Assembly: GCA_026418055.1 (NCBI GenBank)
Contig: JAOACB010000025.1
Location: forward strand, 1-35,177
Reading direction: 5' to 3'
DNA: 35,177 bases
Origin: Fimbriimonadales bacterium
GTDB taxonomy: Bacteria; Armatimonadota; Fimbriimonadia; Fimbriimonadales; Fimbriimonadaceae
The position numbers and the translations under genes are program-made. Of this stretch, positions 1-35,177 are shown piece after piece (positions within the stretch are counted from its first letter, which is position 1; every line of letters begins with the position of its first letter). The notes below the pieces were generated by a model. That model made no database searches. It saw only the letters and a list, made by a program, of their open reading frames with translations, and had not been told where the DNA came from.

Positions 1-157
1 CGAGATGGGAGCGGTGTTCCGCGGCGAGGCCGAGCTCGGTGAGGACCCCGCTGGCAGGAGGACCATCTCCGTCGCCATCGACCTGCTGCAGATGTACGAA
101 AACGGCCAGCTGACCAACGCCTCGGGGACGCTGTCGCTGACGCGGCAGGGAACGTGA
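1..157 (+). CDS. C-terminal end of an unidentified protein (partial)
   Basis: An open frame enters from the left edge (first full codon at position 2) and stops at TGA 155-157, giving about 51 residues. The visible part includes a stretch reading TISVAIDLLQMYENG and ends LSLTRQGT. I recognise no family; the alternating polar/hydrophobic pattern could be the last strands of a beta-rich domain, but this is only an impression. The frame is taken as real because two strong hairpins follow the stop within about 20 bases and no competing frame looks better. The upstream part lies outside the window. Confidence 0.5.
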   Translation, partial: EMGAVFRGEAELGEDPAGRRTISVAIDLLQMYENGQLTNASGTLSLTRQGT

Positions 158-176
158 GGGCGATTGTCGGCCGGAA

Positions 177-205
177 GGGCGCCGGCACACGCCGTGCCGG
201 CGCCC
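177..205 (+). terminator. GC-rich hairpin after the partial gene, likely transcription end
   Basis: A perfect 12-bp stem (arms 177-188 and 194-205, 5-base loop) lies 20 bases after the stop of the first gene. It has no T tract, so intrinsic termination is not assured. A second palindrome abuts it directly. Confidence 0.5.
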
Positions 206-233
206 TGCTCCCGTCGGCGCGCCGACGGGAGCA
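206..233. repeat. 28-base perfect palindrome
   Basis: Positions 206-219 are exactly the reverse complement of 220-233, with no loop and CGCG at the centre. It directly abuts the preceding hairpin. It could be the second half of a double terminator, a cruciform-forming site or a protein binding site; no T run follows. Confidence 0.6.
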
Positions 234-524
234 AGAGCCCGGGAGCGGCTCGCGATGGCCCTCGGCATCGGTGGCTCCCGAAGTGGCCTGGGTTTCGTCC
301 GCCCATCCTCCTAGGTGCCGAACGCTCCGGCGGACCCCCGTCAGACGGAGCGGATCGGTTGCGAGGCCGGTCCGGCCCGGAGCAGGCAACGGAGCGAGCC
401 TTCCTCGGCAAACGGGCAGTCGGCACCAACGCCGAGGGCGAATTCCGCCGCAGCCGGAGCGGCTCCCAAACGCCGTGTGCCACAGCCCTCTCCTTTGAGA
501 ACTGAGGATCGCGTCGAAGGGCGT
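234..524. other. Non-coding gap with several further hairpins
   Basis: With 158-233 this makes the longest gene-free stretch of the window (367 bases). I see no convincing coding frame, tRNA T-loop, or RNase P, SRP or tmRNA signature. It holds consecutive inverted repeats: 241-246 with 274-279 (enclosing 253-257 with 266-270), 324-329 with 346-351, 365-370 with 372-377, and 403-409 with 431-437. These may reflect a structured RNA or only GC-rich sequence. Confidence 0.35.
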
Positions 525-1595
525 TCAAACGCGCTTCAGACCGCGCAGGCGCTCCACTGTCTTGGCGATCGCCCGGCCCAGGTCGCGCGCGGCCTCGATC
601 GTGTTGGTCGGACCGAAGCTCACGCGCACGGTTCCGCGAGCCCACTCCTCGGGCAGGCCCATCGCCAGAAGAACGGGGCTGGGCTCGTTCGAGCCCGACG
701 AGCAAGCCGGCCCGGAGCTGACGGCGAAGCCCAGCGCGTCGAGCTCGATCACCACGGCCTCGCCCTCCAGTCCCAGAAAGCTGAGGCTCAGGATGTGGGG
801 CGCCACCCGGTCGCCGCCGTTCACGCGCACATCGGGGACGGCGTCGAGCTCCGCCAACACGGCGGCCCTCAGGTCGCCGCACTTCCTCCACAGCGACTCC
901 CGTTCCTGCTCGGCGATGCGGCAGGCCTCGCCGAAACCCACGATGCCGGCGACGTTCAGCGTGCCGCCTCGCTGGCCGGCCTCCTGGCCTCCCCCGACGA
1001 TCAGCGGCTCCGCCAACGGATAGCGGCAGTACAGCGCACCGACGCCCTTCGGGCCGCCGATCTTGTGGGCCGAGAAGGCCGCCCAGTCGGCGCCGACCGC
1101 CGGAGCCGGCAGCTTGCCCAGCGCCTGCGTGGCGTCGACCAGCAACGGTTGCGGCTCTGGCGCAACGGATCGTGGATCGAAGATCGTCCCGGTCTCGTTG
1201 CTCAGCGACAGGTGCGCGGCCACTCCCGCGGTTGCCTCGCCAGCGGCCGGAGGCTGGTTGCCCCCGGCGGTCATCACGCGGTAGCCGAGGCGCAGCGCGG
1301 GCTCTCGCACGGCGCTGTGCTCGTAGGGAGAGATCCAGCCCGGCGGGCCCTGACGCAGGGCGGTCGCGCAGGCCTCGGTGGCGCCGGAGAGGAACACGAT
1401 CTGCTCCGGCGACTCGGCACCGACGGCCTCGGCGACCTGCTCCCGGGCCCTTTCGACCGCCGCCCGGGCCTCGCGCCCCCAGGCGTGCAGCGAGTGCGCG
1501 TTGCCGCACCGCTCGCCGAGCCACGGCAGCATCGCCCGCAGCACGCCGGGGTCCAACGGGGAGGTGGCGGCGTGATCGAAGTAGCGGTCCAGCAT
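525..1595 (-). CDS. Cysteine desulfurase (NifS/IscS family)
   Basis: A PLP-dependent enzyme of 356 residues that would take sulfur from L-cysteine and pass it as persulfide to Fe-S cluster or tRNA-thiolation partners in the cytoplasm. The N-terminus DHAATSPL is typical of the family. YEHSAV holds the active-site histidine, VDATQALGK holds the cofactor Asp and Gln, SAHKIGGPKG holds the PLP lysine (K178), and PACSSGS holds the persulfide cysteine (C298). It is somewhat shorter than IscS (about 400). A GGGAG lies about 10 bases before the ATG. It is transcribed away from the HtrA gene and has no scaffold gene beside it; an A-type carrier lies 22 kb away. Whether it serves Fe-S assembly or another sulfur pathway cannot be told from sequence. 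Confidence 0.92.
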   Translation of the reverse strand: MLDRYFDHAATSPLDPGVLRAMLPWLGERCGNAHSLHAWGREARAAVERAREQVAEAVGAESPEQIVFLSGATEACATALRQGPPGWISPYEHSAVREPALRLGYRVMTAGGNQPPAAGEATAGVAAHLSLSNETGTIFDPRSVAPEPQPLLVDATQALGKLPAPAVGADWAAFSAHKIGGPKGVGALYCRYPLAEPLIVGGGQEAGQRGGTLNVAGIVGFGEACRIAEQERESLWRKCGDLRAAVLAELDAVPDVRVNGGDRVAPHILSLSFLGLEGEAVVIELDALGFAVSSGPACSSGSNEPSPVLLAMGLPEEWARGTVRVSFGPTNTIEAARDLGRAIAKTVERLRGLKRV

Positions 1596-1612
1596 GCGCG
1601 ATCGACTCCCGC

Positions 1613-1618
1613 CATAAT
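1613..1618 (+). promoter_or_regulatory. Possible -10 element (CATAAT) for the HtrA gene
   Basis: CATAAT lies in the 65-base divergent gap, 42 bases before the HtrA ATG, and just upstream of a TetR-type inverted repeat. On the other strand the same bases give TACATT/CATTAT about 20 bases before the desulfurase ATG. No clear -35 is seen. Confidence 0.3.
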
Positions 1619-1630
1619 GTACGCGTTCGA

Positions 1631-1646
1631 CCGACCGAGCGGTCGG
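1631..1646. promoter_or_regulatory. TetR-type operator-like inverted repeat
   Basis: CCGACCG-AG-CGGTCGG is a perfect 7-bp inverted repeat with a 2-base centre, in the style of TetR-family operators. It sits about 12 bases after the CATAAT hexamer, so a bound protein could block transcription of the HtrA gene. Which regulator binds it is unknown; the TetR gene at 24470 is distant. Confidence 0.4.
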
Positions 1647-1660
1647 CCCTAGGCGATCCC

Positions 1661-3661
1661 ATGCGTGTCCTCGCTCCGCTCCTGTTGCTCTTCGGTTTCG
1701 CGGCTCCCGCGCCGGCCCAATCCCGACGGGAGATCGATCGCGCGATCGCGGCCGTCAAACCGGCTCTGGTCCGCATCCTGGTTGCCGGCGTGGAGTACCA
1801 GCAAGGCAGGGAGCAGAAGTCCGAGAGCGCGGGCAGCGGCGTGATCATCAGTCCGGAGGGGTACGTGGTGACCAACCACCATGTCGCAGGTTGGGCCAAG
1901 AGGATGCTGGTGACCTTGGCCGACCGCACCGAGGCCGAAGCGGACCTCGTGGGCACCGACCCGCTCACCGACATATCGGTTCTGAAGCTCCGTCCGAGGA
2001 CGTCCAAGGCCTACCCTTTCGCCCGATGGGGGGATTCGTCCAAGCTGCGGGTGGGAGACACGGTGCTCGCCATGGGCAGCCCTCTGGCTTTGACCCAGTC
2101 GGTGACGCAGGGCATCGTCAGCAACACCGCGATGGTCATGCCCGACCTCTTGGGCAAGGTGGACCTCTCGTTGGACGGCGAGGACGTCGGGAGCATGGTG
2201 CTGTGGATCGGCCACGACGCCCAGATCCATCCCGGCAACTCGGGGGGCCCGCTGGTCAACCTGGCTGGCGAGATCGTGGGCATCAACGAGCTGGAGTACG
2301 GGCTGGCCGGCGCCATCCCCAGCAATCTGGCGAGGCAGGTAGCCCAGAGCCTGATCGAGAGGGGGAAGGTCGTTCGAGCGGACCTCGGCCTGAGGGTCCA
2401 GCCGTTGCTCAAGAGCCAGGGAAGGGACAGCGGCGCGCTCGTCAGCCGCGTGGCCAAGGGTTCGCCGGCGGCGCTGGCTGGCCTGTTGCCCGGAGACGTC
2501 CTGCTGAGCGTCGGGGGAGCTCCCACAACCGTGCGGTTTCCCGAGCAGGTGCCCCCGTTCAACGGCATGGTGGCGTCGTTGCCGGTCGGAAAGCCCGTCG
2601 AGATCGAGTACGAGAGGGAAGGCAAGAGGCACAAGGCGACTGCCGTTCCAACGGAGCGAGAGAGCAGGCTGGTCCGCCCCGTGCCCGTCCGGCAAGTCGG
2701 GATCGTGGTTCAGGACGTCACCCGGGCCGATGCCGAGGCGATGGGCCGCAACTCGACCGAGGGGGCGAAGGTCCAGAGCGTCGCCCCCGGGGGACCGGGC
2801 GGGAACCTCAAGCCGAGCCTGCGCGAGGGAGACGTGATCGTGGCGGTCGGAAACCAGAGGGTGCGCTCGGCGGCGGAGTTCCGGGCGGCGGTCGAGAGCC
2901 AGGTCCGGCCGGAGAACATGCCGTTGCTGTTCAGCGTGGAGTTCGAGCGGGGCAACGAGCAGATCGTGGGCGTCGTGCGGGTGGAGCGCCTGGACGGCCA
3001 GGACACCAGCCAGGAGGCGCGCAAGGCTTACCTCGGAGTCAGCACGCAGGTTCTGGTTCCCGACCTCGCCAAGGTTCTCGGTGTCGAAGGGCGCAAGGGC
3101 TTCCGCGTCACGGGCGTCGCGAGCGGGTCGCCTGCCGAAAGGGCGGGGCTGAGAGTCGGAGATCTGATCCTTGCGGTGGACGACGTTCCTCTGGACGCCT
3201 CTCGTCCCGAGGACGCCGAGGAGCTGAGCGAGACGATCCGCCAGTACGACATCGGTGCCACCGTGGTGCTGAGGATCTGGCGGGAGGGAGTGCAGACCGT
3301 GCCCGTGCAGCTGGGTGCCTCGCCCCTGTCGGCTCGGGAGCTGCGACGCTTGCGGGAAGAGGACTTCGAGTTCACGGTGCGCGACCTCACGGTGCAGGAC
3401 CGCGACGCGCGCCAGCTCGGCGGCGTGAGCGGCGTGCTGGTCGAGGACGTTGCGCCCGGCGGCTGGGCCGCCTTGGGCAAGCTGTCGTCCGGCGACGTCA
3501 TCGTCAGCGTGAACGGCACCCAGGTGGCGGATGTGGAGGCGTTCCGCAAAGCGATGGCCGAACAGAAGGCCAAAAAGACCAAGTTCGTGGTTCTGAGGGT
3601 GCTGCGTGGCACCGACGAGCTGTTCATCGAAATGGAGGCGGATTGGTCCGCGTCCGATTAG
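1661..3661 (+). CDS. Secreted HtrA/Deg-type serine protease with four PDZ-like domains
   Basis: A 666-residue envelope protease that would degrade or chaperone misfolded exported proteins. A signal peptide (about residues 1-20, ending APAQS) precedes a trypsin-like domain. The complete triad is visible: H74 in TNHHV, D104 in LTDIS and S194 in HPGNSGGPL. After the protease come four PDZ-like segments, each with an SP/GG..GL/GDVI-type core: about 245-330, 350-440, 450-545 and 570-660. Common DegP/DegQ proteins have two and DegS one, so this is unusually long. The ATG at 1661 is chosen because it opens a proper signal peptide; the frame stays open upstream across the divergent gap. The next gene starts 8 bases after its stop and encodes a degenerate relative, so the two are probably co-transcribed. 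Confidence 0.92.
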   Translation: MRVLAPLLLLFGFAAPAPAQSRREIDRAIAAVKPALVRILVAGVEYQQGREQKSESAGSGVIISPEGYVVTNHHVAGWAKRMLVTLADRTEAEADLVGTDPLTDISVLKLRPRTSKAYPFARWGDSSKLRVGDTVLAMGSPLALTQSVTQGIVSNTAMVMPDLLGKVDLSLDGEDVGSMVLWIGHDAQIHPGNSGGPLVNLAGEIVGINELEYGLAGAIPSNLARQVAQSLIERGKVVRADLGLRVQPLLKSQGRDSGALVSRVAKGSPAALAGLLPGDVLLSVGGAPTTVRFPEQVPPFNGMVASLPVGKPVEIEYEREGKRHKATAVPTERESRLVRPVPVRQVGIVVQDVTRADAEAMGRNSTEGAKVQSVAPGGPGGNLKPSLREGDVIVAVGNQRVRSAAEFRAAVESQVRPENMPLLFSVEFERGNEQIVGVVRVERLDGQDTSQEARKAYLGVSTQVLVPDLAKVLGVEGRKGFRVTGVASGSPAERAGLRVGDLILAVDDVPLDASRPEDAEELSETIRQYDIGATVVLRIWREGVQTVPVQLGASPLSARELRRLREEDFEFTVRDLTVQDRDARQLGGVSGVLVEDVAPGGWAALGKLSSGDVIVSVNGTQVADVEAFRKAMAEQKAKKTKFVVLRVLRGTDELFIEMEADWSASD

Positions 3662-3668
3662 GAGAAGC

Positions 3669-4460
3669 ATGAAGACGATCACAACCGCCGCGGCCCTTGG
3701 CTGGGCCCTTTCTTCGTTCGCTTGGGCGCAGGACTCCGTCTCCGCGGAAGTGGGCCGAAGAATCGGCAAGACGGTGAGCGAGGCTCTGGTCACCGTTCGC
3801 GTGGCCACCAAGATGACCATGACCTTCGAGGGAGAGTCGTCGAACCAGGAGCGGAAATCGGAGTCGCAGGGGTTGGTCGTGGACGCGAAGGGCTCGACGA
3901 TCGTGCCGCTGTCGAACCTCGACCCGTCCGCCCTGTTCGCGGCGATCGGGGGCGAGGGGATGTCGATGAAGACCGACGTCACCGACGTCAAGCTGGTGCG
4001 CCCGGACGGCACGGAGATCGACGCGAAGATCGTGCTGCGGGACAAGGACCTGGACCTCGCGCTGCTGGTGCCGACCAAGGCTCCCGCCTCCCCGATGCAG
4101 CACGTCGACTTGGCGGACGCGGGTACGGCCGATGCTCTCGACCCGGTGCTGGTGTTCAGCCGACTGGGGCGGGTGGCCAACCGCTCGCTGTACCACCGCG
4201 TAACGTTCGTGGGTTCGGTGATCGAGCGTCCTCGAAAGCGCTACGTGGTCGAGATGGGCCAGGTGGCGAACGAGGTGGGTTCCCCGGTCTTCGACAAGAG
4301 CGGCAAGTTCCTGGGGCTGATCACGCTGCGCGCCGTGTCGGGCGGTACCGCGGACGCGGACGGTGCCGCCGGCCGGAACGCGGTGTTGCCCATGGTGGTG
4401 CCGGCCGCGGACCTGCAGCGGTTTCTCGCCTCGGCGACAGCGGCCGCGGCCGCCAAGTGA
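3669..4460 (+). CDS. Degenerate trypsin-like (HtrA-related) secreted protein
   Basis: A 263-residue exported protein (signal peptide to about residue 20, FAWAQ) with the layout of an HtrA protease domain but without its catalytic centre. The segment SQGLVVDAKGSTIVPL matches the usual GSGV.I...G.ivTNxHV stretch but has no histidine. LDLALL keeps the Asp region. EVGSPVFDKSGKFLGL replaces GNSGGPL, so the nucleophilic serine motif is lost. There is no PDZ domain. An AGGAG overlaps the HtrA stop codon 4-5 bases before this ATG, so translation is probably coupled. I infer a non-catalytic partner or decoy of the upstream protease; a structural role independent of it is also possible. The convergent aminotransferase stop lies 4 bases beyond its end. 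Confidence 0.75.
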   Translation: MKTITTAAALGWALSSFAWAQDSVSAEVGRRIGKTVSEALVTVRVATKMTMTFEGESSNQERKSESQGLVVDAKGSTIVPLSNLDPSALFAAIGGEGMSMKTDVTDVKLVRPDGTEIDAKIVLRDKDLDLALLVPTKAPASPMQHVDLADAGTADALDPVLVFSRLGRVANRSLYHRVTFVGSVIERPRKRYVVEMGQVANEVGSPVFDKSGKFLGLITLRAVSGGTADADGAAGRNAVLPMVVPAADLQRFLASATAAAAAK

Positions 4461-4464
4461 CGCC

Positions 4465-5568
4465 TCAGGCGAGGGCGGCGGCGAGCGCGTCCAAGATCCG
4501 GAGGTTGGTTTCGGCGTCCTTCACCGCAGTCCGCAGGTGGTCGTCACGGAACCGGGGGCTCAGAGAGTCGCAATTGCGCAGGAACACGCCGCGCTCGCTG
4601 CAACGGCGCGCCACCTCCGCGGCCCCGGGTTCGCCCACCCGGAACAGCAGGAAGTTGGTGACGGACGGATAGACCTTCCGCACGCCCGGCAGGGTCGACA
4701 GACTGGCGGCCAGGTCGGCCCTCAGTTCGGCGGTCCGATCGCGCATGGCTCGGTAGTAGGCGCGGTCCTTCAGCGCCTCCACCGCGGCCACTTGGGCGAT
4801 CAGACCCACCGACCAAGGGGGGCTCATCGGCTCGAGCGCCCGGATCCAATCAGGATCCGCCGCGAGGTACCCGATCCTCAGCCCGCTCAGGGCATAGAAC
4901 TTCGACATCGACTTGCACACGATCAGCCGTGGATCGTGAGGCACCAACGGCTCCCCGCTCCACCCGTCGGGCGCGAAGTCCACATAGGTCTCGTCGACCC
5001 ACACTCGGCAGCGCGGGGACAGGCGCCTCAGAAGCTCCGCCAGCGCCTCGGTGTCCATGCCGTTGCCCGTGGGGCTGTTCGGGTTGACGAGCACCAGCAA
5101 CGCCGCATCCCTGCAGTCCTCTGCGATTCGCTCGGGGTGAGGCCGGAATCCCTCTTCGGACGGAAGCCGGTGGCGGCGCACGCGGCAACCCAGCACGTTC
5201 TCGAAGAGGTGCGCGTATTCGCCGTACATGGGGTCGAGCAGCACGACGAGATCGTCGGCGCGAACGAGGCGGGGGAAAGCCGCGTACATCAGACTCGAAG
5301 TCCCCGAGCCCAACAGCAGCGCCTCCTCGGGCAGACCTCGGGTGCGGGCCAGCACCCGCCGCAGACCCTCGCCATGCGTGGGGGGACTGGTGCGCATCAG
5401 CCATGGCAGCCACTGAGCCACCTTTCCCACGGCGTTGGGAGAGGGGTCGTACCACGCGTCGAGCACATCGGCGGAGACCACGGAGGCGCTCCGCCCGAGG
5501 TCCTCGAACTCCTCTCCAATGGCCTTGAAGAAGTCTCCTCCGTGCACCGCGTGCGTCTGCTGGACCAT
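4465..5568 (-). CDS. Class I/II aminotransferase, histidinol-phosphate aminotransferase-like
   Basis: A 367-residue fold-type I PLP enzyme of the cytoplasm. It shows the substrate/cofactor loop GSGTSSL, the NPNSPTGNG motif, VDETYVDF with the PLP-pyridine Asp, and the Schiff-base lysine K223 in SKFYALSGLRIGY. The C-terminal arginine region reads HLRTAVKD. This pattern is closest to HisC and its relatives (CobD-type threonine-phosphate decarboxylases, aromatic aminotransferases). No his or cobalamin gene is nearby, so the substrate is open. The ATG at 5568 is chosen because the frame upstream lies in the neighbouring S9 gene's territory; the ribosome site is weak (GAGA). It is convergent with the HtrA-related gene and divergent from the S9 gene, with a gap of only about 58 bases. 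Confidence 0.8.
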   Translation of the reverse strand: MVQQTHAVHGGDFFKAIGEEFEDLGRSASVVSADVLDAWYDPSPNAVGKVAQWLPWLMRTSPPTHGEGLRRVLARTRGLPEEALLLGSGTSSLMYAAFPRLVRADDLVVLLDPMYGEYAHLFENVLGCRVRRHRLPSEEGFRPHPERIAEDCRDAALLVLVNPNSPTGNGMDTEALAELLRRLSPRCRVWVDETYVDFAPDGWSGEPLVPHDPRLIVCKSMSKFYALSGLRIGYLAADPDWIRALEPMSPPWSVGLIAQVAAVEALKDRAYYRAMRDRTAELRADLAASLSTLPGVRKVYPSVTNFLLFRVGEPGAAEVARRCSERGVFLRNCDSLSPRFRDDHLRTAVKDAETNLRILDALAAALA

Positions 5569-5612
5569 GTCTCTAGTTTCGCACCAGAGTCCGCCGGGTT
5601 CCATCCATGGCG

Positions 5613-5618
5613 TACAAT
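5613..5618 (+). promoter_or_regulatory. -10 hexamer TACAAT for the S9 gene
   Basis: TACAAT ends 8 bases before the first ATG at 5627. A transcript starting the normal distance downstream would begin at or next to the ATG, which also lacks a Shine-Dalgarno sequence. This suggests a leaderless mRNA. Confidence 0.4.
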
Positions 5619-5626
5619 CCGCGCCC

Positions 5627-8029
5627 ATGATGGCTTGGAGCTTGCTACCGGCTTGGTTGGGGTGCCTGCAGACCCACGCGTCCGAACCGATCCTGCCCGA
5701 TCGGGGCGTTTCGGTGGCCCGCGCGGTGTCGGCGGGACGCAACGCCGCGCCGATCGACCCCGTGGTGGATCTGGTCGTTCGCGGCCTTTTCGATCAACCC
5801 GCGGCGGGAGACACGCTGGATCCTGAGCGGGGACTCCTGTGGAGGGAGGCTCGGGCGGAGCCGGAAGGCTTCGACCAGCGGTCGTTCGCGAACGGCTACC
5901 TGCTCTGCACGGTGGAGGTGCCCGAGGCGCGCACCTACCTGTTGCGAGCCAAGGGACACGGCATGGTCTACGTGAACGGGGAGCCGCGGGGCGGCGACGT
6001 GTACGGCTACGGCTATCTGAACCTGCCGGTGGCCCTGCGGGCCGGACGCAACCAGCTGCTGTTCTCCTCGGGACGCGGCCGTCTGACCGTTCGTTTGGAT
6101 CCGATCGCACCAAAGCTGCACCTGGACGCTTCCGACCCTACCGTGCCGGACCTGCTCACGACGGAGGCCGGTCGATCGTTGTGGGGCGCGGTGGTCGTCC
6201 TGAACGCCACGGGGCGCTGGATGAAGGACGCCAAGCTCGAGTGCTCCGTCGGCGGCCGGAGGTTGCAGACCCGGTTGCCCAGCCTGCCGCCGATGAGCGC
6301 CCGCAAGGTGCCCTTCCGCATCCCGGTGCCGGCCGGAGTCCGCCCTGGACCGGTGGAGGCGCGCCTGAGGCTGGTCGGTGCGGAGGCCGACGCGACCGAA
6401 GCCAAGCTCCCTCTCCTGGTCTGCGACCCCCGGCAGGTGCATCGAAGGACGTTCTTCAGCGGGATCGACGGCAGCCTGCAGTATTACGCCGTGAACCCTT
6501 CGCAGAAGCCTGGGCCAGACAACGCGCTCGTGCTCTCGGTGCACGGCGCGAGCGTCGAGGCGATCAACCAGGCTAGAGCCTACAAGCCGAAGGACTGGCT
6601 CACGCTGGTGGCGGCCACAAACCGCAGGCCGTACGGGTTCGATTGGGAGGATTGGGGGCGCATGGACGCCCTGGAGGTGCTTGCGATCGCGAAGGCCCAG
6701 CATCCCCACGATCCCTCGCGCGTGATCCTGACCGGCCACAGCATGGGCGGACACGGCACTTGGCACATCGGCCTGACCCATCCGAGCCTGTTCGCCGCGA
6801 TCGGTCCCGCCGCGGGCTGGATCAGCTTCCGAACGTACGGTGGCTTGAGGGACCCGGGAGCGTCCGATGACCCGGTCGCGGCGATCCTGCGGAGGGCCGG
6901 AACCCCGAGCGACACGCTGGGGCTGGTCCGCAACAGCCTGCACCACGGAGTGTACATCCTGCACGGCGACGCGGACGAGTCGGTGCCCGTCACCGAGGCG
7001 CGGCGCATGCGAGAGGCCTTGGCACCGTTCCACCCGAACCTTCGGTACCACGAGAAGCCCGGCGGCACGCATTGGTGGGGGGACGATTCGGTCGACTGGC
7101 CCGAAATGTTCGAGTTCTTCCGCGGAAGGCGCATTCCTGACCCGCGAACGGTGCGGAGGGTCGAGTTCGTCACGGCGAACCCCGCCGCGAGTTCGCGCAG
7201 CAACTGGGTGGAGGTGTTGCAGCAGGAGCGATGCCTGGAGTTCTCCACTGTCCGGCTGCAGCGGCGCGGAGGCAGGATCGTCGGGGAGACGGAGAACGTA
7301 GCGACCCTCGCGCTCGACCTCGACCGCATGGACGACCCGGCAACCCAGGCGGTGTTGGACGGTCAGGCGGTGCGGCTCCCAGAGGGCGGCGGCCGGGTGG
7401 TGCTGCGCAAGACGGAAGGCCGCTGGAGGATCGGCCCTGCCCCGGGCGCGTTCGAGAAGAGCCCCGCGCGGGGCGGACCCGTGAGGATGGCTTTCCAGAG
7501 GCGGATGGCGTTCGTCGTCGGCACCGCCGGCACTCCCGAGGAGAACGCTTGGGCCTTCGCTAAGGCGCGCTTCGACGCCGAGCAGTGGCAGTATCGGGGC
7601 AACGGCTCGGTGGACATCCTGCCCGACACCGAGGCCACGCCGCAGAGGCTGCGGGGGCGCAACGCGATCCTCTATGGGAACTGGTCCACCAACCGAGCCA
7701 TCCCGAAGCTGGTCGACGCGCGCTGCCCCGTTCGGTTGGAGCGGGGCAGGCTGCGCGTGGGGGACCGAGAGTGGGGAGGCGGGTACTCCGCGCTGCTCGC
7801 GTTCCCGAAGGCGGGAGATGCGGCCGGGATGGTCGTCGTGATAGGCGGCACGGACCTCGAGGGGATGCGCCAGCTGGACCGTCTCCCGTACCTCTCCCCG
7901 GGGATCGCCTACCCCGATTGGCTGGTGCTGGCCCCTGGATTCTGGCGCTCGGGCGCGCAGGGCATCGCCGCCGCGGGGTTCTTCTCCAACGGTTGGCGTC
8001 TCGATCCAACCCAGTCGGCTTTCCGCTGA
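5627..8029 (+). CDS. Secreted S9-type serine esterase/peptidase (alpha/beta hydrolase)
   Basis: An 800-residue exported protein. A short hydrophobic N-terminus (MMAWSLLPAWLGC) is followed by about 300 residues of beta-rich sequence, then an alpha/beta-hydrolase domain at about 300-510. The nucleophile elbow is GHSMGGHG (S372), the acid lies in HGDADESVP (D450), and the histidine is in GGTHWW (H482). This order matches the prolyl-oligopeptidase/acetyl-xylan-esterase-like S9 group. The last 290 residues, a mixed domain including GNGSVDILPDTEATP and NWSTNRA, I do not recognise. Two tandem ATGs open the frame; the first fits the TACAAT promoter. It lies back to back with a GH10 glycosidase, so it may be an esterase working on plant or microbial polysaccharide, but peptidase activity is equally open. 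Confidence 0.8.
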   Translation: MMAWSLLPAWLGCLQTHASEPILPDRGVSVARAVSAGRNAAPIDPVVDLVVRGLFDQPAAGDTLDPERGLLWREARAEPEGFDQRSFANGYLLCTVEVPEARTYLLRAKGHGMVYVNGEPRGGDVYGYGYLNLPVALRAGRNQLLFSSGRGRLTVRLDPIAPKLHLDASDPTVPDLLTTEAGRSLWGAVVVLNATGRWMKDAKLECSVGGRRLQTRLPSLPPMSARKVPFRIPVPAGVRPGPVEARLRLVGAEADATEAKLPLLVCDPRQVHRRTFFSGIDGSLQYYAVNPSQKPGPDNALVLSVHGASVEAINQARAYKPKDWLTLVAATNRRPYGFDWEDWGRMDALEVLAIAKAQHPHDPSRVILTGHSMGGHGTWHIGLTHPSLFAAIGPAAGWISFRTYGGLRDPGASDDPVAAILRRAGTPSDTLGLVRNSLHHGVYILHGDADESVPVTEARRMREALAPFHPNLRYHEKPGGTHWWGDDSVDWPEMFEFFRGRRIPDPRTVRRVEFVTANPAASSRSNWVEVLQQERCLEFSTVRLQRRGGRIVGETENVATLALDLDRMDDPATQAVLDGQAVRLPEGGGRVVLRKTEGRWRIGPAPGAFEKSPARGGPVRMAFQRRMAFVVGTAGTPEENAWAFAKARFDAEQWQYRGNGSVDILPDTEATPQRLRGRNAILYGNWSTNRAIPKLVDARCPVRLERGRLRVGDREWGGGYSALLAFPKAGDAAGMVVVIGGTDLEGMRQLDRLPYLSPGIAYPDWLVLAPGFWRSGAQGIAAAGFFSNGWRLDPTQSAFR

Positions 8030-8041
8030 TGGAGGCGGCGT

Positions 8042-8060
8042 GGGCGGCCCTTGGCCGCCC
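8042..8060. terminator. Hairpin between convergent S9 and GH10 genes
   Basis: A perfect 8-bp GC stem (arms 8042-8049 and 8053-8060, loop CTT) lies in the 51-base gap between two converging genes. It may act as a two-way terminator; neither side has a T tract. Confidence 0.45.
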
Positions 8061-8080
8061 CCGCTCGTCCCCCGGCACCG

Positions 8081-9829
8081 TCAGCGCTTGGCGAGCCGCA
8101 CCGTGACCTCGCCCCTCGAGCCCGGCTTGAGGTCCACCGTGGCCGAGGCCGTGGATCCGCCCGCCTGCACGGTCACTCGGTGCTTGCCGTAGAAGGCGCG
8201 CAACGAGGCGGCGCCTTGGGGATTCGTCTTGGCCTGCACGTTCGTCCACCAGCGCTTCTTCACGAGGTCCTCGAAGACGCGCATGCCAGGCTTCCACGTC
8301 CAGTCGCTGCGAATCATCGCCGCGCCCTGCGAGGCCAGCCAATGGCTGTTCTCCCAGAAGCCCCACATCACGAAGGCCACGACCTTGGGATGGCTGAACG
8401 CCGCGGTGAGGTAGTCGCGCACGAAGCGGGCCTGCAGCTCCTCGTTGTGGCTCGCGAAGTCGAATTCGGTGATCTCGATGTCGCAGCCGGTCTCGCGCGC
8501 CACCTCGTCCCAGATCTCGTAGCAACGCTGGGGCGACGTCGCGGGCAGACCCATGTGTGCTTGGTCGCCGAAGATGTCGATCGGATACCCCGCCGCGCGC
8601 ACCCTCTTAGCCAGGGCGATGGCTCTCCTGCGGTGCGCCGGGCCCGTGGCGGCCTCGGTGGTGATGGAGAAGTCGTTGTACGCCAGCAACGCCTTCGGGT
8701 CAGCCTCTCGAGTCAGCTGGAAGACGCGGTCGAACCAGTCCCAGCCGATCTCGTTCCACAAATCGGTGTTGGTGACCGCCTCGTTGACCACGTCCCAGAC
8801 GTACACCTTGCCTTTGTAGCGCCCCGCCTGCTCGGCGATGCGCCGCCGGACGGCATCGATCTTGGCATCGCGGTCCAAATCGCGCAGGAAGCGGGGCAGG
8901 TTGTTCCAGCCTCCCCATACCAGGCAGTGGCCTCGGATGTCGAAGCCGTTGCCGCGAAGCCACTCGATGGCCTCGTCGAGGGCCCGCTGGTTGATTCCCC
9001 AGTCGACAGCCTGCCACTTCAGGTCGTTCTCGAAGGTGAACGTGTTGAACAGACGGAGCAGCACCTGCCGGTACCTCTCGCCGTCGGGGGATTTCTCCAC
9101 CACGCGGGAGGCGGGACCGGCCGTTCCGAAGCGGAAGTGGTGCCGCAGCTGCTCAACCCTCACGGTAGCGCCGGGCACCGGCTTTCCTCTCTCGTCCAGA
9201 ACCCGGACGCGCAGGCCTCCCATGCGGATCTGCCGGATCCTTTGCTCGGCCTGCCGATACCACGAGGCCGGGGGCGCTCCGTCGGGGTAGAGCTCGACGG
9301 TCTCGCGGATCGCTCCTGCCGGAGGATTCGAACCGAAGTTGGTGACCCTCACTCCGGCGATCTCGACGGTTCCGGTCGATCCGCCGAAGAAGAACTTGAC
9401 CTGGGTCTGGCCGGGCTCGTAGCTGCGGCCGGCGCGGCCGGCCACGCGGAACTCCTTCCACTCCGGACCCGGTCGCACGACGGCGGAGATGTACTTGGAG
9501 TGGGGCTCGGTGGCCTGCTCGAACACGAGCGTCGTGCGGCACCTCTCGGGACTGCGCAACCAGACTTGGAAATACACCATGTCGCCCCGCCGCACCGGGT
9601 GCTGGACGAGTCTTCCGATCTGGACCTGCCAAGGGGGACTCTCGGCGGAAGAGGCGAAGCGCACGCGAAGGCCGCGTCGGAACGGGATTCCCTGGGTTTG
9701 GAACTCGGTCACGGAGGCCGTGCCGCTGGCCGCCCATTGGGCCGCGGCCGTGTGCTCGTCCCCGCGGATCCACTCGACGGGCGGGGACTGGACGAGGATC
9801 GTCGCCGAAGCTAGGAAGGCAGTGAGCAT
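8081..9829 (-). CDS. Secreted glycoside hydrolase family 10 (endo-xylanase-like)
   Basis: A 582-residue exported enzyme expected to cleave internal beta-1,4 bonds in xylan or related glucans. The short signal peptide (about 1-15) is followed by a beta-sandwich region (about 20-190) resembling a CBM4/22-type carbohydrate-binding module. The GH10 barrel spans about 205-515: GHCLVWGGWNN, the acid/base E350 in WDVVNEAV and the nucleophile E455 in EITEFDF. Their spacing of 105 residues is normal for the family, and VMWGFWENSHW ends the barrel. About 65 C-terminal residues form a small beta domain (VTVQAGGSTASATVDL). GGGGCAAGG precedes the ATG, with TAGCAT as a possible -10. It faces the S9 hydrolase, a plausible accessory enzyme. 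Confidence 0.92.
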   Translation of the reverse strand: MLTAFLASATILVQSPPVEWIRGDEHTAAAQWAASGTASVTEFQTQGIPFRRGLRVRFASSAESPPWQVQIGRLVQHPVRRGDMVYFQVWLRSPERCRTTLVFEQATEPHSKYISAVVRPGPEWKEFRVAGRAGRSYEPGQTQVKFFFGGSTGTVEIAGVRVTNFGSNPPAGAIRETVELYPDGAPPASWYRQAEQRIRQIRMGGLRVRVLDERGKPVPGATVRVEQLRHHFRFGTAGPASRVVEKSPDGERYRQVLLRLFNTFTFENDLKWQAVDWGINQRALDEAIEWLRGNGFDIRGHCLVWGGWNNLPRFLRDLDRDAKIDAVRRRIAEQAGRYKGKVYVWDVVNEAVTNTDLWNEIGWDWFDRVFQLTREADPKALLAYNDFSITTEAATGPAHRRRAIALAKRVRAAGYPIDIFGDQAHMGLPATSPQRCYEIWDEVARETGCDIEITEFDFASHNEELQARFVRDYLTAAFSHPKVVAFVMWGFWENSHWLASQGAAMIRSDWTWKPGMRVFEDLVKKRWWTNVQAKTNPQGAASLRAFYGKHRVTVQAGGSTASATVDLKPGSRGEVTVRLAKR

Positions 9830-9939
9830 CGTTGCACCTTGCCCCTCATGCTACACCATGGCGTTCTTCGATTAACCTCTCCATGGGGCGATTCTTTCCC
9901 CGCGCTCGGATCGTATCCTAGGATTGTCGGGAGGTGGGG

Positions 9940-10302
9940 ATGATCCGCATCGTTGGCATCCAGCGGTCGGACGATCCGAACAGGGAGTTCGTGTTGCTGC
10001 AGAACCAAGGGTCCAGGCGGGTGACGCTGCGCGGCCACGGGGTCGTTTCGGAGCAGGCGATCGAGAGCGGTTGCGACGCGGCGTTCTTCCCCAAGGACGA
10101 CGTTCTGATTCCGCCGGGCCTCTTCGTGGTTCTGAAGACCGGGTGCGGTCAGAACCGCTGGGGACGGACCAAGGACGGAAGCAACGTGTACTTCTGCCAC
10201 ATGAACCGTCTGGAGCCCGTGTGGTTGCGCGTCCGCGGCCCGGTGCACGTGGTTTCGACGCAGCACACGTTCGTCGAGAGGGAGACCTACTCGCTGGTCT
10301 GA
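9940..10302 (+). CDS. Small lamin-tail-domain-like protein
   Basis: A 120-residue protein without a signal peptide or membrane segment. The N-terminal pattern IRIVGIQRSDDPNREFVLL followed by NQGSRRVTLRGHGVVSE is like the lamin-tail (LTD) immunoglobulin-like fold: a strand, then E.V.L.N.G...V.L.GW. The rest (FPKDDVLIPPGLFVVLKTG) fits the later strands of that fold, where a phrase like 'pG..v.l.tG' is usual. The ATG at 9940 is chosen because GGGAGG lies 5 bases before it; a GTG at 9934 overlaps that site. The gene stands alone and its last 16 bases overlap the converging peptidyl-tRNA hydrolase. The function is unknown; LTD domains elsewhere occur on secreted nucleases or as binding modules, whereas this one appears cytoplasmic. 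Confidence 0.65.
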   Translation: MIRIVGIQRSDDPNREFVLLQNQGSRRVTLRGHGVVSEQAIESGCDAAFFPKDDVLIPPGLFVVLKTGCGQNRWGRTKDGSNVYFCHMNRLEPVWLRVRGPVHVVSTQHTFVERETYSLV

Positions 10303-10913
10303 GGTTGCTGGCCGGCGGGATTGACGCGGTTCATCGCGCGCTCCACCCCCTCGGCGAGCACCCATTCGACGCCCTGCACCGCCAGCTCGACCGCCCGGCG
10401 CACCTCCGGCAGCTCGTCGGGCCGGAACTTGCCGAGCACGTGGTCCACCGCCTCCCCTGGTTCGGCGGAGCCGATGCCCACCTTCAGGCGCGGGTAGTTC
10501 TGGCTGCCGAGCGCGTGCACAATCGACTTGTGGCCGTTGTGGCCGCCTGGGCCTCCCTTGGGCTTGAGGCGGACGCGTCCCAGCTGAAGGGCCATGTCGT
10601 CCGCCACCACGAGCACGCGCTCCGGGGGCAAACCAAGCTCCCGCACCAGCGCTCGCACCGCCTCGCCGCTCAGGTTCATGAAGGTGAGCGGCTTGACGAG
10701 CAGCACGGACACCCCACCGATCGATCCTTGGGCGCACAGCGCACGGTGCTTGGCCTTGGACAGCTTCAGGCCGTGCCGTCGCGCCAGCTCCTCCACGACG
10801 AGGAAGCCCACGTTATGCCGGGTGTTGGCGTACTCCGGTCCGGGGTTGCCCAAGCCGACCACCATCCACTCGGGCGGCAAGAGGGGCTCAGGCTGACGGC
10901 GGAACCACTTCAT
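10287..10913 (-). CDS. pth: Peptidyl-tRNA hydrolase
   Basis: A 208-residue cytoplasmic esterase that recycles tRNA from prematurely released peptidyl-tRNA. Family signatures are complete: VVGLGNPGPEYANTRHNVGF with the catalytic histidine, PLTFMNLSG with the substrate asparagine, VVADDMAL with the Asp, and GGPGGHNGHKS. Length is normal, with about 15 extra residues before the core. The ATG is fixed by a 4-base ATGA overlap with the uppP stop, showing translational coupling. The frame stays open far upstream, but that part is antisense shadow of uppP. It is the last gene of the overlapping dCMP deaminase-wecA-like-wecB-uppP-pth operon. Confidence 0.96.
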   Translation of the reverse strand: MKWFRRQPEPLLPPEWMVVGLGNPGPEYANTRHNVGFLVVEELARRHGLKLSKAKHRALCAQGSIGGVSVLLVKPLTFMNLSGEAVRALVRELGLPPERVLVVADDMALQLGRVRLKPKGGPGGHNGHKSIVHALGSQNYPRLKVGIGSAEPGEAVDHVLGKFRPDELPEVRRAVELAVQGVEWVLAEGVERAMNRVNPAGQQPQTSE

Positions 10914-11776
10914 TGCTGCGCGGCGGCGACCGGTTCCTTGGGTGGCAGGCCGGTGTCGGGCTGCAGGATCCCTTGGGCCATGAGGCCGAACAGCAGCAGG
11001 CCCAGGGCTAGCCTGTACCACACGAACGGCGCAAGGCTGCGGGTCTGCAGCCAGCGGATGAGAAAGGCGATCGAAAGGTAGCCGACCACGAAGGCCGCGA
11101 GGTTTGCCCAAAGCACGGCCGCCCACCCGAGGTCCGCCAGGTGGGACCGCTCGCTCCAGACCTCGAGCACGGCGGCCGCGAAGATGCTGGGGACCGACAG
11201 CAGGAACGAGTACCGCGCCGCCGCGGCGCGGTCGAACCCGCAGAGCATGGCGCCGATGATCGTGCTGCCGCTGCGGCTGGCCCCTGGGATCAGAGCGATC
11301 GCCTGGAAGAGGCCGACCCAGAGCCCGTCCAGCACGCGAGCGTCGGCCTCGGTGCGGTTGCGCTTCCCGAAGCGGTCCGCCGCGGCCAGGGCGACGCCCA
11401 TGAGGATGAGCGCCCCGGCGACGACGTGCAGGGAGCGCAGATCGTGCTCGATCTGGTCTTTGAAGAGCAGTCCGAGCGCCACGATCGGGAACGTCCCAAC
11501 GAAGATGCCCCATCCGATCCGAGCGTCCACGGTGCCCCGAGCGGAGCGGCTGTAGAGGCTGCGGAACCAGGCGCAGAAGGCCTTGGCCAGCTCCGAGCGG
11601 AAGTAAATCAGCACCGCCAGCAGCGTGCCCAACTGGATGACGGCGGTGAACGCCGCACCGGGATCGGGCCACGACAGCAGGGCCGGCAACACCCGGATGT
11701 GGGCTGTGCTGCTGATGGGCAGAAACTCCGTGAGCCCCTGCACCACGCCGATGATGATCGCCTCTAGTGTTCCCAT
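10910..11776 (-). CDS. uppP: Undecaprenyl-diphosphatase (UppP/BacA family)
   Basis: A 288-residue polytopic membrane protein that dephosphorylates undecaprenyl pyrophosphate, regenerating the lipid carrier for peptidoglycan and other glycans; members often confer bacitracin tolerance. The two family motifs are present: QGLTEFLPISSTAH near the N-terminus (Gln at the first acidic position, a common variant, with the key Glu kept) and PGASRSGST in the middle. About eight hydrophobic segments are visible. The start overlaps the end of wecB by 13 bases and the stop overlaps the pth start by 4. Its place directly after wecA-like and wecB genes fits a role in recycling the carrier those genes use. 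Confidence 0.95.
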   Translation of the reverse strand: MGTLEAIIIGVVQGLTEFLPISSTAHIRVLPALLSWPDPGAAFTAVIQLGTLLAVLIYFRSELAKAFCAWFRSLYSRSARGTVDARIGWGIFVGTFPIVALGLLFKDQIEHDLRSLHVVAGALILMGVALAAADRFGKRNRTEADARVLDGLWVGLFQAIALIPGASRSGSTIIGAMLCGFDRAAAARYSFLLSVPSIFAAAVLEVWSERSHLADLGWAAVLWANLAAFVVGYLSIAFLIRWLQTRSLAPFVWYRLALGLLLFGLMAQGILQPDTGLPPKEPVAAAQQ

Positions 11777-12900
11777 TCGTTCACTTCGGGGGCGTCGCAG
11801 CCTAGGAACCTCAGCACGGCGTTCGCCGTGCGCTCGGAGGCCCGGCCGTCGCCGTAGGGACTGACGGCCTGCGCCATGGCGGCGTACGCGGCCGGGTCGT
11901 CCAGGAGGCGGCTAGCCTCCTCGAACACGCGCCGCTCGTCGGTGCCCACCAGCTTCGCCGTGCCGGCCTGCACCCCCTCCGGGCGCTCGGTGGTCTCGCG
12001 CAGCACCAGCACCGGAACGCCGAACGCCGGTGCCTCCTCCTGCACGCCGCCGGAATCCGTGAGGATGAGCGAGCTGCGCTGCATCAGCTTGACGAACTTG
12101 GCGTACTCCGGTGGCTCCATCAGAACCGTCCGGGGAGCATCCCGCAGGATCGGGACGATGGTCTCGCGCACGATCGGGTTGCGGTGCATGGCCACCGCCA
12201 CCAGGAGGTCGCCGTGGGTTTCCGCAAGGCGCCGCACCGCGCGCGCGATCGCCGCCTGCGGCTCGCCCCAGTTCTCCCTACGGTGCGTGGTCACCAGGAG
12301 CACCCTTCCGCGGTGCTCCGGGAACCAATCCTGCGGCTCGCGCTCCGCCACCATCAGCACCGCGTCGATGCCGGTGTTCCCCGTGACGAGCACGCGTGCC
12401 GGGTCGTGACCCTCGGCGAGCAGGTTCTCCTTGGCCCAGCGCGTCGGCGCGAAGTGCTGCGAAGCCACGATCGCCGCGGCCCGCCGGTTGAACTCCTCCG
12501 GGAACGGGTTGAGCAGATCCCTGGTGCGCAAGCCCGCCTCGATGTGCCCGAACGGGATCCTCCGATAGAAAGCGGCCAGGCTGGCGATGAACGTCGTGGT
12601 GGTGTCGCCCTGAGCCATCACATAGTCCGGCTCCATTTCGGCCAGGGCGCGATCGAGGCCTTCGAGCGCGGCGCACGAAAGCGCAGCCAGAGACTGCCCG
12701 GGCCGCATGATCTCCAGGTCGCGGTCCGGAGTCAGGCCGAAGGCGCCGAGCGCCTGATCGAGCATCTCGCGGTGCTGGCCCGTCGAAACGAGCAGGGTCT
12801 CGCACGCGTCTGACCTTCGGAGCAGCGCCAAGGCGACGGGCGCAGACTTGATGGCGTCCGGCCGAGTGCCGACGACGAGGACGACTCGGGGCTTACCCAT
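11764..12900 (-). CDS. wecB: UDP-N-acetylglucosamine 2-epimerase (non-hydrolysing)
   Basis: A 378-residue cytoplasmic enzyme interconverting UDP-GlcNAc and UDP-ManNAc, the donor for enterobacterial common antigen-like, teichoic-acid-linkage or capsule glycans. Visible family marks are GTRPDAIKSAPV at the N-terminus, QGDTTTTF, GHIEAGLRT, PFPEEFNR with catalytic acids, VTTHRRENWG with the histidine, and LTDSGGVQEEAPAFG followed by RETTERPEG for UDP binding. Length is typical. The ATG overlaps the upstream wecA-like stop by 8 bases. Its neighbours supply the lipid-linked first sugar (WecA-like) and carrier recycling (UppP), so the operon probably makes a ManNAc-containing surface polymer; no further glycosyltransferase is in the window. 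Confidence 0.95.
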   Translation of the reverse strand: MGKPRVVLVVGTRPDAIKSAPVALALLRRSDACETLLVSTGQHREMLDQALGAFGLTPDRDLEIMRPGQSLAALSCAALEGLDRALAEMEPDYVMAQGDTTTTFIASLAAFYRRIPFGHIEAGLRTRDLLNPFPEEFNRRAAAIVASQHFAPTRWAKENLLAEGHDPARVLVTGNTGIDAVLMVAEREPQDWFPEHRGRVLLVTTHRRENWGEPQAAIARAVRRLAETHGDLLVAVAMHRNPIVRETIVPILRDAPRTVLMEPPEYAKFVKLMQRSSLILTDSGGVQEEAPAFGVPVLVLRETTERPEGVQAGTAKLVGTDERRVFEEASRLLDDPAAYAAMAQAVSPYGDGRASERTANAVLRFLGCDAPEVNEWEH

Positions 12901-14215
12901 ACAGCCGTATTCCCAACAGCAGCAGCGCGCACAGGATCGCGGTCACCAGATACAAAGCGCCGACAGCCTGGCGCTGCGTGAGCCCCTTCTCCAGCAAGCG
13001 ATGGTGGATGTGGCCCTTGTCGGCCTCGGTGATGGGCTTGCCGTTCAGGATCCTGCGGACAACGACGAAGAACGCGTCGAACAGCTGGACCCCAAAGGCC
13101 AGCATCGGCACGACGATCGCCACGGTGGCGGCGGTCTTGAAGGCCCCCACGATGCTGATGCAGGCGAGGAGGAAACCCAGCACCTGAGCCCCGCCTGTTC
13201 CCATGAAGATCTTCGCGGGGTTGAAGTTGTGGCGCAGAAAGCCGATCGAGGCTCCGGCCACCGCGGCCACGACGATCGCCACGCGAGGCTGCCCCTCGTA
13301 GACGGCGATCACGGCCAGGGTGCTCGCGGCGATCGCGGCGATGCCTGCGGCCAAGCCGTCCAGGCCGTCGATCGTATCCATCGTCTTGCTGATCACGAAA
13401 ATGTAGAGAGCCGTGAGCGGAGCCGCCGCCCAGCCGAGGTCCACCCAGCGTCCGGGAGTGCCGGAGAACGGCGCCACGAACCCGCCGATCTGGACCCTGT
13501 CGCCGCCGGAGTAGAAGAGCTGCACCGCGAAGCCCGCGGCCAAAAGGTACGCCATCTGAACCTTCGGCTTCAAATTCTTCCGGTCGTCCCACGCGCCGAA
13601 GGCCACCACGGCGGTTCCGACCAGCAACACCCCGACGAGGTACGGCGGGAGGGGGCGCGCTCCGGGAAACGCCATCGGAAGGACCGTCAGCACGCCCAGC
13701 AGGATGCCGGCGTAGATCGCCAGCCCGCCCCAGCGCGGCGTGGGCACCTTGTGCACCCCTCGGCCGTCCTCCTTGGGTTCGTCGATGGCGCCGTAGCGCT
13801 CGGCCAGTCGCTTGGCCAGCGGCGTGAGACCCACGGTGGCCAGCAGGGCGATCAGCGCCGCGAGCAACGGATAGCGGTAGCCGGCGAGCGGGCCGCTGCG
13901 AGCGACCTCGAAGCGAGAGTCCCGGCTCACGAGCCGGTTCCCGGACAGCGACCAGCGGAACTCGGTGCCGTTCGCGGAGCGCGTGACCACCGTCCCCAGG
14001 TCGTACTTCCAGCTGATCTTGGTCTCGGGGAACCCCTCGGGGCCCCCGATCTTGCTCATCTTGCCACCGCCTTGCGGGTCCAGGACGAGCACGAAGCGGT
14101 ATCCGCCCTCGGTGAAGCCCTCCCAGCGTCCGGCCAGCTCGTTGCCGACCGAGCCGCAACCGGCGATCAGCGCCGCTCCGAGCGCCGCCAGCAACACGCG
14201 CGAGAGGAGTCTCAC
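12893..14215 (-). CDS. WecA/MraY-family sugar-phosphate transferase fused to an N-terminal lipoprotein domain
   Basis: A 440-residue membrane protein. Residues 1-20 form a lipoprotein signal with lipobox IAGC (C20). Residues 21 to about 112 are a small polar, beta-rich domain (WEGFTEGGYRF) that I do not recognise. From about 115 onward there are ten or so membrane segments with WecA/MraY features: AWDDRKN (D210, D211), IDGLDGL (D283), and the UDP-binding HIHHRL loop. These enzymes load a sugar-1-phosphate from UDP-sugar onto undecaprenyl phosphate. Two usual motifs are changed: the NxxN before DGLDG is K277..D280, and MGDSGS is MGTGGA (T340 in place of the catalytic Asp). The GTG start is fixed by a GTGA overlap with the dCMP deaminase stop and by the signal peptide it opens. 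No stop separates the two parts. Activity is uncertain. Confidence 0.85.
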   Translation of the reverse strand: MRLLSRVLLAALGAALIAGCGSVGNELAGRWEGFTEGGYRFVLVLDPQGGGKMSKIGGPEGFPETKISWKYDLGTVVTRSANGTEFRWSLSGNRLVSRDSRFEVARSGPLAGYRYPLLAALIALLATVGLTPLAKRLAERYGAIDEPKEDGRGVHKVPTPRWGGLAIYAGILLGVLTVLPMAFPGARPLPPYLVGVLLVGTAVVAFGAWDDRKNLKPKVQMAYLLAAGFAVQLFYSGGDRVQIGGFVAPFSGTPGRWVDLGWAAAPLTALYIFVISKTMDTIDGLDGLAAGIAAIAASTLAVIAVYEGQPRVAIVVAAVAGASIGFLRHNFNPAKIFMGTGGAQVLGFLLACISIVGAFKTAATVAIVVPMLAFGVQLFDAFFVVVRRILNGKPITEADKGHIHHRLLEKGLTQRQAVGALYLVTAILCALLLLGIRLYG

Positions 14216-14682
14216 GTCAGCTCCACCTGCTCGAGCGATCCCTCGCGATAGCGGTACACCTCCATGGCCGACTCGCGGAAGAGCTCCAGGGAGAAGGGAT
14301 CGGGGTAGTCGCCCTCGTAGATCACCCGCCGAACCCCCGCGTTGATGATCATCTTGGCGCAAGTGTTGCACGGTTGGCACGTCACGTACATCGTCGATCC
14401 CTCGCAGGACACCCCGATGCGAGCCGCCTGCAGCAGCGCGTTCTGCTCGGCGTGCAAGGATCGGATGCAGTGGCCGTTCATCATGCAGCCAACGGGCCAG
14501 TCGTGCTCCGGGCCACCCACGGGGCAATGGGGAAGGCCCCTGGGCGCGCCGTTGTAGCCGGTCGCGACGATCTGCCGGTCGCGCACGACCACGGCTCCCA
14601 CGCTGCGGCGGGGGCACGTGGCCCGGGTGCTCACCAGATGGGCGATCTGCATGAAGTAGGCGTCCCAGCTTGGGCGGTCCAT
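14212..14682 (-). CDS. Zinc-dependent dCMP deaminase family protein (ComEB-like)
   Basis: A 156-residue cytidine/deoxycytidylate deaminase. It would convert dCMP to dUMP for dTMP synthesis. The zinc site is complete: LHAEQNAL supplies His and the catalytic Glu, and CQPCNTCAK the two cysteines. The N-terminal DRPSWDAYFMQIAHLVSTRATCPRRSVGAVVV and TGYNGAP segments are typical of the dCMP/ComEB group. ATG 14682 is preferred because GGAGG lies 8 bases before it; an in-frame ATG at 14697 would put that site inside the gene. It is the first gene of an overlapping operon and ends on a GTGA overlap with the wecA-like gene, although its chemistry is unrelated to glycan synthesis. Confidence 0.92.
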   Translation of the reverse strand: MDRPSWDAYFMQIAHLVSTRATCPRRSVGAVVVRDRQIVATGYNGAPRGLPHCPVGGPEHDWPVGCMMNGHCIRSLHAEQNALLQAARIGVSCEGSTMYVTCQPCNTCAKMIINAGVRRVIYEGDYPDPFSLELFRESAMEVYRYREGSLEQVELT

Positions 14683-14695
14683 CGGCACAGCCTCC

Positions 14696-14701
14696 ATTGT
14701 G
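14696..14701 (-). promoter_or_regulatory. Possible -10 element (CACAAT) for the glycan operon
   Basis: On the minus strand CACAAT lies 13 bases before the preferred ATG (14682) of the dCMP deaminase, directly followed by GGAGG. It sits in the 95-base divergent gap to pheS. No -35 is obvious. Confidence 0.3.
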
Positions 14702-14777
14702 GCCCATCGGCCCAACCCTGGGTTCGGACCGAACTTGGGTTGCAATCGGCTTCGCCGGTGCGCCATACCTAACCCGC

Positions 14778-15800
14778 ATGCCCAGCATCGAGAGCGTCGA
14801 AAGGGAGGCGATGGAGGCGGTGGCGGCCGCGTCCTCCACGCGCGAGCTGAGGGATCTGGAGATCCGGTACCTCGGGAAGGCGGGTCTGCTCACGGGTCTC
14901 CTGCGCCAGATCGGCCAGTTGCCGGCCGACGAGAAGCCTCGGTTCGGACAGCAGGTCAACGCCGCCAAGGCCCGCGTGCAGCAGGCGATCGAGGAACGCG
15001 AGGCGGCCCTGCGGCATGCCGAGCTCGAGGCGAGGTTCGAGCGCGAACGGATCGACGTCACGCTTCCCGGGAGGCGGTGGCGCATCGGTCGCAAGCACGT
15101 GCTGCAGGCAACGGCCGACCGGATCAAGGCCGTGCTCGGCGGGCTAGGCTTCGAGTACCTGGAGTCGCCGGAGCTGGAGCTGTTCCGCTACAACTTCGAA
15201 GCGCTCAACTATCCGCCGGACCACCCGGCGATGGACGAGCAGGACACGTTCTACATCGACGACGTGCACCTGCTCCGCACGCAGTGCACGGCGATCCAGG
15301 GGCGCGTGTTCGAAAGGCGCAAGCCGCCGCTGCGCGTGTTCACGATCGGCCGGACCTATCGCAACGAGAACGTCGACCGGACGCACGGCCACACCTTCCA
15401 CCAAGTGGACTGCTTCATGGTGGACGAGGGAGTGAGCATGGCCCACCTGAAGGGAACTCTGGGCCAGTTCGCGCGATCGATGTTCGGCCAGGACGTGCGC
15501 GTGCGGTTTCGCCCGGACTTCTTCCCGTTCGTGGAGCCGGGGGTCGACTACGCCATCAGTTGCCCTTTCTGCGGCGGAACGGGTTGCGCCGTGTGCAAAG
15601 GAAGCGGCTGGATCGAGCTCGGCGGCGCGGGGCTCGTGCATCCCAACATCCTCGAGGCCTACGGCATCGACACGGACCGCTACTCGGGGTTCGCCTTCGG
15701 TTTGGGAGTGGAGCGCATCCCGATGATGTCGTACGGCATCGACGACCTTCGGCACTTCCTTGAGAACGACCTTCGCTTTCTGGAGCAGTTTCCGTCATGA
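14778..15800 (+). CDS. pheS: Phenylalanine-tRNA ligase alpha subunit
   Basis: A 340-residue catalytic subunit of the alpha2-beta2 synthetase that charges tRNA-Phe. An N-terminal coiled-coil arm (about 1-95) precedes the class II core: RTQCTAIQGR (motif 1 region), FTIGRTYRNENVDRTHGHTFHQVDCF (motif 2) and GFAFGLGVERIPMM (motif 3). A zinc-ribbon-like insertion, C262-x2-C265-x4-C270-x2-C273, sits before WIELGGAGLVHP, as in several other bacterial phyla. No Shine-Dalgarno precedes the ATG, and the frame stays open upstream through the divergent gap, so the start rests on the usual N-terminal arm length. The stop overlaps the pheT ATG (ATGA). Confidence 0.97.
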   Translation: MPSIESVEREAMEAVAAASSTRELRDLEIRYLGKAGLLTGLLRQIGQLPADEKPRFGQQVNAAKARVQQAIEEREAALRHAELEARFERERIDVTLPGRRWRIGRKHVLQATADRIKAVLGGLGFEYLESPELELFRYNFEALNYPPDHPAMDEQDTFYIDDVHLLRTQCTAIQGRVFERRKPPLRVFTIGRTYRNENVDRTHGHTFHQVDCFMVDEGVSMAHLKGTLGQFARSMFGQDVRVRFRPDFFPFVEPGVDYAISCPFCGGTGCAVCKGSGWIELGGAGLVHPNILEAYGIDTDRYSGFAFGLGVERIPMMSYGIDDLRHFLENDLRFLEQFPS

Positions 15801-17845
15801 AGTTCCCGTTCGCCATGCTCCGCGACTTCGTCGACACGCGGCTCTCGCCGCAGGAGGTCGGCGACCTGCTCACGATGGCCGGGTTCGAGCTGGAGGGCGT
15901 CGAAGACGTCGAGGGCGACGTGGTTCTCGACATCAAGGTGACCCCGAACCGTGGCGACGGCTTGTCCGTTTTCGGCCTCTCCCGGGAAGTGCTTGCCAAG
16001 GACTCCGAGGCGCGGCCCACCGAGCTGTACCGGAGGGCCTGCGGGCGTTTTTCGATGCCCGACGACGCCGACGAGGGCGAGGCGGGCGTGTTCGCGAAGG
16101 TGAGCATCGAGACGGAGGACTGCCCGAGATACGCGTGTCGGATGTTCCGCAACGTGGCCCAGGGGGAGGCTCCGGATTGGATCCAGAAGCGTCTGCGCCA
16201 AGCCGGCATGCGGCCGATCAGCTTGATCGTCGACCTCACGAACTACGTGATGCTGGAGCTGGGCCAGCCGCTGCACGCGTTCGATCTGGACACGCTGGAG
16301 GGCCCTGAGATCGTCGTAAGGCACGCTCGGCCAGGCGAGAGGCTGACCACCTTGGACGGCGCGGAGCACGAGCTGTCGCCGGGGCAGATGATGATCTGCG
16401 ACGCGTCCAAGCCGGTCGCCGTGGCGGGGGTCATGGGTGGTCGGGAAACCGAGGTGACGCCCGCCACGATGAACGTGCTGCTCGAATCGGCCAACTTCCG
16501 CAGCACGAGCGTTCGGCGCACGCGCAGGCAGCTGGGTCTCAGCACGGAGGCCAGCTATCGCTTCGAAAGGAGCGTCGACCCGGACGGGGTGGTGGCGGCC
16601 CTCAACCGGTTCGCCGAGCTGCTGGAAGCCGTCGATGGCGGAGCCTCGAGGGTTTGGGGCGTCGTCGACCTGTACCCGGGCAGAGTGGTCAGAGAGCCGA
16701 TCCGACTGACGGAGCACAAGACGCGCCGCCTGCTCGGCCTTACGGTGGGGCTGCGCGAATGCAGGGAGTACCTCGAGCGCCTCGGCATGGAAGTGCGAGA
16801 GGATGCAGGCGACCTGCTCGTTACCCCGCCCTCGTGGCGGCCGGACCTCGTCCGCGAGGACGATCTGATCGAGGAGGTCGGCAGGGTGCACGGCTACGAG
16901 AAGATCCCGGAGGTTCTGCCTCAGGGCAGCACGCCGCAGGGTGGAGCAGGAGGCTCCCTGGCAAGGATCGACCTCGTGCGGGAGTTCCTGCTTCGAGCGG
17001 GCCTCACTCAAGTGGTGTCGCATTCCCTGGTGGGCGTCAGCCCTCTCGACGATCCTCGAGCCGAGCGCATCGGGCCCAAGAACCCCGTCTCACCCGAGGC
17101 CGCCTGGCTTCGGACGTCGCTCCTGCCGTGCGTCGCCGAGGCGGCCAGGCGGAACGGGGGTCGGGATCTTTGGCTGTTCGAGGACGGCAGGACCTTCCTC
17201 CGGCTGCCCGATGGCCCTTCGGAGAGAAGGAACCTCGCGCTGTACTCCCACGGTCGCATGCTGCCCGAGCACTGGGTGTCTGAGGACGCGGGGCAGGCGG
17301 ATTTCTTCGCCCTCAAGGGAGTGGTCGAGGAACTCTTCGCGTTCCTCGGTTTGACGGGCATCTGGCGGCAGGGAAGCGACCCCCGGCTCCATCCGACGAG
17401 GCAGGCCGAGGTGGCGGTGGGAGATCGCGCGGTCGGAGTGCTCGGAGTCGCGCATCCGGAGGTGGCGCGAGCGGCCGGTTTGCCAGAGGACTGCGTGCTG
17501 GCGGAGTTCGACTTGGAGGCTCTCGTCGAAGCGCCGTCGACCCCGCCCCGCTTCCGCCCAGTGAGCCGGAATCCTGCCGTCCGGCGAGACGTGGCTGTGC
17601 TGGTGGACAAAGCCGTGCCGTACGAGCGCATCGCCGAAACCGTGCGGCATGCGGCCGGAGAGGTCCTGGAGAGACACTGGCTGTTCGATCGCTTCGAAGG
17701 TCAGGGCATACCCGAAGGCAAGCACAGCCTGGCGATCGCTCTGCAGCTCCGCAAGCAGGGGGCGAACTTCACGGACGAGGAAGCGAACCAGGTGCGGGAT
17801 CGGGTCGTGGCGGCGCTGGAATCGCTCGGTGCGACGCTGCGGTGA
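15797..17845 (+). CDS. pheT: Phenylalanine-tRNA ligase beta subunit lacking the N-terminal tRNA-binding domain
   Basis: A 682-residue partner of PheS. The N-terminus (FAMLRDFVD...AGFELEGVED) runs directly into VLDIKVTPNRGDGLSVFG at about residues 43-60. In common PheT proteins (about 795 residues) roughly 110 residues of EMAP/OB-fold tRNA-binding domain (B2) lie between these two pieces; here it is absent, and the length difference matches. The B3/B4 editing region (SLIVDLTNYVMLELGQPLHAFD, VAGVMGG), the B5 domain, the catalytic-like B6/B7 core and a C-terminal anticodon-binding FDX-ACB domain (FRPVSRNPAVRRDVAV) are present. The start is fixed by the ATGA overlap with pheS. Its last 77 bases overlap the converging membrane-protein gene. 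Confidence 0.95.
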   Translation: MKFPFAMLRDFVDTRLSPQEVGDLLTMAGFELEGVEDVEGDVVLDIKVTPNRGDGLSVFGLSREVLAKDSEARPTELYRRACGRFSMPDDADEGEAGVFAKVSIETEDCPRYACRMFRNVAQGEAPDWIQKRLRQAGMRPISLIVDLTNYVMLELGQPLHAFDLDTLEGPEIVVRHARPGERLTTLDGAEHELSPGQMMICDASKPVAVAGVMGGRETEVTPATMNVLLESANFRSTSVRRTRRQLGLSTEASYRFERSVDPDGVVAALNRFAELLEAVDGGASRVWGVVDLYPGRVVREPIRLTEHKTRRLLGLTVGLRECREYLERLGMEVREDAGDLLVTPPSWRPDLVREDDLIEEVGRVHGYEKIPEVLPQGSTPQGGAGGSLARIDLVREFLLRAGLTQVVSHSLVGVSPLDDPRAERIGPKNPVSPEAAWLRTSLLPCVAEAARRNGGRDLWLFEDGRTFLRLPDGPSERRNLALYSHGRMLPEHWVSEDAGQADFFALKGVVEELFAFLGLTGIWRQGSDPRLHPTRQAEVAVGDRAVGVLGVAHPEVARAAGLPEDCVLAEFDLEALVEAPSTPPRFRPVSRNPAVRRDVAVLVDKAVPYERIAETVRHAAGEVLERHWLFDRFEGQGIPEGKHSLAIALQLRKQGANFTDEEANQVRDRVVAALESLGATLR

Positions 17846-19124
17846 CCGCCAAGCGCCACCAGAGCAACCAAAGTCCCACGGCGAAGGCGGCTCGAAGGGA
17901 AGCCGGCCAGTAGTCGTAGTGGGGGAACGGCTTGAGCCACGCCATCGGCAGGAACGCCAGCGTGGACAGGGCCCAAGCCCAGGCGGCGGGCCCTCTGGCC
18001 AGAAGCAGCCTCGCGAGCGCGGAGGACTGCAGGCCGAACTGCGCCACGGCCGAGGGCAGCATGCCGCTGAAGACGAGCAACCAACCCAAGTCCAACGATC
18101 GGAGGCTCTGCCAAACCAGGGTCGCCGTCGGGAGAACGTAATCGAAGATCGCGACGGCCACCCCGGGACCCGATCGGAACTGTTGCTCCTGGTAGCCGGA
18201 TGCCTCGAGCGGCACGAACCGTAGCCGCACGGCGATGTAGACGGCCAACAGGGCCCAGTGCGCGGCGTGCGGCCACCAGGGAGCTCGCCAGCCTCTCCAG
18301 CGCAGGGCCAGCGTAGCCCCCAGCAGCACCCCGGGCAGCATCACGGCCTGCTCGTAGCATCCGAGCGCTAGGGCCAGAAACAGCAGGGAGCCGAGCCAAA
18401 GGGGCCAGGTCGGCGCGCTGCGGGACGGGTCCGGCTCGGTGTTCCGCGTTGCCGGGGGATCGAGGGGTCCGCTCGGGCGCGGCGCGCGAAAGCCGGCGCG
18501 CCGCACCCAGGCCGCGTGGCACGCCATCGCGGCGAGGCAGAACACGGTCATCGAGCTCGCGGTGCGCCCCGGAATCCAGGACAGCACGGCGCCCTTTGGC
18601 GACGAGAGGGGGACCAGTTCGTCCACGGCCCACAGCCCGACAGCCAAGGCCAGGACTGCCGCAGCCGCGTTGCGCCGCCACAGGCCGGCGACCGCCGAAA
18701 GCCAGACCAACCAGCCGGCGGCCGTTGCCAGCCAACCGGGGATTCCAGGGCCGTGCCACAGCGCGAAGAGCGTGGCGGCAGCGGCGCCGAACGCGCGGCT
18801 CTCGGCCAGTTGCGCGGCCACACCGTAGCACAGCACGATCGACAGCAGCGCCAGCGCCGCGTTGGTCGCACCGAAGCCGGCGGCGTTGCCGTCCCACAGA
18901 GCGCGGTCGAGCTCGAAGGTGAGCGTCGAGATCGGGCGGTAGAAGTGGTTGAACAGGGGCCAGTCGGAGACGAACCAGCGCCAAGGGTTGTCGTTCTTGC
19001 GGATCGTGTCGAGAAGGACGGCGGTGTCCGTGTCGCGGAGAAGGTCGGGCGAGTCGGAGCGGTTCCATAGCACGGTGGCCAGGCCGATTGCCAGCACCCA
19101 CGCGAACCATCCCCATCTCCGCAT
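17769..19124 (-). CDS. Polytopic membrane protein, GT-C glycosyltransferase-like
   Basis: A 451-residue protein with about ten hydrophobic segments. The segment after the first helix (DTDTAVLLDTIRKND, then FNHFYRPISTLTFELDRALWDGNAAGF) resembles the first extracytoplasmic loop of GT-C/PMT- and TMTC-like membrane glycosyltransferases, where an acidic pair and a YRPL motif precede 'N..LH'. I infer transfer of sugar from a lipid-linked donor, but no full family signature is seen. ATG 19124 is chosen because AATAAT lies 7 bases upstream; ATG 19133 is in frame but overlaps that hexamer. The last 25 residues (ending PAPPRPDPAPGSLPRP) are encoded antisense to the pheT 3' end and look like low-complexity read-through. 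Confidence 0.65.
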   Translation of the reverse strand: MRRWGWFAWVLAIGLATVLWNRSDSPDLLRDTDTAVLLDTIRKNDNPWRWFVSDWPLFNHFYRPISTLTFELDRALWDGNAAGFGATNAALALLSIVLCYGVAAQLAESRAFGAAAATLFALWHGPGIPGWLATAAGWLVWLSAVAGLWRRNAAAAVLALAVGLWAVDELVPLSSPKGAVLSWIPGRTASSMTVFCLAAMACHAAWVRRAGFRAPRPSGPLDPPATRNTEPDPSRSAPTWPLWLGSLLFLALALGCYEQAVMLPGVLLGATLALRWRGWRAPWWPHAAHWALLAVYIAVRLRFVPLEASGYQEQQFRSGPGVAVAIFDYVLPTATLVWQSLRSLDLGWLLVFSGMLPSAVAQFGLQSSALARLLLARGPAAWAWALSTLAFLPMAWLKPFPHYDYWPASLRAAFAVGLWLLWWRLAVTAASHRAIPAPPRPDPAPGSLPRP

Positions 19125-19131
19125 CGGTGCC

Positions 19132-19137
19132 ATTATT
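19132..19137 (-). promoter_or_regulatory. -10-like AATAAT for the membrane-protein gene
   Basis: On the minus strand AATAAT ends 7 bases before ATG 19124, which has no Shine-Dalgarno. This is the same geometry as at 5613 and 22795 and suggests a leaderless transcript. Confidence 0.3.
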
Positions 19138-19226
19138 GCGGAACGCCCAGCGCCGTGGCCCATCTGGCCCGAAGCCGGCACCGATGGGGAACCTCGGGCG
19201 TCTCTTAGTCTGTACCGGAGAGAACG

Positions 19227-19757
19227 ATGAGAATCAAAACGTTGCTGTTTGGGGCAGCCGTTGCTGCCATCGCCGTTGGCGCGGCCTCGCGGCTCGCAGT
19301 GGCACAGGGTTCCGATTCGATCGAGAGCTTCCGCGGCAAGGCCATGCCCGCGTTCAAGATGACGACGCTCGACGGCAGGACCCTAACCAACTCCTCCCTC
19401 CGGGGCAAGGTCGTGCTGATCGATTTCTGGGCCACTTGGTGCGGCCCTTGCAAGATGGCGGCCCCCACGATGCAGAGCCTGCACGAGAAGTTCGGCAAGC
19501 AGGGCTTGGTTGTGATCGGGGCCAACGTCTGGGAGCGCGGCAACTCCAAGCAGAAGGCTCAGGAGTACGCCAAGGCGAACAAGTTCACCTACACCTTCAC
19601 GCACGACAACGACAAGCTGGCGGAGACGATGCGGCTGAACGGCATCCCGACGTTCCTGCTTGTGGACAAGAAGGGAACCATCCGCGCCGTGCAGGTGGGC
19701 TTCGACCCGCGCAGCACCCCCAAGGATCTCGAGGATCAGATCAAGAGGTTGCTCTGA
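19227..19757 (+). CDS. Exported TlpA/ResA-like thioredoxin-fold protein
   Basis: A 176-residue thiol-disulfide protein placed outside the cytoplasmic membrane by a signal peptide (about 1-26, ending AVAQG). The redox motif WCGPC lies in VVLIDFWATWCGPCKMAAP, and the cis-proline loop reads NGIPTFLL. The lead-in FRGKAMPAFKMTTLDGRTLTNSSLRGK is typical of the AhpC/TSA-Redoxin-like TlpA branch, which reduces disulfides for cytochrome c maturation or other envelope proteins. Typical length. It stands alone between divergent and convergent neighbours and is closed by a strong intrinsic terminator, so it is probably a single-gene transcript. The client is unknown. Confidence 0.93.
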   Translation: MRIKTLLFGAAVAAIAVGAASRLAVAQGSDSIESFRGKAMPAFKMTTLDGRTLTNSSLRGKVVLIDFWATWCGPCKMAAPTMQSLHEKFGKQGLVVIGANVWERGNSKQKAQEYAKANKFTYTFTHDNDKLAETMRLNGIPTFLLVDKKGTIRAVQVGFDPRSTPKDLEDQIKRLL

Positions 19758-19775
19758 CGCGACGCGAAGGGCAAC

Positions 19776-19813
19776 CGGCGCCGACGCACCGCGCGTCGGC
19801 GCCGCGTCTTTTT
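19776..19813 (+). terminator. Intrinsic terminator of the thioredoxin gene
   Basis: A perfect 12-bp GC stem (arms 19776-19787 and 19793-19804, 5-base loop) is followed by CGTCTTTTT, starting 18 bases after the stop codon. This is the clearest rho-independent terminator in the window. The T run serves the plus strand only. Confidence 0.9.
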
Positions 19814-19829
19814 CCACCCGGCCGATCGC

Positions 19830-21074
19830 CTAGCGCCGCTCGAGCACCGCGCCCGTCGAGAGTTCGTACTCGCTCGAACCCTGGCGGAAGCGAAAGCTCG
19901 CGAACCATGCGAACGGGCGACGCGCCCGAGGCGTGTCGAACCTCAGCCGGTGGGGACCGTTTCCGCTCGCGGAGGGGCCAGGCCTCGGCTTCCACTCGCT
20001 CTGGGTGAAGTTGTTCGAATCCGACTCTGCCACCCACACCGTGCAGGAGACGGGGCGGACCCCTGCGATCTCCACTTCCATGCCGTTCGCGGTTCGGGTC
20101 CAATCGATTCCGGGCCAGGGCTCGCCGCCCAGACAGGCTCTGCCGAAGGCCGCGATGGTGCTCAGCGCGGTGAGCTTGTCGCCCAAGCCGTGTCCCGCGT
20201 TGGGAACCAGCAGGGCGGATTTCGGCTTGGGAAGCTCGTTCCAGTAGAGACTCAGGGCGTCCACGGCCCAATAGGCGTCGTTGGCTCCGTTGACGATCAG
20301 CACGGGACAGCGCAGACTTTGCCGGTACGAGAACGGGTCGACCATCTCCGCGAGGCGCCGGCCCGCTGGCGTTTCGAGCAAAGCCTGCAGACCCCGGCGG
20401 GTGTAGTCGTCGATCTGGGGGCTGTACGAGCCCCAGATCTCCTTCTGATGGCTCATCTGGGCCTTGAGGTTGAGATTGTCGATCACCATCGGCGCGATGC
20501 CCGCGACTCGCCGGTCGCCCGAGACTCCCACGAACCACGTGGTCCATCCCCGCTTGCTGGCGCCCGTCACGACGAAGCGGCGGATCGGCTGGGACGTGCC
20601 CGCCGTGGCGGCTTGCAGCAGATCCATCGCGCGCAGGGCGCTCTTGGTCATCGGGAAGAGCAGGGGCCACGAAGCGTCGCCCGTGGCCAGGTACCGCTCG
20701 AACGTGTGGGCGATGAGGTCGTCCTCCACGCGCCCGTCGATCGGTTGGTTGGGGATGTCGAAGAGAATCGCCACAGGGATGCGCGCCCGATCGGCGAGCG
20801 CCTGGACGAGGCCGAGGTCCGTGGGGTTGGGTTTGCCGCCGGTGACCAGCAGGATGCATCCCTGCTTCGCGTCGTTGCTCGCGGGCCGGGTGAGGGTGAC
20901 GGTGTGCCTCCAAGGGATGCCCTGCCAGGTTTGGCTCGTCATCTCCCACGCCTGGGCCCCGCCGATGCTGGCCACGGGCTTCCACGCGAACGAGGAGTCC
21001 GGCTTGCGCAGGTAGTCCGACAGCGCCGAGGGCGCTTCGGCGAAAAAGGCCAGGGGAATCCATGGAAGCAGCAT
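19830..21074 (-). CDS. PhoPQ-activated pathogenicity-related (PqaA-like) alpha/beta hydrolase, secreted
   Basis: A 414-residue exported protein (signal peptide about 1-15, LPWIPLAFFAEA). The succession TSQTWQGIPWRH, ILLVTGGKPN, FDIPNQPIDGR, VVTGASKRGWTTWFVG, VIDNLNLKAQMSHQKEIWG and VNGANDAYW is characteristic of the PhoPQ-related family, an alpha/beta-hydrolase fold in which GASKRG is the nucleophile elbow. Family activity is poorly defined; an esterase or peptidase role is inferred from the fold. ATG 21074 is chosen because GAGG lies about 8 bases upstream and a signal peptide follows; TATCTT upstream may be the -10. The C-terminal 80 residues form a beta-rich tail typical of the family. It converges on the thioredoxin gene. 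Confidence 0.85.
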   Translation of the reverse strand: MLLPWIPLAFFAEAPSALSDYLRKPDSSFAWKPVASIGGAQAWEMTSQTWQGIPWRHTVTLTRPASNDAKQGCILLVTGGKPNPTDLGLVQALADRARIPVAILFDIPNQPIDGRVEDDLIAHTFERYLATGDASWPLLFPMTKSALRAMDLLQAATAGTSQPIRRFVVTGASKRGWTTWFVGVSGDRRVAGIAPMVIDNLNLKAQMSHQKEIWGSYSPQIDDYTRRGLQALLETPAGRRLAEMVDPFSYRQSLRCPVLIVNGANDAYWAVDALSLYWNELPKPKSALLVPNAGHGLGDKLTALSTIAAFGRACLGGEPWPGIDWTRTANGMEVEIAGVRPVSCTVWVAESDSNNFTQSEWKPRPGPSASGNGPHRLRFDTPRARRPFAWFASFRFRQGSSEYELSTGAVLERR

Positions 21075-21201
21075 GTTGCGAACCTCGGTGTGATAAGATA
21101 CCGTCCAGGACATGAGCCTCCGGAGGGAGACGTGTCCGTCCGTGCGGTAGACTGCCGGTGCCCGCGGGATATCGGGTGAGGCCGCAGGAGGGAAGCAGAA
21201 G

Positions 21202-22722
21202 ATGATCGGAATGCGGAAGATGTGCGTCTTGGCCGGCGTGGTTGCGATGGCGGCCGCCGGTCGGGCCTATTACTACGACGCGACCATCGGCATCGATCGG
21301 GCCTTGACCGGTCCGACGCTCACCGTTCGATACAGCGGCGCCTTCGCGGCCCTCGTCGAGTTGCGGGTCAACGGCAAGAGCCTGGGTACGCGGGCGGTCT
21401 CGGCGGATCGCAACGCAGGCGAGATCACCTTCGACCTCGACCTCTCGCTGATCGGGGAGGGTGAGAACCAAGTCGAGGTTCGGCTGTTCGACAAGTCCGG
21501 CCGGATGGTCGGCTCGCGAAAGACCACGGTTTCGGCCGCAGAGGCGGCGCAGGGCCCGGTCTTCCTGAGCATGCCGAAGCTCGGCGCTACCGTGCAGGGC
21601 CCGGTCGAGATCCGGGTGGGCTTCGGGCGCCCGATGCGCAACGTGTACGCCAGCTTCTTCATCAACAACCAGTTCCGCTCGATGGTGAACACCCCGCCGT
21701 ACAGCTACGTTTGGGACACCACGCGCGAGATCAACGGCTGGCACGAGCTGGAAGCCTGGGTTGTCGACGAGTCCAGCAACACCTTCAAGACTCGCAAGGT
21801 GAAGGTGTTCGTGAACAACCCCGGCGGACGCACGGATCGGGCCCAGCCGACCGAGCCTGCGGTTCAGCCGCTGACCGGCCGCACGGAGCCCCCTGTGAAG
21901 GCCTCGGACGTCAAGCCGAACCCGGCTTCCAGGACGCAGCCCGCGAACACCGCCCCCAAGGCCGTCGAGCCTGCGACCAAGCCGGCTCCGGAGGCCCGCC
22001 CCGCCGCGAACCCCGTGGCCGGAGGGCCCGTCGGCGGCGAGAGCGGAGCCAAGCCGTTGGCGCAGGGCGGCGCGAAGGCCGTGGAGGCTCCAGCCCAACC
22101 CAAGGCCCCGGCGGTGACGGGCACGCCCGTCGGCGGCAACGTGTCCGCTCCGATCGGTTCCGAAGCGGGTGTGAAGCCGATCCCGGGTGAGCGGACGCAG
22201 GCCGCGGGAATGCGACACATGACTCCCACGGGAGCGCGGACAACCGACGCGCCAAGGACGGTGGCCTCCGCGGGTGCCCGCGGCGCCGGCCAAGCCGTCC
22301 AGCAGGTCACCAGCGCCGCAGGGTTGCTGGCGATCACCAAGGGAACCCGGTTGCCAAACCTCCCGCACTTCCCGATCCTGTTGAACAACCAGTACGTGGA
22401 GTTCGACGTGAACCCGAGGGTCGACGGCGGCATTCCGCTGACCCCGTTCCGGCACCTGATCGAGAAGGCCGGAGGCGAGGTGCGCTGGCTGGGTTTGGAG
22501 AAGGCCGTGGATGCGAGGGCGGAGGGTCGGACGATCTTCCTCCGCATCGGAGACAAGGTGGCTAGGATCAACGACCTGCCCGTGAGCCTCGAGGTCGCCC
22601 CGTTCGTCGATCGGGGTCGCACGATCGTGCCGCTCAGCTTCATCCGCGAGTCGCTCGACGTCGACGTGGAGTACGACCCCTCCACCGGGCACGTGCTCAT
22701 CACGTCGAAGAAGAAGAACTGA
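21202..22722 (+). CDS. Exported protein with a C-terminal copper-amine-oxidase-N-like domain and a Pro/Ala linker
   Basis: A 506-residue envelope protein. The signal peptide (about 1-22, ending AAAGRA) is followed by two immunoglobulin-like beta domains (about 25-115 and 118-205, the second with GATVQGPVEIRVGF and WHELEAWVVDESSN, like a bacterial Big/CBM sandwich). A 150-residue linker rich in Pro, Ala, Gly and Lys (about 210-365) follows. The last 130 residues (LNNQYVEFDVNPRV, PLTPFRHLIEKAGGEVRWL, VPLSFIRESLDVDVEYDPSTGHVLI) match the copper-amine-oxidase N-terminal domain, despite the name a general cell-wall or surface domain without copper chemistry. AGGAGG lies 10 bases before the ATG. 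I infer a surface or wall-associated structural protein. Confidence 0.8.
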   Translation: MIGMRKMCVLAGVVAMAAAGRAYYYDATIGIDRALTGPTLTVRYSGAFAALVELRVNGKSLGTRAVSADRNAGEITFDLDLSLIGEGENQVEVRLFDKSGRMVGSRKTTVSAAEAAQGPVFLSMPKLGATVQGPVEIRVGFGRPMRNVYASFFINNQFRSMVNTPPYSYVWDTTREINGWHELEAWVVDESSNTFKTRKVKVFVNNPGGRTDRAQPTEPAVQPLTGRTEPPVKASDVKPNPASRTQPANTAPKAVEPATKPAPEARPAANPVAGGPVGGESGAKPLAQGGAKAVEAPAQPKAPAVTGTPVGGNVSAPIGSEAGVKPIPGERTQAAGMRHMTPTGARTTDAPRTVASAGARGAGQAVQQVTSAAGLLAITKGTRLPNLPHFPILLNNQYVEFDVNPRVDGGIPLTPFRHLIEKAGGEVRWLGLEKAVDARAEGRTIFLRIGDKVARINDLPVSLEVAPFVDRGRTIVPLSFIRESLDVDVEYDPSTGHVLITSKKKN

Positions 22723-22743
22723 GACTCTTGCGGGTTTCCCCGG

Positions 22744-22772
22744 GGTGGGCCAGCGGAACGCGCCGGCCCACC
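22744..22772 (+). terminator. Terminator-like hairpin with an alternative partner
   Basis: An 8-bp stem plus 3 inner pairs (arms 22744-22755 and 22761-22772, one mismatch) follows the envelope gene; TTTT comes 5 bases later. The left arm (22743-22751) can instead pair with 22787-22795, so two exclusive folds are possible. Confidence 0.5.
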
Positions 22773-22794
22773 TCCAGTTTTCCTGGGGCCCACC

Positions 22795-22800
22795 CATAAT
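22795..22800 (+). promoter_or_regulatory. -10 hexamer CATAAT for the HD-GYP gene
   Basis: CATAAT ends 8 bases before the GTG start at 22809, with no Shine-Dalgarno between. A leaderless transcript for the HD-GYP/PilZ pair is likely. Confidence 0.35.
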
Positions 22801-22808
22801 CCCAAGCG

Positions 22809-23444
22809 GTGAGCGAGCATCGCCTCTGGAACGTGGACCCAGCGATCCGGGCCTCGTGGGTCCGCGCACGCAGGCTGTTGGCCGTGACTCTGGGCCCGGA
22901 TTGCGAGGAGCTGGTTCACTCGGAGCGCGTGGCCGGATTCTGCGAGCGCATCGGGTTGCGCATGGGCCTCGGCCGCGAGGAACTGCACACGCTGGTGGTC
23001 GGCTCGTTGCTGCACGACCTAGGCAAGACGGTGGTCCCGCGAGCCGTGCTCAAGCGCAACGGACCGCTTTCCGACCAGGAGCTCGATTTGGTGCGCCTGC
23101 ATCCCAAGGCTGGCGCCGACATCCTCAGAGGCTTCCCGGGGATGGAACGGTTCGCCGAGATCGTTCTGAACCACCACGAGCGCTTGGACGGCTCCGGGTA
23201 CCCCCGCGGCCTGCGAGGCCACGAGATCGACCTGCTGAGCCGGATCGCGGCGGTGGCGGACGTCTTCGACGCGATCACCTCGCCCCGTCCCTACCGAGCG
23301 GCGATGCCGCTTCCTCGGGCTTTGGCTGTTTTGAGGATCGAAGTGGACCTCGGCAGGTTGGACGCTGAGGTTTTCCGCGAGCTTGCCGATATTACCAATG
23401 GGCAGTCGCCACCCGAGTTGCTTTTCGGCTACGACGCGGCCTAA
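22809..23444 (+). CDS. HD-GYP domain cyclic-di-GMP phosphodiesterase
   Basis: A 211-residue stand-alone HD-GYP protein. It would hydrolyse cyclic-di-GMP to pGpG or GMP. Metal-binding and signature residues are intact: H34 region (VHSERVAGFCERIG), H69-D70 in LLHDLGK, K and HP in VRLHPKAGADIL, and H122-H123-E124 with G130-Y131-P132 in HHERLDGSGYP, then ADVFDAITSPRPYR. There is no receiver, PAS or membrane segment, so control must come from elsewhere or from expression. The GTG start is chosen because it follows the CATAAT hexamer at leaderless spacing and no earlier start is plausible. The PilZ gene begins 12 bases after its stop. Confidence 0.93.
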   Translation: MSEHRLWNVDPAIRASWVRARRLLAVTLGPDCEELVHSERVAGFCERIGLRMGLGREELHTLVVGSLLHDLGKTVVPRAVLKRNGPLSDQELDLVRLHPKAGADILRGFPGMERFAEIVLNHHERLDGSGYPRGLRGHEIDLLSRIAAVADVFDAITSPRPYRAAMPLPRALAVLRIEVDLGRLDAEVFRELADITNGQSPPELLFGYDAA

Positions 23445-23456
23445 GGTGATGCAACC

Positions 23457-23822
23457 GTGAAGGACGGCAACGTTGATCTCAGGCGGTATGCGCGGTTCGA
23501 CATGTTCGAATACGCGGTCATCGATTCACCGAGCCACAGCGAGTCGATTCGCGCGGTCGTGGTCGACATCAGCCTCGGCGGACTCCAGATCCGTTGCCGC
23601 GAGCACCTTCCTCCTGGAGAGCACGTGCAGATCAAGGTGGGTCAGAGCGAGTCCAAGCCGCTGCAGCTGAAGGGTGAGGTTCGGTACTGCGTGGCCGTGG
23701 AGGGTTCGGACATCAACGCGGTCGGGTTGCGCTTCATGGCTGCGAACCACGAGGAGCGGTTGCAGATCGCCAACTACGTGCATGCGGTGTTCCTCCGTCA
23801 GGGAGAGGCGCTCACGTCCTGA
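23457..23822 (+). CDS. PilZ-domain cyclic-di-GMP receptor protein
   Basis: A 121-residue single-domain PilZ protein that would bind cyclic-di-GMP and change partner activity. The two binding motifs are intact: RxxxR as R9-R10-Y-A-R13 near the N-terminus and DxSxxG as D37-I-S39-L-G-G42. The rest (EVRYCVAVEGSDINAVGLRFM) follows the PilZ beta barrel. It uses GTG as start, 12 bases after the HD-GYP stop and presumably on the same transcript, so degradation and sensing of the messenger are coupled in one operon. A long hairpin ends the unit. The partner (motility, polysaccharide export or transcription) is not shown by the neighbours. Confidence 0.9.
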   Translation: MKDGNVDLRRYARFDMFEYAVIDSPSHSESIRAVVVDISLGGLQIRCREHLPPGEHVQIKVGQSESKPLQLKGEVRYCVAVEGSDINAVGLRFMAANHEERLQIANYVHAVFLRQGEALTS

Positions 23823-23843
23823 GGCTCCCGCGGGCGCCGGTTT

Positions 23844-23888
23844 GCCGGCAGGCCTGCCTCCTGTGGGAGGCAGGCCTGCCGGCTTTCC
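23844..23888 (+). terminator. 18-bp-stem hairpin ending the HD-GYP/PilZ unit
   Basis: Arms 23844-23861 and 23866-23883 are perfect complements around a 4-base loop, followed by TTTCC. Each arm contains the 12-base palindrome GGCAGGCCTGCC, so the arms can also fold on themselves. It may be a terminator or a copy of a dispersed palindromic repeat. Confidence 0.7.
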
Positions 23889-23967
23889 TAGGGAGCTGGC
23901 CCTCGCGGCCGCACCGCCCACGTCGGATCCTCGGAGGCTCCGGTCCCTGAACCGACGCAAAAGCGAA

Positions 23968-23991
23968 GGGGCCCGCAGTGCAGCGGGCCCC
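23968..23991 (-). terminator. Terminator of the A-type Fe-S carrier gene
   Basis: A perfect 9-bp GC stem with 6-base loop lies 30 bases beyond the minus-strand stop at 24021. On the minus strand it is followed by TTCGCTTTTG, a modest T-rich run. Confidence 0.6.
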
Positions 23992-24020
23992 CCTGCTGGT
24001 GCGAACCTCGCGGATGAGAA

Positions 24021-24392
24021 CTAATGGCAGCCGCAGCTTCCGCAACCGCCTCCGGCGCCCTCCGCAGTCTGGAAGGAGCTCCCGCAACCGCAGGTGCTGA
24101 CGGCGTTGGGATTGTCGATCTTGAATCCTCCGCCCAACACGTCCTCCACGTAGTCCACCGAGCTGCCGTCCATGTACTGCAGACTCAGAGGATCGACGTA
24201 GATTCTGAGGCCGTCCTGCTCGAAGATCTTGTCCCCGGCCTCGGGCTCGCCGGTATCCAATGCCATTCCGTACGAAAGCCCAGAACAGCCGCCTCCGGCA
24301 ACCCACACGCGCAACGCGGCCGTTTCCTTGTTCTGTTCGGCCATCAGCTCCTTCAATTGGGACACGGCCTTCTCGGTCAAAATGATCGCCAC
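24021..24392 (-). CDS. A-type iron-sulfur carrier (IscA/ErpA/HesB family) with a Cys-rich tail
   Basis: A 123-residue cytoplasmic protein that holds an Fe-S cluster and delivers it to apo-proteins. The domain begins ILTEKAVSQLKELM, with the first ligand in VAGGGCSGLSYGM and the paired ligands in STCGCGSSF, as in IscA/ErpA. LDTGEPEAGDKIFEQDGLRIYVDPLSLQYMDGSSVDY is typical. The last 12 residues add GGGCGSCGCH, three more cysteines and a histidine beyond the usual end (C117, C120, C122, H123). It starts at GTG, with AGGAGG about 12 bases upstream; TACAGT may be the -10. It stands alone, divergent from the TetR gene and far from the cysteine desulfurase at 525. Confidence 0.93.
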   Translation of the reverse strand: MAIILTEKAVSQLKELMAEQNKETAALRVWVAGGGCSGLSYGMALDTGEPEAGDKIFEQDGLRIYVDPLSLQYMDGSSVDYVEDVLGGGFKIDNPNAVSTCGCGSSFQTAEGAGGGCGSCGCH

Positions 24393-24469
24393 GGATACTC
24401 TGTCTCCTCCTCAGACTGTACGTAGGATTTTGCCATACGACCGCTGAGGCCGACCGATCCGCCGCGAAG

Positions 24470-25096
24470 ATGGACCCAATGGACCACCCCCAGTCAGAGA
24501 ACAGCCACGAGCCGAGCGGGCTTTCGGCCCAACCCGAACCTTCGGGCAGAGAGCGCCTTCTCGATGCCGCGTCGAGGCTCTTCCGGGAAGGCTCGTTCCG
24601 GGACGTTTCGGTCGCCGACCTGACGAAGGCGGCTGGGGTTCAGGCTCCGACGCTGTACCACCACTTCCGCGACAAGGAGGGCCTGTACCTTGCCTGGGCC
24701 GAGCGCGCGCTGGTCGGTCTGAACGTGAGGATCCGCGAAGCCCTGGTGGGCAAGACTGGAACCAGAGAGTCGCTCGCCGCCATCGCCGCCGCCCTGCTGA
24801 CCCAGGACGAGCTCGATCTGACCGTGGTGCTGCGCGACGCGCGCCGCGAGGTGGGTGCCAAGGCGCAGGAACGCCTGTTGCAGCTGTATCTGGCCGCTGT
24901 GATCGAGCCGCTGGGATCGGTGCTGGTGCGGGGCGTCGAGAGGGGCAAGCTGCGACCCGAGCCGATCGCCAGGATGGCGCAGGCCTTCGTCTTCGGAGTT
25001 CTGAGCCTGCACGCGAGGCACTCCCTCGAGGCCGTCGAGCCGGAGGACGCCGCGGCGTGGTTCGCCAAGCGCTTTCTGAACGGATTTTCCTCGTAA
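24470..25096 (+). CDS. TetR-family transcriptional regulator
   Basis: A 208-residue DNA-binding regulator. After a polar N-terminal extension of about 25 residues, the helix-turn-helix domain spans about 27-75 (RLLDAASRLFREGSFRDVSVADLTKAAGVQAPTLYHHFRDKEGLY), a textbook TetR pattern. The rest is helical ligand-binding and dimer sequence without a recognisable subclass. It lies upstream of amt on the same strand with a 107-base gap that carries its own AT-rich promoter-like stretch, so co-transcription with amt is uncertain. The ligand is unknown. A TetR-type operator exists in this window at 1631, but I see no matching repeat beside this gene, so autoregulation is not evident. Confidence 0.92.
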   Translation: MDPMDHPQSENSHEPSGLSAQPEPSGRERLLDAASRLFREGSFRDVSVADLTKAAGVQAPTLYHHFRDKEGLYLAWAERALVGLNVRIREALVGKTGTRESLAAIAAALLTQDELDLTVVLRDARREVGAKAQERLLQLYLAAVIEPLGSVLVRGVERGKLRPEPIARMAQAFVFGVLSLHARHSLEAVEPEDAAAWFAKRFLNGFSS

Positions 25097-25107
25097 GGGT
25101 CCCACGT

Positions 25108-25140
25108 TTTCCGTTAAAGTGTCGTAAATTACCTTTCAAG
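25108..25140 (+). promoter_or_regulatory. AT-rich promoter-like stretch before amt
   Basis: The sequence around TTTTCCGTTAAAGTG and TAAATTACC is the most AT-rich in this part of the window. TAAATT could serve as a -10, giving a leader of about 70 bases. I see no sigma-54 GG-N10-GC pair, so NtrC-type control of the common kind is not supported. Confidence 0.35.
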
Positions 25141-25203
25141 TCACGACGACGGGCGAACCGCAGAGCCGCGGCCAAAGACTGCTGAGGAGGGAATAGCACA
25201 TTG

Positions 25204-26496
25204 ATGAGGTCGCGGTTCACAGCCGCTGTCGCGGTTGCTCTCGCCTGTTCCCCTGCGTTCGCGCAGGGCGAAGCGTTCAATAGAGCCGACACCGCCTGGG
25301 TTGCGGTGTCCACGATTCTCGTTCTCCTGATGACGCCGGCTCTCTCGTTGTTCTACGGAGGTTTGGTGCGTCGCCAGAACGTGCTCAGCACGATGCTGCA
25401 CAGCTTCATGCTGATGGGCATCGGTTCGATCGTGTGGCTGGTCCTGGGCTTCACGCTCGCCTTCGGAAAGTCGAACGGGTGGCTGGGTGGATTCGACTAC
25501 CTGTTCGGTCAGAACCTCTCGAGCACCCAGCCCTATGGGACCCAGACCATCCCGGCCATGCTGTTCTTCCTGTTCCAGATGATGTTCGCCGTGATCACTC
25601 CGGCGCTCATCTCCGGGGCGGTGGCCGAGAGGATGAAGTTCGGGGCGTACGTCCTGTTCGTCACCCTTTGGTTGATCCTGGTCTACTCGCCGGTGGCTGG
25701 CTGGGTCTGGAACTCCGACGGATGGCTGTTCAAGCTGGGAGCCTTGGACTTTGCGGGAGGCACCGTGGTGCACCTTGCCAGCGGCGTGGCGGCGCTGGCC
25801 GCCAGCATCGCTCTGGGCAAGCGCCGGGCTTTGACGCATGGGGAGCCGATCCTGCCGAACAACCTCACCATGACGCTGCTGGGTGCGGGCCTGCTGTGGA
25901 TCGGATGGATCGGCTTCAACGCGGGCTCCGCGCTCGCCATCGACGGCATCTCGATGGTGGCGTTCACGGCGACGCAGATCGGCGCCGCGGCCGGGTTGCT
26001 CGGCTGGTTGCTCTGCGAGAAGATCCGGACCGGGAAGCCGACGGCGCTGGGCGCCGCTTCGGGCTTGGTGGCGGGCTTGGTCGGCGTGACGCCGGCCGCG
26101 GGCTTCGTCACTGCGGGCGGTGCGCTGATCATCGGTCTGGCCGCCGGAGTGCTCTGTTGTCTGGCCGTCACGTGGAAGAACCGCCTCGGCTATGACGACG
26201 CGCTCGACGTGGTCGGCGTGCACGGCGTGGGAGGCGCGCTGGGTGCGATCCTGACCGGCGTTCTGGCTTCGCCTTTGGCGAACCCCTTGGTGAACGACGC
26301 GCTGGCCAAAGGCCGCATGGGTCTCGTGACGAGCCAGGTCATCGGCGTGGTCGCCGTCGGCATCTACTCTTTCGTTCTGACCTTCGTGATCCTGAAGATT
26401 GTGGGAGCGGTCTCGGGCGGTCTCCGAGCCGAGCCGGAGGGAGAGGACACGGGCTTGGACCTCGCGTTGCACGGCGAGTCCGGCTACAACCTGTGA
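25204..26496 (+). CDS. amt: Ammonium transporter (Amt family)
   Basis: A 430-residue channel protein of the cytoplasmic membrane that takes up ammonium. A signal peptide (about 1-21, ending PAFAQG) precedes eleven hydrophobic segments, as in proteins where the N-terminus is cleaved. Family marks are FYGGLVRRQNVLSTM, GTVVHLASGVAAL with the first pore histidine, IGWIGFNAGSAL, and DVVGVHGVGGALGAI with the second pore histidine. ATG 25204 follows AGGAGG by 13 bases; an in-frame TTG at 25201 is a slightly better-spaced alternative. The PII gene follows 16 bases later, the standard amt-glnK pair in which PII blocks the pore when nitrogen is ample. Confidence 0.97.
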   Translation: MRSRFTAAVAVALACSPAFAQGEAFNRADTAWVAVSTILVLLMTPALSLFYGGLVRRQNVLSTMLHSFMLMGIGSIVWLVLGFTLAFGKSNGWLGGFDYLFGQNLSSTQPYGTQTIPAMLFFLFQMMFAVITPALISGAVAERMKFGAYVLFVTLWLILVYSPVAGWVWNSDGWLFKLGALDFAGGTVVHLASGVAALAASIALGKRRALTHGEPILPNNLTMTLLGAGLLWIGWIGFNAGSALAIDGISMVAFTATQIGAAAGLLGWLLCEKIRTGKPTALGAASGLVAGLVGVTPAAGFVTAGGALIIGLAAGVLCCLAVTWKNRLGYDDALDVVGVHGVGGALGAILTGVLASPLANPLVNDALAKGRMGLVTSQVIGVVAVGIYSFVLTFVILKIVGAVSGGLRAEPEGEDTGLDLALHGESGYNL

Positions 26497-26512
26497 GGAG
26501 CGTTCTACAACC

Positions 26513-26851
26513 ATGGTGAAGATCGAAGCGTTGATCCGGCCGCAGCGGCTGGAGGAAGTTCAGGAGGCTTTGCGGGAGCTGTCGGTGGGCGGCATGACCG
26601 TCACGGAGGTGCGGGGGATGGGGCACCAGAGGGGCGTGACGCACACGTACCGCGGCTCCACCTACACGGTGAACCTCGTGCCGAAGCTCAAGCTCGAGAT
26701 CGTGGTGCCGAAGGAGCGCGTCGACGAGGTTGTGGAGGCCATCGTGCAGGCCGCCAAGACCGGCGAGGTTGGGGACGGCAAGGTGTTCCTCATTCCCGTG
26801 GACGGAGCGGTGCGCATCCGCACGGGCGAGAGGGACGTCGCCGCACTGTGA
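26513..26851 (+). CDS. glnK: Nitrogen regulatory protein PII (GlnB/GlnK)
   Basis: A 112-residue trimeric signal protein. It binds ATP/ADP and 2-oxoglutarate and, given its neighbour, should gate Amt. MVKIEALIRPQRLEEVQEAL opens the fold. The T-loop runs VRGMGHQRGVTHTYRGSTYTVNLVPK, with the modifiable tyrosine kept in RGSTY. GDGKVFLIPVDGAVRIRTGERD is the C-terminal nucleotide-binding signature. The start is set by GAGGAG about 12 bases before ATG and by normal length. GlnB and GlnK cannot be told apart by sequence here; the symbol rests on linkage to amt. Confidence 0.95.
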   Translation: MVKIEALIRPQRLEEVQEALRELSVGGMTVTEVRGMGHQRGVTHTYRGSTYTVNLVPKLKLEIVVPKERVDEVVEAIVQAAKTGEVGDGKVFLIPVDGAVRIRTGERDVAAL

Positions 26852-26885
26852 CGGGACCGGCTTGCCGCCACGCTTTCGGCAGGTT

Positions 26886-26891
26886 CACAAT
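26886..26891 (+). promoter_or_regulatory. Possible -10 element (CACAAT) for the ferredoxin gene
   Basis: CACAAT lies 23 bases before the chosen GTG start, with GAGGTGA between them as ribosome site. No -35 is obvious, so this is suggestive only. Confidence 0.25.
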
Positions 26892-26914
26892 GCGAGCATG
26901 AGAGGTGAGTGCCT

Positions 26915-27166
26915 GTGCCGTATGTGATCACCGAACCTTGCATCGGCGTGAAGGACACGGCCTGTCAGGCGGTGTGTCCCGTGGACTGCATCTACGACGT
27001 TGGCGAGATGCTGGTGATCAACCCCGACGAGTGCATCGACTGCGGCCTCTGCGAGCCGGAGTGCCCGGTGAGCGCGATCTTCGTGGACACCGACGTTCCG
27101 GAGCAGTGGAAGGCCTTCATCGAACGCAACGCCGTCGAGGGGCGCAAGGCCGCCGAGAGCAAGTGA
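26915..27166 (+). CDS. 7Fe (3Fe-4S/4Fe-4S) ferredoxin
   Basis: An 83-residue low-potential electron carrier of the cytoplasm. The N-terminus [27 protein letters not shown] gives the first cluster set (C, x7, C, x3, CP spacing of a 3Fe-4S site), and [12 protein letters not shown] the 4Fe-4S set. The C-terminal helix ([11 protein letters not shown]) is typical of FdxA-like proteins in Actinobacteria, Thermus and relatives. GTG 26915 is preferred over GTG 26909 because GAGGTGA (26902-26908) then has normal spacing and because family members begin with this tyrosine-valine stretch. It is closed by a strong hairpin. Partner oxidoreductases are not in the window. Confidence 0.94.
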
Positions 27167-27190
27167 CGGAGCCTTCCGAAGCGTGGAGGC

Positions 27191-27218
27191 GCGGGGCGGG
27201 CCACCAGGCCCGCCCCGC
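27191..27218 (+). terminator. Hairpin after the ferredoxin gene
   Basis: A perfect 12-bp GC stem (27191-27202 and 27207-27218, loop ACCA) begins 25 bases after the ferredoxin stop. Only CTTG follows, so the T tract is weak; a second hairpin with TTTT comes 35 bases later. Confidence 0.6.
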
Positions 27219-27252
27219 CTTGCCGTAGATGGGCCGTGCTCTCAGGATCCAC

Positions 27253-27272
27253 CCGGCAACGATGCCGGTTTT
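27253..27272 (+). terminator. Second intrinsic terminator between ferredoxin and lon
   Basis: CCGGCA-ACGA-TGCCGG followed directly by TTTT forms a compact rho-independent terminator 54 bases before the chosen lon start. With the preceding hairpin it isolates lon from upstream transcription. Confidence 0.6.
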
Positions 27273-27325
27273 CCCGTGTCGCGGCGGCGAACTCCGCGAA
27301 GCGGTGGTATCACGAGGTTGTGGCC

Positions 27326-29662
27326 GTGGCCGAACCGGGGAGAGCAACGGTGGCGACGGAACGTCGGAGGTATCCCGTCGTTCCGGTCCGCGACGCCGTG
27401 TACTTCCCGGGGCTGATCCACGCGCTGCACGTCGCCCGCTCGGCCTCGCGGCAGTCCCTCGAGCGCGCCCTCGAGGCCGGCCGCAGGATCGTGTGCGTGC
27501 TGCAGCGCAACCCTTCCGTGGAGGATCCGGAGCCTGAGGATCTCAGTCCGATCGGCACGCTGTGCGAGCTGCTCAGCGCCACGCGATTGCCCGACGGAAC
27601 GTACCGCGTGGCGCTCCGCGGGCTGGCGCGCGGTCGGATCGGGAGGCCGGCTCGCCGGCATGCGGGCTGGACCGCAGAGTTCGTCGCTCTTCCGGACCCG
27701 ATCGCGGCCACCGAGCGCGAGGAGGCTCTGGCCCGTGAGGTGCTGGAGGGGTTCTCGAGGCTGGTGGAGGAGGGCGGGCGCATCCCCCCGGAGTCGTTGG
27801 CCGCGGCTTCGGTGCAGGAATGCCCCAGCCGCCTGGGCTGGGTCGTGGCGCACCACCTGCCGCTCAAGGCTATCGAGAAGCAGGCGGTCTTGGAGTCGGA
27901 GAGCCTGTCGGAGAGGCTGGAGGCGGTTCTGCGGCTCATCCTGCGGGAGCAGCGGGTGCTGGCCTGTCGCTCGGAGATTTGGGACAGCATCCGCAAGGAG
28001 GCCACCGAGAGCCAGCGCGAGGCGATGCTCCGGGAGCAGCTCCGGGCCGTCCAAGAGCAGCTCCGCAGGATCGATGGGAGGCTCGACCCGCTCGAGGAGC
28101 TCCGCCGCTCGTTCGCAGACGAGGCCTATCCCGAGGCCGTCCGACGTCGGGCTGAAGAGGAGTTGGCGCGGCTCGAGCGGACGGGCGCCTTCACTCCGGA
28201 GGGATCCGCGTCGATCGGCTACCTCGAGTGGCTGCGCGCGCTGCCTTGGACGCGCAAGGCGCCGGCCCCACCGAGCCTACCGCAGGTTCGGGCGACGTTG
28301 GACGCGAGGCACTACGGGCTGGAGCGGCCGAAGCGCAGGGTGATCGAGCAGCTGGCGGTTCTGAGGCTCCGTCCCGATGCTCAGGGTCCTGTGCTCTGCT
28401 TCGTCGGTCCTCCGGGCGTGGGCAAGACCAGCCTAGCCCGAGCCGTGGCCGAAGCCATGGGCCGGCCGTTCGTTTCGGTGGCGCTCGGGGGCGTGCGGGA
28501 CGACGCGGAGATCCGTGGCCATCGCCGGACCTACGTGGGAGCCATGCCCGGGCGCATCGTGCAGGGCTTGCGCAACGCGGGCGTTCGCAATCCGGTGGTG
28601 TTGCTGGACGAGCTCGACAAGCTCGGTTTGGACGGAAGGGGAGACCCGGCTGGGGCTCTGCTGGAGGTGCTCGACCCGGCGCAGAACGGCGCGTTCCTCG
28701 ACCTTTACGTCGACCTCCCGATCGACCTGAGCGGGGCGTTCTTCATCGTCACGGCCAACCACGTCGAGAACCTCCCTAGGGCCCTGCGCGATCGGCTGGA
28801 GCCTGTGGAGTTCGAGAGCTACACTCCGGAGGAGCGGCTCGCCATGGCCCGGTCCCACTTGGTGCCGAAGGCGCTCGCCGAGGCTGGCCTGTCTCCGGAC
28901 GCGGCGTCCTGGAGCGAGGAGGCGATCCGGTGCGCCGTGGAGGAGTTCGAACCGGAGCCGGGGGTGCGTTCGCTGTATCGTCGGATCGCCGCCGTGTGCC
29001 GATGGGCCGCGCTGCAACTGGTCGAGACGGGCCGGACGAGCCGCATCGGGCGTCGCGAGGTGCTCCAGGTCGTCGGCGCCGAGGAAGACCCGCTGCAGAG
29101 GAGCTGGCAGGGCGACCTGGTGGGAGTGGCGAACGCCTTGGTGGTGTCGGAACTCGGCGGGGCGGTGTTGCCGATCGAGGTGGCGCTCGTGGAGGCTTCC
29201 GGCGCCTCGCCGAGCCTCTCGCTGACGGGCAATCTCGGCTCCATCATGCGCGAGAGCGCCCAGACGGCGTTCACGTACGTGCGCAGCATCCGCGGCAGAC
29301 TCGGCATTGCGCATCCGCTCCAGATGGACGTGCACGTGCACGCCCAGGAGGGCGGCGTGCCAAAGGATGGCCCGAGCGCGGGACTCGCCATCGCCGTGGC
29401 CCTGGCCTCGGCGTGGACCGGTCGACAAGTGCCCGCCGATACGGCCTGGACCGGAGAGCTGACTTTGAGGGGTCGGGTGTTGCCGGTCGGGGGCCTGAGG
29501 GAGAAGCTGCTGGCTGTGCAGAGGGCGGGGCTGCGCCGAGCGGTGGTGCCGGAGGGAAACCGGGCTCAGGTCGAACGGTTGCCAGAGAGCCTGCTCGCGG
29601 CGTTGGAGATCGTGTGCGTCAGCGACGCCTCGCAGGCCATAAAGCTGCTTCTCGAAGGCTGA
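27326..29662 (+). CDS. lon: ATP-dependent protease Lon
   Basis: A 778-residue soluble AAA+ protease that unfolds and degrades damaged and regulatory proteins. The N-terminal substrate domain opens RRYPVVPVRDAVYFPG, followed by a long coiled-coil. The ATPase has Walker A GPPGVGKT (from residue 361) and Walker B VVLLDELDKL. The protease domain has GELTLRGRVLPVGG and the Ser-Lys dyad S684 (KDGPSAG) and K727 (REKLLAV). Their spacing of 43 equals that of E. coli Lon (S679/K722). GTG 27326 has GAGG 8 bases upstream; GTG 27350, with GGGGAG 7 bases upstream, is an equal alternative and only 8 residues shorter. It sits upstream of envelope genes and, further on, a proteasome-like subunit. Confidence 0.95.
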   Translation: MAEPGRATVATERRRYPVVPVRDAVYFPGLIHALHVARSASRQSLERALEAGRRIVCVLQRNPSVEDPEPEDLSPIGTLCELLSATRLPDGTYRVALRGLARGRIGRPARRHAGWTAEFVALPDPIAATEREEALAREVLEGFSRLVEEGGRIPPESLAAASVQECPSRLGWVVAHHLPLKAIEKQAVLESESLSERLEAVLRLILREQRVLACRSEIWDSIRKEATESQREAMLREQLRAVQEQLRRIDGRLDPLEELRRSFADEAYPEAVRRRAEEELARLERTGAFTPEGSASIGYLEWLRALPWTRKAPAPPSLPQVRATLDARHYGLERPKRRVIEQLAVLRLRPDAQGPVLCFVGPPGVGKTSLARAVAEAMGRPFVSVALGGVRDDAEIRGHRRTYVGAMPGRIVQGLRNAGVRNPVVLLDELDKLGLDGRGDPAGALLEVLDPAQNGAFLDLYVDLPIDLSGAFFIVTANHVENLPRALRDRLEPVEFESYTPEERLAMARSHLVPKALAEAGLSPDAASWSEEAIRCAVEEFEPEPGVRSLYRRIAAVCRWAALQLVETGRTSRIGRREVLQVVGAEEDPLQRSWQGDLVGVANALVVSELGGAVLPIEVALVEASGASPSLSLTGNLGSIMRESAQTAFTYVRSIRGRLGIAHPLQMDVHVHAQEGGVPKDGPSAGLAIAVALASAWTGRQVPADTAWTGELTLRGRVLPVGGLREKLLAVQRAGLRRAVVPEGNRAQVERLPESLLAALEIVCVSDASQAIKLLLEG

Positions 29663-29753
29663 GGGCCCATGGCGCATCTTTGGCGGAGTGGGGCGGGAAA
29701 GGCGAAACCTCCACCCGCCGCAACAGTCCAATGGACAGGAGCGTGAGTGGACG

Positions 29754-30326
29754 ATGAGGGGTTGGTTGAGAAAGGTGGCGGCCCTGGGAGCGCTGGCTTT
29801 CGCTACCGCCTTCGCCGACGTTCCAACGGAAACGATGCGGGTGGGCCAATCGGTTGCCGACGTCCTGTCTGCCGCGGCCGGGACCCAGCACGCGATCGTG
29901 GCCGAAGGCTTGCTGCGCGCTCCCTTGCAGAAGGACAATCTGGCTTCCGCCCTGCTGTATCCCACCGACGAGGTGGTGGTCGTGGCCCTGAAGGGATCGC
30001 AGGTGCGGCAGGCTTTCGAGCGAGCCGCTTCGCTGTATCCCCGCCCGAATCCCAGCTTCCTGTACACCGCGGGGTTCGAGGTGGTGGTCGACCCAACGAA
30101 GGAGCCGGGCGCCAGGATCGTCTCGGTGACCGCGGCGGGAGCCAAGCTGGAGGAGGACCGGACCTATGAGATCGCCATGCCGTCCTCCCTCGGTCGCGGC
30201 GGTCTGGGATACTTCAAGGTATGGGACAGGTCCAAGATCGTGCGCGCGGTGCCGGGAGTGACGGTCGAAGACGTTATGAAGGGAAAGCCCGTCGGATCCT
30301 CCGCGCCGCGCTGGTCGGAGCGCTGA
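29754..30326 (+). CDS. Exported stand-alone 5'-nucleotidase C-terminal domain protein
   Basis: A 190-residue protein with a signal peptide (MRGWLRKVAALGALAFATAFA) followed only by the domain normally found at the C-terminus of secreted 5'-nucleotidases/UshA: VVVVALKGSQVRQAFERA, then PSFLYTAGFEVVVDPTKEPGARIVSV, KLEEDRTYEIAMPSSLGRGGLGYFKVW. In UshA this domain binds the nucleotide base; the metal-bearing catalytic domain is absent, so it probably binds a nucleotide-like ligand or is a remnant. ATG 29754 is chosen because it opens the signal peptide; AGGAG lies about 12 bases upstream. Its last 106 bases overlap the next frame, and a GGGAAAG heptamer lies in the overlap. Confidence 0.75.
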   Translation: MRGWLRKVAALGALAFATAFADVPTETMRVGQSVADVLSAAAGTQHAIVAEGLLRAPLQKDNLASALLYPTDEVVVVALKGSQVRQAFERAASLYPRPNPSFLYTAGFEVVVDPTKEPGARIVSVTAAGAKLEEDRTYEIAMPSSLGRGGLGYFKVWDRSKIVRAVPGVTVEDVMKGKPVGSSAPRWSER

Positions 30327-31222
30327 TCGCCGGATCGGTCCCGGGTCTTGCGCAGGGATTGCCCGCCACGCTCTTCGACGAGCGGCTGGCGTGGGAACAC
30401 TTGCTCAAGCAGGTCTCCTTCGGTCCGAGAGTGCCCGGCACGGAGGCCCACCGGAAGTGCGCCGAGTGGCTGCTCGCGGAGCTGAGGAAGACCTGCGAGA
30501 ACGTGCGCTTCCAGCCCTTCGAGCACCGCTGGTCGGTGGACGGCAGAACCTACCGCATGGCGAACCTGCTCGCGGAGCAGAACTGGAAGGAGGCCAAGGT
30601 GCGCGTGGTGGTGCTGGCACACTGGGACACGAGGCCATACGCCGACCAAGACCCAGACCCTGCGAACCGCACCAAGCCCGTGCTGGGGGCCAACGATGGC
30701 GCGAGCGGGGTGGCGGTGATCCTCGAGCTCGCCCGCGTGCTGCAGGGCAGGCTGAAGGACGTCGGGGTGCTCTACCTGCTCACGGACGGGGAGGACCTCG
30801 GCCCCGACATCGGGGAAATGCTGCTGGGGGCGCGCCACTTCGCAAGGAACCTGCCGTCTCCGAGGCCGGACTACGGCATTCTGCTGGACATGGTGGGGGA
30901 CAAGGACCTCCGCATCCCGATGGAACGGTACTCCTTCCAGCAGGCGCCTTGGCTGTTGCGCGAGCTGTACGACCTCGCCGCCAGGGCCGGCATGGGAAGG
31001 ACGTTTCCCAAGGAGCTGGGGCAATGGATCATCGACGACCACGTGCCTCTCAATGAAGCCGGCATCCCCACCGTCGACCTGATCGACTTCACTTACCAGC
31101 CTTGGCACACCGTGCGGGACACGCCCGAGCAGTGTTCCCCCGCCTCGCTGGGCAAGGTGGGCCGGCTGATGGAGCTTTGGCTTCTGCGAGAGCCGGCCTA
31201 TCGCCCTCCCCGCAACCGGTAG
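30221..31222 (+). CDS. M28-family zinc enzyme, glutaminyl-peptide cyclotransferase-like, exported
   Basis: A 333-residue protein. The M28 fold carries AHWDTRPYAD (H134, D136), GANDGASG (D159), LTDGEDLG (E191/D192), LLDMVGDKDL (D223) and PWHTVRDTPEQCSP (H296). The LDMVGDKD and PWHT...D stretches are those of animal-type glutaminyl cyclases and their bacterial relatives, which cyclise N-terminal Gln to pyroglutamate; aminopeptidase activity is the alternative. A hydrophobic export segment (AALVGALIAGSVPGLAQG) lies at about 30-47. ATG 30221 is the only ordinary start before it, but gives an odd 29-residue charged leader and a 106-base overlap with the preceding gene. A -1 frameshift at 30281-30287, or a one-base sequence error after ATG 30276, would explain it better. 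Confidence 0.8.
   Translation: MGQVQDRARGAGSDGRRRYEGKARRILRAALVGALIAGSVPGLAQGLPATLFDERLAWEHLLKQVSFGPRVPGTEAHRKCAEWLLAELRKTCENVRFQPFEHRWSVDGRTYRMANLLAEQNWKEAKVRVVVLAHWDTRPYADQDPDPANRTKPVLGANDGASGVAVILELARVLQGRLKDVGVLYLLTDGEDLGPDIGEMLLGARHFARNLPSPRPDYGILLDMVGDKDLRIPMERYSFQQAPWLLRELYDLAARAGMGRTFPKELGQWIIDDHVPLNEAGIPTVDLIDFTYQPWHTVRDTPEQCSPASLGKVGRLMELWLLREPAYRPPRNR
30281..30287 (+). other. GGGAAAG heptamer in frame for -1 slippage
   Basis: In the 5'-nucleotidase-domain gene the codons read G-GGA-AAG, the classic X-XXY-YYZ form. A -1 slip moves the ribosome exactly into the M28 frame. It lies within the 106-base overlap of the two genes. This could be chance. Confidence 0.3.
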
Positions 31223-31246
31223 CCAGCCGCGGCGTAGGAAGAAATC

Positions 31247-31900
31247 ATGGTCACGCCGTTCGACTGGCAGGAAAGCATCGGGCACCGTTCGCAATACGTC
31301 GAGAACAAGCTGGCCCATGGACTGCCGGTCGTCGCGGCCTCGGTGGCCGAAGGCGTTCTGTTGGTCGCATGGCGCCGCAACGCGCGCAAGGTCTTCGAGA
31401 TCTACGACCGCTTGGCGATGGCCGCGATCGGTCAGCAGTCCGACGTGGAGGCGTTGCGCACCGCCGCGGTGGAGTTCGCGCACCGGGAGGGGTACTCGCG
31501 GAGCGAGAGCGACGTGACGATCGAGCGCGTAGCCGGCGCGCTGAGCCAACCGGTGAAGCGCGCGTTCGGCGATCTCACCGTCGCTCCGTTCGTGGTGAGG
31601 GCGCTCTTCGCGCAGGTGGGGTCGGCCCCGAAGGACGACCGCTTGGTGGTTCTCGGCTTCGACGGCGATTACGGATACCGGGAGGGGTTCGCGGCTCTGG
31701 CTGGCGACGCCGAGACGGAAGAGGCGTTGATCCGCCGCATGGAGGAGCGGGACTGGTCGTCTGCAGCGCCGAGCGAGGCGCTGGGGGCGTTGCGGTCGCT
31801 CTGGGAGCCGGGCGAGAAGCAGGCATCGGGAGTCCGCGTGGAGGCGGCGCTGCTTCGGCGAACCGACGACACCGATCGCAGGCTCCAACCTTTGGATTAG
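31247..31900 (+). CDS. Proteasome alpha-type (20S, Ntn-fold) subunit-like protein
   Basis: A 217-residue protein with the pattern of actinobacterial-type PrcA: an N-terminal helix (ESIGHRSQYVENKLAHG), then PVVAASVAEGVLLVAWRRNARKVFEIYDRLAMAAIGQQSDVEALRTAAVEFAHREGY and SESDVTIERVAGALS, a close parallel to the KxSELYDRxGFAxxG...LRxxGxxFAxxxGY...RDVT run of PrcA. It keeps the full N-terminal region and has no processed threonine, so it is alpha-type and non-catalytic, forming the gate ring of a 20S particle. AGGAAG precedes the ATG. The genes that usually accompany it (beta subunit, Mpa/ARC ATPase, Pup or UBact, PafA/Dop) are not within this window: upstream is the M28 enzyme and downstream a GGDEF/EAL protein. 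A partner elsewhere, or a self-standing role, is possible. Confidence 0.8.
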   Translation: MVTPFDWQESIGHRSQYVENKLAHGLPVVAASVAEGVLLVAWRRNARKVFEIYDRLAMAAIGQQSDVEALRTAAVEFAHREGYSRSESDVTIERVAGALSQPVKRAFGDLTVAPFVVRALFAQVGSAPKDDRLVVLGFDGDYGYREGFAALAGDAETEEALIRRMEERDWSSAAPSEALGALRSLWEPGEKQASGVRVEAALLRRTDDTDRRLQPLD

Positions 31901-31961
31901 ACGCGTCGTCTCGAATGGGTTCGTCCGTCCCTTGATGCAAGAGGGACCTCTGGAGTTGCCG

Positions 31962-34900
31962 ATGCCGGTTGCCCGTCCAAAGGAGAGCCAAGCGAGCAGG
32001 AGTGGCTCGGAGACAGCCGCGCGCGCCGTTGGCCTGATTCTGCTCGTTGTGTGCGCATGGGCGCGGGTGGGTTTCTCCGGCGCGGTGTTCGACCCTACGC
32101 TCGGGCTGGCGATCGTTCTGCAAGGCAGGGGCGGCGCAGCGCGGTTTCTGCTGGTGTGGGGAGCGATGGCGCTCGGATTGGCGCTGGGGGGAGCCCCCGC
32201 CCTCTCCGTGCTGACCGGCGCCTCGGTGCTCGCGCTCGCAGCCCGGTTCGGTCGCTGGTTGCTGTCGAGGCACACCGCGCTCCAGCGTCCGTTCCAGAAC
32301 GTCGGAGAGGTGGTCTCCGCGGCCTTGCTCGTGGCTTTGCCCACCACCGCGGTGGCGATGCTGGACGGATGGGGGAGGGACTGGAGCACGCTGATCGTCG
32401 ACGCTGTAAGAACTGCTCTGGGGGTGCTCGGGGTGCTGCCGCTGGTCATGGCCAGGCGCGAGTGGTCGTCGGCGAAGGACCTGCGGCGCGTGGCTCTCGG
32501 TGCCGTCGCCGCATCGCTGGTGGTGGTGGGCTCCAACGAACTCGCATCGGTCTCTCCGGCGGCGAGCATGGCGGCCGTCACGCTGTTGCTGCCCATCGCC
32601 ATCCTGGTCGCTTCCTGGGCTGGCGGATTCGGCGCGTCGCTGATCTTTGCGACGGTGCTGATCGTGGCGAGCGCCACCGGGATTCCTCTGCGGATCGCCC
32701 GGCACTCCGGGGCTCCCGACTGGATGGATCACGCCGCGCTCATGCTGGAGTTGGGCCTCATCGGCCTCGTGGCGCAGGCTTTGGCGGCCGCCAACGCAGG
32801 CAGAGCCCTCAGCGAGAGACGCCTGCGCGAGAGCGAGCAGCGCCTCGCTCGCGCCGCCGAGCTGAGCCATCTGGGGTACTGGGAGCTGCAGCTCGATACC
32901 GGCAAGCTCACTTGGTCCGCCGGCGCCGAGAAGGTTCTGGGGCCGTGCCGGGACGAAGATGCTGGCGGCCTCAGCTGGCTGTTGTCGCGCCTGAAGTCGG
33001 CGGACGCGAGGAGCCTCGAGCTCGCCTTGGCGGATGCGATCGCCGGCAAGCAACCGTTCGAGGTGCTGTTCGGTTTCGTCGCCTTGTCGGGAGAGGAGCG
33101 CACCGCGGTGTTGCGGGGGGAGCCGAGGCTGGACTGGAGGGGAGAGGTCGAGGCTCTGACCGGGTCCTTGCAGGACGTCACCGACCAGCTGAGGCAGGAA
33201 GAGGCTCTGCGGGCCAGCCGCGAGAGGATCTCGAGCATCTTGGAGACGATGTCGGACGCTGTGGTGTCGCTGTCACCGGACCTGAAGTCGGTGCTGCACG
33301 CCAACCACGCCGTCCGGCGGATCCTTGGCCTGTCGCCGGAGGCTCTCGCGGCGGATCCCCGTTGGCTGACCGCCGCGTTGGAGGCAAACGGGGCGTCGGA
33401 GGGTGGGTTCTGGGAAACGCTCCTGGAGTCCGGGGAGGCGTCTGCGGTCCGAAGGGTTGCCTGCCCCGACGGCAGGTCGCGCTGGCTGAGGGTCGCGGCG
33501 AGGGTGTTCCGCTCGGTCGCGGGGGAACCGTTGCGCGTCGACCTGATCCTGACCGACGTCACCAGGGAGCGGGAGGCCACGGCCGCTCTGGAGCTCTCGG
33601 AGAGGCGCTATCGAAGGCTGTTCGAGACGATGAACCAGGGGGTGCTGTACCTCTCCGAGGATGGGCGGATCGTGAGGGTGAACGGGGCAGCCTGCGCGGT
33701 CCTGGGCGTGGCGGCGGATCGGTTGCAGGGAGAGACCCTCGGGGCGGCTCTACGGCCGGTCGACGAGAGCCGCTCGCCGATCCCGGACGAGGACCTGCCC
33801 CCTCAGGTGGATGGCGGAAGGACCTCCGGTTCGGCGCTGATCGGCGCCTACAACAGGAAGCAGTATGACCACCGCTGGGTGGTGCTCGATTGGTTCCGAG
33901 AGTCCGGCGAGCTGCCCGATGGGGCTAGGTACCAGGTGATCCTGACGGACATCACCAAGCTGAAGCGCCTGCAGGACGAGCTGGAGCGCATGGCCTACAC
34001 CGATCCTCTCACGGGTCTGCCCAACCTGGGAATGTTCCGCGACCGTCTGGAACACACGCTGCGCAACGCGGAGAGGTACGGCGACACCGTGGGCGTTCTG
34101 TTCGTGGACCTCGACCTGTTCAAGCAGGTCAACGACCACTACGGGCACCACGTGGGGGACGAGCTGCTCAAGGAGGTGGCCCAGCGCCTGAAGCAGACCG
34201 TGCGGCGCTCCGACACGGTGGCCCGACTCGGTGGCGACGAGTTCGTGATCCTGCTGTCGAAGATCAAGAGTCCTTCGGACGTGGACCTTGTGGCGACCAA
34301 GATCCTTGCCGCCTTCGAGAGCTCGTTTCATCCCGGAGGCGTGGAGCTGCACTGTAGCTGCAGCGTCGGTTCGGCTGTGTACTCGGGTGGGGAGCGATCG
34401 GCCGCCGACCTTGTGGCGCGCGCCGACGAAGCCATGTACTCGGCGAAAGCCGCCGGCCGCTCCGGCTATCGCCGCGCCGCCGCCATGGAGTCCGCTGTCT
34501 TGGAGCTCTCGCTCGAGGCGGAGTTGAGAACCTCCCTGGCGTCGGGGCAGATTCTGCCGCACTTCCAACCTGTGGTCGATGTGGGTTCTCTGCGCGTGAT
34601 CGGCGCGGAGGCTCTGGCCCGCTGGCAGCACCCGGTCCATGGGTTGCTGGAGGCGGGTAAGTTCGTTCCCATCGCCGAGAGGACTGGCCTCATCGTCCCG
34701 CTCGGCTTGGCTGTGATCGGTGCGGCGCTGCGGGAGGCGGCGGCTTGGGTGCATCGGCATCCGGGATTCCGCCTCGCCGTCAACGTCAGCCCTCGGCAGC
34801 TCGCGGCCCCGGGCTTCCTCGAGGCCCTGGAGCGGCTTCTGCGGCAGACGTCCTTTCCTGCGGAGGCGCTGGACCTGGAGGTCACCGAGACCGGCTCGCT

Positions 34901-35177
34901 CGATCCGCAGGACCTCGTGATCGGCGCCCTGCACGGCTCGCGAAGCTTGGGTTGCAGGGTCGTTCTCGACGATTTAGGCGTGGGGCACTCCACGCTCGGG
35001 CACGTCCTATCGCTGCCGGTGGACGGAGTGAAGATCGATCGGTGCTTCGCTCGCCACCTGTGCAACGGGAAGCGGTACGTCGAACTGCTGGCGGGGTTGT
35101 TGGAAGTCTTCGACCGCTTCGGTCTTCGAACCGTGGTGGAGGGGGTGGAGAACCTGGAGCAGTGGAAGGTCCTGCGC
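31962..35177 (+). CDS. Membrane-bound PAS/GGDEF/EAL cyclic-di-GMP enzyme (partial at the right edge)
   Basis: At least 1072 residues, running off the window. Residues 20 to about 280 are a multi-helix sensor resembling MASE1. Three PAS-like domains follow (about 303-420, 423-545, 548-670). The diguanylate cyclase domain begins YTDPLTGLPN at about 679 and has an intact GGDEF at 757-761 with an RxxD inhibitory site (RRSD) five residues before it. The EAL domain has EALAR from E883, VNVSPRQ, EVTET and VKID, with DDLGVGHST in place of the common DDFGTGYSS. Both synthesis and breakdown of cyclic-di-GMP look possible; which dominates is unknown. ATG 31962 has GGAG 6 bases upstream and is preferred to ATG 31935. 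It adds a third cyclic-di-GMP protein to the window. Confidence 0.92.
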   Translation, partial: MPVARPKESQASRSGSETAARAVGLILLVVCAWARVGFSGAVFDPTLGLAIVLQGRGGAARFLLVWGAMALGLALGGAPALSVLTGASVLALAARFGRWLLSRHTALQRPFQNVGEVVSAALLVALPTTAVAMLDGWGRDWSTLIVDAVRTALGVLGVLPLVMARREWSSAKDLRRVALGAVAASLVVVGSNELASVSPAASMAAVTLLLPIAILVASWAGGFGASLIFATVLIVASATGIPLRIARHSGAPDWMDHAALMLELGLIGLVAQALAAANAGRALSERRLRESEQRLARAAELSHLGYWELQLDTGKLTWSAGAEKVLGPCRDEDAGGLSWLLSRLKSADARSLELALADAIAGKQPFEVLFGFVALSGEERTAVLRGEPRLDWRGEVEALTGSLQDVTDQLRQEEALRASRERISSILETMSDAVVSLSPDLKSVLHANHAVRRILGLSPEALAADPRWLTAALEANGASEGGFWETLLESGEASAVRRVACPDGRSRWLRVAARVFRSVAGEPLRVDLILTDVTREREATAALELSERRYRRLFETMNQGVLYLSEDGRIVRVNGAACAVLGVAADRLQGETLGAALRPVDESRSPIPDEDLPPQVDGGRTSGSALIGAYNRKQYDHRWVVLDWFRESGELPDGARYQVILTDITKLKRLQDELERMAYTDPLTGLPNLGMFRDRLEHTLRNAERYGDTVGVLFVDLDLFKQVNDHYGHHVGDELLKEVAQRLKQTVRRSDTVARLGGDEFVILLSKIKSPSDVDLVATKILAAFESSFHPGGVELHCSCSVGSAVYSGGERSAADLVARADEAMYSAKAAGRSGYRRAAAMESAVLELSLEAELRTSLASGQILPHFQPVVDVGSLRVIGAEALARWQHPVHGLLEAGKFVPIAERTGLIVPLGLAVIGAALREAAAWVHRHPGFRLAVNVSPRQLAAPGFLEALERLLRQTSFPAEALDLEVTETGSLDPQDLVIGALHGSRSLGCRVVLDDLGVGHSTLGHVLSLPVDGVKIDRCFARHLCNGKRYVELLAGLLEVFDRFGLRTVVEGVENLEQWKVLR

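Follow-up and report, generated by a model that had tools for sequence, protein, structure and literature searches.

The gene at positions 31247 to 31900 (forward strand) of the window, the whole 35,177-nucleotide stretch of DNA analyzed here, encodes an intact and conserved 20S proteasome alpha subunit, designated prcA. It is almost certainly the single alpha subunit of a UBact-type 20S proteasome whose genes are dispersed in the genome of this uncultured Fimbriimonadaceae bacterium (Armatimonadota). The protein is ordinary; it is the placement of its gene that is unusual, and this placement is found throughout the clade.

The reading frame of 217 residues starts with the ATG at 31247, its stop codon ends at 31900, and an AGGAAG motif resembling a ribosome-binding site was read directly from the sequence just 5' of the ATG (31237 to 31246, forward strand). 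The product scored 26.9 bits with the Pfam Proteasome family (PF00227; gathering cutoff, 22.4) and matched the model for bacterial 20S alpha subunits (TIGR03691) over profile positions 13 to 214 of 229 with an E value of 1.4e-26. The corresponding score of 93 bits lies under the curated cutoff of 139 bits, which is reached by 0 of 113 genomes of the class Fimbriimonadia, and for this reason the protein was not filed as the actinobacterial equivalog. The curated NCBIfam cutoffs for alpha, beta, Dop, PafA, and the ATPase were all above the scores obtained in the source genome, those for alpha and the ATPase being reached by no genome of the class. The best match in the PDB was Rhodococcus PrcA (1q5q; E value, 8.7e-17; residues 11 to 195), the best solved relatives were the Rhodococcus and Mycobacterium PrcA proteins, aligned over nearly its full length, and the alignment with the family profile spanned profile positions 9 to 225. 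A sequence-only reading of this DNA had proposed an alpha-type proteasome subunit, which is borne out by the PF00227 score, the PDB match, and the modeled H0 helix. It had also placed the close likeness to PrcA in the first 120 residues; the likeness is real, but the limit was set too short, since the match to 1q5q runs from residue 11 to residue 195.

The AlphaFold model of the single chain (pLDDT 95.4, pTM 0.90) predicts an alpha-type fold, in which an H0 helix formed by residues 4 to 22 (pLDDT 91 to 96) lies ahead of the first strand and is followed by the Ntn sandwich. The closest structure was a Mycobacterium alpha chain (VIA-align Z 27.0, rmsd 1.9 over 200 residues), a Rhodococcus alpha chain was likewise among the closest, and the Foldseek results were concordant. 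After the H0 helix the protein reads LPVVAAS where PrcB reads HG-TTVLA, and there is no processed N-terminal catalytic threonine. From the predicted alpha-type fold, the alpha chains found as closest structures, and the lack of this threonine, it was concluded that the product is a noncatalytic alpha subunit. An identity as HslV or Anbu was rejected, as no HslV profile was among the matches of the protein and Thr1 was missing. In an alignment of 37 orthologs, the invariant residues included K48 (37/37), E51, Y53, and D54. By profile alignment, K48 corresponds to K52 of Mycobacterium tuberculosis, the pocket lysine that receives the C terminus of the activator.

The source genome is a fragmented draft of 2.89 Mb in 135 contigs and is 96.8% complete. 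A whole-genome search returned two Proteasome-family genes only, prcA (contig C52) and prcB (C120). The product of prcB reads HG-TTVLALRFDGGVLVLADRRATAGNLIMFDQAEK, and direct reading showed that the catalytic Thr1, Asp17, and Lys33 are kept; the catalytic beta partner is therefore encoded in the same genome as prcA. No second alpha gene and no second prcBA operon, which would make prcA an ordinary duplicate, was found when the genome was searched with PF00227, TIGR03691, and the PrcA sequence as a query. Several relatives (e.g., G084:C94:26594-27115, and L010) carry a further Proteasome-family gene of approximately 180 to 200 codons, a putative HslV, which is absent from the source genome. On C120, ubact and dop are tightly packed beside prcB, and the PrcB and Dop profiles also match on this contig. 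UBact is 59 residues long, has the C-terminal end RQRSGQ (SGQ), and scored 75 bits with NF033388 (cutoff, 35). Two PF03136 genes, one on C53 and one on C120, constitute the PafA/Dop pair. For the C53 gene the PafA and Dop profiles were nearly tied (280 and 277 bits), and its assignment as PafA was instead deduced from synteny with L121: it is the counterpart, with 56% identity, of the gene that follows prcA in G111, a genome in which dop sits upstream of ubact. The proteasomal ATPase, of the ARC/Mpa type, is encoded on C96 (TIGR03689; E value, 5e-129; 431 bits, under the cutoff of 505). This contig starts with agatgtgtataagagacag (L101:1-19), which resembles what is left of a sequencing adapter (transposon end).

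The UBact-proteasome genes of the source genome are spread over four contigs; a single locus is typical of such systems but is not required for function. The remark in the sequence-only reading that the usual neighbors are missing was correct, as no beta, ATPase, tag, or ligase gene was found in the window from 22 kb on and all were placed on other contigs. Its suggestion that prcA might belong to a UBact system with scattered parts was also upheld by the finding of UBact, Dop, PrcB, PafA, and the ATPase elsewhere in the genome. All of these genes, prcA included, are single-copy and conserved. UBact-linked proteasomes in Armatimonadota, which it had mentioned, were already known.

The separation of prcA from prcB is not peculiar to the source genome but goes back to a single old relocation common to the family. 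Armatimonadota outside Fimbriimonadaceae have the classical order mpa-dop-ubact-prcB-prcA-pafA or part of it: the full order was found in several genomes (and in one Acetothermia genome), dop-ubact-prcB-prcA-pafA in G111 (family f4), dop-ubact-prcB-prcA in family f3, and prcB-prcA in family f2. Within Fimbriimonadaceae, dop-ubact-prcB remain together, prcA, pafA, and the ATPase gene lie elsewhere, and prcA adjoins prcB in none of the loci examined. A draft-assembly artifact was ruled out as the cause, because well-assembled relatives carry both genes on one contig at distances of 18 kb to 1.9 Mb (18 kb in G073, the least; 332 kb in G085; 334 kb in G088; 371 kb in G070; 396 kb in G061; about 600 kb in G054; 643 kb in G012; about 920 kb in G035; 1.05 Mb in G071; and 1.9 Mb in G015). 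A maximum-likelihood tree covered 81 alpha proteins, of which 25 are linked to prcB and 56 are unlinked. On it, linkage changed exactly once, on a branch with support of 100/99, and the unlinked entries were either annotated as Fimbriimonadaceae or bore older or wrong names within the same clade. prcA left the prcB operon once, long ago, at the base of Fimbriimonadaceae, and has stayed apart. One sequence titled Methanoregulaceae archaeon (L157, JADZEW010000018.1) contains a Fimbriimonadaceae-type prcA nearly identical to that of L163 and is probably from a misnamed or contaminated bin.

In its present location prcA follows three genes on the same strand, all of which had been named in the sequence-only reading and were confirmed by profiles. 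These encode a Lon protease (27236 to 29662, forward strand; TIGR00763 above cutoff), a stand-alone 5'-nucleotidase C-terminal domain protein (29688 to 30326, forward strand; PF02872, E value 1.8e-19), and an M28 family peptidase (30221 to 31222, forward strand; PF04389, E value 2.1e-29). Downstream, a GGDEF-EAL-PAS protein gene (31932 to 35177, forward strand) runs off the contig. The Lon gene adjoins prcA in the same genus only, and the GGDEF-EAL-PAS gene is common mainly to the nearest relatives. The other two are recurrent new neighbors: 23 of the 56 unlinked loci, scattered over the clade, have the 5'-nucleotidase-domain gene upstream of prcA, and in 13 of those 23 the M28 gene lies between them. 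The simplest reading is one relocation beside a 5'-nucleotidase-domain gene, followed by repeated rearrangement. The gap of 24 bp after the M28 gene makes it probable that prcA is cotranscribed with its new neighbors; a promoter and terminator scan of 29600 to 32100 gave no match, such a scan being uninformative at this G+C content.

Across the class, prcA was found in 97 to 98 of the 113 genomes, with one copy in each, and it was retained in 83/88 of those that are near complete. UBact was detected in 100, PF03136 in 109, and the ATPase in 104 of the 113, and the presence and absence of alpha and UBact nearly coincide. In two genomes of genus g25 (G068 and G069; 1.5 Mb, 97% complete), alpha, beta, UBact, PafA/Dop, and the ATPase have all been lost. 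The gene is under purifying selection: compared with the nearest relative, G084, the product is 70% identical, with a dN of 0.27, a dS of 0.97, and a dN/dS of about 0.28. The corresponding dN and dS values were 0.10 and 0.57 for prcB and 0.06 and 0.82 for ubact. A hint of faster alpha divergence relative to beta where the genes are separated was given by the median ratio of alpha to beta divergence (comparison of L099, L202, and L103-L117), which was 1.85 for unlinked and 1.34 for linked genes, the unlinked value coming from just six genomes that are not independent.

The C terminus of the ATPase was compared with that of actinobacterial Mpa, which uses GQYL at its C terminus, with tyrosine as the penultimate residue, for docking (PMC8755798). 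The ATPase of the source genome (L101:1033-2688, reverse strand) ends in -NTVI. Among 30 Fimbriimonadia ATPases, this one included, the penultimate residue was V in 19, I in 11, and Y in 0, and a penultimate tyrosine was likewise found in 0/10 ATPases from outside the family (tails read from L101, L205-L234, and L174-L200). The tails of the group end in an aliphatic pair, V or I and then mostly I, V, or M. Since the penultimate tyrosine is missing, yet the pocket lysine of alpha is invariant, this group seems, judging from these tails, to use a docking signal of a different chemical nature. We tentatively suggest, while rating it somewhat short of probable, that the Armatimonadota ATPase docks via its terminal aliphatic pair (usually -VI, -II, or -IV), which would replace GQYL/HbYX with the pocket lysine kept, and that in Fimbriimonadaceae alpha is also expressed apart from beta, ring stoichiometry being set without a shared operon.

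By homology, we infer the following scheme for assembly, gating, tagging, and degradation. The barrel would be an alpha7-beta7-beta7-alpha7 assembly, in which PrcB from C120 is flanked on either side by an outer ring of seven PrcA subunits, and the alpha ring would gate the chamber and receive the ATPase from C96. PafA (C53) would tag proteins with UBact and Dop (C120) could untag them, while the ATPase would unfold the UBact-tagged proteins and feed them into the barrel. The sequence-only reading had alternatively raised a paralog forming its own ring. Such an alpha protein, with a separate job outside the UBact system, would fit the location of prcA at a separate locus beside unrelated genes and the higher alpha/beta divergence ratio of the unlinked family. 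It was deemed highly improbable, as prcA is the sole alpha gene in the genome, one alpha is found per genome throughout the class, the other Proteasome-fold gene here is the catalytic beta, alpha and UBact are present or missing nearly in step across the class, and the linked and unlinked alphas are orthologs with a single split on the tree. Just as improbable is a relic in decay, that is, a proteasome on its way out with a displaced and nonfunctional alpha subunit. The loss of the entire system from the two reduced 1.5-Mb relatives is what would be expected of this, but the reading frame is intact, residues are invariant over 37 sequences, and both the dN/dS and the retention of prcA in near-complete genomes speak against it; a pseudogene was ruled out by the intact frame and the dN/dS.

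A third proposal would add to the dispersed UBact proteasome rather than replace it, namely that the 5'-nucleotidase-domain protein and the M28 peptidase are functional partners coexpressed with prcA, for instance in finishing the peptides released by the proteasome. The recurrence of the 5'-nucleotidase-domain gene, alone or together with M28, as the immediate upstream neighbor in many genera and the short gap between M28 and prcA are consistent with this. The neighbor is nevertheless missing in 33 of the 56 unlinked loci, common ancestry of the landing site accounts for the pattern without shared function, and proteins of both kinds are often exported and would then not share the cytoplasm with the proteasome. 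This addition is therefore considered unlikely, though less so than the separate ring or the relic. The preferred reading is still that of a single alpha subunit serving a UBact proteasome with dispersed genes.

With the PrcA proteins of M. tuberculosis and Rhodococcus, the present protein shares the alpha fold with H0 and the pocket lysine aligned with M. tuberculosis residue 52, at an identity of 26 to 29% with actinobacterial PrcA. The system as a whole resembles the actinobacterial Pup-proteasome in having a single alpha and a single catalytic beta, an ATPase, a PafA/Dop pair, and a small tag protein; it differs in that the tag is UBact instead of Pup, prcA does not adjoin prcB, and the tyrosine of GQYL is absent from the end of the ATPase. 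HslV and Anbu belong to the same Ntn-hydrolase superfamily (PF00227), but PrcA has an N-terminal alpha helix, does not carry a threonine at the N terminus, and is matched by alpha profiles rather than by those of HslV. The tag family (NF033388) and the gene set are those of the Gram-negative UBact proteasomes of Armatimonadetes, Nitrospirae, and Verrucomicrobia, from which the present case differs in the broken-up operon of Fimbriimonadaceae. The system is of a known kind, since alpha and beta sequences of Armatimonadetes were earlier reported to group with those of Nitrospirae and Verrucomicrobia in a Gram-negative cluster (PMC5666114). Outside Actinobacteria, proteasomes of bacteria are usually held to be sporadic, and Dop/PafA outside Actinobacteria and Nitrospirae have been described as very sporadic (PMC7947786), whereas almost the entire class studied here carries a complete UBact set. 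Pupylation loci have been described as rigidly conserved in their gene order (PMC3511204); in Fimbriimonadaceae, proteasome parts are missed by neighborhood searches. What the present case adds is the near universality of the gene set in the class and the splitting of alpha from beta, once, by one family, which keeps a working-looking set and so offers a natural setting in which to ask how the two subunits are matched when no operon joins their genes.
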